Below are positions 1 to 63,785 of a DNA stretch of 63,785 bases, piece after piece. Source of the stretch: Saccoglossus kowalevskii (Eukaryota > Hemichordata > Enteropneusta > Harrimaniidae). Location of the stretch: positions 223,113 to 286,897 of the forward strand of contig NW_003137329.1 of NCBI RefSeq assembly GCF_000003605.2. The letters run 5' to 3'. Each line of letters opens with the position of its first letter. Position 1 is the stretch's first letter. The notes under the pieces were generated by a model. That model was given only the letters and a program-made list of their open reading frames with translations. It was not told the origin of the DNA and searched no databases. Position numbers and translations under genes: made by a program.

Positions 1-1282
1 TATTAGTATGCACAGAAAGATCTAGTTATGATGAAAAATGAAACTGTTGACTGGGTAGAGAATGCGCTAAATTGCTGCAAAGTGAACAAACATGTCTTAT
101 TGACACAAAACTAATATACCGATACACAATTTGGAATTTAGAAAGAAAAAAATGTTAAAATGTTGACAATGATGTAAAGGTTGTAAGGTGAATCTAAAAT
201 TCACATACTCACACAGCAGTCAGTTCAGCATGAAATGTACTCACATGCAAATGAATATGATAGACAATTATACAAATTCTAATCTTAAAACTGTTCGGAG
301 AGTCAGTGGGAAGCATTCCAGCTTTACAACTTAAATGCTATCTAACGACTCAAAGCTTGAATAAAAACTGATTGAATAATAATTCTTTCCTCGGTCACTC
401 AAAGTTTCACACACAGACATTTTTGTGGTATGCCATATTGTATTATGATTATGTGTATTTCTGAACAACAATTTATAATCTTTTGAAATTAATAAACCTG
501 TATTTATATAAATACCTGATTAAAAGTTTATGAATGAGTAGATATACTAAAGGAAGCTAAAATAAGATTCTCAACATACATATATGTATTTTGATGCATT
601 TATCAAGTATTGAAATAGATTATAGTGTGGTTATCATGCAAGTATTGCAAAGTATGTACAGTGTCAGTATCGTGACTGACATGTAGCAGAGGTCGTTATG
701 ATCCCGTACTGTTCGAGTGCATACTTAACATTATTCTTATGATAATCATAATTTAAGTCACAAAACGATAAAATATCCCAACATTATAAAGTATGCCATC
801 TTGTTTTTAAGTTTAAAAACTATTTTATAATTTTATTTACAGTTTATAATTATTATACATCTTTTTCTTACTTGTACCGGTAGTAATAATTTTGTGAGGT
901 TTACATCTGATAAGCACTTTACGAGATCTATGCTTGTGCGATCGTTTATGCTCAGTGACAATACCATGATGAGTTAGTACTGAAAGGTTAGAACGAGACA
1001 TAAATAATTAATAGGTCAATGTCGATGACACAGTTTTCTGAAAAGAGAAATTTTGAATTAATGATAGCAAATGTTTTAAACTAACTTTTTCCAGACTGCT
1101 AGTGTCAGATATTAGTTTGATAACAAAGTTTAGGAAAAACAAATAAATGAAAACACATTGAAACACTCAACATTGTGAAAGTTTACATCAATGATGAAGT
1201 AGTAAAAGGGTTAACAGAACTATTCACCCGATATATCAATACACTGACAAGGTAACCAAATCATGGAGTAGTCAATTTCATC
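1..1282. other. AT-rich intergenic or intronic sequence
   Basis: I see no coding exon, RNA gene or clear repeat here, only AT-rich sequence with scattered homopolymer runs. It could be intron of a gene lying outside the window. Confidence 0.5.
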
Positions 1283-1516
1283 TTAACCTTTTCACCACCA
1301 GTTCCCTCTTTTTATCACAAATTCATAAAATAGTCCTGTTTATAGTCTGCATTTTCCTTCAGAAGAACGAAAATAGCCAAATGTTTTGAGTAAAAACTGA
1401 AAATTTACTCAATTTCTTTCTGTTAGCTTCAAAATTAAAGTTCATTTCCAGAAATATTGAAAAATATAAGAAAAAAGTACAGAAAAATTTTGGTGAGAAT
1501 GTCTGAAAGGGTCAAT
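1283..1516 (+). mobile_element. Family C short inverted-repeat element, copy 1
   Basis: About 235 bp starting TTAACCTTTTCACCACCA. Two other copies with the same body lie at 22548-22785 and 32991-33228. Shared internal landmarks are a 'tcacaaattcataaaatag' type stretch, 'tatagtctgca' and 'tcatttccagaaat'. The right end here has decayed to 'ctgaaagggtcaattt'; copy 2 keeps the inverted end TGGTGTTGAAAAGGTTAA. It has no coding capacity, so it is a MITE-like non-autonomous element of unassigned superfamily. Confidence 0.75.
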
Positions 1517-1809
1517 TTCACTCATACAAGATTTAGCTCACAGATTTCCGGTGACACCATTACCGGAATTAGAAAAAACATAATTAATACAAATCAAGCG
1601 TAACTGAATATCATCAGGCTAATTATACCCTTGATATTGACTGGAAACAAGGATCAAATAACAAAAACTGATTAAAAGACGACTCGTTAACAAATAGAGC
1701 AGGTATTAACCGCATATCAAATCATTAGTGTAGATGGATAGCCGACCTTTGACCTTACCTACAGGGTTTCAAGCAAACAAAACAAACTTAAGCTTAAGCT
1801 TAAAATATT

Positions 1810-2146
1810 ATTGTTCATTTCCCCTTGGGATCAGAGTAATGAGAATCCATGTTTTCTTTGTTCATTTCCCCCTGGGATCAGAGTAATGAGAATCCATGTT
1901 TTCTTTGTTCATTTCCCCCTGGGATCAGAGTAATGAGAATCCATGTTTTCTTTGTTCATTTCCCCCTGGGATCAGAGTAATGAGAATCCATGTTTTCTTT
2001 GTTCATTTCCCCCTGGGATCAGAGTAATGAGAATCCATGTTTTCTTTGTTCATTTCCCCCTGGGATCAGAGTAATGAGAATCCATGTTTTCTTTGTTCAT
2101 TTCCCCCTGGGATCAGAGTAATGAGAATCCATGTTTTCTTTGTTCC
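1810..2146 (+). repeat. 47-bp minisatellite, seven copies
   Basis: Seven head-to-tail 47-bp units start near 1810, 1857, 1904, 1951, 1998, 2045 and 2092, followed by a partial unit (tttgttcc). Each contains 'gggatcagagtaatgagaat'. Copies 2-7 look identical; copy 1 differs by one base (ccccttggg against ccccctggg). Such homogeneity implies recent amplification or an assembly-sensitive locus. Confidence 0.97.
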
Positions 2147-4390
2147 AATACCTGTTTATGAGTTGGTGTACATTTTTTTTTAATGATACACACAATGTGA
2201 AACAATTTTTACTTCAATGATACGAGTTGAATTATTTTGTCAATTTTTTCATTCGTGTATTGCGGAGACCTTCATGGAACCAAATGAACCCACATGTCTA
2301 ATGTTTATGCTACAACAAAAGTCATTTTAAAATGAACTGTTGGTTGATTGAAATGTCATTTCCCAGGTATATTTCATATCATCATCAGCATAATACTTAC
2401 TTGGTATCAAAAAGATAAGTTTGACTCAGTACGCATGAAATTAAAAAACCTGAACAAGTTTGTAAAAAATGGAGCTCAAAAATCATTTAATTTCTTAATA
2501 TCATGCAAAGTCACAGAATGTCAACCAGGTCACAAAATAGAAAATGCTTTCTAAAAATTGTTATAGTATTCAAATAAAAAATTGGTGATTATATATAGTT
2601 ATTTTGTAATTTACGAGTAATTTTCAATAAAAATTTTGTAACTGTCTAGAGAGTGGAGTGCCTGTCTGAAATGACTGGTAGAGATATGGCTGGCAAAAAG
2701 CCTGGTGTCAACAAATAAATGGAAAAAAAGCAAATTAAAAGTGAGTAAACCATACTTGTTTCCATGGAAACAGACTTTCCTCCTAGTGTCAAGCCCTACT
2801 TTGATTTTATGGTAAATTGAACATTGTCAAAATACATGAGCTTCACATTCATAAAACTAGTTTGGGAACCCCAAGTTTTTTTTCTTAGGACTTTCCTATA
2901 GCAAGCCACAGGGAATAATTTAACAAAAATTTCCGGAAAATTTGTGTTTCGAAATGTTTAAGCTGGGTCCATCCTTAAACGCAGATGTGAACAAAATTTA
3001 CTTCATTATGAAAAAGATGAGTGTTTGGATGATTGAATTTTAAAGAGAAAGATGACTATCCCTGGGACTGTACTATGGAATTGTGGGAAACTATTATTCT
3101 AGACATTTTTATACTGTCAGTTTTACCATCAATATTTTACTACATTTTGCAGTAGTGAATATTTTCTCATGTGTCCCTGTGTCACAGGGAGGGAGAAACA
3201 CTCGATATTTAAAAACTTTCGTCTTCACAAATATCCTGCAATTATTTAATTATGAACAATTTAGCAATTACAGCAGTGCAGCTTATTAGGATGATCCTGA
3301 CTGGACTACGTCAAAATGCATGTATCAAGAACGTGGCAGAAACGTGTTCTAATTCATATACACATTCTTGCATTGGCCAGTACATGGTTAATTTCGTAAC
3401 AATAATTTAATAGTCATGTTATGTAGGTCGCTGGTTGTCTCATGAACGCCATGCCACATACTTTTTATCTTCAATTACAGTAACGATAAGATATAAAAAT
3501 TATAAAAATTCCTGTGTCATACATTTTGGGCACCCCTTTTTCGATTTTATTGCTATAAGAAGATTTTGTCTAATCAGGTTGAATTCTTTGTAGAAATGTA
3601 TGATTGGTACCGTTAGCTGACATACTGTGAAACAAAATTGGCAACTTACAGAGCATAAGTAAAAAGCTAAAACACAGTGTGATTAAAAATGGTTGTAAAT
3701 GTGAGTGTTGATATTAATACAATTTGTATACAAATAGCAGAAAATAATTTGTGAATCAAAAATAAGCAGAAATTATGGTTACATATTTGATATTTGAGTG
3801 ATATTTCACTCTGTAGTACGACAGACATCGATATAAATTCTATGAAAAAAATTAGTGAAAATGATTAATTATTATTATTATTAATTATCATTAGATAAAT
3901 TAAATCAGTGTTATCAGTATCCACAACACATTACTACAAGCTCTGGTACAAAAGAAACATTTGTTGACTAATCGTAGTAAGACTCAAATTGTGACATGAT
4001 AAATATGCTGTCATATTAGGTATTTCATCTGATCTAATGAACTTTTAGTTTCTATAACAGAGAGAATGTGAGTCTAGTCTAGATGGTGTTTATACAGGGA
4101 ATATTTCAAACTGTAATGTACGCAAGTCATACAGCGATAATGTAGGCAGGTCAAAGGTCAGAAAATCACATGCATGGCTCATCACTCTTTATAAGGGAAC
4201 CTCTCCAAAAGTTGTTCAATCACATGTTTTATTACTGATAACAGAAATTGATTGAAAGGATACTTTACATAAAAGCTGCTATATTTACACTCCATCAGGG
4301 TATTACAAAAAAAATTACCTTATTAAGATTAATCAATTACCTACTAATCATTCTAATTGCATTCTACTTTACTTGGGGGAGATATTTTTT
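2147..4390. other. Non-coding, AT-rich
   Basis: No supported gene. There is a short palindrome at 2757-2772 (separate entry) and an ATT microsatellite near 3865-3885. Small open frames at 2348 and 3083 show no domain, splice context or composition of coding sequence. Confidence 0.5.
2757..2772. promoter_or_regulatory. Perfect 16-bp palindrome TGTTTCCATGGAAACA, RFX-like
   Basis: TGTTTCCATGGAAACA is a perfect palindrome of two GGAAAC half-sites and recurs exactly at 15053-15068. It resembles the RFX X-box layout (GTNRCC...RGYAAC) but departs at the variable positions, so binding is uncertain. Confidence 0.3.
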
Positions 4391-4755
4391 TGAGAGGATT
4401 CCTAACTGAACACTTCAAGAAGATCCCTGACTGAACACTTTTGAGAAGGTCCCTGACTGAACACTTTTGAGAAGGTCCCTGACTGAACACTTTTGAGGTC
4501 CCTGACTGAACACTTTTGAGAAGGTCCCTGACTGAACACTTTTGAGAAGGTCCCTGACTGAACACTTTCGAGAAGGTCCCTGACTGAACACTTTTGAGAA
4601 GGTCCCTGACTGAACAGTTTTCGAGAAGACCCCTAATTGAACACTTTTCAAGAAGATCCCTAAGAGAAGAACCTTAGCTGAACACTTGAAAACATTCCAT
4701 ACCACAACACTTTGGAGAAGATCCCTAGTGGAATATTTTGGAGAAGATCCCTACC
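4391..4755 (-). repeat. 26-bp minisatellite, about 14 copies
   Basis: The core unit reads 'gagaaggtccctgactgaac' plus 'actttt' on the plus strand. Central copies are near-identical, one is cut to 23 bp, and both edges diverge ('aagaagatccctaag', 'tggagaagatccctacc'). Since 26 is not a multiple of three, minus-strand frames cycle through all registers and give Ser/Val/Gln/Lys-rich repetitive peptides (for example KVFSQGPSQKCSVRD). I treat these as by-products of the repeat. Confidence 0.95.
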
Positions 4756-7700
4756 CTAACCATACACTATAAAGAACACTAACATATAGCACTCAAAGCT
4801 ATCAGTAAACTTAATAACTAAAGATATCAGTTGATAAGATAGCACAGGAATTCCAATTGATTCCGATCCAACTTCTGTCATACAAGGCAACACTGGATTT
4901 GTTCCAACTTTTTCAGCTGTTAGCACAGACACACATAACACAAGACCGTTCAGGGATGATATTACAATAAATAATAAGTTCATTAATTAATTTTACAGAT
5001 TAAACACAAATTAAACACTCATGATTGCCAGCTCCATTTCAGATCCGATTGGCTAGACTTATTTTTTTATTAAATTAAATTATTTATATTCTCTATTGAA
5101 AAAAAGCAAATGGCCAAATTTCTTGAAATTTGAAAAAAAAATGATTCTTTGAGGTGAGGTTGATTTTAAAGCAACCATAATATGTACACACTGGAAACTA
5201 AAACTTTTGGATTTTTGGCCCACACTGACTTTAAGAAACTGAGCTGAAGTGTATGTACGAAATAAAATACAAATATTGATAAAAATAATGAGTACTATGC
5301 TAGTAAACAACAGACAAAGAAAAAACATCAATCATGCCATGGACTACTGCTTAGACCAAACCTTGGTATCCTAATATAAGGTTCAATACCTCCAATATCC
5401 AACAGTTTTACGATCCTGTCATACAAATTCCTTTTTGGAAATAATGTCATTGATAAGAAACAACATTACATGAAAATATTTGTCACAGATTATAGCTTTA
5501 AAATCTGGTTGTAATTTAAATAAATCTACCACACACTTTACATGTACTGCTTTAACCTAAGGCAATTCATTAAACCACCCGGACTTAAAAAAAATAAAAT
5601 GAAAATTTGTTCTAATTAGACATCTTAGCCTTAAAAATAATCTGATATGTCGTAAAAAAAAACACAGAACTGGCTTAAAACACATATGCAATAGATGATG
5701 GCCTAAAATCTTGTTGAATAATCAATGAAAAAAAAAAACTTTATTTCATGAACCCACAGTGTAAGTCAATTCATAAAATCACTTGGAATGGGAAAAAAAA
5801 GCAGAGTACAAGTCCAAAATGGTATCTACCAACAAACTGATAACAAATTGCAGAACCGATATAAAATACTTAAATTACTTAGCAATAAGTTCTGTGGTCC
5901 ACCAATATAATTTCCAAAATTTATTGAATCATGACCCTAAGACAGTAACTTTTTTGTGCCTTTTCCTAGGCTTATCAAATTGTAACATTATCTAACCTTT
6001 ATACAAAAATCGTTGAGACAAGGACTCACACTGAAGTCACGGAGGCATATAAATAAAGTTTCCATTGTGATAAATTCATCTCAAGTTACTTGAAATAAAA
6101 ATTCAATGACACACACACAGTCATAAATGTAGGAGATGAAATATTTACCATGCATCCTGACCAGCAATGGCCCATTATCGGAGAATTTCAACTTTGATCG
6201 CCCACCTTGAATCAGAAGACTGTCATTGTGTAATCCATCAGCTGATTATCACTGCCAAACAGTTCACTATCATTCCAATTTACATCATAAATACTATCCT
6301 CAAGTCAGCCGATGATAACGATGATGATGGACGATGTTTACCGACTGTCAGAACCCAGCCAAGTTCAGGGATATAAACAGCAACAGAGACTCTCTGGTTG
6401 GCAGATTTATACAGATCCTCGTATTACATGCAAACCTATATGGCCCAGGAAGCTCATTATCAAACCTACCCAATAGAGAAGACTCCACTTTAATTTATCC
6501 AATGTTCCTGCGTGATGACTACCATCTGTACCCATACCTCACATCTATACATCCCTTCAACAGCTGTTCCGACTGAAACCTCCCCCTTAGTGATAGTGTC
6601 CCTAATACTGAATCGCACTTGTTATTAACGATGAATAGTTACCGGGATTCGGAAAATTCCAAAAATTCTGTCAAGTATAATACTTCACACATAAAATACG
6701 ACTGGCCACCTCGGGCACATGTTGGTACATTGAACAACTCAAAGAGAGGCCACTGTAAATAAAATTCATGTTTCCACATAAAGTAACAACATTAATCAAT
6801 AATAAGTTTTGGCAGCAAAATATAAAAAAAATGACAAAGCTTCATAAAGTTTATTTAAAATGAGCAGGCAAAGGTGCAGCATTTTTGTGATTCCAGTTTT
6901 CATATGTGTATCCTAAGACATCAATCAGTGAACCTCACCTGGGAGACTTACCCTTGAGCTCTTTCCAATAAAGCATTTAAAAAAGGAAAGTGAACTCAGA
7001 TAAACAAGAAGCTAATATTGAATATCCTGATGGTTAATTAAGAATACTTGACATGTTCAAACCGATTCGCTAATTGGCTTGGGATTCATTTACATAGGGC
7101 CCCCCAGTGATGCCAAAATCACCCCTAACCACAGAACAGCATAATGTTTAAGTAGGCTTGCGTGATTTCACCATTCAATTGCCTGTCGCATTATTCAACA
7201 TGCTAAATGGGTTGAATGTGAAAACAAACTGTTATTTACACGTACGCACTGACGGAAGAGTTAAGATCACCGATGAAATCAGCGATGTGTAAAAGTAGTT
7301 GAAGTATGTTCCAAAACCCAGATGGATTAGAAACGGTTAATTTGATATGAAATATCCTGAATTCTTGCAGACAGATTGCGGACAGTACGGTTTCAATAAC
7401 ATCCCCAATCGAAACTCAAGATAAATAACAAAGAAATAAAATATATATAGTGTTCTATAAATCAGTTACTGGACAGTAACAGGAATTAAAACAATTTCTT
7501 TACAATAATTAATATTAGCTTACAGTTGAAGAACAAACAAAAACAAATTCGATTTAGGTAAAATATAAACAAATAAGTGTTTATTAAAAAGGTTTTTGGT
7601 ATATTTGGATATAAACTGACTTAAATGAATGATTTAAATTAACAAAATTTTGTTATTAAAAATTTTTGAAAGTAATATAGGAAAGATTATCATCTGGCTT

Positions 7701-8811
7701 CTTTTTTGAAAAATATTCTTTAAGTTATGACAGAAATTATTAAATTATATATCATGTACAGGTATATTAAAAATAATAGACTGACAGCAATACACTACAA
7801 GTTACCTCCACTATTGACAGAACACTTCTGTGACATCATTTTTGACGTATATGAGTGAAAGCGATGACGTTCAAAATGACAACTGTGTTTTGGTAGTGCA
7901 GTCATCCGTCATCCAGAATAAAGTAAAATCTGTCAAAAGCATAATAACCATTGATGGACGATTTAAAATGACCTCGGTGTCAGCAATTTACGTCATAGAA
8001 GGGCTGCAGCACTAGAGGGTACGACTTTTACGAAAGGTGAATTAATGCATGATAATATTCATATAACAGACATAATAAATATCTATAACATTGCAACTGA
8101 ACTTTCATAAAACAAAATGGGCTTGGTACATGGAAGTGCGCCCTCTATGCACTTTTTTTTTTCTGCAATGTATATCAGAAATGTAAGGAATTGATAGAAA
8201 TCGAAGACGTTTTAGCGCTAACAATCTAATGAGAGTGGGGGGGGGGGTAATCTCAGTCAGTAGAGATTGGTTGATAGTTTTCAATGAAAAAAAACTTCAA
8301 ATAACTTAAATCATCAAATATGCTTCTTCCTGAAGGGGAACTGTAACCTAAAAAGTATTACATAATAAATAATTTATAATACTTAGCAGATCGTTTACTA
8401 ACTATAATCACACAATCTAAAGAAATGTCAAGCAACTCGATGATGATGATACCTTGCAATTTGACTGACATTATGGAATGGTAATAATATCCGAAGACTA
8501 AACTGGAGAATAACAAAATCTGCAAGAGCTTGTGTTAACAGGATAGAATATTGAATCAATGTACCCTAAGGTATTTAGGTCACTAATGCAGTGATAAACA
8601 ATGTCATCATATCACAAACTGCATTTTATCTTGACTTACAACAGATCCTGACAGGTTAATAAGGTTAGTCATTTATTAACTGCCACCACTGTGGTGCAGA
8701 TAACAACTTATTAGATTTTTTTTTTAACATTATTAACCACACCACAGGCAGTAAATTGCCTGAACTGCCTGCCAGTGTTCTGTTCCACATTAGATACTCC
8801 ATAGGTATTAA
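4756..8811. other. Non-coding; locally less AT-rich at 6150-6590 and 7080-7420
   Basis: No exon could be supported. The 6150-6590 stretch is less AT-rich and partly open on the plus strand, but no domain or paired splice sites are visible. 7080-7420 has balanced, non-repetitive composition that might be conserved non-coding DNA. The string 'ggaagtgcgccctctatgca' at 8130-8149 matches a hairpin element end at 53441-53512. A poly-G run lies near 8237-8248. Confidence 0.45.
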
Positions 8812-9110
8812 AAGGGGTTTTTCTAGAAAAAAACTGCAAGAGGGAGCAGTGCAATTCAGCGGCGCCACCAAGTAGGGGAGATAGGGTTCTCCCTACCAGG
8901 ATGTGGAGTTTTTGATAATTCTAACTTAAAAAGGAGCATTCTATGGCTTCCTTGGGGCCAAAATTACTATCAGACAAGTCACAGTTGAAGACTGTGGCCA
9001 CGTGTGATTCCTGGTCAATCAGAAATTTATGGTTGCCAGAGGACCTGCTTCCCAGGGTAAGGGGTACATGGCCATGGCATGAGGGTGCTTGTTCGCTTAT
9101 TTAATCCACA
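8812..9110 (+). mobile_element. Family E hAT-type MITE, copy 1
   Basis: About 299 bp. It starts near 'aaggggtttttctagaaaaa' and shares with the copy at 15290-15536 the blocks 'gtggagtttttgataat', 'ttctatggcttcctt', 'cagttgaagactgtggcca' and 'catggccatggcatgagggt'. The flanks ggtattaa (8804-8811) and tgtattaa (9111-9118) agree at 7 of 8 bases, consistent with an old 8-bp target duplication. The termini have drifted from CAGGG. A minus-strand open frame at 8665-8871 only overlaps the element. Confidence 0.75.
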
Positions 9111-10499
9111 TGTATTAAGCTAAGTAAACTATTACCACTAACTTGTTAGGCACAATCATGCAGATTTTATTCAGCATATGTAATTAGAATAATAAAATCA
9201 TTTTATTCAACAGAAAATTGTGATCACAATGTATACACTTGTACAAAGAAATTTCGGCTACTGATAAATTTTACATTTGAAAACTTTATAATAATATCTA
9301 ACTTAAACTAAAGTAAGCTTCAAATCCCTGATAATTGCTAGATATTATGATTAACATGTTTATGAAGGTGGGTGAGATTATTATTTTAACTATTTATTTA
9401 TTTTTGTTATTCCAAGCATTTTATATCTTTTGAACACCATAATTTTCCCTGCCAAAATTTGTCCATTTATACATTATCTCGTGTAATTTTTTGGAACAAA
9501 TATACATAATTTTTTATTGGCTATGATCTTGATTAAAATTTTGAGAAAAATATATCGGTAAAAAAAATGAGATAGGTTCTAATTTGTGACTGGTGTCAAG
9601 AGTTGACATCAGCACTCAGTTAAAACTATTTGATTTAAAGTATATATTTTTGCACTGTAATGAAAATATAAAATTACTTCCTAAGCTATTGATGTTTTTT
9701 CTCCATTTTTGTTTATGAAATTGTTAAAAATTATGACATATATCCCAGGGCTTGAATTTCACAGTTGAGAAAGTAACAATCTCATATCTAAAATTTTTAA
9801 AATTGCTTTTGCAAACAAGAATAATATCAAAGGGGATCAAGACAAACTCATTTGGTATCAAGGCAATGGACCTTGATGTATATGTGAAGTACAGGCCCTG
9901 CTACCCTGACAAACTATTGCCACAAAATAAACTATCAATAAACTTAATTTTTTAACAACACTTGTAGCGAATGGTACATTATGTCTATTTTGTCCAAAAT
10001 TAACAAAAACCTGAAAAAGACATGTGCAAAATGTGGCACCAATAACTCTGACATTCAAAAGGTCAGACTACAGAATAGCAAATTTTCACAAGTTTATGAT
10101 GTATGTACATCACTGCAAACTGAGCAAAAAGTTCTATAAGTGCTTTTCATTTTTCCAGTTATGTCTTCACCTACATGACACTATACTAGTTGTAACATAA
10201 ATAGATCTCTGGGCTCATGTTTGTAATTTTGAATTTACTAGCTTGCCTGTAAATGCAAAACTGGCTGTAAGCTATATATTTCCAGAAACTGGTCAATAGC
10301 AATACGTAAACACACGTTGCTGTGTGAGCTCACAAATGCATTAACATTTTTGATGAATGTCACTTTAAATTCTAGTGCTGTTAAATACCTTTACACAATC
10401 AGACATTTTTCTATTTAGAATTCTGTTTGCTAGTCATTCAATGTATGCTTGTCTGCATGCAGTTGTTTTTTCTAAAAACATTTCGCACAGTATGTTTGA
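9111..10499. other. Non-coding; contains a degenerate dispersed repeat
   Basis: 9430-9620 ('ctgccaaaatttgtccattt', 'tgatcttgattaaaattttg') resembles 33485-33620 and 41525-41680, so it is probably an old dispersed repeat. Nothing else is supported. Confidence 0.45.
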
Positions 10500-11258
10500 T
10501 ATAAAAAGACAACCACAGTATACAATCAACATGGATTAAGCATGTAGACAACATATTAGGGGAACACGATGTTAATGAAATTGAAAAAAAAATTATTGTG
10601 AGTAACAGTAATCAATTGTCAAAAGTAATTAAATTAAAACTGACAAATGATTATATTTTGTCTTTGAAAAATCAATTAACAAAAGCAAATAGTAAGGATT
10701 GTGAAAGGAATAAATTGAGGACTTACTGTTTATTTAAAGAAAATTTTGAGTTTGAAAATTATCTGAAAAATATAAATAATTTCAACCTTCGAAAAATATT
10801 AAGTAAATTTAGACTCAGTGATCACAATTTATAGATTGAACTAGAGAGAAGGAACAAACCAAAAATTTTGTTAGATTTCAGAACATAAAAAAGATGTAAC
10901 GTAAATTCTCTTGATGATGAGAAGCATTTTATCCTTAAATGTCCTTCCTTTAAAAGTGAAAGGAAAAGACTTTTTGAAGATTGTGATCTCAAGTCCAATT
11001 TACCAGATGATATTTTTATTGAGGTAATGAAAAATACAAAAGCCCTTTCACTATAGCTTAAAGATACTATCTATAAATCTCCTGATTAAAAGTTGCGAAA
11101 ATAGTGAAGTTTTTATTTTGATATTTCTTTAGTCTTTATTTTTTTAAGTTTTGTTTGTTTTTATTTCATTTGTTTATTCTTGACTTGCTATTCTCTTCAC
11201 CTTACTAAATCCTCTGATGATTTAGTTGTGTAATAAAGTTATTATTATTATAATTCAC
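10500..11258 (+). mobile_element. LINE (CR1/Jockey-like) ORF2 3' end, decayed
   Basis: The plus-strand reading frame gives the typical C-terminal segment of an invertebrate non-LTR retrotransposon polyprotein: TWIKHVDNILGEHDVNEIEK, then LRTYCLFKENFEFENYL and LRKILSKFRLSDHNL followed by a stop (10832-10834). After the stop the same register continues with IELERRNKP, an in-frame stop, then LDDEKHFILKCPSFKSERKR, the Cys/His-bearing tail of these ORFs. It ends in a short ATT tail near 11240-11252. Reverse transcriptase and endonuclease are absent (5' truncation, usual for LINEs). At least two internal stops make it a pseudogene. Family placement is from memory of motif patterns. Confidence 0.85.
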
Positions 11259-14200
11259 AGAAATATCTGTCTCAATATTTTCTAGTCACTAGTGAACAGT
11301 AAAATGTAACTTGCTAGAGTTTTGTGATGAGCTGTTGGTCAGAATCAAGTTTGTAGACCCGTGGAATTCTCTCAAAAAGATTTCACTGTTAACTACTTGT
11401 TGTTCTGCAAATCCATGGATAAATGATCAAATATATATGTAATCTACATTCAACAAAGCTACCTTGATCAAATATTGAGTAAATTTGATTGGTAGATTGA
11501 AAATTTAAACTGACCAATGAACAACAAGTATTCTTGTGAGGCCAGCCTATAATCAGTCATGTTTGAATATATTTGCATAACTAATAAGATAAATTGGTTA
11601 TTGTTCCTAGGCGACTACAGGGATTGGATAAAGAAAAGTATACAGACTATACATGCACATGTTGTTAAAAACGCTTGTTTTTTGTTGTTTTTTTCTGTGA
11701 AAACCATCTCTAATCAGTGAAAAAGCAGGGAATGAAATTCTTAAAAATATACAAGCAGCCAAATTAACATTTATATACTATTCCACATCTTTCAGACAAA
11801 TTCAGTGCTATTGTTTAACATTCAAGAAATATTTTCATTACAAGTTGGTGAAACAGGGGTGACCTCGTAAAGTTTCCCCTACAAATAATATTAAATAGAC
11901 CTGACTATGACATTAAACTAAGACAAGCATTCTGAATGCAGTACCAATCTTTATTGAAGTTTTAAAGATTCAAGTCCTAACACATTGTAGGACATCTGTT
12001 ATATATTAGATCAGCAGTAAAATCACATATAAATAAATTATAGTGATAGCTTGCATAAAACTGACTGCACTGCATGTGTATTTTAATATCAACATAAACA
12101 CCGAGAATAAAATATTAATACACTGTACCTGAATTCTTTGATGTCAATTTAACTTTTCTTTTACAAAATAAACTAAAACCTTTTTTTTTAAATTTTATCA
12201 AAAATGTTGCTTAAGACAAGTAGGTAAAATAAAGCAATTTTAATGTAGTGTAATCTAACAAAGAAATTTTACAAAAATATATAAAATTGTGCAAAAATTG
12301 CATCACCGTTTATGCAGGAAAATTATGGCACTGATAATCTTGAAAATTGTAGACACACCCCCACTGGGAATATAAAATGTCAGGTTTGGTAAAAGTGAAT
12401 ATTTTATCAATTTGTATTACATGCATGTACAAATAGTAGAGGTCAGAGGTCAAGACAGTTGGAGACAGGGCATACTGATAAACAGACCAATAAATGAGAG
12501 ACAGTTAAACGAAATGTTATTATTACTTGAATATAAACTAACTATAAAATACAAAGTAGGAATGCCAAATGTCATTCGATCTATCAAACAGAGTTTTAGA
12601 TTGAGTGAATCAAGTCTCATGCTCCATTAATCTAATTCCTAACTTGGCCACAGAGGGCATACTTGATGCTACTGTCAGAGAACTGGACTAATACAGACAG
12701 CCCCTTCCAAGGTAATACGGAACAGTCCCTGTTCAATAGCAATCAAGACTGATATGAGCCAGCCATTTTGAATTAGAGCTTGAAACAAATGCATTTTAAT
12801 ATGTGTGACATTATGTACAAGGTAGCTGTTAAATTTGATTCCAATCAGACTCTGGAATAGCATTCGTTTAATGTCCGCCCATTGGCCATTTTGAGTCTGA
12901 TCTGAAAAAGATTATGTGCATTCAGTTTGATTTTAATGCATTTTTAGATTAATATCTGCTATTCGGCCATCTTGAACCAGCCCATTATCAAATGAATGTA
13001 TATGCAAATGTGTGACATGATGTAAGTATAAAGCTTTAATGTGATTGGTCAAGCCATATCAGACATATGATTTCAGAACAGCATTTATTGAAACAAAACA
13101 TTTTGATTTCAATGTAAAAACATGCATCAAGTAATATATTAACATATATTAAAATGAAGCTGACACAATTTCACATTTAATAAGTTCTTTTATTGTCTTG
13201 CAAAATCTTTTAGAAAATATATATTTGAAAGAAATCTGTCCATACATGACGAAAATACAGTTTTGGATTGATTGTTTTGTGAGATTTTTATAACAAAAAT
13301 GGCTTTCACTAGTTTCACAGCAAAAAAACAAAGAAACTTTGAGTAAAATTTACTTGAAAACGCAAATAAATAAATATAACAGGTTACGCACTTTCCAAAC
13401 AAGATAATAAGTCACAGATCAAACAGTTTGAATAAATATTTCATCAAAAACTGTGGATTCAATGAAAGTGATAAGTCTTTTTCTACCCCATAGCTTATAC
13501 CCTTCTAATATTCCGATTATTTCCTTCACTGTTCTTACCATTGTTAACACATTGCCTTCTGAGAGCTTTCATAAATGAATGGGAAAAAAAGTTTAAGTAA
13601 TAAACCATTTACCATTTTAACCGTCCAGGACCTAAACACATCTCAAGAGAAAGCTATTTTGTATCAGCTCCGACTGTCGTTACTCTGTTAATAAAAATGA
13701 TTGATACAGTCACAGTAAACACAAAACCTGACAAGCAAGTTCCCAAAAGGCACAAGAATCCATCAATAATATAATAAACTATATATTAAGCAGATTGGTA
13801 GTTGTGGTGTCCATAGCATGACTCCCTCATGGCTAATTGGGATTCAATGAAGCAGAGTGAATTACTATGAATATTTAAATTAACATTGATTCCAAAAATG
13901 CCGGCTTTCATGTGTAATTCTATAATATTTGATATGTTGCCTCGTGAGAATTATTTATTAAGTTAGAAGATGGGAAATTCTATATTTGCTCAATTAGAAT
14001 GAAAAGTACTTTTCAGTTTACAATTGTATATTACCATCTCATAAAAACCATGTTGCTGAAAATTTATCTATTCAAATGAACTTGACACAATTTAATAAGT
14101 TCTTTTATTGTCTCATGTATCCATTTATTTAGAAAATATATACTTTATCAGTGCTTGAATATGCACGGTAATTTCATACGAAAGGTATATCAGAAATAAA

Positions 14201-15281
14201 TTCAGAACAACGTTTTTAAAACAAAATGTCCACTCAACAGCCATTTGAATTCAATGCCTGAACCTCACTCTACACATCTATTTTTGTAATAAAAAAATTA
14301 TCAGTAAAAATATATAAATATAAAAACAAACTAATTAATGTTCGAGAATTTGCGACGACCAAACCACTAAAGTTTGAAAGTTCACACCTAAAGTTCAAAA
14401 CAAACCCCCAAGCACAGTGCCTTGAAGGAGGAATCAGGTGTGACAATTAGAATTCTAAAATGGCTGTGTGAACATCTATCAGTCATCATCGATCACAACA
14501 GTTTACCGACAAAGCAATTCGACACACTTAATTACACATTACCGCTGGCAACCATCCAATAGATATGATTCCACTTCTCCAAATGAGGAAATCAATTTAC
14601 CATATTTGTGAAGGTATATGTTATTCAATTATTCATCACCAGTGTGTTGTGAATTTCCAGTCTATTAGGCACTATTATTGAAAGTATCAAATATGTTCAC
14701 CCAAAGGATGATAAAGTGAGCATCTTCAATTATCCGGTTACTTGTTAACGCTTAATACCTGTCACTTTAACTCTAGCGTTATGAGACATTCTGCGGTTTA
14801 TTTCAATGGATTGGTACGATTAAGTCATTTTTAAAGATGCAGCGATAGCCAACATTTTTAAATGTTCTCTAAATGGCGACCAGATTGAATTATCAAAAAT
14901 CTGTATAAAAAATGGATGCAGCTAAATCAATTTAGTCACAGGATTATTCTCTGTTTTTGTCTGTAAATGTAAAAAAAAAAAGTTACTTAAAAATCAGTTT
15001 TGAATACGTTGGTCAAATTTTCAATTCAAAATTAAGACTATCACAAGACCATTGTTTCCATGGAAACATGTTAGTGTATACTCACAATTTTTTTTCATTT
15101 AAATGCAACTTTTACTGAGAAAAATATCAAATATTGTAGAGTTTCTAAATTAGAATGAGTTATCTGAATTCATCAGTAATGTTAGTAATGCTTGAACTAG
15201 CATAAAGTTGTCTGTCTGCACAATTTAATTAATCCAGAATAAATGTATTAATGCAAATGTTGTATGCACGGTCTTAATATA
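11259..15281. other. Non-coding with degenerate repeats
   Basis: No exon supported. 12725-13060 carries spaced, diverged units around 'gccattttga' and 'atgtgtgacat'. Two related segments, 13160-13225 and 14084-14145, share 'taataagttcttttattgtc' and a nearby 'ttagaaaatatata', and are probably dispersed repeat copies. 14400-14780 is non-repetitive and more balanced in composition, but has no coding signature. Confidence 0.45.
15053..15068. promoter_or_regulatory. Second exact copy of TGTTTCCATGGAAACA
   Basis: Identical 16-bp palindrome to 2757-2772 with unrelated flanks, so the match is not part of an obvious longer repeat. Confidence 0.3.
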
Positions 15282-15289
15282 GCAAGTAT

Positions 15290-15536
15290 CAGGGTTTTTC
15301 TAGAAAAAAACGCTAACAGGGTGTGGAGTTTTTGATAATCTTAAGTTAATATTCTATGGCTTCCTTAGGGCCAACATTACTATCAGACAGGTCACAGTTG
15401 AAGACTGTGGCCACATGTGATTCCTGGTCAATCACAATTTTACAGTTGCCAGAGGATCTGCTCCTCAGGGTAAGGGGGCACATGGCCATGGCATGAGGGT
15501 GCTGCTCCCCTGTTCCTTTGTTTAAAAAAATCCCTG
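15290..15536 (+). mobile_element. Family E hAT-type MITE with exact 8-bp target duplication
   Basis: A complete 247-bp element. The left end is CAGGGTTTTTCTAGA; the right end read inward on the minus strand is CAGGGATTTTTTTAA. Both flanks carry the exact octamer gcaagtat (15282-15289 and 15537-15544). CAGGG termini plus an 8-bp duplication are the hAT signature. There is no transposase; the minus-strand open frame at 15346-15540 is incidental. The intact duplication makes it the best-preserved copy here. Confidence 0.92.
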
Positions 15537-15865
15537 GCAAGTATAGTTTTAACTAATGCTGCAAAACAAAAAAATATTAAAATGACCTTATCAATTACAA
15601 GTAATTGGCAATTAAGTACAAGAATATTGATGACGTTAAATTTAAACTAATTGACATATTTTAAATTTTATTCAGTTGAATTTTATTTTAAGGAGAGAAA
15701 CAAATATATTTTATAGGATGCCTCCATAAAATCGAAGTATTTCAAGCTTCTATGTAATCAATAGACCTTGCACGGTTGTATGTTCTCAGCGGAATAAAGC
15801 TTTTTTATTAGGCATACTTTTCTAAAATAGGTGTCCTCGAAATGTACATTTTGAATTATTGAACA

Positions 15866-16010
15866 CAGTAAAATACTTTTGGGGTGTTTTGTATGGAATT
15901 TATTTTCACAGATTTGAATGCAAAAAATTAAAAAAGTATATTTGCATGATTTTATTTTCATTGAACCATCCCTTCAGTGAAAATAAATAGCAAGCAAAAT
16001 ATTGTACACT
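15866..16010 (+). mobile_element. Family A inverted-repeat element, internally deleted
   Basis: Begins 'cacagtaaaatactttt', continues with the family landmark 'gtgttttgtatggaattta', and ends 'agcaaaatattgtacacta'. It is shorter than full copies at 17160, 25578, 32109 and 38360, lacking the segment after the first arm. Confidence 0.65.
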
Positions 16011-16026
16011 ATATTAGAAGTATAAT

Positions 16027-16247
16027 GACTGTAAAATGACTAATTTTCACTGGGTTTAAATTTCGCTTATTTACCATTTCAGGCATATTCAGTGGGTTTT
16101 AAATTCACGGTTTTATCATTAAGATAATGTGTTCTATGCTAAATTTTACATATTCACTGGGTTTTATTTTAGCGCATTTTCCAGTCAGCGAAATACCCCT
16201 GGGTAAGCAAAATTAAAACCTAGTGAATAATTAACCCTTTTACAGTA
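16027..16247 (+). mobile_element. Family B inverted-repeat element, copy 1
   Basis: About 221 bp. The left end 'gactgtaaaatgactaattt' with 'cactgggttta' mirrors the right end 'aaaacctagtgaata' with 'cccttttacagta'. Another copy, inverted, is at 24668-24849. The outer TACTGTAAAA-type end is shared with family A, so A and B may use related termini. Confidence 0.7.
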
Positions 16248-17159
16248 CCAAACATAAAGAACTTTTGCAATAAAACTTGACAAGCACAAATGGGCCTATT
16301 TCGCGGAAGGAGACGAGAGAAACCACTAACTGCGAGCAACAAGATTCAAAAGTTGCAGTAAATATTTCTAACAGTCTCTTGGAGGTCTCCTAAATGGCGC
16401 CCTCTAGTGGTCATTCTCACCCACATTATGAAAAGTACCGGTAACAGGAAACAATAAGTGAAGTGATGACAAAACAAATCCGGTCAAACGCATACTTCAA
16501 ACTTAAAATTATGCAGCAGCATGTATTACATAACTCGTTAAGAGTCAGTGACTTCCTGATTTATGTTTAATTCTGAGATGTGCTTCTAATAGAGCATATA
16601 CAAGAATTACCGATAGTGTCGTTCTACACATATAACCAGGTGGGTATAATATTATTATTTTATCATATTACAGTGTTTACATAATAACTAATACATAATG
16701 AATTATGAGTGCTCAGATCCTACAAGAATGTAATTACACAAAAAAAAATGAGTTATTATCAATCATACTCGAGTTGCCGTCAAATCAGTAATTATTTAGA
16801 AAGAACATTTTTAGGTACATAGAATACAGTTTAACTGAGAAACAAAAATGATGTCACTTAAATTTACTATCATATTTTTGAAAAAAAAAAACAGATTATA
16901 CCCTGTAACCAATATAATGGCTATTTGGACCAATATTAAATTATATAAAAATAAATAAAACTGCAAAATGTTGAACTGAATTTTTGGCAAAAAATATTAG
17001 AGAATAATCGATGTTAAAATTTCATTGACATTTTCAGACATAGCGCCAACATTTTTTTGATATTTTTGGACCATGAAAAGGCAGCATCAAGTTTCACTTG
17101 AGCCAACAAATAACAAACAAACAATTTAGCTGAACAGTACAAGCATGCATGTACATGTA
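16248..17159. other. Non-coding
   Basis: Nothing definite. 16335-16415 has the inverted pair 'aaccacta' and 'tagtggt' around 'ggcgccctctagtggtc', perhaps another short element, but no boundaries can be fixed. Confidence 0.4.
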
Positions 17160-17354
17160 TACTGTGAAATACTTTATTTTAGCTTAATTTTTCGCTGAAA
17201 AGGCATTTTTGGTGTTTTGTATGGAATTTATTTTTACTCATTTTTGACGAGTTGAATGTGAAATATTTTATTTGGATTTTATTTTCACGGAATCATCCTT
17301 TCTGCGAAAATAGCGAAAATAAATTCCAAGCAAAAATAATGTATTGTACATTAG
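17160..17354 (+). mobile_element. Family A inverted-repeat element
   Basis: Starts 'tactgtgaaatactttattt' and ends 'aaaataatgtattgtaca'; the ends are imperfect inverted repeats. Internal arms 'ttcgctgaaaaggc' and 'ctgcgaaaatagcgaaaata' also pair. It has no coding capacity. Confidence 0.8.
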
Positions 17355-19586
17355 TCAGCCACAAAATACATGCATGCCATTCATTGGATAAACTATGACA
17401 TGTGACTATTGTTGATAATGACCAGTTTCAGCAGTTAAATCTCAGTATTTGGTATTGGTATTCAGCGAAGTAAGTGAAATGTACATCCAGGACCACTGTA
17501 ATTTCATGGAGTACCTAAGTGGGGCTAAATTATTTAGAAGTAAAAGTTCAGTGTCTCTGACACTACAGTTACCCTGGTGTAACAAGAAAGAGGAGACATT
17601 CGTGATCCAGAATGAATAAACAGCAGAAATTTAAAACTATCAATTAGAAAAAAACAATTGAGACAGGAAGTTTTGGCGGAACAACAAAACAGGATCCGGT
17701 CACAGAAGAACTATATTTTATCTGTGACAACAGACTGTGAAATTCTGATGATCGGTCAGCAGTAGGGAATGCATACACCCCTCAATTAAAATGCCATGAT
17801 CCAAATGTTCCCACAGGTGAAACAAAAATTACTGGCTAGTAACAAGTTGTATGAAAAGGTGAACTGAATTGATGAATGGGTGGAACGAAGCGTGAAAGTC
17901 ACACGGTAGAGTGATGGCAAAGTGTTCATCTGTCATGTGATCGCCATTAAGTATGTCAAATCGACCTCTGATCCTCGGCACACATCTACAAAGTTTCGCA
18001 CCCTCATTTATTTGACCCAAAAAAATAGGAATCGGGTAGTGACCAAGACTGTCACAATAATTTTTAAATCTTTTTTGATGTTTTCGAGAAAAAAGGAAAT
18101 GTTAATTCTTAAAGTCAACGTGCTTACATAACATATTTTTAAAGTTAAGATATTTAAAAAAAAAAATTTGTAGTGAAACTGGCCACCAATAAAAGACAAA
18201 AAAAAATCACAATTTTTTCCATAAAACTTTTTATATACATTTTTTCACAATTTTTTTTTATAAGGTGCGTAATGAGCGAGGGTTCTTTTATTAAATGAGA
18301 AGGGACATATTAGTATAATATCAGATTTGAAATCAGAAGGAAATGATATATGTGTACCTTTGGGCAGTGTCTCCCCCTATTTTGAAAAATCAGCAGTCAC
18401 ACCTCCATTTTAATAAATCAGTAGTCTCCGCCCCTATTTGCATAAATCATAGTGACATCTTCTCTAAGTGCTTAGCTGATCAATGATGCTTATACTCCCA
18501 GGCTGTGAAACCAGAATCAAACAAAAAACCTGCATTGCAAGCATAAATCAGATCTTTTCAGAAAGTGGCAGAGCCAGTAAAAGCAGTTTTTGTTTTTCAC
18601 TCAAAGGCATATAGGTCATTAGTAGGGCACAAGTACGCAATAAATCTTACTTTTGAAATTTGTTCAACCTTATCTGGATTTTTTTTTACTTTTTGTTGTT
18701 GCATTTCAACACTCAAATACATTTTACCTGCAGAGGCAATGTTTTCTAATTTTAAAAATTCAGAGACTTGAATATAAAGTCTCAATATTGCATGAGCTTA
18801 GCAGTTTAGTATCCCAGGGGAGTAAAAAAGCTTAGCAGTTCAGTATCCCAGGGGAGTAAAAAAGCAGATATGTGAAGTGGCTGATTAGATCATCTCAGGG
18901 GAATGATGGAATTTCATTAAATGTACAGAATCAGAAGTTTTATAATAAAACAAACTTTGCACACTAACTGCTACAGTACTCTTGAACAAAAATAAATTGT
19001 TTCAGATTATACATACCGTTATTGAGTGTACTTGTTTTTATGTAAATGTACAAATGTAAATGACAAGGAAAATCTCGCGCAAATTGAAGAAGTCACACAA
19101 AATGCAAGATCTCGAGATCGTACATTTTTGGAAATACTAATGCGTCTAAGAACTGGGTAATCAAAAAACTAAAAAAAAGACATTGTATTTTGTATTGACA
19201 CAAAATATTAAGAGTTAAATAAAACTAAGGGTATACAACTTTGATACGCGATGATGTCATGATATCACGAGTTTCATGCAAGTGTCAAATGAACATATTT
19301 TAATGAATAGCATTGAAAAATGCAGATGGAGCTTGGTAATTTTTGATTATGTAAACATAAACGACGAAAATAATCATTGTACATTGTATTATAAAACAAA
19401 AAGGGCACATTATACAATGCATCGTGAATAAAGCAAGGACACAAGAAGGAATAGTTAGAAACAAACACTAAACATATTAAAGATGAGAGTTAAATGAAAG
19501 TTTCTTGTCATCCACAACTGCTTCCAGCCACGCATAGTAACACGGGAGCAAGAAACCCTTCATATGTGAAAGTCTGTGAACTGAAC
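17355..19586. other. Non-coding
   Basis: No gene supported. 18370-18460 has three diverged units of about 38 bp around 'cccctattttgaaaaatcag'. 18796-18863 is a two-copy repeat (separate entry). Small open frames here are in AT-rich, non-coding-like composition. Confidence 0.45.
18796..18863 (+). repeat. 34-bp direct duplication
   Basis: Two adjacent 34-bp copies containing 'agtatcccaggggagtaaaa' differ at one base (agtttagt against agttcagt). Confidence 0.95.
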
Positions 19587-19775
19587 CTGATAAATCAGAT
19601 CATACTGTACTGATAAATCAGATCATACTGTACTGATAAATCAGATCATACTGTACTGATAAATCAGATCATACTGTACTGATAAATCAGATCATACTGT
19701 ACTGATAAATCAGATCATACTGTACTGATAAATCAGATCATACTGTACTGATAAATCAGATCATACTGTACTGAT
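19587..19775 (+). repeat. 23-bp minisatellite, eight identical copies
   Basis: Eight perfect 23-bp units (core 'ctgataaatcagatcatact', then gta) start at 19587, 19610, 19633, 19656, 19679, 19702, 19725 and 19748, followed by the stub ctgat. I see no difference between copies, implying very recent expansion. Confidence 0.98.
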
Positions 19776-20211
19776 GGGAACAAAATTGTCAAATAATATC
19801 ATGGAATAAACAAAGGAAGAGAAATTGAAGAGGACACATTTTGGTATCATAGTATCTATCTGTATGTCATCAATTATATTACTTCAAATCAGGGAATAAC
19901 TTTTTTCATTTGAGGTAAACTTAAACATTGTGAATAGATTGTGGACAAACCACTCGGGATTCCTTAAAGAGTATGAGGAATACACACAAAAAGTTATTGA
20001 TTAATCGCTGGCTTTTAAATTTGACGATTTCATTAATAAGGAAAATCCACTAAATTAAATCCATGTGAACATGTAAAACAACAATTGAACTCATTGTTTC
20101 TCGCCAAGTTTGTGAACTTAAACTGAAATTGCTCAAAGCACTAAATTAGCAAAATTAATTGTCAGTGAAAATAAAGGTTTTCACAAGACTGTAATGTTTA
20201 GTTTTTTGGAG
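19776..20211. other. Non-coding
   Basis: I see no gene, repeat or recognisable motif here. Confidence 0.4.
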
Positions 20212-20341
20212 GTGACAGGGACAGATGCAAGGAGAGGATGTGACATCCTTTTTATAGGATGTTCACATAGACAGTAGTGTATTGTATGGGGGAGAGATAG
20301 GCACCGACAATCTAGTGAGTCCCTGTCACCTCCCTAAAAAA
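20212..20341. mobile_element. 130-bp element with perfect 15-bp inverted ends
   Basis: GGAGGTGACAGGGAC (20218-20232) is exactly inverted as GTCCCTGTCACCTCC (20319-20333), preceded by a T run and followed by an A run that extend the pairing. The interior holds a second dyad (aggatgtgacatcct). It could be a very short MITE or a transcribed hairpin. No other copy is in the window and no clear target duplication is visible. Confidence 0.75.
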
Positions 20342-21089
20342 TTACCTTGTACACATATGAAATTTTGGTCTCCTAATTTTGGGTACAAGTATTATAGGCA
20401 ATGGCCATTACATACGAATTTGTCATTCCCTCAATCATGACCACTTTACACAGAACCTACACTAATTTTGTTCAAATCACTTCAAATAAATCAGTTGCAG
20501 ACATAATTCTTCAAATAATACAAGGAGTATTGTTACTACAGTTCAGTACAGATTGTTTAAATTGTAAAACATATTAACCTTCAGGTGACAGGCTATAGTC
20601 TTAATGGGGAAATACATGGCTGGAATTCTCTATGGATGACAGTTATTTGTTAAGATGATTTGAAATTTGTAAAATGTTTAATTTACATAAAAAAAATCAC
20701 AGCTTTCTGAATTTGTTGTGTGAAATAAAATTGCCACCACTAAATATCAGAAAATTAAAAAAATACAAAAAGAAATCATCACTTTTTATGTTCTTTTGGT
20801 CTAAATTACAAACTTGATAATTTTATGAAACCAAACACACTCGCCCAACCTTGAAAACTGTTGTTTTTTTTCACAGTATTCATGAAAAAATTGATGACCT
20901 GATTAGTGCCCCCTGCACCAAGTGAAGAGTAAAGAACAACAAAATTAATGTGTGTAAAAACTCTAAAAACTTTGCATATATAGATACTCAAGATTTCTAC
21001 AGTAATCCAGTACAGTAAACTCAAAATATCACGAAATTTGAGAAGATAGTAATTACACCACATACAGATAAGACGGGAAGGTTTCTTAC
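20342..21089. other. Non-coding, or intron of the candidate gene at 21093-21242
   Basis: No exon could be recognised on either strand. The minus-strand open frame at 20806-21063 shows no domain or splice context. Confidence 0.4.
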
Positions 21090-21092
21090 CTA

Positions 21093-21242
21093 CATTTCAA
21101 GTTTGTGTGGGAAAAAGTTGAATATCTTGGTAATAAAACCAACGTTTTGTGGTGAATCCTGGCCTCGACTATACACATACACTATAACAGGAATCCAGAA
21201 AGAAAACCATATAAGCCTACTTTTAGTCTGATCGGTTTTCAT
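21093..21242 (-). CDS. Candidate first coding exon with signal peptide
   Basis: On the minus strand an ATG at 21242 opens 50 codons: MKTDQTKSRL, then the hydrophobic run IWFSFWIPVIVYVYS, then RGQDSPQNVGFITKIFNFFP and HKLEM. A charged start, 15-residue hydrophobic core and polar region look like a secretory signal peptide. A GTAAGA donor follows directly, but in this frame TAG precedes it. Coding use would need the weaker overlapping donor GTAGGT (exon end at 21094, phase 2). A strong GTAAGTAAG donor upstream at about 21405-21413 could end a 5' untranslated exon. No downstream exon was found and the family is unknown. An open frame of this length can arise by chance. Confidence 0.3.
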
Positions 21243-21244
21243 AA

Positions 21245-21779
21245 CAGCAGACGTGCATGACCGCAATGAACACAGCTCTCCACTTTGTGTTTCAAAAACT
21301 CCACAAAGTTTGAAGTACCTGGGCTTTCTTTCTTAACTCTCAATAATTCACCCTACCATATCATACCCACTGTTGACGATCTTTAAGAGGTTACTTACTT
21401 ACGAGGAGTTTGCACTAGACTGCCAGTCAGTCCATGAACGGTGGCTTTCTGTACTCTACCATATACTAGTTGCCACTATTTGCAACTATTTCCAAAACAA
21501 ACATGGAAGCAATGTACAGTGGCAATAATCAAGGCTTGATTGTGTTTATCGTACATGACTAGAATAAAAGATGCAAGTCCCTCTACGATTACAACCTACT
21601 CTTAGTTTTGAATAGTAAGTAGTCTGGGTGGGGACACTCACAACTGACCTCGTCCTCAACTCATAAACAAGCTTTCGATTTAATTATAAGAATCTGGACT
21701 CCAGCAAAATATAAAAAAAAATTCTCAGCTAATTATTCATTTGATAAACCATTTAGCTAATGAGTAGAAAATCCCATTA
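21245..21779. other. Balanced-composition, non-repetitive stretch
   Basis: Less AT-rich than its surroundings and free of dispersed repeats. On the minus strand a GTAAGTAAG donor lies at 21405-21413, preceded by about 20 open codons. This may be the 5' end of the candidate gene at 21093-21242, but no promoter motif is clear. Confidence 0.3.
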
Positions 21780-21850
21780 TAGAATAGAATAGAATAGAAT
21801 AATGCTTTATTAATACCGTAAAGAAAGAGTTAACATTTCTTTTTAGGTTT
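21780..21850 (-). repeat. AGAAT microsatellite, possible LINE/SINE tail
   Basis: Repeated 'agaat' (21781-21801) followed by 'aatgctttattaataccgta'. Read on the minus strand this is 'taataaagcattatt' plus an ATTCT tract, the arrangement of a retroposon 3' tail. No body is recognisable. Confidence 0.45.
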
Positions 21851-22080
21851 TCAGATTAATAAAGTAAATAATAAAAGTACATGATATTTGTTCAAAGTAA
21901 TTAAATCTGAAATTAATTTGCCAGGTTGATAAAACTAGAACAGCAAGATAATTGGCTGAGCCATCTCTATGCTGGTACATGTAATATAGAATGATGTTAG
22001 TTTGGACTCGGAGGAGGAATGAAAATGTTTTGTGTTTCCAGGTAACACAACCTAAGGATCATTTAGGTACAAGCATTATG

Positions 22081-22246
22081 ATTGGTTAATCAGGTGTGAT
22101 TTACAACAGCGAAGCAAACGATTACTGATTGGTTGATCAGGAGTTCTTTACCATAGCTAAGCAAAGTGATTTCTGATTGGTTGATCAGGAGTGCTTTACA
22201 ATAACTAAGCAAGGTGCTTTCCAATTGGTTTATCAGGAGTGTTTTA
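22081..22246 (+). repeat. Diverged 48-bp tandem repeat, four units
   Basis: Units start with attggttgatcaggagt-like sequence near 22081, 22128, 22176 and 22224, with spacings of 47-48 bp. The 'ctaagcaaagtga' segment alternates with it. Copies differ by 10-20 per cent by eye. Confidence 0.85.
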
Positions 22247-22547
22247 CTGTTCATTTCTTAATTGTTAAAATGAAGAAATCAGTCATTTGAAGCTTTTTAT
22301 GAGAAAGATGACAATGACTCTGGGGACTTCTGCTATACAGGCATTGGAACCTAATTACGTACGTAAGTTCATGTCAAAGTTATTGAGAATGGAATCAGAG
22401 CATGTAGAAAAAACTCCACCAACAATTTCAGCTCAATAAAAAACACAAAAGTTCCCGGTAGTCATACAATACACAACGTGAACAATGTATTTTACATGTA
22501 CATGTGTATATACAAATATACCGAGTATATTCATGTGCTAAGACATG

Positions 22548-22785
22548 TTAACCTTTTCACCACCAGTTTCCTCTTTTCATCACAAAATAGTCCTTTTTAT
22601 AGTCTGTACTTTGCCCGTCAGAAGATTGGGACAAATATAGCCAAATTTTTTGAGTAAGAACTGAAAATTGACACAAATTGTGCCTGTTGGCTCCAAAATT
22701 AGGGTTCATTTCCAGAAATATTGAAGAACATAAAAAACAAGTACAGACAAATTTAAGCAAGAAAGTCTGGTGTTGAAAAGGTTAA
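22548..22785 (+). mobile_element. Family C short inverted-repeat element, copy 2
   Basis: A 238-bp copy with both ends readable: TTAACCTTTTCACCACCA at left and TGGTGTTGAAAAGGTTAA at right, an inverted repeat of about 18 bp with one or two mismatches. This copy defines the family's boundaries. Confidence 0.85.
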
Positions 22786-22825
22786 TCCATAAAGAATTAA
22801 CTGAAAAATGGACTGATATTAAAAT

Positions 22826-23003
22826 GTGGCCACAGTCTTCAACTGTGACCTGTCTGATAGTAAATTTGGCCCCAAGGAAAGCATAGAATGCTCCATTTTA
22901 ACTTAGAATTATCAAAAACTCCACACCCTGGTAGGGAGAACCCCTATCTCCCCCACTGAATTGCAGTGCTCCCTCTTGCAGTTTTTTTCTAGAAAAACCC
23001 CTG
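22826..23003 (-). mobile_element. Family E hAT-type MITE, copy 3, truncated
   Basis: Inverted copy. It ends at 'ttctagaaaaacccctg' (the CAGGG end) and contains 'gccacagtcttcaactgtga', 'atcaaaaactccacaccctg' and 'gagggagcactgcaattcag' on the matching strand. It stops abruptly at 'gtggccacag', so the other end of about 110 bp is missing. Like copy 1, and unlike 15290-15536, it keeps the 'tagggagaacccctatctcc' segment. Confidence 0.85.
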
Positions 23004-24168
23004 TTTGGTATGCACTATTTAGATTCTGTGATTACCATACAAATCAACAAAGACTTGCTTTAAACATAGCAAATGCTGAGTAAAATAAATCACAGACATT
23101 TTATGAGAGGCCATCCTCTCCCATCAAGTATATATTTTCACCAGTCCATAATTCAAAACTCCATGTAAATCAAAGCCAGAATTTATGACCACAATCACAG
23201 AGTACTGTGGAATCACAGCAGGAGACTTTTAAAATATTTGTTTTCACACTATTGCGATTAAACTTGTAAAACCAGGATTTTATGTTATTTATTAGTCTTG
23301 TACACTTGGTGTCAGAATGCTGTAGAACTCATTCTAAATGAGATTATACACGTGTACTGTAATATGGCTGCTTGCAAGGCTAGTCATTAAATTTTAAGTC
23401 AGGGTAAGAGAAAATAGCTAAGCCATCTCACTGAGGAATGTGCCATTCCCACAGAGGATATAGCAAGGGGATAACACAGAATACTTGTATCCATGTCAAC
23501 TAGCATGTCTCCTAATATAACATTACAGTGCATACATCAATATGATTGTGTGAAGAATTGATAAACACAAATAAAAATAATAATAAGATGCTTCATATTT
23601 GGCAAAAATGAATTTCAGAGTTGCAAAGGATAAACCCAATAATACCTATGATGGGTCAAGGTCACCAGATACTACATAAATGAGAGAAACAGAAGTGACA
23701 GTTAACAATTAAATGAGTTTACTTTTACAGTAGGATTTACTACACTTTCAATTCAACAGTGATACTGCCCTCTATAGGTCAATGTCAAAAATTCTTGTTT
23801 ATTTTAATTTTTTTTTTCATAGATTTTATTGTCTCTGTTTTATCACTGGTCAATGGATTGTCAATGTGACCATGACAACCAGCAAGGTAAAAATGAACTT
23901 TTTTTAGGTTTCCTGATGCTAATACAATGTGAATTGTGAGACACCAAGCAGTGGTTAAAGGGGCACATGCTGCAACTATACAATGATAGATAAAGATTCA
24001 CTCAACATTATTTTACCAGTTAAAAAGAAACTCTAGATGTTCAATTAAAAATGATTAATAAATTTTAGTATACTACATGTACTTGTGCTTTCATTACATG
24101 TACATGCTAAGATGTATTTTGATTTTTGTCATTAGTGTCAATGCTGTCTCTCCTGATGTCCTTTGCTA
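23004..24168. other. Non-coding
   Basis: Nothing supported on either strand. Confidence 0.45.
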
Positions 24169-24524
24169 ATAGACCGTTTTCCACTTACTGCGAGATCCCG
24201 CGTTATGTGTGAAATCGAACATAAAAACAGGACAAAGAAAGGTGATAGCGCTGTAATGCCGACAAACACCGGGTTTCGACAAACGCTAATGTATTTTGGG
24301 GAATATTTCCTTGCAGAATAATGTACTGTACACATTGATGATGGTCAATTTTGATAAAGTAAGGGTGTTCAAACGCAATATTTCTCTGGAACGGACTTTT
24401 GATGTGAGCTACAAAATAAATAATTCAAGTTCAAATTCAAATCGTTCGATTTTTGTGGCAGACATTCGTCGTGCGTCTTTCATGTACTTCGCGAGATCTC
24501 GTAGTTGTACGGAAAAACACCTAT
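24169..24524 (+). mobile_element. Family F element with long inverted ends and TA flanks, copy 1
   Basis: A 356-bp element flanked by TA. The left end 'atagaccgttttccactta' and the right end, read inward on the minus strand, 'ataggtgtttttccgtacaa' continue as inverted repeats for about 35 bp into 'cgagatcccgcg' and 'cgagatctcgcg'. A TA duplication is typical of Tc1/mariner-type MITEs. A second, diverged copy is at 28870-29197. The plus-strand open frame at 24296-24541 falls in it and is not a gene. Confidence 0.8.
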
Positions 24525-24667
24525 TACAAGTACACATGTGAATAAGCACGAGTGTTTGCAAGGAGGGCAGACTGCTCTGAATTATAAAGCTGGTTAAATG
24601 AGGATTGAATGCAGAAACTTCTGATATGAGACGAACACGTTAACTACTATACGGATGTCCATATCCT

Positions 24668-24849
24668 GTTAAATTTTGCTTATACCACTGACTGGAAAAG
24701 GCACTAAATTAAAACCTAGTGAATATGTAAATTGAGCATAGAACTCATTATCTAAATGATAAAAACGTGAATTTAAAAACCCACTGAATATGCCTAAAAT
24801 GCTAAATTAGTGAAATTTAAACCCAGTGAAAATTAGTCATTTTACAGTA
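24668..24849 (-). mobile_element. Family B inverted-repeat element, copy 2
   Basis: Inverted relative to 16027-16247, sharing 'taaaacctagtgaatatgta', 'ctaaattagtgaaatttaaa' and 'agtcattttacagta'. Similar but weaker sequence continues to about 24990, perhaps a nested fragment. Confidence 0.7.
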
Positions 24850-25577
24850 TTTTGCTTAATGCATAAAATTTAAACAAAGTGAATATACAAAGTTATTTAC
24901 AGAAGATGGTTTCCTTCATAAACAAGTGGATATAAATTAGTGAATATATTGGTAACATAAAATCCACTCAAATTAAACCAAGTGCATATTTCTCCTTGTA
25001 CATGTATAAATTATAGCTGTATCTTTTTATATTGACAAAAAAAAGCCGTAAACCTCATCGCAATTTTACCAACATTTCACAAACATGTGGCATACATATG
25101 CCAACACAGACATCTATTCTCTCTAGAAGTGGTTTAAATATTGACTCTCAAACAAAAACTCCCATACCGAAAACTTTCAAGTGAAACTTCCATAAGAGGA
25201 GGGAAGAAGTTTTACTGAGAAAAAATACTGACCAGTATTTTTGCATGCATACCTAACATAATTGATTGTAACCGAAGAAATGTAAGTTGCTTCCTTTCGC
25301 CCCCCACTCCCTCCCTGATTCCAGATGGCCATCTCAGTATCAAAACAGAACACTTCAAGAATAATAATGTATAACCACTATTAATGGAGTGTAAACTTCC
25401 TGACGTACCCACAAACAAACAAACCTTTAACCTCTGTGAGGCACATTACCCCAAATGTTTGAAATGCACCATTTTATGCAAATAGTGTCAGAATAACGTT
25501 AACATGGTATTGCTATGGTTACATACCCGGCAGCTACAGTCCCACAGGTACTAAGCAGCTATGTATAGAAGGACAAC
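24850..25577. other. Non-coding
   Basis: Degenerate family-B-like sequence to about 24990, then nothing recognisable. Confidence 0.4.
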
Positions 25578-25767
25578 TACTGTGGAATACTTTGTTTTCG
25601 CTGGAATTAATTTTCGCTGAAAAGGCTTTTCGGGCGTTTTGTATGGAATTTATTTTCACTGATTTTCGATGAGTTGAATGTAAAATATAGGAAAAAATAT
25701 ATATTCGCTGGATTTTATTTTCACGGAATCATCCCATCAGCGAAAATAGCGAAAATATTCTACAGTA
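25578..25767 (+). mobile_element. Family A inverted-repeat element
   Basis: Runs from 'tactgtggaatactttg' to 'gaaaatattctacagta'. The landmarks 'cgggcgttttgtatggaatt' and 'gattttattttcacggaatc' are kept. Confidence 0.82.
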
Positions 25768-27007
25768 GTTACTATTTTATAAAATAAATTATTTAAAAAT
25801 ATTAATTACATTAACCATACATTGACTGGGAGGAGGGTACTGTCAATCACTTCCGATGTTAGAATAATATTTTTAGGAGAGACCTATTCACTGTCATACT
25901 TTACAACTAATCACTTCCGCAAAATTCCATCCTAATAAACACCTTCAATTCATAAAATCAAGAAACAATTGCACAAGATTAACTACCCTTGTCACCTTAG
26001 TTTGACAAACTTTGTGAATGTTAAAAAACAATTACCGGTAATACTGATTTATTATACAATACAACCTTGTGTATAGTAATCATGCAAGTGACTTCATTGA
26101 AATGATTTGTATAAACAGGTGATTTTTATATGGTGGTTGGATTATGTGCAAAAATACATATTTTATATAATACTTTGATGGTACTATTGCAACAAAATGC
26201 ACATTTATTTCATTTGACCAAAATCAAAATTGGTTTAAAGAACTTATTTTTTTTTTAAATTAAAATACTAGTAGTAATAATCAGGTTTTAATTATAAAAT
26301 ATTTTTAGTAATAAATGAAATTTGCTATTTTACATCCTCATGAACATGTAAAATTACAATAGAACACATTATTCCCTGGCAAATTTATAAATTTAAACCA
26401 ACTGATAAAAATAAAAATGGAGAAATCATGGTAGTTTATCCTGTTCATGCAACCATACATGTACATACCAGTACACAAGTATGACACACAGTAGTAAATC
26501 TCATAAATAAATAACTTTCCATAATTTATATCCTAATAAATTCATATAAAGACCAATAAACTATTTATGGAGTAATAATGCACTTTTATTGCTCTACGGT
26601 GTTAGCAGGTTGCTGGCAATGGACTGCAAATAACTGAACACAGAGATGATGGAAAACTGAAGACAGCATTCCTTTACGAATCTATTTCTTGTCTATAATG
26701 ACTTGGTAGCTTACTTCGGTAATACTGAATAAATTAATTCAATTTATCTGCCTACATTAGACCATCTGATCAAAATCCTAGGGGAAAGCCTGCACAGCTC
26801 AAGTTGTGTTGAAGCATATATACAAGGCAAAATTTGATACATTGAGGAAACCTGTTGACAAACAAGCTGCTCTCTGATTGGTCAGACTTTTAGATGTTGG
26901 GTAGCCAATCAGGTACAATCTTGTGAGTAATTAGGGTTGCTAAAATCAATAAAACCACAAACAATTATTAGAATATTACTGGCACTGCTACATGTGATTA
27001 ACAAAAC
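25768..27007. other. Non-coding, very AT-rich
   Basis: No coding or regulatory feature could be supported. Confidence 0.45.
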
Positions 27008-27377
27008 TTAACCCATTTTTGGAAACGTTGCAGAGCCCCAATGACATTTTCATTTACACCATGTCATTATTTTCTCTGACTTGCAAAATGTCTGTCTTGC
27101 GCAATCAAGATTTGACAGCAGATAAAGTTATAGGCAAAAACAGAGAAGAGATAATTCTGGTAGTTTTACATGTGTCTAACTCTTTGAAAGCCATGACTTT
27201 TTTCACTAAAATTTTGGAGTAATATTTTCTTGACTTATTTTTTAACCAAATTTTGAACCAAATGTACACACTTTACCCCATGCTGCAGGTCCTGAACAAA
27301 AACTTTAAAAAAATATGGAAAAAATAACTCAGTTTAGGAAAGATGACAAAAATTTGCTCCGGAGTTCAAAGGGTTAA
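27008..27377 (+). mobile_element. Family D candidate element with TTAACCC ends
   Basis: Begins TTAACCCATTTTTGGAA and ends 'ggagttcaaagggttaa', a rough inverted pair about 370 bp apart. Similar 'gggttaa' or 'gggtcaa' terminal phrases close related AT-rich segments near 33670 and 41680. The 67-codon open frame inside is unrecognised. Boundaries are tentative. Confidence 0.5.
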
Positions 27378-27438
27378 CTCTAGTTTTTATGCTGCCCTCT
27401 AGCAACAAAGTATTTTACCATTCTGAACTTTGCAGCAT

Positions 27439-27524
27439 CATTAAGGCAACAATAACCACAGAGGTTAACGACGATACCAACCATTAAGGCAACAATAACC
27501 ACAGAGGTTAACGACGATACCAAC
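27439..27524 (+). repeat. 43-bp direct duplication
   Basis: Two identical adjacent 43-bp copies contain 'aggcaacaataaccacagag' and 'gttaacgacgataccaac', starting at 27439 and 27482. Confidence 0.97.
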
Positions 27525-27793
27525 CATTGTTAAGTTCTAGACTTGACTACAATAGGTTAGAACATAATAACAAAATAGTGACAATTGTTCTGTTTCAAAC
27601 ACTACTGAACAATGCTAGGCAGTGGTAAATTCAGACAAATCACCTTCAATCAACTGTTATTTACACTTTATGTTTATTTAGAGGAGCAAAATCACAACCT
27701 TCTTGATAGTATGAAGCATTCATCCATGCATAACATGTTGTGACCACGAATTTGAATTTCTACTTTACTTCGCCTCTCTTAATCCAACTTGAA

Positions 27794-28349
27794 NNNNNNN
27801 NNNNNNNNNNNNNNNNNNNNNNNNNNNNNNNNNNNNNNNNNNNNNNNNNNNNNNNNNNNNNNNNNNNNNNNNNNNNNNNNNNNNNNNNNNNNNNNNNNNN
27901 NNNNNNNNNNNNNNNNNNNNNNNNNNNNNNNNNNNNNNNNNNNNNNNNNNNNNNNNNNNNNNNNNNNNNNNNNNNNNNNNNNNNNNNNNNNNNNNNNNNN
28001 NNNNNNNNNNNNNNNNNNNNNNNNNNNNNNNNNNNNNNNNNNNNNNNNNNNNNNNNNNNNNNNNNNNNNNNNNNNNNNNNNNNNNNNNNNNNNNNNNNNN
28101 NNNNNNNNNNNNNNNNNNNNNNNNNNNNNNNNNNNNNNNNNNNNNNNNNNNNNNNNNNNNNNNNNNNNNNNNNNNNNNNNNNNNNNNNNNNNNNNNNNNN
28201 NNNNNNNNNNNNNNNNNNNNNNNNNNNNNNNNNNNNNNNNNNNNNNNNNNNNNNNNNNNNNNNNNNNNNNNNNNNNNNNNNNNNNNNNNNNNNNNNNNNN
28301 NNNNNNNNNNNNNNNNNNNNNNNNNNNNNNNNNNNNNNNNNNNNNNNNN
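27794..28349. other. Assembly gap (556 Ns)
   Basis: A run of undetermined bases. Open frames drawn across it are artefacts. An AT-rich 18-bp tandem array lies about 60 bp beyond the right edge. Confidence 1.
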
Positions 28350-28410
28350 CCATACTGATAGATATTAATTCCATAAATACAATGCGTATACTATTATACC
28401 AAATATCATC

Positions 28411-28519
28411 TATAGGATATATACATGAGATATATACTATACATGAGATATATACTATACATGAGATATATACACGAGATATATACTATATGATATATAC
28501 TATACTATACTATACTACA
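28411..28519 (+). repeat. ATATAC/ATGAGAT microsatellite next to the gap
   Basis: An 18-bp unit 'catgagatatatactata' repeats about four times and decays into a 'tatac' run. It may continue into the gap. Confidence 0.9.
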
Positions 28520-28869
28520 TGTTGTATAAAGTGTATTTTTCAGAAAATTTGACGCTTTTTTTTAAATTTTTGGTTCACATGGTCATAATAAACCATTGGC
28601 TACAGATCGTGATCAAACAATTATGAGATTCAATTGTGGTTGATTAAAATAGATTCAAGGTGACAAGGTACGTGAAGATGTACATGTACGTATAGGCTAT
28701 CATATCTGCTGGTTAGATCGTAATCAAAATTTTTGAAATATGAGAAATCTTACGTAGGTTCAACTGATAAATGGCGCGGTAACTTCCAAAAGATTCTGGA
28801 TGACAACGTACATGAAGATTTACATGTATGTGTAAGCATACAATTTTCGGTGTATGGCGTGTGTTTCTA

Positions 28870-29197
28870 ATAGACCATTATCGGTTCACTGCAAAATCCC
28901 AGGTTACGTGTGAAATCGAACGTAAAAACAGAACAAATAAAGGTCATAGCGTCATAGTTACGTCAAAACATCGTGTGAGATTTGACAAATGTGAAAGTAC
29001 TTTTTGAATATAATGTGCTATACACATTTGCTTCATTGTGATGAAGTAGGAGTATCTTATGATTTTCAACATTTTCGAAATAGAAATATGAAAAAAGAAA
29101 TTTAAGTCGTCGATCGCTAAAATCGTTTGATTTTTGTGGCAGATGTACGGTCTGCGTGTTTCACACATTAGGCCAGATAGCACAGATAATCACCAAT
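28870..29197 (+). mobile_element. Family F element, copy 2
   Basis: Diverged copy of 24169-24524: starts 'atagaccattatcggttc', shares 'gtgtgaaatcgaacgtaaaa', 'aatcgtttgatttttgtggc' and 'ggcagatgtacg', and ends 'gataatcaccaat'. Inverted ends are still detectable, for example 'cattatc' against 'gataatc'. Confidence 0.7.
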
Positions 29198-31206
29198 AGA
29201 GCAAAAACGTTCTTTATTACATATAAGGCTTCTTAGTAGTTTGAAATTTGAACATAACAAATAATAAATTCAATAGTGGGTATGGATTCATAGGCATGGG
29301 AATTTACAGTACCGTTTTGTAATGGCTTTGTTACAAGTGACAGTATATGGAGATAGACAGGTATTTTATTTTAATGGGGGTTACAATGCGGGGCACTGTG
29401 AACTCAAGTGACTGACCCATGCATATACTTTAGGGGGCCATGTTGGTCACTTGATTGAGTAATGGCTATTGATTGGCTAATACAGGTCATTGACACTGTA
29501 AGACAGCTTATCTGTAAACGCATGGTATGGTGACATAATACAATTTATTTATAGTATATTGCTGATGTAGCTGAAACGCAGCCGTGGTCACGTCAACTTA
29601 CAATGAAACATAATTACCCAATCAGAAATGACAACAAGATAATGAAACTGTGAGTCAGTGGCAAATGAAGTGATGACGTACATGGATGGCGAAAGAAAAA
29701 CGACCGTGTAAATCTAATTATGATTCTGTATTGCCAAGTACGCGAGATGTTTGAGGAAATTGAAAACTAATTTCTTTTCCATCATTTGATGGTTAGATGA
29801 AATGGTAGTTAAAGTTTACATGTCCATAAAAACTGACCTTGCAGTGCTAAAACAGAATTCTTTTTTTGTTGTTTATTTTTGGGGGGGGGGGGGTCACACT
29901 GTACAAATACAGTCAGTGCAAATTCAAATTAACTCATGAAACCCCTACACTATGCATTCGATTAAAAAAGAAGCATATCTAATAGAGTTAATATGGTACA
30001 TGTACGCTGTGTCTCTGCACAAATTTACAAAATGGCTGGTTCGAAAGTTAGCAGAATCGGCTGAGCTGTGATGCATGGTTACCTTTTCACCTCACAGACA
30101 ACAGTTATATTAAAGTATGTCTTGTATTTTAATTAAATTAATAGGATATTATTCTATTTATAGCGAACCAATCAATCAGCAGTTCTTGCATCAATCATTA
30201 ACCACTATCGTAATATAATTCACAGCAGTGTCACAAATATATTAATGAAATTACTGCAAATTTTGTTCTATCACAATCCACAAGAAACTTGATATGTCAA
30301 AGAAACTTGATATGCCATTTCGAATAGTATTCAAATGGAAGCATTAGAAATATTTCAAATTATCTGAATATAAAAAAAGTTTCTGAAAGTGGGAATCAAG
30401 GCAGCAGTTTACATGTATGTACACAGAATAGAATTGAGCACATGTGTTGGGTTTACAGATTACAGATCAGCTATACTCCTTCTCTTTATGCAACTTTCTT
30501 GTTTACGATCACAGTGTTGTCATTATGAAGTAAAGATCACGAATACCAGCAGTTATAACAAAACAAATTGTCTGTGCTATCTATAAAAGTGTGTTGTTTA
30601 CCTATTTTGCATAATGTTTACTCACAAACTGAAAACCCTGTTACTGGTCATACTTTTAACACATATCTAATTATGCCCTGATATTTTCTCTGAGGTTGAC
30701 ATGTTACATAGAATTGACAGTAGAATCCTTGTGTGCATTGTAGTTTTCTATGTCATACCTTGCATATCCTGTGTGGTGATTCTACTCATTTGTGATATTT
30801 GATTTTTAAGTTGTTTTTTTAACTTCAACTGATTTTTTAGAGGGACTGAATAATTGCAAAATACACACATGAACTTGCCAAAATGAACAAATGTTGACAT
30901 AGCCCCAATGTACAGTCTACATGTATAAAATTATTTATTCTTTGGCAAAGCAAGGGGGACAGACCATGGAAAGATTCACAGACAAATTATTAAACAGGAT
31001 TAAAGTGACCTGTTCAGGTAGCTCCAGGGTAAACCCTCAGGAAGCGTGAAAACAATTAGATAAAGTAATAGACTAGAAAATTACACTAAAGAAATTGTAT
31101 ACTGAAGTTTGCAACTAAATAAAATGGGGGTTAACTGTTATCAAGGCAATGAGGGCTGCATGTAGAAACACAGTGGCGGGCTGTGACTATTCAGGTTAGA
31201 TTTGCC
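29198..31206. other. Non-coding; 29560-29760 may be regulatory
   Basis: 29560-29760 is non-repetitive, contains 'aaacgcagccgtggtcacgt', 'tgatgacgtac' and homeodomain-type 'taatta' words, and stands out from the AT-rich background, so conserved non-coding DNA is possible. A poly-G run is at about 29880-29893. No exon is supported. Confidence 0.35.
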
Positions 31207-31370
31207 GCAGTGAGAGCTGCAGCAGTGTTAGGCAGCGAGGGCTGCAGCAGGGTTAGCAGCGAGGGCTGCAGCAGGGTTAGGCAGCGAGGGCTGCAGCAGG
31301 GTTAGGCAGCGAGGGCTGCAGCAGGGTTAGGTAGCAAGGGCTGCAGCAGGGTTAGACAACGAGGGCTGCA
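31207..31370 (+). repeat. 25-bp GC-rich minisatellite, about seven units
   Basis: The unit reads 'gcagcgagggctgcagcagg' plus 'gttag'. The first and last units diverge and one unit is 24 bp. A lone half-unit ('ggcaatgagggctgcatg') lies upstream near 31143-31160 and may be the seed. The array is far more GC-rich than its surroundings. Confidence 0.95.
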
Positions 31371-32108
31371 TTGGAATGTATAAAACCTGCAAGCTCCAGA
31401 CAAGTTTGACAGTATGTTATGTCACACTGTGGTTATGTGGGTTTTTAAACTGCTTTGTGTTATGTCACACTGTTAGTGTGGTGATATGCAAACTATGCAT
31501 GTGATAATACAAACTACACCAGGAAACTCTTCAGTTCAACTCGCCTAGTTCTGTTCCCAATAAAAATAAAAATCTACAAATGCAATACCCAGCGGTAACA
31601 TTTTGGCTAGCAAAGTGTGAATATTATTGTTTTCAGTGTATGGACGTAACTGGCAGGCTGACACACAACATGCTTTTACACTCCAGTGAACTTAATGACA
31701 GCCGCTCTGTGGTCACATGTTACATGTGTGTGTTTGTGTTCTATTCACTCCAATCAAAGCCTTTTAAATTGACCAATCGCATTCAACAAAGCATCACTGG
31801 CTATAAACTATATTTATGCAGCTAGAAGTTACCAGGATTTGTCAACCAGCCAAATTCACATGTGGTTTACAGTAGTACCAGGGTCAATAAATGTAGTTGA
31901 TAGAAGTTTATAAAGTGCTAGGCTTTGTGCAGTATGTATTGTATTTTACATGCATTAAATATGTAGCATGGGACCCACATTAACTACTGAGCAATAATCA
32001 AGTATATATTTACTCCTACAAAAACATTTAATATAACACATACAATATGTATAGATACTAAAGTGTTACCACAAAAACTATTCTGGGATGCTTCAGCAAT
32101 ATACCCGG
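31371..32108. other. Non-coding
   Basis: The plus-strand open frame at 31580-31825 (81 codons) is cysteine-containing but has no recognisable motif or splice context. Nothing else seen. Confidence 0.4.
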
Positions 32109-32320
32109 TACTGCGAAATACTTTATTTTAGCTGAAATTAATTTTCGCTGAAAAAGCTTTTCGGGTGTTTTGTGTGGAAACTATTTTCACTGATTTTTGA
32201 TAAGTTGAATATAAAACACAGGAAAAAAAGTATATGTGCTGGATTTTATTTTCCCTAAAACATCCCTTCAGTGAAAATAGCGAAAATAAATTCCAAGCGA
32301 AAATAATGTATTCTACAGTA
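32109..32320 (+). mobile_element. Family A inverted-repeat element, full length
   Basis: 212 bp from 'tactgcgaaatactttattt' to 'aaaataatgtattctacagta'. The inner arms 'attaattttcgctgaaaa' and 'ttcagtgaaaatagcgaaaa' also pair, giving a nearly self-complementary element. Confidence 0.85.
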
Positions 32321-32990
32321 GTCCTAATATATTCAGAAGAAAGGGACTATAATTTGTTCATGTAAAGAAAAGCTGAATGTTGTATTTGCTCTATTACATG
32401 TAGAAGGCAGGGGTAAAAAATAAAGCAGATTTCAGTCGGGACAGATAAATGAACAAAATTTATGTGAATTACAGAGGACTTTCTGTCGTCAAAATAAATT
32501 TGATTTTAAAGATTCAGTATTCTATGAATGCAACTTTTTGTTTACCTGTTCTATCTTGAATTGAAAATGTGTTTATCATAAAACAAATATGGTACATTTT
32601 TATTTTTATTTTAATTGATTTCTGTCAATTTAATTTTAATAAACTTCTTTATTTAAGTGTTGGATTTTGAACCTGACCTCAATCGAATGACTTTTGTCCT
32701 AATTGAGCTGATCCCTAATTTGATTAAAAGAAAATCTCAATTCAATCATCAAGCATAATGTTGTACACCACCCATATAAATTACCACCTGATACTGATAA
32801 TGTGTTGAAGTGGTGATACAAATTAAGATATGACTTGGTCAGTGCCCAAAACTAAGTCAAATTTTAAATATACACACAAAATAAAACATCATTTCTCAAA
32901 CATGCCTGGAACTATTTTATTTTTTTTCTTCCATTGACCTTTGAGTTAATTCTATCATGACATTTGGTTTCAACAAACTAACCAAGAATA
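32321..32990. other. Non-coding
   Basis: No gene or repeat recognised. Confidence 0.4.
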
Positions 32991-33228
32991 TTAGCCTTTT
33001 CACAACCAATTCTCTCTTTTCATCACAAATTCATAAATTAATCCGGTTTATAGTCTGCACTTTCCTACAGAAGATTGGGGCAAAAATAGACAAATTTTTT
33101 GGGTAAAAATTAACTCAAATTTTGTCTGCTGGCTTCAAAATTAGGATTCATTTCCAGAATTATTAAAGAATATAAGAACAAAATTACAGAAAAATTTGGG
33201 AGATAAAGTCTGGTGATGAAAGGGTTAA
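32991..33228 (+). mobile_element. Family C short inverted-repeat element, copy 3
   Basis: 238 bp, the same length as copy 2, with ends 'ttagccttttcacaacca' and 'tggtgatgaaagggttaa'. Confidence 0.8.
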
Positions 33229-33280
33229 GTATTAAACTCCTGGAAAGTAAATGTGTATCTGTCTATTTAGTCATCTCTGA

Positions 33281-33412
33281 ACTGATTTTTGGTGAGTTGA
33301 ATGTAAAATATAGGGAAAAAGGGATATTCGCTGGATTTTATTTTCACTGAATCACTCGTTCAGCGAAATTAGCAAAAATAAAATCCAACTGAAAATAAAG
33401 TATTTTACAGTA
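33281..33412 (+). mobile_element. Family A element, left end missing
   Basis: Starts inside the family at 'ctgatttttggtgagttgaa' and runs to the intact right end 'aaataaagtattttacagta'. Confidence 0.75.
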
Positions 33413-35385
33413 TATTGTTGTTATATTTTTGTTTATAAAGCAAACAGAGAAAATTGCTTTGTAATTAATTCTTTGGGCAGTATATTTTTTTCTGCCAAAA
33501 TTTTGATGCAACAATTTGCCCATTTTTCTATAATTTTTTTGATCATTTTGGACAAAATGAGCATAATCTTCTTTTAGCTACAGATCTTTATTAAAATTTT
33601 GCAAAAAATTAAGTGAAAAATGTATTTTATTTTGTGAATGATGATGTTAGTTGACTTTGGGAGCTCAATGGGTCAATGGAAAATATTAAAATCAATAAAA
33701 AAGAAAAGGTGAAATTTGAATAATTTGAAATGTATATAGAAATAGTCGTAATTGTATCTACAATATACCCATAATGCATTGTGGCATGCTCTCACATACT
33801 TATTGTATTACAAGGTTACACATAGAGATTGTTGTCACAAATAGAAGATGATACAGCATAATTGATGTAACAACTATCAACCAAATTTAACAAGTTACAT
33901 CAAGACAACAATTTTTCTGGTTATTGGTTATTATTGTTCATGTCAGTTTAAAAGATGCTCCTTTCAATTTTTTCTATGTCCAAAGAAACAAAAAAAGGCA
34001 CACCACTCTGATGACCTGAATCAAACCAAATACCATATTAGCTCTATTAGTGGCACTAACATAAATCACATCAGTACACACATACAGAAGTATTTTAATA
34101 ACGAACCAGCATACAATAAATGCATTATGTATAAATTGTACATGTATTTGTGCTTCTATTGGAGAAACAAATTCTACAATGTATAACAGTAAAGACAGTC
34201 AATATTTTGAACAAAACACAGAAAATTGTTTATTTTTTAAATCACAGATTAAGTGTATTTTTATGTGTTGTAATTATGCAGTTTGCAGGAAACAACATTA
34301 TTTGTGTCTTGTTGCGATTCCTCCCACCTATCAATCAATTACATAGTACTTCCTATTAGAATTGTCAACAGACTTTTAAATTATTATTTTCATTCCGGTA
34401 AGGAGAATTTAACACTAAACAAATATTCACACACCATATTTGCTCCATTAGTGACATACCGGTAACCTACATAAGAGATTTGTATGGTCAATATAACTAA
34501 TATTTTAATTATTTCTTATGCGAATACAATTTTTAGCTTATATGCATGTCTATTGGAAATGTGCTTCTAATAGAACAAATATTGTATGCAGATTACAGCT
34601 TGTATTTTGTAATCAACGAGAAAGCTAATGTGAAACACTACAAACTTTAAGTAGGTATAAACATACCCAGGACTACTAACGTTTACCGTGTTTTATGTTT
34701 GATAGACTTTGAACCTATTACGTGATAATTAAACTAACCTGTCAGAAGAGATTGCAAAATTGTTTACAATTTTACGTTGCTATAATTCTAAGACAACATC
34801 ACTCAAGTGAATATTAATAAAATACGTGCGTTTTAAAAATTCATCATATTTTGGGATATTCAATTTTGTTGTGTGAAAATATAAACAATGTATTTCATTT
34901 TTATTAAACAATCTGATGGTAATCAAAATGCACATATAAATATATACAAATGAATTTTAGAATTTAATTATAGGAAAAAAACACATTAAAGTACAAATAA
35001 AATATATTACTATAATGAAGATGTTCCTCCTGTTACTATAGTAACTTGAACATTAATTAAATGAAAACAAATATTTACACTATTACTAGTTACCGGTATA
35101 TGCATAATTTATGAGTATGTATGTTATGGCGGGATAACAACCACACTCATTTCAGACACAATGTGACAGTACACAATTATATTCAATTCTACAGTACAGC
35201 ACTGAAGATACAAATCACATGTCAATAGTGCAATCAACCAAATGATGAAATATGACAAATAATTCAGAAATCATGCAACAATATCCTGTTCACAAATTAA
35301 TACAGCAGTATATGTGTGACAGTGAAAGTTTTTTGTTCAATAGTTTCTATGGTTCATCCATAGAAATTATTGTTAAAAAAACTTT
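33413..35385. other. Non-coding with old repeat sequence
   Basis: 33485-33680 resembles 9430-9620 and 41525-41690 (shared 'tctgccaaaat', then a 'catttttctat'-like run). The remainder shows nothing supportable. Confidence 0.45.
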
Positions 35386-35617
35386 GTGCATTGTGGTACT
35401 CCCATGGTGCATTGTGGTACTCCCATGGTGTATTTTGGTACACGCATGAAGCATGTGGTACTCCCATGGTGCATTGGGTACTCCCATGGTGCATTGTGGC
35501 ACCCCATGGTGCATTGGGTACTCCCATGGTGCATTGTGGCACTCCCCAGGTGTACTGTAGAATTCCCATGGTGTACTTTGGTACTCCCACAGTGCATTGT
35601 GGTACTCCCATGATGCG
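35386..35617. repeat. 21-bp minisatellite open in several frames on both strands
   Basis: About 11 units of 'gcattgtggtactcccatgg' plus t; several are shortened to 18 bp. As most units are multiples of three, long frames stay open on both strands (plus about 75-105 codons, minus 74-107), giving heptads such as SHGALWY and MGVPQCT. Mutual opening on both strands and lack of any flanking exon argue for a by-product of the repeat. Confidence 0.93.
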
Positions 35618-38359
35618 AGTGAAAGTAAATAGTTCACATTCTCACAATATTCATTCCGCAAAACTTCCAATGATTAATAATAAATAATGATAATAATTGA
35701 CTAACATTATTAATCTAGTCAGCTCTGCATTATGACCACTGTAAATGTAGCTTTAAAATGCACATAAAGTTTGCATAATTCAGCAGTTAATTAATATGGT
35801 ATTGACCTACCACTGACCTTTAGTGATCGAGAGAGTTGAACTCAAATTGTCAAGTCTAACAACAACATCCCCATTCACTAAAAAGTACATGCCTTCTCTC
35901 AAGTCAAGTAAATGCACAACACAACACTTTACCATATAAATAAATTCAAATAACAGGATCACAAGGGAATAAAAAAAAAATATACAAAAAAGTTTTGCAG
36001 TGGCTTGAGGCATTTGATTGTTGAATACTGCTAGCTTAGTAAAGCCATTCTATTTTATAATAAAAGACTTTTATTTATTGCGTGAATATAGGCTTTTTCA
36101 TGTACTGGTGTTAATTACACTTTCCCACGAACTCTCAAAAGTTTGGGTCTGATAGCATTTTAACTCTTGGGTTCGCCATTTTGAATTATAAATTCTTATT
36201 GCTTTAACTAAAACAGAGCCTATCACTTCGAGAACAGCATAGTCGCACATTTCATATTTTTTTATTCATTTCTTCAAATTATGCTGAAAATAATTATTTC
36301 GCTTATATCAATGATTATTCAACTGTACACATATAAGCCTGACTACTTCAGGGGCCATACATCATTCAAGATGTAGTTTACTTTAAGGAGTGATTTTTTT
36401 TTTTTAATGGCGATACCGGTAGTATCCTAGGCAGCCACATGACCTATTTTTGTTATTTCACCAATATGTCTAGAATCAATGCCAAAGCAAATAATACTAA
36501 AATCTATCTGACAGAGCTAATATATATGCCATGTTAATGGATTCTGTTTATTCACAGGTCACATGACATAATTCACATAGACATCTGTGTCATCACTGTT
36601 TGTAGACAGAATGTTACAAGGGCTACAATAACATGTATAGATTTGTTTTGCTTTAACCAGTTCTATTATTTTTTTTTAACAATCTTTTTTTTGGTTTTGC
36701 TTAATGAAAGTCTAACACTTATGCACAGGAGATACGTTATTTGTTCCCCCCCCCCCCCATGTAAAAAAATTTAAGCTCCTATAATTTAGTCCATGTTTAA
36801 ACACATCTGCATGTACATTTCAGGTTCGTGTTTTTAATAGGATTTGGAAAATGTTTTACATTCATTCAATTTTCTAGTTCCTGTTTTGTGGGTTTTTTTT
36901 CCTATACATGGATTGTGATTAATCTGTAATTTTGATGTACATGTAGAGGTCCAGAAAGAATGATCTCAATGGTGACAGTATTTCCAATTTGAATGTACCC
37001 GGTAGTCAAAAAATAAAATAGTTTGTGCTTTACTAAGGCCAAGAAAAAAAATTGCTTGGTTTCTATAACCTGACCCATACTATTTTTTACTGCTCGACCG
37101 AAAACTTGTTTTAGCCATATTTGAAAAAACATCACAACATTGTGGCAGTCTTTGAATGTGAATCTATATAAAAGTTCCAAACTTTGCAAAACTGGCGTAA
37201 ACAACTTTAAACATGAGTCATGACACTTGTATCTGCAAAAACAGTTCTTATGTACTCGTCCCACTTAGTGGCCAGGATACTCGGCTCTAGAAATCATCAT
37301 AGGGGATAGGTGTTCACCCGAGCATGGACGCTAAGTCGAATGAGTAAGATACTTCTATATAAAAAAAAGGAAGCGCTGTTGTAACAAAGAAAAATATTTA
37401 GAAATATAAAAAAAATCTCTATTTGTAAAACATGTTAAGAACCTCAACATTTAGGTATGTTTGACTGTGTTTGGTCTACTACATGTAGTAATCAGGATTT
37501 TGTTTCACAATACTAAATTAATCTTTACACCACCCTTTTATTAAATGACTCAAGTTTCATGTTAGATAGTCCCTATATTACATCACCAACTTAAATGATA
37601 CCACATATCACATTAGCCAACTTTGCAAGTCAAACCTACAATCTCTCTCAAAACAAATCTTGTGCAAGGTTTGGTTGACTTGATATTCTGCAACCCAAAC
37701 ACAACTGAATTTACAAAAATGCTAGTAGTTTTCGGCTATCTGCAAAAAACTTTTGAACTAGAAATCTCGCAAATACCACAAATGTTGCATTTGGTATTAC
37801 GATATTGTAAACTGCTTTTTGATATGCGCGAGACAAATTTTCACGAATTTCGGTAGTTTGTGAAAATGATGAAATTTTTCAGCCAAAATTTAGTTTTCAT
37901 GATCACCATCAAATCATACATTCAGCAGATTACAGAGAATGACACAAATGATAATGTACTTCATAAGTCTAAGGTTACAAAATAAATCCCATAATACAAC
38001 TTTAAACCCTCCAGGAATGCCATATCTTTTCCAGACAAAATTTTCCTGCAAAATTTTTTTTTTTACATAATTTTCTCGTCCTTTATGCCATATTTTTGAG
38101 AAAATATGGAGTAAATGTTTAATTTTGTAAAAGTCGATTTTAGCATCAAAGGTCAAACCAGTGTTCGAAAGGTTTAACCTATTCTCCGGATTTTAATATA
38201 AATAAAAGTGTAACAGGTCAGACTAACTGATAAAACACCGGAACTATCCATGTAAATCAGTATGGTCTATTTCTAAAGTTGCATTTTGTACATGATGGTA
38301 TTTGGGGGTGTGGTGCATACCATACGACTCTATATGCAATACATGTATGGACATTCACG
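35618..38359. other. Non-coding
   Basis: A poly-C run is at 36746-36759. The 120-codon minus-strand frame at 36902-37264 and a 77-codon plus-strand frame at 37623-37856 have no recognisable domain; with this base composition one or two such frames are expected by chance in 64 kb. Confidence 0.45.
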
Positions 38360-38572
38360 TACTGTAAAACACTTTATTTTCAATTGGAATTAATTTTCAC
38401 TTTTTTTCGCTGAACGGGTGGTTTCAGTGAAAATAAAATCCAGTTCATATACTTTTTTTTGCCTATATTTCACATTCAACTCAAAAATCAGTGAAAATAA
38501 ATTCTGTACAAAACAAACAAAAAATATGTTCAGCGAAAATTAATTCCAGGTAAAATAAAGTATTTTACAGTA
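38360..38572 (-). mobile_element. Family A inverted-repeat element, inverted copy
   Basis: 213 bp from 'tactgtaaaacactttattt' to 'aaataaagtattttacagta'. Its 'cattcaactcaaaaatcagt' shows the opposite orientation to the other copies. Terminal arms pair over about 40 bp. Confidence 0.85.
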
Positions 38573-40483
38573 CACAACGCAACACCATGCCTCCCCTCAA
38601 TGCAGCTGCTCAGGACTCAAATTCTGGAATGCGATCAAGTACATTTGGAATAAAGTATGCCAGTTCGTATCAACGTATATACAATAACAGTGTCGACCCC
38701 AGCACTTCAGCATACATTTCTAGATCGCATACATATGCATCTGATATCTAGACAACAACGCCAAAATATTCTAACGTAAGACGAAATACAAACTTGCACC
38801 TGGAAACCAGGATTAAAAATAATCTTTTAAATCTCTCTACAGTACAAGAATGAATCATTACCATTGCGATAAATCATTATGTAAGTGATCAGTTGTATTC
38901 TAACAGCCGCAAAGATTGCAAATGTCACGGGTAATTTACGACTCAGTGCTTATAAGGCCTACCCTATATATTACATTTACTGAATTTATAAGACCAATCT
39001 AAATGTTATTTCAGCACTGGAAAATATTACTAAGCTATGTTAAAAAGGTGTCAATAAACATTACCTACTGTGATTGATTAGATTGTTTGATTCTAAGCTA
39101 CATTTATATTATAGATGACAAAATTGGAATCAATGAGAACATAGTGTTGGAGAAAAGTTTAACCCACTGAACACACCAAAATGTACTTTTGTTACTACCT
39201 TATAACAAAATATGTTTGAATATTTAGAGTACTGACAAATTCCCACTTCCGGTCCGATCAGAATTAAAATACACCACGTTATATTCACTTTTGAGATACA
39301 ATTTTTGGTATGTGTTGGTTCTTGGATATCTTCGTTGTCTTGTACTTCGTTTAGTAATTCGAACTTCCCAGTTTGCGTAAAAGGGGAGATGCCTTGGCTT
39401 CATTATTTGCTGAAGAAATCTCGTACATTTTCAGTATAATTACATGTAATTAACAACTGAAATACTTTCATTCTATTTTTATACCAGAAAAAGGGGGATA
39501 CCCCTTGTATTAAAGCTTATTTCTGAAACTAAGAATGCTCAAAAATATGTAAATTAGATGTCATGTGTTGCTGCGCATATGAAATGAGATGCTAATTTAT
39601 TCATGCAACAAAGTGACATCACAATCAAGAAAGAAACAAACATATCAAAAAAAAATAAGATTATGAAATTGTATGACATTTGAAAGTGGACAACGAAAAT
39701 CACAACTATATAAAACATCATTTCAGAATAAAAATGTTTTTTGAATTAAAAAAAACAGAAACATGGTTATTTTGTTTTTTGCGACAAATTATTTATTTCC
39801 TTAGTAAGGTGAGTATGAAGGTGGCTTATTATTCAAGTATTTTTTTTTTTCAGTTTTCATGAGTCGTTCATATTGAAATGTACATTAGAGCAAAGATTAA
39901 TAAGACAACCTGAGATACCAAAAGTATGAATTAATGAAAGTAATCATTAATAGAAACCATGTAAGCAGAAAAATAGACCAAGATACAACAAAAAATCAAA
40001 AGAAAATACTAAGTAGGTAAGACAGAGATTTTTATAATATTTTTATTTTTCCCAAAAAGTAGTGGACCACTTAGATTTCTGCCGATTCTGCGAGAACATA
40101 ATCATGGATAACAAGAGACGTGAAAATTATATTTAATACATTTCTAACACTAAATGGCCGTTATCCATAACATATAAGTACATGAAAAGTGGTGAAATTA
40201 CCATAGCTTTTTGCATATTATATAGGAAAACAATTTTCATCTCATTTAATTCAAATTTTTAATGACAACCAACATGGGTAGGTAGCGTTACCAGAGACAC
40301 AGAATTTATTTCATTTACCTACATGTAACATTCCTATGCTGGCTGCCAGTTTTTTTAAACTGATTCAGTCAGCATTTTTGAAGTAAAAAACTCGCAATGT
40401 TCATATTAATTATATATGAACCACGAGTTGAGATGGTAATTTACATTTCTTACAAGTTAACCATCACATGTCACATTCAGTCA

Positions 40484-40497
40484 GTTGCCATGGTAAC
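40484..40497. promoter_or_regulatory. RFX X-box motif GTTGCCATGGTAAC
   Basis: Matches the X-box consensus GTNRCC(0-3 nt)RGYAAC in both half-sites. X-boxes bind RFX factors and in animals often mark promoters of ciliary genes. No gene start is recognised nearby, so function is unproven. Confidence 0.45.
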
Positions 40498-42928
40498 AAT
40501 ATGCACCGCATAAGTAGTTGAGCAGTCAACTACTAGGAGAAAGAATTAACAAGTTAAATGGAAATCGTTTTACAAGATAACCTCATCATCACATTGACAG
40601 CACCCACATCGGCACAATCAAAGCACATGGTAATATAACATCTAATAAATGCATTTTATTGAGCTCACTGTGGGTACAAGGTACTGCAGGAAACTAAACA
40701 GGAATTTAAAATAATGAATAATATGAATTCTAGTGTGTGAAATGGCCAAACATTAGTGAGCTGAGATGCTTTACAAGTGTAATAATTTATAAAATTAAAT
40801 ATTAAAAAAAATGTCAAGATAGGAAGGAATTGATCAGACTACAGTACTAGAATAGAATAAATTAAATAAATTAGAATAGAACATTTTTTTTGGCAACCTT
40901 GCTCAACTACTATTTTCAATGTTTAAAGAATGCACAAATTCAAATTAATAACCATCCTGACTTCATCTGTGTTGTAATAAACAACTGGTGACAAATGTGT
41001 GTCTGAAACATAAGAAGAGCTTCAAATTGCGCGAGTTTGTAAGATTACTCAGGTAGCTGTAGATAGTTTGAAGAACAATTAGTACATGTATTATTTTGAA
41101 AATGACATTTACATTCTAAGTACGACTAATTTTGCAAACTGAAAAACTGATTGTGTGTGCCAACTTATCTTGTATGATTTTGAACCTCACAACAAGTTTT
41201 GTCCATGGCAGCCTAAATACCTTACAAAACATTTATTGAAAAAAAAATGTCCAAAGCATTTAAATCAGACAAGGAGTACACAATCACAAAAGCAGCTCTA
41301 TTATGACACCACAAAAGGTATAGCTACCCCATCAAGTTGTCGACTAACTTCCCCGGTTCCCCCTAGGATTTGCATTTACATTTTTGTATTAAAGCCGAGC
41401 CACAAAGGTGATAATAATGGGTAACCTAAGGATATTACTTACAACTATTTTGAGTAACAATTAGAATTTGTATGATTAGTGCTTTTTACCATGTTTGTGT
41501 TATATACTCAATTCAACATACTCTGATCATTTTTCTGCCAAAATATTGTATTTTTCTATCATTTTTTGGTTAATTTTGAACCAAAAGGATATAATTTTGC
41601 ATTCTGTGAGGTTTTTTTTCGAGATGTAAAAATATTTGGTGAAAATAGTTATTTTATTGACATTCAAGGGATTAAACAAAACTGAACACATTAAATCCAA
41701 CTTGCCATAATCGGGATGTAATGAGAAGTACACAAATACTGGCTATTTACTACGACAAGGCAAAGTTTAAAATTATTAATGGTAGATTTGAAAACATACT
41801 CAGAAAAAAGAAATGGTGAAATTATGATCGCAATTACTAGTTAAAAATCTAAAATTCAAGAAAATACTTGTCTCGCGAAATATACCATGTGTTATGCAGT
41901 GCCCCATCAATGATTTAAAACAAAACTGGTAATTGCTCTTTGATGTGACAAATAAACCCGATTTTGAAGAAAAAAAGCCAGTATAAAAAGTAGGAATTTT
42001 AATGTGGAAAACTGCTCTAGAAAAAAAGGGAAAAGTAAGCAAAAATAAACAAAAATCTGTCAATCTTGAATCCTAGGTAAGACACTGGGTATGCGATTAA
42101 CCTGAAGAGCTGCTTTGTACACAACAACCGATTTCTGCAATTCTCACTCACTATACAGGTCAACGTAGTACAACGACGACCTATTGTTACGACGACGACC
42201 TATTGTTACGTGCAATGACACTTGTTATTGGTAAAAAACGACTAACCAATGAGCCCCTCAAAAATGAATCAAGCAGCTTGAAGATCGAGTCTTATTAAGT
42301 ACACACATATGTGTATTTTAAAATAACCAATTGGGCATCTTTGTTACTTCAAGTTCAACATCTAGGAGATTAATCATTTTGTTCTATACTCTGATTGCAA
42401 AATAATGACTGTCACAAAAGTAGGGTAAGATAGCCTCAGATCGATTGCATTAATCGTTCTGAAAATAACTACTTCATATATCACATATCAAAAATTAAAT
42501 TAATAAAATAATCAAAATACACCCCCAAGCCAAGCATTCCCTAATTGTTAATTAATATTAGTGGCTGACGAACAAATAATATACATTAAGTTAGGCACAA
42601 GAAAATGAAGCTTCCAAAGAAAAGTATAATTGGTGTATTACCCTATAAAAAAGAATAATTGGCCATCAAAAGTCTAACATTATACGTCTCCTACATGTCT
42701 TGGTCTCCCCTTAACCAGTATAAAATTGACAATTAACAAGTAATTGAATATTTTGTTAGCAACAATTACAATTTAATACCACAACATTTTAATATTTTGT
42801 ATCAAAGCTTTCTGACATTTCCTAATGCAGGAATGCCACCATAAATACACCTGACCTGCAAAAGTGGGAGGGGCCAGTCTGAATCTGAACTTTGCAACTT
42901 GTCACTTTAAAAATCTTATCATTACCGA

Positions 42929-42957
42929 TTGCCATTAATTGGCCAGTAATTAGCAAA
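42929..42957. promoter_or_regulatory. Near-palindromic pair of homeodomain-type sites
   Basis: 'ccattaattggccagtaatt' then 'ag' is an almost symmetrical TTAATTGGCC...TAATTA arrangement, two TAATT cores around GGCC. It lies in the balanced-composition stretch about 0.6 kb downstream of the zinc-finger exon, presumably in its first intron, and could be an enhancer element. Confidence 0.3.
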
Positions 42958-43566
42958 ACGTGTCATAATTTAATGCGCTGATGTAAACAGAAGTATTGAC
43001 ACATCTTGCCGTAAAACGATTGTACCATACTGCAGCTGCAACTTTACTGAAGTTGTTGATTTATTTGACGTATTCGCCGAGGCGGAAGAGACAGGCCAGT
43101 CCAGAGCGCGTCATTAATGTCTGTGTAATGTTTCCCGGTGTACGAATCTAATACACGTTAATTTATCGATATTCCTACCGTGCATAAATCAAGAGACGAA
43201 TTTTGGATTTTGACAACTCGTACCAACATTTGTGTTTACAACGACGTTAAAGTTGACGCAACCATTTTTTTCAAAGCGTGACATTGTTTACAGTGCAGTT
43301 ACCATTGCAGTGTCGAGTTTCGTGAAGCTCGTCGACTCGTTACCACACACTTAGCGACGTCAGTGCCTCCAAGTAGCAACATTGATATGTTCTTGACCAG
43401 GGGTATTAAACTGATAGGTATAGGGGTTAAATAGGTCCCGCTGATTTTAACACGAACATGACAGGATACCATACAGCGATTGGCAACGCAACAACACAAG
43501 CCAAGCCAAAAATTTACACACGAAAACTTTACAACCGATTTTCGCAAACTTCGAAGTTCAACTTAC

Positions 43567-43737
43567 CACCGAAATGCCATCATTCGAATCCAGCTCTTCC
43601 ACTCGTCGGACATTCAGTTCTTCGCCAAAACTATGTTCCTGGACCCAGTGCTGTTCCATGTCCAGCGCCGAGGTGAAACCAATCATACACACTGGACAAG
43701 TAAAACTTCCACAAAAGTGCGCATGTGAATGAGCCAT
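43567..43737 (-). CDS. First coding exon, N-terminal C2H2 zinc finger (EEA1/rabenosyn-5-like)
   Basis: Minus-strand ATG at 43737 in good context (aaaATGG) opens 57 codons and ends at a perfect GTAAGT donor (43566-43561), phase 0. The protein starts MAHSHAHFCGS, then FTCPVCMIGFTSALDMEQHW and VQEHSFGEE. That is a complete finger, C-x2-C-x12-H-x4-H (Cys14, Cys17, His30, His35), followed by an acidic stretch (RRVEELDSNDG). A single N-terminal finger with the FxCPxCM pattern followed by polar sequence is typical of the endosomal Rab5 effectors EEA1 and rabenosyn-5, where it binds Rab5. That assignment is by pattern only. No other exon was found. Downstream sequence should run toward lower coordinates. 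The open frames on the opposite strand over 43458-43728 are shadows. Confidence 0.75.
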
Positions 43738-43891
43738 TTTCAGTGTTGACAGATTAAATAGCGTCCATGACCAGGGCTTAGAGCTTTGATAATATCGAAT
43801 CCTTCGATACGATGGTCAACTTAATAGTTATACATTAAATGTACACAAACTCTACGTTGTTTGTAACACGCACGAATCTCATTCACCCTCT

Positions 43892-43914
43892 TACTATCCA
43901 ATATGGCGCCAATT
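43892..43914 (-). promoter_or_regulatory. Candidate core promoter of the zinc-finger gene
   Basis: Reading the minus strand, 'aaattggcgccatattggat' combines two ATTGG (reverse CCAAT) words and a GCCAT (YY1-type) core about 160-175 bp upstream of the ATG. No TATA box precedes it, as expected of a housekeeping gene. This is inference from motif content. Confidence 0.4.
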
Positions 43915-43915
43915 T

Positions 43916-45007
43916 AAATAAATGACCTCATATTATGCAAATTGGTTTACTGTTTACTTTTTTTTCGACCTCTTCCCTTCTCTTTTTAACGATTTTTTTA
44001 TTCGATCAATACAAGTAAGACTTTACTACTTACTACAGTTAACTAAGAAAAATGCACATCGCTGGAAATATAATGTGCAACTTACTTCCAGTACTAGAAA
44101 GGAAATAAAACAACTGTTTTGAACACTGAGGTCGCTCTTCAATAACACCGTCTCCAGGTTTGGCAAATAAACAAAGTTCATTAATGTGACCTCAAACGAA
44201 CCTTATTCAAATCCTATTTGCCGCTGACATAATCCAACTTATAGTCGATTCGATGGAAAAAGAACTATTCTCAATAGCAACCAACCGATGTACGTGGAAT
44301 GGAGAATAACGGTGATATTGCAAGTATCTGGAACACTATGATAAACTGAAGACGTCCCGTTTTCGACAAGTTCTTTCGTTTTTTTGGAGGAGGGAAGGCA
44401 AAAACCTGGAAGCAACTTCAAAGAAAATTCATAAATATATTATAAATAATGTTTAACAAAATGTATTCCATATGCACACTAATGATGATTTTCATTATTA
44501 CATATTACACAATAATATTACAGAAAAACAAAGATAATTCGCTATATTCTATGTATTTTTGCATTTTATTTGTCTTAAATTATGACTGAAAGTAGCTGAA
44601 TGGGATTTCAAAATATGTAGTGTGTTTAACAACTCATGTATGAACAATAACTTTAATAAATATTATTTTACTTTTTCTGCATAAAAACGAAAGAATATCA
44701 CAATGTCGAAAAACGGAATGTCTTTATTGCAGTGTTCCGTGTATTACTAAAACTTAGAAACAATCATTCGAGGTGAGGGATTTTGTAAACAAAAATTGCC
44801 GTCGAGGATGTTAGGAAAATACTGAACATTAGCGAAAAACGAATTTGAAACCTATTTATTGGTCAATTTCGCTACCGACTCTCAGAATACAACCTTTAAT
44901 ATTGCTCAAATAATCTGATTGCGTTTATTCGGGATGTACCGCCTAGGATTTGAACCATAGTTTGCTCCCACCAACGCTCATATATGGAAAAATATCCTAA
45001 TGATTAT
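43916..45007. other. Non-coding
   Basis: No exon supported. On the minus strand a pyrimidine-rich tract 'tttatttcctttctag' and a GTAAGT donor lie 8 bp apart near 44090, probably by chance. 44930-44960 carries GGTTCAAATCC on the minus strand, but no tRNA cloverleaf forms. Confidence 0.45.
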
Positions 45008-46288
45008 GGATATATACCCTCATATGATACTAAATATATACCCCATATGATACTAAATTAATGCCCCATGTGATACTAAATATATACCCATATGATAATA
45101 AATATATACCCATATATGATACTAAAATATACCCATATATGATACTAAATATATTACCCATATATGATACTAAATATGTACCCCATATGATATTAAATAT
45201 ATACCCCATATGATACTAAATTAATGCCCCATATGATACTAAATATATACCCATATGATAATAAATATATACCCATATATGATACTAAAATATACCCATA
45301 TATGATACTAAATATATACCCCCATATGATACTAAATATATACCCCATATGATACTAAATTAATGCCCCATATGATACTAAATATATACCCATATGATAA
45401 TAAATATATACCCATATATGATACATTGTACTAAAATATACCCATATATGATACTAAATATATTACCCATATATGATACTAAATATGTACCCCATATGAT
45501 ATTAAATATATACCCCATATGATACTAATTTAATGCCCCATGTGATACTAAATATATACCCATATGATAATAAATATATACCCATATATGATACTAAAAT
45601 ATACCCATATATGATACTAAATATATTACCCATATATGATACTAAATATGTACCCCATATGATATTAAATATATACCCATATGATACTAATTTAATGCCC
45701 CATGTGATACTAAATATATACCCATAAGATAATAAATATATACCCATATATGATACTAAAATATACCCATATATGATACTAAATTTATTACCCATATATG
45801 ATACTAAATATGTACCCCATATGATATTAAATATATACCCCATATGATACTAATTTAATGCCCCATGTGATACTAAATATATACCCATATGATAATAAAT
45901 ATATACCCATATATGATACTAAAATATACCCATATATGATACTAAATATATTACCCATATATGATACTAAATATGTACCCCATATGATATTAAATATATA
46001 TCCCATATGATACTAAATTAATGCCCCATGTGATACTAAATATATACCCATATGATACTAAATATATATCCCATATGACACTAAATATATGCCCCACATG
46101 ATACTAAATATATATCCCATATGATACTAAATATATATCCCATATGATACTAACTATATGCCCCATATACTACTAAATATATAACCAATATGGTACATAA
46201 TATATACCCCATATGATACTAAATATATACACCATATACTACTAAATATATACCCCCATATGGTACTAAATATATACTCCATATTATG
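45008..46288 (+). repeat. AT-rich satellite with 163-bp higher-order period
   Basis: About 1.28 kb built of roughly 20-24-bp variants of 'ccatatgatactaaatatat'. The variant 'aatgccccatgtgatac' or 'aatgccccatatgatac' recurs at about 45061, 45224, 45363, 45533, 45695, 45858 and 46021: spacings 163, 139, 170, 162, 163 and 163, a higher-order repeat of seven to eight subunits. The last 260 bp lose the order. Open frames on either strand (MGYIFNIIWGTYLVSY-type peptides) are repeat by-products. Confidence 0.95.
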
Positions 46289-46790
46289 TTGAAAATAACC
46301 ATTTATGATGCGTAATATATATTATCCTGTGGTAAGATGCTGGATATATACCCTGTAATAGTAGGATGATGTTAAAAAAGGCGATTGAACATCATTTCAG
46401 GGATTGAAAATCAACAGGCCTATTTCACACGTTTATTTCGTATTCGATTACATCAAGCGGTGAATGGCCTGACCTACTTTTTTTTAATCGTCCATTGTTT
46501 ACTTACCAGAGTACTTGTCAATTCCAATCACGCAATGCATCGCGATAATGCGCGTAACCTTTTATCCATAGGTCTGAATATGTCAAATATGTCAAATATT
46601 ATTTAGTATTTTAGTGATTTTGTATTATTTAGTAATTTAGTGATTGTATTTTGTTATTTAGTATATTGTTTTTATATTGTTTTTTTGTGTGTGTGTGTGT
46701 GTTTTTTGTTTTTTTTGTACCTTGTGACCATTTCCCCTCCCTCCGGGGATTGTGTAAGAGTCAATAAGTAAATAAATAAATAAGATACCA
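46289..46790 (+). other. AT-rich sequence ending in a retroposon-like tail
   Basis: 46600-46680 has 'tatttagtattttagtgatt' repeats and 46687-46702 is a GT run. 46715-46783 reads 'accttgtgaccatttcccct', 'ccggggattgtgtaa', then 'aagtaaataaataaataag'. A non-AT segment before an AAATA tail resembles a LINE 3' end, but no coding part remains. Confidence 0.4.
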
Positions 46791-47575
46791 ATCTCATAGA
46801 AGTATGATGAATTTGTTTGCACGTACCTGTTGATCGACTTAATTAGTTGTTTACGATTGAATGGCTGTGTTATGTCTGTCATCGTTTAGACCCATGTGAG
46901 ATTCTGGACGGAAATCGACTCAGTGATTTAGAACTAATTACGAGATAACCGTCGCTATTCGGACTACTATTTCTGACAGTTTGGTATTCGCAGTTATTAA
47001 TTTAGTGACCGATTAATCAAAAGATATGACGTGTTCAGTACTTAGTGTGATTGGCTGTATGATTGAAGGCCACGCCTTAGAGTCTTAATACTTCTTTGTA
47101 ATTGGTTAAGGTTTTGAAAGTGAATAAAGAGTTTTTAGTTGGTCTTGGCGAGTACACCAGAACAGAGGCAGTCTTGGGTCAGCCTTGCGATAGTCTTGGG
47201 GACTTTTCCCCAGGGCGCTGTGTCTTACAGAGTACTTGACTGACCGACTAAGACGAGAGTTGAAACGTATTTCGTTGTGTGTGTCTATTTGACTGTAAAG
47301 TTTAAGTGACTTTCCCGATCCCGTACCTCAAGGGGACGTGACAGAGAGACGAGACGAGATTCTCCCCTGACACGTGTGGAGAACCTCAGAGGAGAAGGAT
47401 CCCCCCCCCCTGATAGAAGTGTTCAAACGCTCAAGCCAGACGAAAAATACCCGTGTAAACAAACAATTACAACAGCGATATTTACGTCGCCGTGGCACCC
47501 ACATCGAACACGACGAGCGCGAGACGCGCTCTCTAGCGGCGAAACCATTCTGGTTTTATGTGATGTCTATACATT
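46791..47575. other. GC-richer stretch, possibly promoter or solo LTR
   Basis: 47040-47400 has two ATTGG boxes (47050, 47101), an 'aataaaga' word at 47124, the repeated phrase 'agtcttggg', and a purine-rich run 'gacagagagacgagacgaga'. Such an order can occur in an LTR or a promoter with 5' untranslated sequence. No TG...CA boundaries, duplication or primer-binding site could be assigned. The open frames at 47374-47612 are not recognised. Confidence 0.3.
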
Positions 47576-47814
47576 CAGAGGCGGCGGCACAACATTTTAC
47601 ATAGAGGGGTGAGATCTGCTCACTGACCTCGCACCAAAAACTAATACGCGACTATACCAGGGTTCCGGGTATGCTCTACCTCAAATTTTTTGAAATTTAG
47701 AAATTTTGAGGGGCAAATTTTGCTGACACAAAGGGTTTCAGCTCGATTTTGGAGAGGCGACGCCCCCAACATTTTTCGAGGGGGAGAGCCCCCCCCCCCG
47801 GGCCGCCGCCACTG
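47576..47814. mobile_element. hAT-like MITE with CAG(A/T)GGCGGCGGC ends
   Basis: The left end CAGAGGCGGCGGCAC (47576) is inverted at right as 'ccgccgccactg' (to 47814), that is CAGTGGCGGCGG inward. The body includes 'ccgggtatgctctacctcaa' and 'ttttgaaatttagaaatttt', a layout common to hAT non-autonomous elements of many animals. The 8-bp flanks (tatacatt and acactaaa) do not match, so the duplication has decayed or the ends are slightly misplaced. Confidence 0.65.
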
Positions 47815-48355
47815 ACACTAAATAATAATGAGCCTTTAATCACTTATTCAATACCATTCAGCGAGATTATTTAGAAGGAGAACTCTTAGTTTGTGGAGAC
47901 TTTCAACCTTGTTATAAACGTGGTGGTAAACTATCAACACATCGGCGCTCTCATCAAAATGTGGCTTAGCAGACAGGTAGACAGAGGTATATCTTAACTC
48001 ACGTAGGTACACATAGAGACAACAAAACTCACCAGTGTATTGAAGACTAGATATTTTCTTGTTATCTTTCAGTCTCCAGAAAAAAACGGTTAAGGAAAAT
48101 ATCACCCTGGACTTTTATTGATATCTATTCATTTAAAGTTTAATGACTCGAAACAAGGGCCAAGAAACGAAACTGAATGAAAAACGAGCGAAACGGAAGA
48201 AAAGAATTCGTTACCATTCCCAGTAGCAACGATCAGATTGGAAATCGACATTATGAGAGCGGAGGGACGAACACGAAATAAATTTTATCTCTCGAAAAAC
48301 GTTACGGGAACAAAACTATAAATAAAGATGTTTGCAAAAATCACCACAATTTTAA
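47815..48355. other. Non-coding
   Basis: No gene supported. The minus-strand open frame at 47848-48105 is unrecognised. Confidence 0.4.
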
Positions 48356-48475
48356 AGGGCGATGGTTGTCGCGTCGCGCATGTGCAACATTTGTGTTGAT
48401 AAACATTGATATTCCCACAATTCAATGCTCTCTTCTAATGAAATCACGAGTACGAGTTTTGGCCCGGGTGGGATA
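48356..48475 (-). mobile_element. Solo arm of the TTAA-flanked element
   Basis: Preceded by TTAA (48352-48355), 'agggcgatggttgtcgcgtc' then 'tcccacaattcaatgctctc' and 'tgaaatcacgagtacgag' match the right arm, inverted, of the element at 53961-54245 ('cattggattgtggga', 'tacttgtgatttcc'). Only this arm is present. Confidence 0.6.
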
Positions 48476-49126
48476 TAGTGGATGGGTTGGAGCACTTTAA
48501 AAAGCAGAAAATGTCACATCTTGCATTGTAGAATTCTTCCACGAGACATCTCATTTTACTCGGACCCAACATGCCCACTAATTAACTGCAGGCAAATTGT
48601 CTATTCTCTTGAAGAATACATATGATATTGATGTGTATGTTATCACAATGAAGAAGGCCCACCAGAGAGTTCCAGCCGGTGGTGCACTTAGAGGAAGACT
48701 GTAATTTCACAATTCATGTACTGGTGAGAACTTTTGTACTGAGACTATCTGCCTTTCGCATACATGCAACTTTCTCTGAGTAAATGGAAATCTTGGTCCC
48801 TAAGCCTTAACCACAGGTGAATGCACGGGTGAATATAATTGAGAGCATAGGTTGTCCATTTTGAGGAAGAAAGCCAAGATTTTCTGAGACTGCATTCGAC
48901 AGTTGTTACGAACAAGCAGTCAAGAGTCACTGTGTCTCAAGGGAACAAGAACTGTGGAACATTTATGAACAAGCAAGTCATCAAACCAATATCAGCAGCC
49001 ATGGGCAAAAACAAAGTAGTACTGTTAAACAGACAAGCACAAAAGTCAAAGAAAACATAATTCAATATCCTCATAGGTGTACCATTTTTTTTTCGTAAGG
49101 CAGTATGATGCATGTCAGACAAAAGA
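48476..49126. other. Non-coding
   Basis: No feature supported. Minus-strand frames at 48745-48930 and 48937-49122 have no recognisable motif. Confidence 0.4.
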
Positions 49127-49195
49127 TGATGACCTAGTCAATTTCATGAATTGCCACCATCTCCACTTTCGTATTACAATTACATATGCGGGATA
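49127..49195 (+). repeat. Direct repeat flanking the LINE fragment, left copy
   Basis: 'agatgatgacctagtcaatt' and 'gccaccatctccac' resemble 'agatgataacttatccaatg' and 'gcaccatctccac' at 50413-50478, in the same orientation, with about 80 per cent identity by eye. A GATA microsatellite follows. Confidence 0.7.
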
Positions 49196-49269
49196 GATAG
49201 ATAGATAACATAAATAGAAAATAAGAATAGTAGTGAGAAAGTCAAGACAACATGGAATTTAAATGCAAT

Positions 49270-50412
49270 TTAATAAAAGATATTATCGAGTTTGGCAAGT
49301 AAGATATTGTGATAGATACTGTCAAATGTTTTAGAGAAGTCTATGAAGAGCCCATGAACTTATGAGTGAGATCTTTGTAATGTAATTTTTTTCTAAAGCC
49401 ATATCGGTGTTCATAGAACATGCTATGACTATCAAAATATTTAACTAGCTGTTTATTCATATCTTTTTCAAATAATTTACTAATTATAGACAAAATAGAT
49501 ATAGGTCTGTAATTTCCCATATCCCCAGATTTCCCTTTTTTGTGTACTGGAATGACCCGTGCTGTTTTCAAATAATCGGGAAAGAGACCTTGTGATATAG
49601 AGAGGTTAATTAGATAACACAGTGGTAGGGATATAACACAAGCTCTTTTAAAAGTCTGACATTAATGTGATCATATCCTGTATCCTTTCCATTATCCAGT
49701 GATACGATCATATCATGAACGCCATGCTCAGTTACAGGTTTGATAAAGAGTGAATATGGAGGTGAAGTGTGTAAATGAGAACGAAAGTCTCTACTTGACA
49801 ATGGGGTTTTTGTTTTTGAAAGGTTTTTACCAATATGTTCAAAAAAGTTATTAAAATCTTGTATGGGTAATTGTCTTACTGCCAGACACCACGTTCAGCT
49901 GACTTAGTACTTCTAAATTCTTGTTTTTGTTGTTACCATGTAAATCATTTATTATAGTGACCCATGTTTCTTTCATGTTGTTATGACTTGCAATGTAAAC
50001 AGTTATGTAGTGTAGTTTTTTTTTTGCCTTTTTCAGTATTTTCGTAAGAATATTTCTATATTTTTTTTATAATGAGTGTTATGTATCACTAAAATTATTG
50101 CTGACAAGTTTATGGTAAAGTTCACGTTTTCTTTTAATAGACTTTCTAATTGGTTTAGTTATCCAAGGTGTGTCTTTACATCTACGTTTACTCTTACCCC
50201 TCGGTTTTAATGGTGCATGTTTTCGTTTTGTAAAATGTCTGGCTAAAATTTCGATATATCTGATTTACATCATTGCAAGTCAAAACATTCTTCCATGATG
50301 CATTTCGATGGTCATTAACAAAATCAATAATTCTATAATTTGAAAAAATGTTGGTTAATGTATTATTAAGCAGAATCTCTTGGGATGCATTGAACAACAT
50401 TTCAAACAAGAG
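49270..50412 (-). mobile_element. LINE (CR1/Jockey-like) reverse transcriptase fragment, decayed
   Basis: Read on the minus strand, the order is an endonuclease-RT linker (FSNYRIIDFVNDHRNASWKN, then KPRGKSKRRCKDTPWITKPI), then FFEHIGKNLSK, HGVHDMIVSLDNGKDTGYDH, and the fingers of the RT: ARVIPVHKKGKSGDMGNYRP, ISILSIISKLFEK and YGFRK. The first catalytic-aspartate region follows as IDFSKTFDSIYHNILLAKL. The FADD motif and everything after are missing; the fragment stops near 49270. Several stops and frame changes show it is dead. It covers a different part of ORF2 than 10500-11258, so whether both belong to one family cannot be told. Confidence 0.88.
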
Positions 50413-50478
50413 ATGATAACTTATCCAATGTCATCAATTGGCACCATCTCCACCGTCGTATGTACTATTATATATGGA
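50413..50478 (+). repeat. Direct repeat flanking the LINE fragment, right copy
   Basis: Partner of 49127-49195. Just beside it, 'gggatgcattgaacaacatt' (50384) and 'gggatgccttgaacaacatg' (50497) are another local duplication with a spacing of about 113 bp. Confidence 0.65.
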
Positions 50479-51938
50479 GGAAAATCGAACATTCTGGGAT
50501 GCCTTGAACAACATGTCAAATCCCTACGTGAATCAAGGCCGGATTTGACAGTGGGCATCACGGTTAATGCAGTACATTCTTAGCTATAGCGAATATAAGA
50601 CATATCGTAAGTATCTCTATGCCATGTTACTTTAATTAAAAAGAAGTAACGCACTACCGATTGAGTATAGCAGGTTAGCAGTCATCACTGTTGAGGTGAG
50701 ACACTCTCATCACAGCAAATTGATATATATTGAGCAAACGCTCACTCACCCACTCATGTAATCGGTGTGGATTAGATTTTCAACATTTCTTTGAATTTTT
50801 GGACTCCGAGTTAACGACTCAGTGAATAGAATATAAAGAAGATCACAACGTTTACACTTATACAAAAATTGTGGGTGACGTCATTACAAATTTCCCGGCA
50901 ATTTTATAAAGTCCATGAACATATGTAATAATTACAAAACAAATGGCATGGTTTGGATCATGAAGCTCTGTCATATAAAGTCATTCCATTTAAATTGTTC
51001 TCACATTTGGGAGTTGATTTTAATATATATTAATATATGTTTCACAGACTTACAGACATGAATAGTGTGACATTCCATCTTATATCAGGGCCTTGACTGT
51101 TGTGATCGATATTTAATACATTCGCAATATTTTTCACGAGGAAATGTGTCTCGTATTTCAAACACTGTTTGAAACTCACGGTTCTAAACCCTTTATAGAT
51201 TTTCATATATACATTTTCAGCAAATCCCATTAAATATTTTTCACGAAATTCGTAATAGGAAAGAACACAGTGCCTATAATTTTTAATGGAATATGCTATA
51301 AAATTCCCCGAACATGTGTTACACTATGCATGAAGTAGTACACGTGTGCATGAGCTTTGATGGTTTGGAATTCATGGTCATGGTTCTCGTTTAATTTTCA
51401 TTCTAAAATTAGGGCTCGGTCGTATATGCAAGACCTGCATAGTGATCAACTCATGAATATTCATGATGTACCATGAATGTTTAGTGTATATAAAAGTTCC
51501 GCAATTAAGCATTCTGATTTGTCATGAAGCATTTTGTGTGACTCTTAATCTTTCCCACAAATAAATGAGAAACTCATTTTTTTCTATCTCTGTTTTTTAA
51601 AAAAACGTATTTTTTTGGAAAAAAAGTACTAACTCAGCAGAAAAACATCATCCCTAAATCAGATTTTTTTTCCAGTACATACTACGCATGACAGGAAAAT
51701 AACTAGGTATAACTAAGCATATTTTATGTACGTATGTACAACTTCAACAGCATCACTAACAATATTGATTTTATTCCATCTTCATAAATTGTACGCACTT
51801 CATGGCCCTTAACAATATGAACCATTTAGGTCTGCTGAGTGGAACTGAAACACATCGTCACCATGCATGAAGCAAACTTAGAGGGCGTCAGTCCTAGTCA
51901 TGCGCATATGCAATCCACATGTTTGCGTCAAGTTGCAA
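50479..51938. other. 5' flank of the coiled-coil gene
   Basis: No coding sequence recognised. TATATAAAAG at 51487-51496 is a strong TATA-box match about 440 bp before the ATG. 51325-51535 is dense in CATGA/TCATG words, including the 16-bp palindrome TCATGAATATTCATGA (51453-51468). AATAAA occurs about 70 bp after the TATA box, so an LTR-like origin of this promoter is conceivable. Confidence 0.4.
51487..51496 (+). promoter_or_regulatory. TATA box candidate
   Basis: TATATAAAAG followed by balanced-composition sequence; it is the best TATA match upstream of the five-exon gene. The distance to the ATG would require a 5' leader of roughly 410 nt. Confidence 0.35.
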
Positions 51939-51993
51939 ATGGATATTTCAAGTTGGGGATATTTAACGCCAGATAAGAGAGGGGGAGATGACA
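51939..51993 (+). CDS. Coiled-coil gene exon 1 (coding part)
   Basis: 18 codons plus one base, donor GTAAGT. An ACA|GTAAGT boundary after GGDD gives phase 1. Any upstream untranslated exon is not seen. Confidence 0.72.
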
Positions 51994-54900
51994 GTAAGTC
52001 TACACTATATTGATATAACGTCATATTAACTAGTCAGTATTTTTAATCTTGTTTATGAGTGATAATTAGAATCTTCCTGGGGCAGCGATGAAACTATGAA
52101 CAGCGTGGGGATTGTTACGTAATATTCATTCAATGAAATATTCAACTCTGTGAGTTGCATGGCGTCGCCTACTAGGATCAGCTTTTTCTCTGAGTTTCGT
52201 ATCCTCATTTTCATTTATTTTCATTTTTGCTCCAAATTGGCAGCGATCAACCCGTTAATTATATTTGTTAATTAGATTTGTCTTATTAATTGACTGACTT
52301 TGTCATAGAATAAGCAATATTATAACACATTGCATATTTAATTGGTTTTATCGATTTAATTAAACACATCATGACATGAAATTACTTGTTTTCTTCCACT
52401 TGTATACCTCAGCATGACGAACGTGTTTTGTTTGGAGTAAGGAACAGCATTGGCTCTTCTTTGAGTTGATCAAACGCTGGCAACACATTCCTGCACCTGA
52501 GAATGTTGAGGACTTTTTAAATATTTTTTTTTCAATCCAAAGTTTCTTTTATATTTATATGGTGAATTTTTGATATCGATAGCTGTAAATTGTATATAAT
52601 GTGAGTAGTTTTTGATGAGAGTGATACTGAATTCTTGTTCAGAAACATTATACAAATTTTGGCATCAACCAATTTTCAGGCTTCAGTAATTGTGAAACAA
52701 ACGATTAAGACCCATACGTCATACGTTGAATACCTTGCTTGGTGTGGCCGGTGTTTCTACTGAGTTTGGAGAACTTTGTAATCGTTAATTGGATTTATTT
52801 AAATTGGTAGGCTGGCAGTACGCACTTAAATCGTTACCCAAAGGTAATTGGTTCACAATTACAGGTTTATCTATCTTTTCGAAAATCAATATAATCTTTA
52901 CATACCACAATGCAACACTGTTCCTGTTTTTTTGCGCAATAACGTATTAATAAACGAGATGCACCCTGGGAATATCACCAGGTTATTCGATTACGTTCAT
53001 AAATGTTTGGTTTATTTATTTTTTATTACTGGGTGGTGCTCTAACCTTTCTGTGTGAGATTTATACACTCGTTTGAAATACTTGTCTGACTAATTATTTT
53101 CTCTTCGCACAAAGGCGAGTTCTTTTCAGTGGAATTTCTAACGGCGGAGAGCAAGAGGTAAGCTTATTACTCATAAGTTTGCACAATTTATTCCAAACTA
53201 GACACATCCCATCAATTCTAGTACAGAAAAAAAAACGTGCTTGGTATTTGGTATTTATCTCAATTTAGTTGGATTTGTATGACGTGTAACAATCAGGCTA
53301 GTATTAATGCGTTCCATGTCGTATTATTCATTATCAGGAAGCTTGACTTCTCATACGAAGATAGTCGGTATGTAAGTGTTCGTAAATTTAATATTTCATT
53401 CACACTTCATGGAAATGTTTGAAACATATAACTATTGAGTCGTGCGCCCTCTATGCGCAAAAATATTTGCAGAGTAACCAAGTTTATTGATGTCAGAGGG
53501 CGCACTTCCACATCTAATTATAATATCTTCGGTGACTGCCGATTGTTGTCTGTTGAAGTAACAGCATGAGAATAAACGAACATGGCCGTAGATATCTCGT
53601 TTTGAGCAGGAGAACTACATTGCATGTTTATCGCGTTCGATCCGTAGTTTCCATTTCACCCATTTTCAAAAATGTTCGTTGAAACCCACTTATACATGAA
53701 GTCTAATGATTTCATCTTAGGGATTCCTCTGTTTTGTATCTCAAGTGATATTGCAGTCGCATTGTATCAACATGTTATTTAGAAGAAAAATATATTCATA
53801 TTTTTACACCATTTTTCGTCCATCGATATCTAGACCCACATGACACAGAAGGAATATCTAAATATAATACAGTCTCAAGAAAAAACAATAAATCACCTGC
53901 AAAGTGAATTGAAAAAGTACGTATACACATTTGCTGCTTAAGATTATGTAAACAAATTAAAGGGCGGTAGTTGTCGCGCCACGCATGCGCGAGATATATT
54001 TGTCTCGTATAAACAAAGATGGCGATTTTGACTGTTGCGCACTTGGCAGATCAACGAGTACAAACTGAGACCCTACTAAGTTTCAAATAGGTATTTTATT
54101 AAATGTTTAGAAGGTATCGAAGAAGCCATGAGCGGTAATTAGTGCTAGTCGCGCCCACGTCGAACCTCATACTTGTGATTTCCAATGGAAGAGCGCATTG
54201 GATTGTGGGAAAATCAGTGTCTATCAGAGCGATCACTACCGCCTTTTAACTCTTTGTTGCAAAATGGTTCTGGTAGAATTCGTTCTCTACATTATCTCAC
54301 ATTTTACTTCTTAGGAGAATAGCTGAAGAGAGGGATAAGAGTATGCAAATGTATTTTCAACTGACGAAGGAAATTGAGGAGTAAGTAAACATTGTAATTT
54401 CTAATCAATTATTACAAGCCATTACCCCAACCGTCGCGAATATATTAACAGTTGTCTGGTGAACAAAAATAATTCAATGGTGCGACTACTCCTGTAAAGG
54501 TTGAATGATCACTGTGCACGTTTTGTGAAGTATTATGACAATCTACCGTACATATACATGACTTGTGTGATCCAATAATATTACTCCGCAAGAAATAACA
54601 GAACGACAATATTTCAGTATACATCACGGCTCGTGTTGCTATACTGCTTCTCAAGGGAAAAGCATAAACACTGGAAATTACTAACTTCCACTTACTCGCT
54701 GCGATTTCTTTGGTACGTAATCTCTAGATGGCGAGAAATGAGACCACTCATCACTTTAGGTTATCGTTGTCCCAAAAAACTAGTTCCGATGAATGTAATG
54801 AGGCATTTCAGAAAGTCTGATGACAGTGGATAGAATGCAAGTCGGAATGAATTAGTTTGAATTTTAGAGGTGTTTACGACAATACTGATATCAAACGGAT

Positions 54901-55779
54901 TGCAGATCGCTGGGTGTTGTCACGGTACATGCTGAACAGTTTGATAGGCCTACGTATCATCAATGTCTATCAATGGACATGGCATATGCTAACCACGTGC
55001 TATTTCATTTCATCGAGGTTGCCTCACCACAAGTTAGTCATTGAGGAAATTGTTAGTAATAACGTTTCTACCAAAATCTCTTCCAAAAAAATCGGTTACC
55101 ACAAACAATTATTTTTTTTTTCATTTTTTTTCAACTTTTTCAAAGTGTGTGTGTAATGGATGAATTACCGCGTACTGCACAAAGTACGAGTACTGTTATT
55201 TACAATACACATTTGAGTATGTTTTGGCGGTGCCCGTTTTTGAGCTCACCAAAACAGCACTGTAGTGCAAACACTACAGATTATCGTTAATTTATTATTA
55301 TAAATATCTGATTCTGGGGAATTTTATTTTATTTTATTTATTTTGAGAGGGCAGAAATAATGGATATTTTTTGGTATTTTGCCCATTTGGTTTTTCGTAA
55401 TAAAAAAACTAACATTAAGTAGTTTAATAGTAAACTAAAGTTTATTTGGAATTAAATCAATTACTTGATCTATATACACGTTTAATAATATGTGTTAGAC
55501 TATCGGTCGTATAGAACATATATTTAGTATTCAGGTTTCAATTATCTTCAATAAATAAATAAATAAAATAATTATTATATTGTATTCCCCTTGAAATTAA
55601 CTAATAATAATAATGAAATTGTATTTAGGTACAGAAAAGCAAATGAGTATTTGAAAAATGAGCTGAAACAGAAAAGAAAGATAGAGGAAACGAAGAAAGA
55701 GAAAGAAAATGCTCCAATAAACGTAACAAGAAAATATCCGAGACGTGTACGAAAAACCGTAACAAGATACGGTTTTTAA
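51939..55779 (+). CDS. Five-exon gene for a 130-residue coiled-coil protein, family unknown
   Basis: Exons 51939-51993, 53120-53157, 53834-53916, 54315-54380 and 55629-55779 have consensus GT-AG borders and mutually consistent phases (1, 0, 2, 2). They sum to 393 bp, 131 codons with stop. The start MDISSWGYLTPDKRGGDD has a Kozak-like context (caaATGG). Residues about 32-110 are heptad-rich and charged (NIIQSQEKTINHLQSELKK, RIAEERDKSMQMYFQLTKEI, YRKANEYLKNELKQKRK), predicting one long alpha-helical coiled coil. The tail is basic (TRKYPRRVRKTVTRYGF). No signal peptide or membrane segment is present, so a cytoplasmic or nuclear scaffold is likely; that is inference. AATAAA follows the stop by about 100 bp. 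Intron 3 carries a TTAA-flanked element. Another phase-2/2 exon could hide in the 1.25-kb last intron. Confidence 0.8.
53120..53157 (+). CDS. Coiled-coil gene exon 2
   Basis: 38 bp encoding (I)LFSGISNGGEQE. The acceptor follows pyrimidine-rich 'ttattttctcttcgc'. The AG at 53118-53119 is the only one of three nearby AGs that keeps exon 1 in frame. Donor GTAAGC. Confidence 0.65.
53441..53512. repeat. Short hairpin element with GTGCGCCCTCT arms
   Basis: 'cgtgcgccctctatgc' and 'gagggcgcacttcc' form an inverted repeat about 70 bp across, inside intron 2 of the coiled-coil gene. The same arm occurs at 8130-8149, so it is a dispersed element or its remnant. Confidence 0.6.
53834..53916 (+). CDS. 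Coiled-coil gene exon 3
   Basis: 83 bp, acceptor 'atatctag', donor GTACGT, phase 0 in and 2 out. It encodes THMTQKEYLNIIQSQEK and onward. The internal ATG at 53840 could serve as an alternative start. Confidence 0.78.
53961..54245. mobile_element. MITE flanked by TTAA, inside intron 3
   Basis: 285 bp with TTAA at 53957-53960 and 54246-54249. The left end AGGGCGGTAGTTGTCGC pairs with the right end (inward AAGGCGGTAGTGATCGC), 14 of 17 matching. TTAA duplications are typical of piggyBac-type insertion; the terminal sequence does not clearly confirm that superfamily. The body includes 'acaaagatggcgattttgac'. It lies only about 70 bp upstream of exon 4. Confidence 0.75.
54315..54380 (+). CDS. Coiled-coil gene exon 4
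   Basis: 66 bp, acceptor 'ttttacttcttag', donor GTAAGT, phase 2 to 2. It encodes RIAEERDKSMQMYFQLTKEI followed by E. Confidence 0.82.
55629..55779 (+). CDS. Coiled-coil gene last exon
   Basis: Acceptor 'gtatttag'; 49 codons from YRKANEYLKNE to the basic C-terminus VRKTVTRYGF and a TAA stop (55777-55779). Confidence 0.82.
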
Positions 55780-55878
55780 ATATTGTCAAATGTTATTGTT
55801 TTTTTATTACCTGTTTCACTTATTTTGTGATGTCATTTTAATACAATTGTCAATACTTTTTTGGGTTGTTGGGAAATG

Positions 55879-55884
55879 AATAAA
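55879..55884 (+). promoter_or_regulatory. Polyadenylation signal AATAAA of the coiled-coil gene
   Basis: The canonical hexamer lies 100 bp after the stop codon and is followed by an AT-rich stretch, giving a short 3' untranslated region. Confidence 0.6.
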
Positions 55885-55899
55885 TTATATTTTAAATAA

Positions 55900-56276
55900 T
55901 ATGAACGTTTGAAATTCTTCATCTCCAACGTCAAAACGTTGATTTGTATTCGCTGGTTTGTCAATTATGAAGAATTTACCCCAGCCCCCACCCCATCCCA
56001 CCATCGGTAAACACAGCTTATACACATACAGCACATGTATTTGTCGTGTAAATAAAAGTAAATCGAAGCAATAACAAGTATGTTGTTTGTAATGCGAGAC
56101 TGTATAAAAGTTTTGACATGAAAAAGCGAGTTTCGCTCGAAAAGGGACACCTTTAGTGTACAAGAAGTCTTGTAATAGAGCATACTTGAGTACAATTAAA
56201 GTAACACACTGTGCTGGTGTCTCCGATTTTGGGGAAATTCCTTGTACGCTCGTTTTGTTCCCCTTTTTTGAGATCA
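55900..56276. other. 3' flank of the coiled-coil gene
   Basis: A 130-codon minus-strand frame (55885-56277) covers this stretch. It begins at the edge of a MITE, ends at the polyadenylation site, is Cys/Phe-rich by composition, and shows no domain, so it is not annotated as a gene. Confidence 0.4.
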
Positions 56277-56497
56277 ATATACCTTAAACGCAAATAGCCA
56301 GTGAGATCTCGTAAGGAGCAAGGGAACCACGTGACCCCCTCTGTAGATTGTTACCTTCTCTGGCATCATCGAACTCACTGTTCTAAATTCCATTGCGATA
56401 TAAAACATTGGACGCCATGATGAGAGGCAATTATTTAAGGACCAAAAAGTCGTTGTAAACGAGATCTCTGTGGCAATTGGCGTCACATAAGGTATAT
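56277..56497. mobile_element. MITE with about 37-bp inverted ends (GAGATCTCGT)
   Basis: The left 'tataccttaaacgcaaatag' and 'gagatctcgt' pair with right 'acgagatctc' and 'cgtcacataaggtata'. TA lies at both borders. The inner 'gagatctcg' word recalls family F ends, so it may be a distant relative. Confidence 0.75.
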
Positions 56498-58725
56498 TGT
56501 GTAATATGAACGGCATACTTATTTAGGAGCAACACAGGTTGCATAAAACCTGAGGTGAAGTGGTGCTAACTCGGCTCTTAACGGGAACACTGGAAAATAC
56601 TCGTACCACAACGTTCATGAATACTTTTCAAGTTCTTATAGATCTTCGGTGACATGCAGACCTCGTTCTGGAATGAGTTACCTAAAATGAAAATTCTATT
56701 TTAAAGGGAACAAAGCTTTGGTGATGTCCTGTCATGCCCGTGTTCAGTAGAATTGTTTATATAATAGAACAATAATGTGCGAATGTCTATTGCTGCACCA
56801 ATGTGTCGATGTAAACACAAAGTAACAAGTAATTGCATTACACAGACCCCCCCCCCTCCGTGAGTTATGAAGTTTAGGAATCGAGATATTTCGCTGGCCA
56901 GCATTCATTAAAACAAAATGGCCCCTAAGCCTAGCTTTTTTTTAATCTGACCTGTAGAACAAAATGACGTCTAGTTTGAATAGAATCATGTCCAAGATGG
57001 GGACGGAAGCGCTCATGGACGTACATATTTCAATAGGTCCACTTTTTAACACTACAACTTGAACTCATTGTAATTTGTATATGTTACCACATACAGTATA
57101 CGTGATTTATTATTGTCAACAATATATTCACTATATTATACAAGAACCTTTTCTAGCGTGTTAACCACACTCCAGGGTCAGTCATCATTTTTTACCAGGA
57201 TCGCACCCGAAATACTTAGAATACGAAGTTGGTTGTTGGTGACATTGTACGTTATTACATGTCAAATCATTTATAAGGATAGTTATGGCCAAAGGTGTAC
57301 ATGTTGTTTCACGGCAATTATTGCAATCCTATTATTTGACAATATTTTTTTACATAGCAGGGGATATTTCTCGTTATGATATCGTTGAAAGTTCATCTGA
57401 TTTGTGTATTCTGTTTAGTTTGCTTTGGGTCACCATTTAAACAAGTTGAATAGAATCATGAATACATTTTGTATATGGAATAAAAACCATTTGATATTCC
57501 ATATATCCACAGAATCGTCCGGTGATCACTGTGTCGTCTCCAAGGTTACAGATGAGACGAAGCGTTTATATAAGGCGGAATTAGATACGTCAAACAGAAA
57601 CCACCAACAAACAAGATCCTCTCTGATTGGTTTTACTGTTATAATCCTAGTAGCTTCGCATTGACTTCAAATTTAAGCTTCTCGCAATCTTACAATGATG
57701 GGCATTTGTTTTCAAAGATCCCGTTTACTGAGAACGTTTTTATTTTGAAATTATGTACATGCCTTTTAAACCCGTTATTTAACTATTTGTTTAAAAACAT
57801 GTCATTGCCCAAAAAAATTTATGTTTCTTTGATGATTAGCTTCATTAAATTAGCCGCGCTCATATCTAATACAGTACTCTGTAATCTGTCCAAAACTTAC
57901 CGCGGTTGCGGTTAAAACTTAACAGTTGTTTTAGAAGCACAACAACACCAGGCGTGTATAACGACTATTAACCGACAAGATGGCACCGACTGATGGCGAC
58001 AGTGTCTTGCATGCTCTCATAATTTTATCTTTTTAATAGTTTTGGATCATTGGACTGGAATCGGGACTATTCTAGGAAGGATTTACTTTATGGAAGGCCC
58101 CAAGATGGTCTTTGTTGCATCTAGCCAATGATTGTATTATATATTGTATTTCAAGTCCAATCCAATTTCTATGTATATTTAAATATATTTAGCCAATAAA
58201 CTATGATTATTTCAATAACATTCATTCGATTGGAGCTTCTTGTATGACATATTTCAATTACATAACTTATTCTAACCATCAATATGTATTAAGCAACATA
58301 TCGATATACAACGAGCCAACAAGTGAAAGAAAAGAAATATTGGTTACAAAATTATAAGATGTTCACTAGGTTGTCTTTAAAACAGATGTAGCCAGATGTG
58401 TCCGGCACCCTGTCTTGGTCTCAACTATTCAGTCTATTACTGCATCTAGAAAACATTGACCACCATTCCTGTATTCTAAACCGGCATTTTATTTTGCTTG
58501 TAATTCTGAAGTGTATACATATAAAAGCAATGTAAATAGAAGTACGCGAGTCAAACCAGATTTTAGCACACCTTGGGTGCGAACTGATTCATTTCACACA
58601 TCGCCACGTACATGACGATTGGTTATTTCTCGCAGCGTCCATTCTAAGGTAAACTGAATTGCATTTATTTAGTAAATAAATAATAATTACACAATGCAAT
58701 TGAGTAACAGTAGACGTTCACTAAT
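56498..58725. other. Intergenic, no certain gene
   Basis: 57515-57660 is less AT-rich and contains TATATAAGG at 57568-57576, a possible core promoter. The open frame across it (57425-57664, including TESSGDHCVVSKVTDETKRL) is unrecognised. A 14-codon frame follows AAGATGGCACC near 57979. A poly-C run is at 56849-56857. Confidence 0.35.
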
Positions 58726-59016
58726 TCACGTAATTATTGTTTGAAAACGACCTAGCCTATCCAGAATGAAAGCAACATGTATCGAATGATAATCGTTACT
58801 GATAACAGCCATGATACGAAATGACCACAAAAACATAATACCGATATTTCTTGGCAACAAATGCACTCCAGTGCAGTTGGCATCACGTTGCAATTGACAC
58901 GAACACCATTCTCTGCATTTCAGTCTGTCCACATCAACACCGACTTCCGATTCATCACCGGAACTTTCAAACATTTTCTGCCATCGCCTGCACAGTACGT
59001 TGAGTACAACTGACAT
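58726..59016 (-). CDS. Candidate Cys-containing first exon, possibly P2X7 C-terminal-domain-like
   Basis: A minus-strand ATG at 59016, 12 bp after TTATAAAA, opens MSVVLNVLCRRWQKMFESS, GDESEVGVDVDRLKCREWC and SCQLQRDANCTGVHLLPRN. The acidic run followed by WCSC recalls the zinc-binding C-terminal domain of P2X7 receptors and transposon-related P2X7-like proteins, but the second cysteine cluster of that domain is not evident. After about residue 58 the frame (GIMFLWSFRIMAVIS) looks non-coding, so an exon would end near 58840, where only a weak donor (GTATTA) is seen. A CRE lies about 165 bp upstream. Confidence 0.35.
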   Translation of the reverse strand: MSVVLNVLCRRWQKMFESSGDESEVGVDVDRLKCREWCSCQLQRDANCTGVHLLPRNIGIMFLWSFRIMAVISNDYHSIHVAFILDRLGRFQTIIT

Positions 59017-59178
59017 GATTTTATAACTGTTTTACCATACATGTCAAATTCCGTTTTATTTTCATTTTTATATTTGCTAACGCTGCAATTTTCCATCGAA
59101 ACAAGCGCTTTGTGGAGAGTAGATACTGTCTCGGGATAAACCGTCAGCGTATACTGTGATAACGCAACTATTCAGTAA

Positions 59179-59186
59179 TGACGTCA
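59179..59186. promoter_or_regulatory. CRE palindrome TGACGTCA
   Basis: A full cAMP-response/ATF element about 163 bp upstream of the minus-strand ATG at 59016. It is the main reason to suspect a promoter here. Confidence 0.35.
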
Positions 59187-60248
59187 CAATTTAACCCTCT
59201 ACGGCCAGATCTCGCAATTGTGAGCAGCGACTTGACACCAACTTAATTTTCAAACCCGTGTTATGAAGCAATAAAAGATACATTATAATAAAAGACCTAT
59301 TTTTGTAATTATACTTTATCAAAAGGCATCAGATAACATGAATATAACATAAAATCTTAGAGTTTTTCACCCTTTAAGTACCAATTAAACATGTGAAATG
59401 TGGAGGACATTCAATACCATTCCACCCTGCCTAGTCTCAGCCCAGACGGTTTTAATCGGACGTTCTTTGCGTGAATTTGTCAACCGTGTAATAACACTCC
59501 CCAATATATTAGGACTATGGAAGGTACTAACGGTACCGTTAGTACATCCCATGTTACGACCAACAGATGACGCCCAAGAATAAATAACTGCACCCTTTTT
59601 GGTGTAAACATGTTATGGTAAACACTGCGTTGAATATAACACGTGTGGTGTGAGATCTGTAACAATACTATAGGGGAGAGCCGTAAATACGAGAATTGCA
59701 TTTTTGAACATGCGTAGTATAGAGTATAGAAAGCGCATGCGCTAATTTAAATCACAACAAGGACCACGTGAAAGTAATCTAAAACTGTTATATTTATTGT
59801 ACATTTCATACACCTACATATAATATTATTGTGTATACACTCAAAGGATAATTATTCTACATTAAGGGGTATACCGTGTTTCCACCACCGTCTGATATCG
59901 TACATCTGGAAAGACATAATAAGTATAGATTCAAATTAATCACACATTCCATAAATATCAGACGTAATGTCCATGCAATTTGATTAAAATATTTGATTAT
60001 GCGTAAATTTAGATATTCAAAATTCACTTAATATAGTTAATATTGATTTTTTTTTTGCCTTTATGGTTGTAAATAATTGCAAATATAGAGTTAAATCACA
60101 AAACTGATAATTATTTTGACATTGGCAGACGTTGGGGGTGTTTTTGTAAAGTTTAGTTTGCTGTACTGTGTTGGTATAATCTATCTTTGATTGACATTTA
60201 ATAATGGACCGATTTTGTATGTGGTTTTCTGCCATTCAACCGTACTGT
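59187..60248. other. Intergenic
   Basis: Apart from a long perfect palindrome (59524-59545) nothing is recognised. Confidence 0.4.
59524..59545. repeat. Perfect 22-bp palindrome
   Basis: The half-site gtactaacggt is followed immediately by its exact reverse complement, centred on a KpnI-type GGTACC. Pairing stops at the next base on each side, so it is not the core of a longer hairpin. Confidence 0.9.
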
Positions 60249-60798
60249 TAGACTGGCGCAGTCGGGCGATTAATTTGTTTTTTGTACTTTAAATAAAATA
60301 GCAAAATTCGCAAAATGGAGGTGTTAGCGCGAAATCACCCCGACTGGTTTATTCTGCAGGAAATTCATTGCTATTAAATATTCATGAATGCACATATTAT
60401 AATGAGATGGAGGCGGAAATATTTGCATAATGAGGTCAACATGTTAAAGGTCATACTGCAGACCCAACATGGCGGCACGTTGAAAGTCGTCGTAAATAGA
60501 CTTAAAAACTAACTCGTACTAGTCGTAGAATAAAAAAAAATCGGCTGCTACAATCAGCCGACGTCTTCTCGGACAGAGGTCAGTTGAAGAGACGTTGTGA
60601 TTGGCTTAGATGATTGTCAATTAGAACACTCATTAACATAATTACCCGTTGAAAAATCGACGGGTTTCTGCAGTGTGGATAGAGGGCCATGCAGAATAAA
60701 CCAGTCGGGATGATTTCGCGCTAACACCTCCATTTAGCGATTTTTTCATTGTATTTAAACTACAAAAACAAATTAATCGACCCGACTGCGCCAGGCTA
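60249..60798. mobile_element. 550-bp foldback element with exact 9-bp target duplication (Mutator-like)
   Basis: Arms 60249-60362 and 60686-60798 are inverted repeats over about 115 bp: 'tagactggcgcagtcggg' at left and 'cccgactgcgccaggcta' at right, continuing through 'aatggaggtgttagcgcgaa' to 'gactggtttattctgca'. Both flanks carry CCGTACTGT (60240-60248, 60799-60807). Arms over 100 bp plus a 9-bp duplication are the hallmark of Mutator-like elements. No transposase remains. The loop contains 'atttgcataatgaggtcaac' and AACATGGCGGC, promoter-like words. Confidence 0.9.
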
Positions 60799-60807
60799 CC
60801 GTACTGT

Positions 60808-61032
60808 GTGCAATGTGTGTTTCCAGCAATTAACACATAATCAGCTTAGAACACGTCGGCACCTTTGACTAACAGTGAATATAATTAACAGCAGTTGTGA
60901 CCACTTCTCTGTAACATGTACTGTACTATACATAAGCTGAAACACGCCGCTCAATTGAATCCATAGGTTAAGTTGTGTCTAAATAAAGAAACTCAGACCC
61001 TAACTTGTTTGAAAATTGTTACTGTTACTCAC
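60808..61032. other. Intergenic or intronic
   Basis: AT-rich sequence with no supportable feature; it would be intron or 3' flank of the candidate exon at 61033-61081. Confidence 0.35.
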
Positions 61033-61081
61033 CGATGAGGCAATTATACGGTATTTGCTGATCTCCCACATTTCTAAGAAC
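61033..61081 (-). CDS. Candidate 49-bp exon
   Basis: On the minus strand 'aatttatctacag' (acceptor) and a perfect GTGAGT donor bound 49 bp, open in two frames: VLRNVGDQQIPYNCLI (phase 0 to 1) and FLEMWEISKYRIIASS (phase 2 to 0). If spliced directly to the lectin exon in phase 1 it would read a stop within three codons. Its surroundings weakly resemble the mini-exons at 62366 and 63635. The gene it belongs to is unknown. Confidence 0.35.
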
Positions 61082-61259
61082 CTGTAGATAAATTCAAATT
61101 GGTGATTAATAACTGATATCCTACGTGAGCAGTGAGTAAACGAATGACAAATCAGTATTCTCATGTTGTGCCATGAAAGCGATTATTATTTCAAAATTCA
61201 AATTATGCTATAGGAGTAGTCAAATAACAAGCAGCCTGTCGGCTGAGATAGCTCCGCTG

Positions 61260-62062
61260 TTAGCAATTCACATTTCAATTAAAGAACTGAAGATATCATT
61301 AGAAAATGAACAATATGTATACATGTAGTATCAAAGCAACGAGACTTGCTGTTTTCAACAAGAATTCAAAAATATCACTTTTCACTAAAAATGACAAAAA
61401 TAATCAATCATTAAAATTAGATAATTGAAGATATCACCACAATATTAACAATTATGAAAGAGGTCCACATGTAGTACCTATATATGTAATATAAAAGCAA
61501 TCAAAAATATCACTTTTTACCAAAAGTTACAAAAATATTCACTAAATTTAGAGAATTAAAGATATCATCACGAAATGAACAAATCTGAGATAGGTCCACA
61601 TGTAGTACCTGTATATATGATATCCAAGCAATTGGACTTGCGGTTTTTAAAAAGAAGTCGAAAATATAACTTTTCACCAAACATGACAAGAATATTCACC
61701 AAAATTAAAGAATTAAAGATATCATCACAAAATGAACAAATCTGAGAGAGGTCCGCGTGTAGTACCTATATATGTAATATCAAAGTAATTGGACTTGTGG
61801 TTTTTAACAAGAAGTCGAAAATATCACTTTTTACCAAAAATGACAATATATTCACCAAAATTAGAAAATTGAAGATATCAGCATGAAATGAACAAATCTA
61901 AGAGAGGTCTATCCAATGTATATATGCACCAAGTATCAAAGCATTAAGGTTTGTAGTTTTCAAGAAGAAGTCGAAAAAGTAAAACATTGACAGGGACGAC
62001 GGACGACGACGACGACGGACGACGACGGACAATCACTCATATGATAAGCTCTGCTCGACAAA
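61260..62062 (+). mobile_element. Pearl-like (Helitron-related) element: tandem core repeats, GAC microsatellite, hairpin
   Basis: Five core units, marked by 'gaagatatca' or 'aaagatatca' at 61289, 61427, 61558, 61715 and 61871 (spacings 138, 131, 157, 156), share 'aaatgaacaaatctgagag', 'ggtccacatgtagtacct', 'ggacttg.ggtttt' and 'aagaagtcgaaaat'. Then come a GACGACG microsatellite (61991-62030) and a hairpin, CTGCTCGAC / GTCGACAG, at 62052-62070. Tandem cores of about 130-160 bp followed by a microsatellite and a hairpin end match the 'pearl' elements first described in bivalves and later related to Helentron-type Helitrons. The family call is by architecture only. Confidence 0.75.
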
Positions 62063-62136
62063 GTCGACAGCGGAAAAACTCGTGTGATACTAAAACCAAT
62101 AGAGTTATTGTTGATTGTTTTATCACAATGTACCTT

Positions 62137-62514
62137 CTTCGGGGTATTTAGATAAGTGTATACAAATATGATTTAGGGTTGAACCTAAAATAGTCGACAG
62201 TAGAAGTATTTAGTGGTTAAAAGTGGTTAGATATTTTAATAATAAAATGTCAACAAAAGCCATGTTGAGCGCACGTAAACATTAACGGTTGTTTTGTTGC
62301 ATCTGATAACAGCCTTGTATAACTCACATTAGATTCCCCTTCTCAAACAAAAAAGATAGACATACCGTATTTTGGAAATCAGGGTTAACCACCTGTATAA
62401 ATGAAGTGATATATACAATCAATACTTGGTTGAAATCGACGTATACAATGCGTGTAAACAACTTGTTTATTATCATAAATTTCGCACGCACGCTGTGCGA
62501 AGATGACTTTTTAA
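62137..62514 (-). repeat. Duplicated lectin-module block, copy A
   Basis: About 378 bp, roughly 90 per cent identical by eye to copy B (63303-63783) in the same orientation. It begins at 'cttcggggtatt' and ends at 'gactttttaa'. It lacks about 100 bp present in copy B (63456-63545 plus 11 bp nearby). It lies on the 3' side of the lectin exon and includes mini-exon A. Confidence 0.95.
62366..62392 (-). CDS. Candidate 27-bp mini-exon A after the lectin exon
   Basis: Bounded by 'catttatacag' (acceptor) and GTATGT (donor) on the minus strand. Joined in phase 1 to the lectin exon, it completes the last cysteine (T+GT), adds glycine and then reads TAA, which would end the protein right after the SUEL domain (RYYCG). 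Copy B has CAA at the same codon. In phase 0 it would read VVNPDFQNT. Use as an exon is inferred only from splice consensus. Confidence 0.4.
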
Positions 62515-62685
62515 ATTTTAAAAACGGTGAATGTACATGAAACGAATAAATGAAATGAAGTGAGAAAGAAAGAAAAATATATTTGTAGGTATCACAGCTC
62601 GTATCATTATTTCATTTATTATAATTGAGTAACGTTGCATTTGATAATAGACTACATACTTGATAAAAGAGGGGAATATACTCAC

Positions 62686-63246
62686 AATAATAACGGACTA
62701 CGAGATGTTTTGGTGCACTATTGCAGGGGTCGCCAAATACAGACATGACGGTGTTCTTAGTACATGTTATCTCGCCATCGCATAAATCTTTCACTATGTC
62801 TAAGGTGTCGGTTGCGAAACACTCAGCGGGTTCCATAGTCGGGTCACCACATTCCTCACCCAGCCCATCGCCACGCCCATAGGTTGCAGAAAGAATCTGA
62901 ATTCTGCCATGGTCACAGGCGAGATTCATCATTTCTTTTTGGCATGTTACACTGGTTTTGACAAAGGCAAAAACAGACCTGGACGATAGGTCGCCATCAG
63001 CGGATATACTACAGTCATTCGATGGCCCATGTTTGGCATAGGTATCGGCTGCAGTCAGACCTGAGAAACACTTACGATTGGCCATCAAAGCAAATATTTC
63101 AAAAGCATCATTCCGTCGGTGGATCTTGGATGCACAGTTGAGAATTGTCTGCTCTGGTGTAAGGTCTTGCGGGAGCTGTCCACCGAAACTAATAGGTATG
63201 GCCCTGTCATCCAAGTCTTCTTTATAACACCCAACGTAAACATATT
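62686..63246 (-). CDS. WSC-like plus SUEL galactose-binding lectin exon
   Basis: A minus-strand exon of 561 bp, part of a 239-codon open frame (62612-63331) too long to be chance. It starts after 'gataatttag' and ends at a perfect GTGAGT donor (62685-62680), phase 1 on both sides, the usual arrangement of shuffled extracellular modules. Residues 1-100 form a WSC-like domain (YVGCYKEDLDDRAIP, CASKIHRRNDAFEIFALMAN, RKCFSGLTAADTYAKHG). Residues about 101-187 form a rhamnose/galactose-binding (SUEL) domain: CQKEMMNLACDHGRIQILSA, TYGRGDG, LCDGEITC, FGDPCNSAPKHLVVRYY, with the family's YGR and DPC signatures. Such lectins are secreted or membrane-anchored and bind terminal sugars. Signal peptide and other modules must lie on other exons, upstream past 63785. 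The open frame's own first residues (MNTLISIPRSS) are probably intron. Confidence 0.9.
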
Positions 63247-63302
63247 CTAAATTATCAAACAATATATACCTTTTTATACATACACCGCACCAAAGATTAC
63301 TG

Positions 63303-63783
63303 CTTCGGGGTATTGAGATAAGTGTATTCAAATATGTTTTAGGGTTGAACCTAAAACAGTCGACAGTGGAAGTATTTAGTGGTTAAAAGTGGTTAGATAT
63401 TTTAATATTAAAATATCAATAAAAGCCACGTTGAGCGCACGTAAACATTAACGGTGAGTATCTAAAAGACTCGAAAACGATTGTCAAATGACCATAGAAT
63501 GAAATGCACTTTTCGAAATAGGACAATATCTTGAGACAAGATCAGTTGTTCTGTTGCACTTGAAATGCATCTGATAACAGCCTTGTATACCTCACATTAG
63601 ATTCCCCTTCTCAAACAAAAAAAGATAGACATACCGTATTTTGGAAACCTGGGTTGACCACCTGTATAAATGAAGTGATATATACAATCAGTGATTGGTT
63701 GAAATCGACGTATACAACGCGTGTAAACAACTTGTTTATTATCATAAATTTCGCACGCACGCTGTGCGAAGACGACTTTTTAA
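63303..63783 (-). repeat. Duplicated lectin-module block, copy B (to the window edge)
   Basis: Direct copy of 62137-62514, offset 1166 bp, on the 5' side of the lectin exon. It carries an additional segment of about 100 bp (from 'gagtatctaaaagactcg' to 'cttgagacaagatcag'). It still matches at the last bases of the window, so the duplication may continue. Confidence 0.95.
63635..63661 (-). CDS. Candidate 27-bp mini-exon B before the lectin exon
   Basis: Same borders as mini-exon A ('catttatacag' and GTATGT). In phase 1 it is open (GQPRFPKY plus a split codon) and joins the lectin exon with GAA (Glu), giving ...RFPKY-E-YVYVGCY. It would be a nine-residue linker between modules. Evidence is splice consensus and phase compatibility only. 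Confidence 0.45.
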
Positions 63784-63785
63784 CT

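Follow-up and report, generated by a model that had tools for sequence, protein, structure and literature searches.

Geminin is a small coiled-coil dimer and a substrate of the APC/C, Shugoshin has an N-terminal coiled coil and a C-terminal basic box, and sororin, securin and PAF15 are small KEN-box proteins which are substrates of CDK and the APC/C. The consensus of a CDK site is [ST]P.[KR] and the cyclin docking motif is of the RxL type. Here we describe a locus of the hemichordate Saccoglossus kowalevskii (contig NW_003137329.1) whose predicted product resembles these systems in parts of its layout. The 63,785 nucleotides that were analysed are called the window, and all positions and features given below refer to its forward strand. 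We consider it reasonably likely that positions 51939–55779 hold a coding gene in some form. As it stands this is a modest gene-annotation finding; if the set of motifs described below is functional, the product would be a so far unclassified substrate of CDK and the APC/C.

The predicted protein belongs to the size class of Geminin and shares with it, in its general layout, a central coiled coil and a candidate APC/C degron. However, the Pfam families that were listed up to E 10 include no Geminin model, and the candidate degron is a KEN box, two D-box patterns that were tried on the protein having given no match. The succession of a coiled coil and a basic C-terminus is reminiscent of Shugoshin. 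Neither an N-terminal nor a C-terminal Shugoshin model is among these Pfam families, and the protein is much shorter than Shugoshin. With sororin, securin and PAF15 the predicted protein has in common that it is small and charged and that it contains a KEN-box match and a CDK-type site. It differs from them, in a comparison made only via the Pfam and PDB searches, by its central coiled coil and by its basic tail ending with YGF.

The original prediction recognised no family for the protein, and for Pfam, NCBIfam and the PDB sequences we come to the same result. The best matches (E 0.04, 0.052 and 0.82, respectively) are unrelated proteins; in the case of Pfam ten families are listed up to E 10, with HMMER filters that discard most matches above about E 0.1. 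A search of Rfam gave no match. With the whole protein 16 pattern stretches were obtained in the collection viral_contigs, and with exon 6 as query 212 in genome_contigs, none of which was confirmed. As these are viral and prokaryotic collections and not animal genomes, the absence of a relative is expected for an animal gene. Exact peptide strings of the protein have no match in the literature, and the partial texts available of reports on small KEN-box coiled-coil proteins contain none that matches. In the own genome (572 Mb, 4830 contigs) the DNA of exon 6 has a single match, which is itself. The protein finds its own exons 6, 4, 5 and 1 with E-values up to 2.3e-4, the short exons 2 and 3 not being matched, and one further place, with E 5.65, is the end of a repeated element. 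Among the nine candidates scored neither a retrocopy nor a paralogue was seen. None of ten further open reading frames of the window had a convincing match in Pfam. The flanking stretches of the contig consist mostly of N (L008–L010 wholly, L007 in 7557 of 10000 positions).

For the gene model the region 51000–57000 of the window was examined. The original prediction joined five exons (51939–51993, 53120–53157, 53834–53916, 54315–54380 and 55629–55779), all of them said to be shorter than 160 bp. This join is literally present in the sequence: the exons measure 38–151 nt, GT-AG is found at all borders, and the 393 nt encode 130 amino acids plus a stop with the protein end PRRVRKTVTRYGF that had been claimed. 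The argument that borders, phases and length all fit together is nevertheless weak evidence when taken alone, because dinucleotide shuffles of the region, of which 100 were made, yield best chains that equal the six-exon model presented below in score. Furthermore, the five-exon structure and the length of 130 residues are probably wrong, since the acceptor at 53120 is very poor and an exon at 53338–53371 seems to have been missed. With a generic acceptor PWM the site before 53120 (cacaaaggcgag followed by TTC) scores −11.1 bits compared with +1.9 bits at 53115 (cacaaag). The junction 51993/53120 is therefore probably incorrect, and 53120 was rejected as the start of exon 2. As part of the five-exon join exon 2 reads ILFSGISNGGEQE, and with the start at 53115 it is read in another frame. 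One observation speaks against the correction: the native coding score of exon 2 is higher in the frame of the five-exon join (4.1 bits) than in that of the six-exon join (1.1 bits).

The exon structure probably needs to be corrected to six exons by adding the missed one. The corrected join is open over 432 nt, encodes 143 amino acids and runs in a continuous frame from the ATG to the stop through GT-AG exons, the donors being gtaagt, gtaagc, gtaagt, gtacgt and gtaagt in this order. Exon 1 (51939–51993) starts with the ATG, reads MDISSWGYLTPDKRGGDD and carries TPDK. Exon 2 (53115–53157), with its acceptor moved from 53120, reads SEFFSVEFLTAESKR. Exon 3 (53338–53371), which is new compared with the five-exon join, follows the acceptor ttattcattatcag and contributes (R)KLDFSYEDSRY; with its 34 nt it restores the frame after the 53115 start of exon 2. 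The first half of the predicted helix is encoded by exon 4 (53834–53916, THMTQKEYLNIIQSQEKTINHLQSELK(K)) and the putative coiled coil continues in exon 5 (54315–54380, RIAEERDKSMQMYFQLTKEIE(E)). Exon 6 (55629–55779, YRKANEYLKNELKQKRKIEETKKEKENAPINVTRKYPRRVRKTVTRYGF and stop) comprises the end of the helix, the candidate KEN box, the basic tail and the stop codon. The acceptors of exons 4 and 6 are weak with the generic PWM (−1.5 bits at 53834 and −3.3 bits at 55629). A putative poly(A) signal AATAAA is located at 55879–55884, 100 nt 3′ of the stop. A second AATAAA is found at 56051, and in DNA as rich in AT as this the hexamer is frequent. Over 700 bp upstream of the ATG one TTTAAA is present, and a search of this stretch for E2F, TTYGAA and CCAAT elements gave no match.

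Alternative forms of the transcript that keep the frame can be formulated. An acceptor of exon 2 at 53130 (ttcttttcag), 15 nt beyond 53115, would yield 138 amino acids, and an alternative donor of exon 3 after 53367 joined to exon 5 would yield a protein of 114 amino acids in which exon 4 is skipped. With the donor after 53371 the skipping of exon 4 is out of frame. The frame is broken when exon 2, exon 3 or the two together are left out and the other exons kept; these forms were rejected, as was an exon 6 acceptor at 55635, with which the best heptad stretch is lost. A gene that consists only of exons of 34–151 nt is overlooked by ORF scans and can easily be joined wrongly, and thus the annotation of non-model animals may be short of small regulatory proteins.

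The 143-aa protein has a mass of about 17.4 kDa and a pI of about 9.3, and its net charge is −4 over residues 1–44 and +7 over residues 124–143. A central helix and a basic tail had been proposed before. In the corrected protein a coiled coil and a basic tail are modestly supported by the heptad register in exons 5 and 6, by the helix model of exon 6 and by the charge of the tail. The best heptad stretch of 21 residues, QLTKEIEEYRKANEYLKNELK, spans the exon 5/6 junction and is equalled in 37 of 2000 shuffles, and among the seven shifts tested at this junction shift 0 gives the best heptads. The a/d pattern is modestly above the shuffles for the 35-mer (63 of 2000 as good) and the 49-mer (88 of 2000) and is weaker for the 28-mer (156 of 2000) and the 42-mer (168 of 2000). 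A structure model, calculated for exon 6 alone as a monomer and from a single sequence, consists of one helix from residue 96 to 120, followed by a tail that is not helical (mean pLDDT 86.9). With the end of the modelled helix at about residue 120, K119 and E120 are predicted to be the last helical residues and N121 onward to be non-helical.

TPDK starts at residue 10, KRKLDF at residue 32 and KENAPIN at residue 119 (119–125). The motif KRKLDF is created across the exon 2/3 junction and is present only in the corrected model. KENxxxN corresponds to the KEN-box consensus as it is given in PMC6927175. Judged from the sequence, the three motifs of the corrected model are candidates which could make a cell-cycle role of the protein more specific.

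The layout of the protein might give a hint how it could act. We suggest that six short exons, of which no second copy was found, encode a 143-aa protein with an acidic N-terminus that would carry a candidate CDK-type site (TPDK) and a candidate cyclin docking motif of the RxL type (KRKLDF). The central helix of about 70 residues (45–118) would assemble into a parallel coiled-coil dimer, and the C-terminus would provide a candidate KEN box (KENAPIN) and a strongly basic tail. Cyclin–CDK may dock on the dimer and phosphorylate it at the N-terminus, the two basic tails of the dimer may bind DNA, chromatin or another acidic partner, and APC/C-Cdh1 may remove the dimer via the KEN box at mitotic exit. 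Overall the protein could be a dimeric nuclear adaptor whose presence is limited to a part of the cell cycle. The sequence, the open joined frame, the composition, the heptad pattern and the motif matches are directly read from the locus, and from them we infer splicing, expression, dimer formation, a binding partner, phosphorylation and degradation of the protein. A chromatin or spindle role, which had been deduced from the coiled coil and the basic tail, might be inferred in the same way. The statement as a whole, an unclassified small coiled-coil gene product under CDK and APC/C control, is put forward as tentative. A more far-reaching version appears quite unlikely to us, namely that a lineage-restricted and so far unclassified animal cell-cycle protein, a coiled-coil dimer, couples docking at KRKLDF, phosphorylation at TPDK and destruction through KENAPIN to a chromatin- or microtubule-binding tail and that the 114-aa isoform shortens the coil by skipping exon 4.

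A real small coiled-coil gene that has no role in the cell cycle is a possible, also doubtful, explanation. The motifs would then be chance matches in a charged protein, and the product would be a basic-tailed helical adaptor associated with the centrosome, the cilium, the cytoskeleton or the ribosome. The evidence for the gene is the same for this explanation as for CDK and APC/C control. Of 10,000 shuffles of the protein, 936 contain TPxK, 327 a motif of the KR.L.F type and 93 KENxxxN; for KEN by itself the fraction is 10% and for a loose RxL it is 66%. However, the three motifs, which were picked post hoc after the protein had been seen, are found together in their full-consensus form in only 6 of 200,000 shuffles, and this argues for control by CDK and the APC/C.

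It also has to be considered that there is no gene, a possibility that we regard as less likely than not. In this case the join would be a chance chain of open GT-AG segments in a region with 34% GC, picked by eye because it looks like a protein. A generic exon-chain finder assigns 13.2 bits to the six-exon model and −2.9 bits to the five-exon model, and for the best chains obtained from 100 dinucleotide shuffles the median is 13.4 bits, the 95% point 28.0 bits and the maximum 34.7 bits. The generic scores thus do not exceed the shuffles, as would be the case for a chance chain. The top generic chain of the region, with 31.0 bits, differs from the six-exon model, as it consists of exons 1, 2, a shortened exon 3, exon 5 and three other segments; it is the seventh among 40 overlapping tile-strands of the window, 6 of the 40 scoring higher. 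The synonymous codon choice of the model also agrees with a chance chain. It is random-like with −4.5 bits (1000 random sets have a median of −5.5 bits, and 436 of them score as high as the model), and kinesin sets of the same genome lie between 0.7 and 14.6 bits (5–95% range). Measured against this kinesin reference, which comprises 20 of 52 kinesin matches that were picked as stop-free (1338 codons) and whose edges may hold a little intron, native synonymous codon choice was not found for the six-exon model. The native coding scores of exons 1 to 6 are 6.9, 1.1, 1.1, −5.1, 4.2 and 7.0 bits. The proposed frame is the best stop-free frame for exons 1, 5 and 6 and not for exons 2, 3 and 4, so that exons 2–4 are devoid of a frame-specific coding signal. 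The weak acceptors and the absence of a homologue from all libraries searched point in the same direction.

Other results speak against a chance chain and for a coding gene. For the coding log-odds 33 of 3000 random stop-free sets are as high with the generic measure and 25 of 5000 with the kinesin codons of the own genome, both counts being uncorrected for the choice of the chain. The coil-biased chain test, which allows for the choice of the chain, uses a coil-biased amino-acid composition that was not trained on this protein but was picked after the protein had been seen. With it the best chain of the region reaches 28.3 bits and exceeds all of 300 shuffles (maximum 18.2), the reverse strand of the region (13.7) and all 38 other real tile-strands from positions 1–48000 of the window and from 10-kb loci (maximum 26.4). 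This chain contains parts of exons 2, 3, 5 and 6, and neither the start in exon 1 nor exon 4 nor the stop belongs to it. The same finder gives the exact six-exon model 11.8 bits and the five-exon model −5.0 bits. In addition, every exon differs from every intron in its purine fraction, which is 0.53–0.72 in the six exons and 0.45–0.50 in the five introns. The value of the whole coding sequence (0.669) was reached by none of 5000 random segment sets of the same lengths. Its GC content was reached by 1727 of 5000 random sets, and thus the exons are not separated by GC. All three codon positions share the purine excess to a similar degree (0.69, 0.64 and 0.67 at positions 1, 2 and 3), and purines make up a smaller fraction of the kinesin exons of the same genome (0.48–0.60) than of the exons of the model; therefore, the excess comes partly from the K/E-rich composition. 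The continuity of the heptads over the exon 5/6 junction argues for a gene as well, as does the AATAAA at 55879, with the reservation that this hexamer is frequent in AT-rich DNA.

Finally, it is very improbable that exon 6, or the tail alone, derives by capture from the pol end of an LTR-retrotransposon, an origin that would be compatible with either gene reading. The tail NVTRKYPRRVRKTVTRYGF resembles NVPRRYPRRERKPTNYYGF in the stretch L006, which is repetitive (at least 7 places including itself, 75–100%) and reads integrase-like by eye; the shared pattern is NV.R.YPRR.RK....YGF with 12 of 19 residues identical in a count by eye. The tail pair scores 77 and exceeds all of 5000 tail shuffles (maximum 55), none of 1500 random genome segments matches the tail of the element as well, and when the exon 6 region is aligned as DNA under loose scoring it reaches 36, a value above that of every one of 500 shuffles (at most 31). 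Nevertheless, the match to L006 is the best of a whole-genome search and has E 5.65, under strict scoring the DNA comparison gives 24 and so stays below the 95% point of the shuffles (26), and 3 of 1500 random genome segments produce an equally good alignment with the exon 6 region. The 3′UTR and the coil parts, each taken alone, are below the 95% null points, and this locus is absent among the at least 7 DNA matches of the element tail. The likeness of the tail to L006 is significant when the two are compared as a pair, and it is not significant when it is taken as the top result of a search through the genome.

Intron 4 of the six-exon gene model contains a MITE-like element of 293 bp (53957–54249), whose terminal inverted repeats of 21 nt match at 86% and which has TTAA at both borders, as is the case for piggyBac-type elements. 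By eye, a left end resembling that of this element is also seen near position 48352. In intron 3 a perfect 11-nt inverted repeat is present (53442–53505), its arms GTGCGCCCTCT and AGAGGGCGCAC being separated by 42 nt.

The repeated element L006 (G000:C2722:539048-542140), whose end weakly resembles the exon 6 tail at the protein level, has integrase-like residues as judged by eye, and its pol-like frame contains NVPRRYPRRERKPTNYYGF and ends about a dozen residues later. The DNA of the L006 tail has at least seven matching places in the genome (75–100%), L006 itself included.

A tandem array of 1.3 kb (45010–46284) shows a higher-order period of 163 nt over a unit of 23 nt. The reverse transcriptase fragment at 49341–49661 on the minus strand (PF00078, E 1.1e-4, below the cut-off) probably derives from a LINE-type element. 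An open reading frame at 62612–63382, also on the minus strand, encodes a lectin domain of the SUEL (rhamnose-binding) type, matched at E 1.3e-13; the same frame has a WSC-like stretch scoring slightly below the cut-off. Kinesin exons are found on the window's own contig about 230 kb downstream (G000:C2886:509299-511293).
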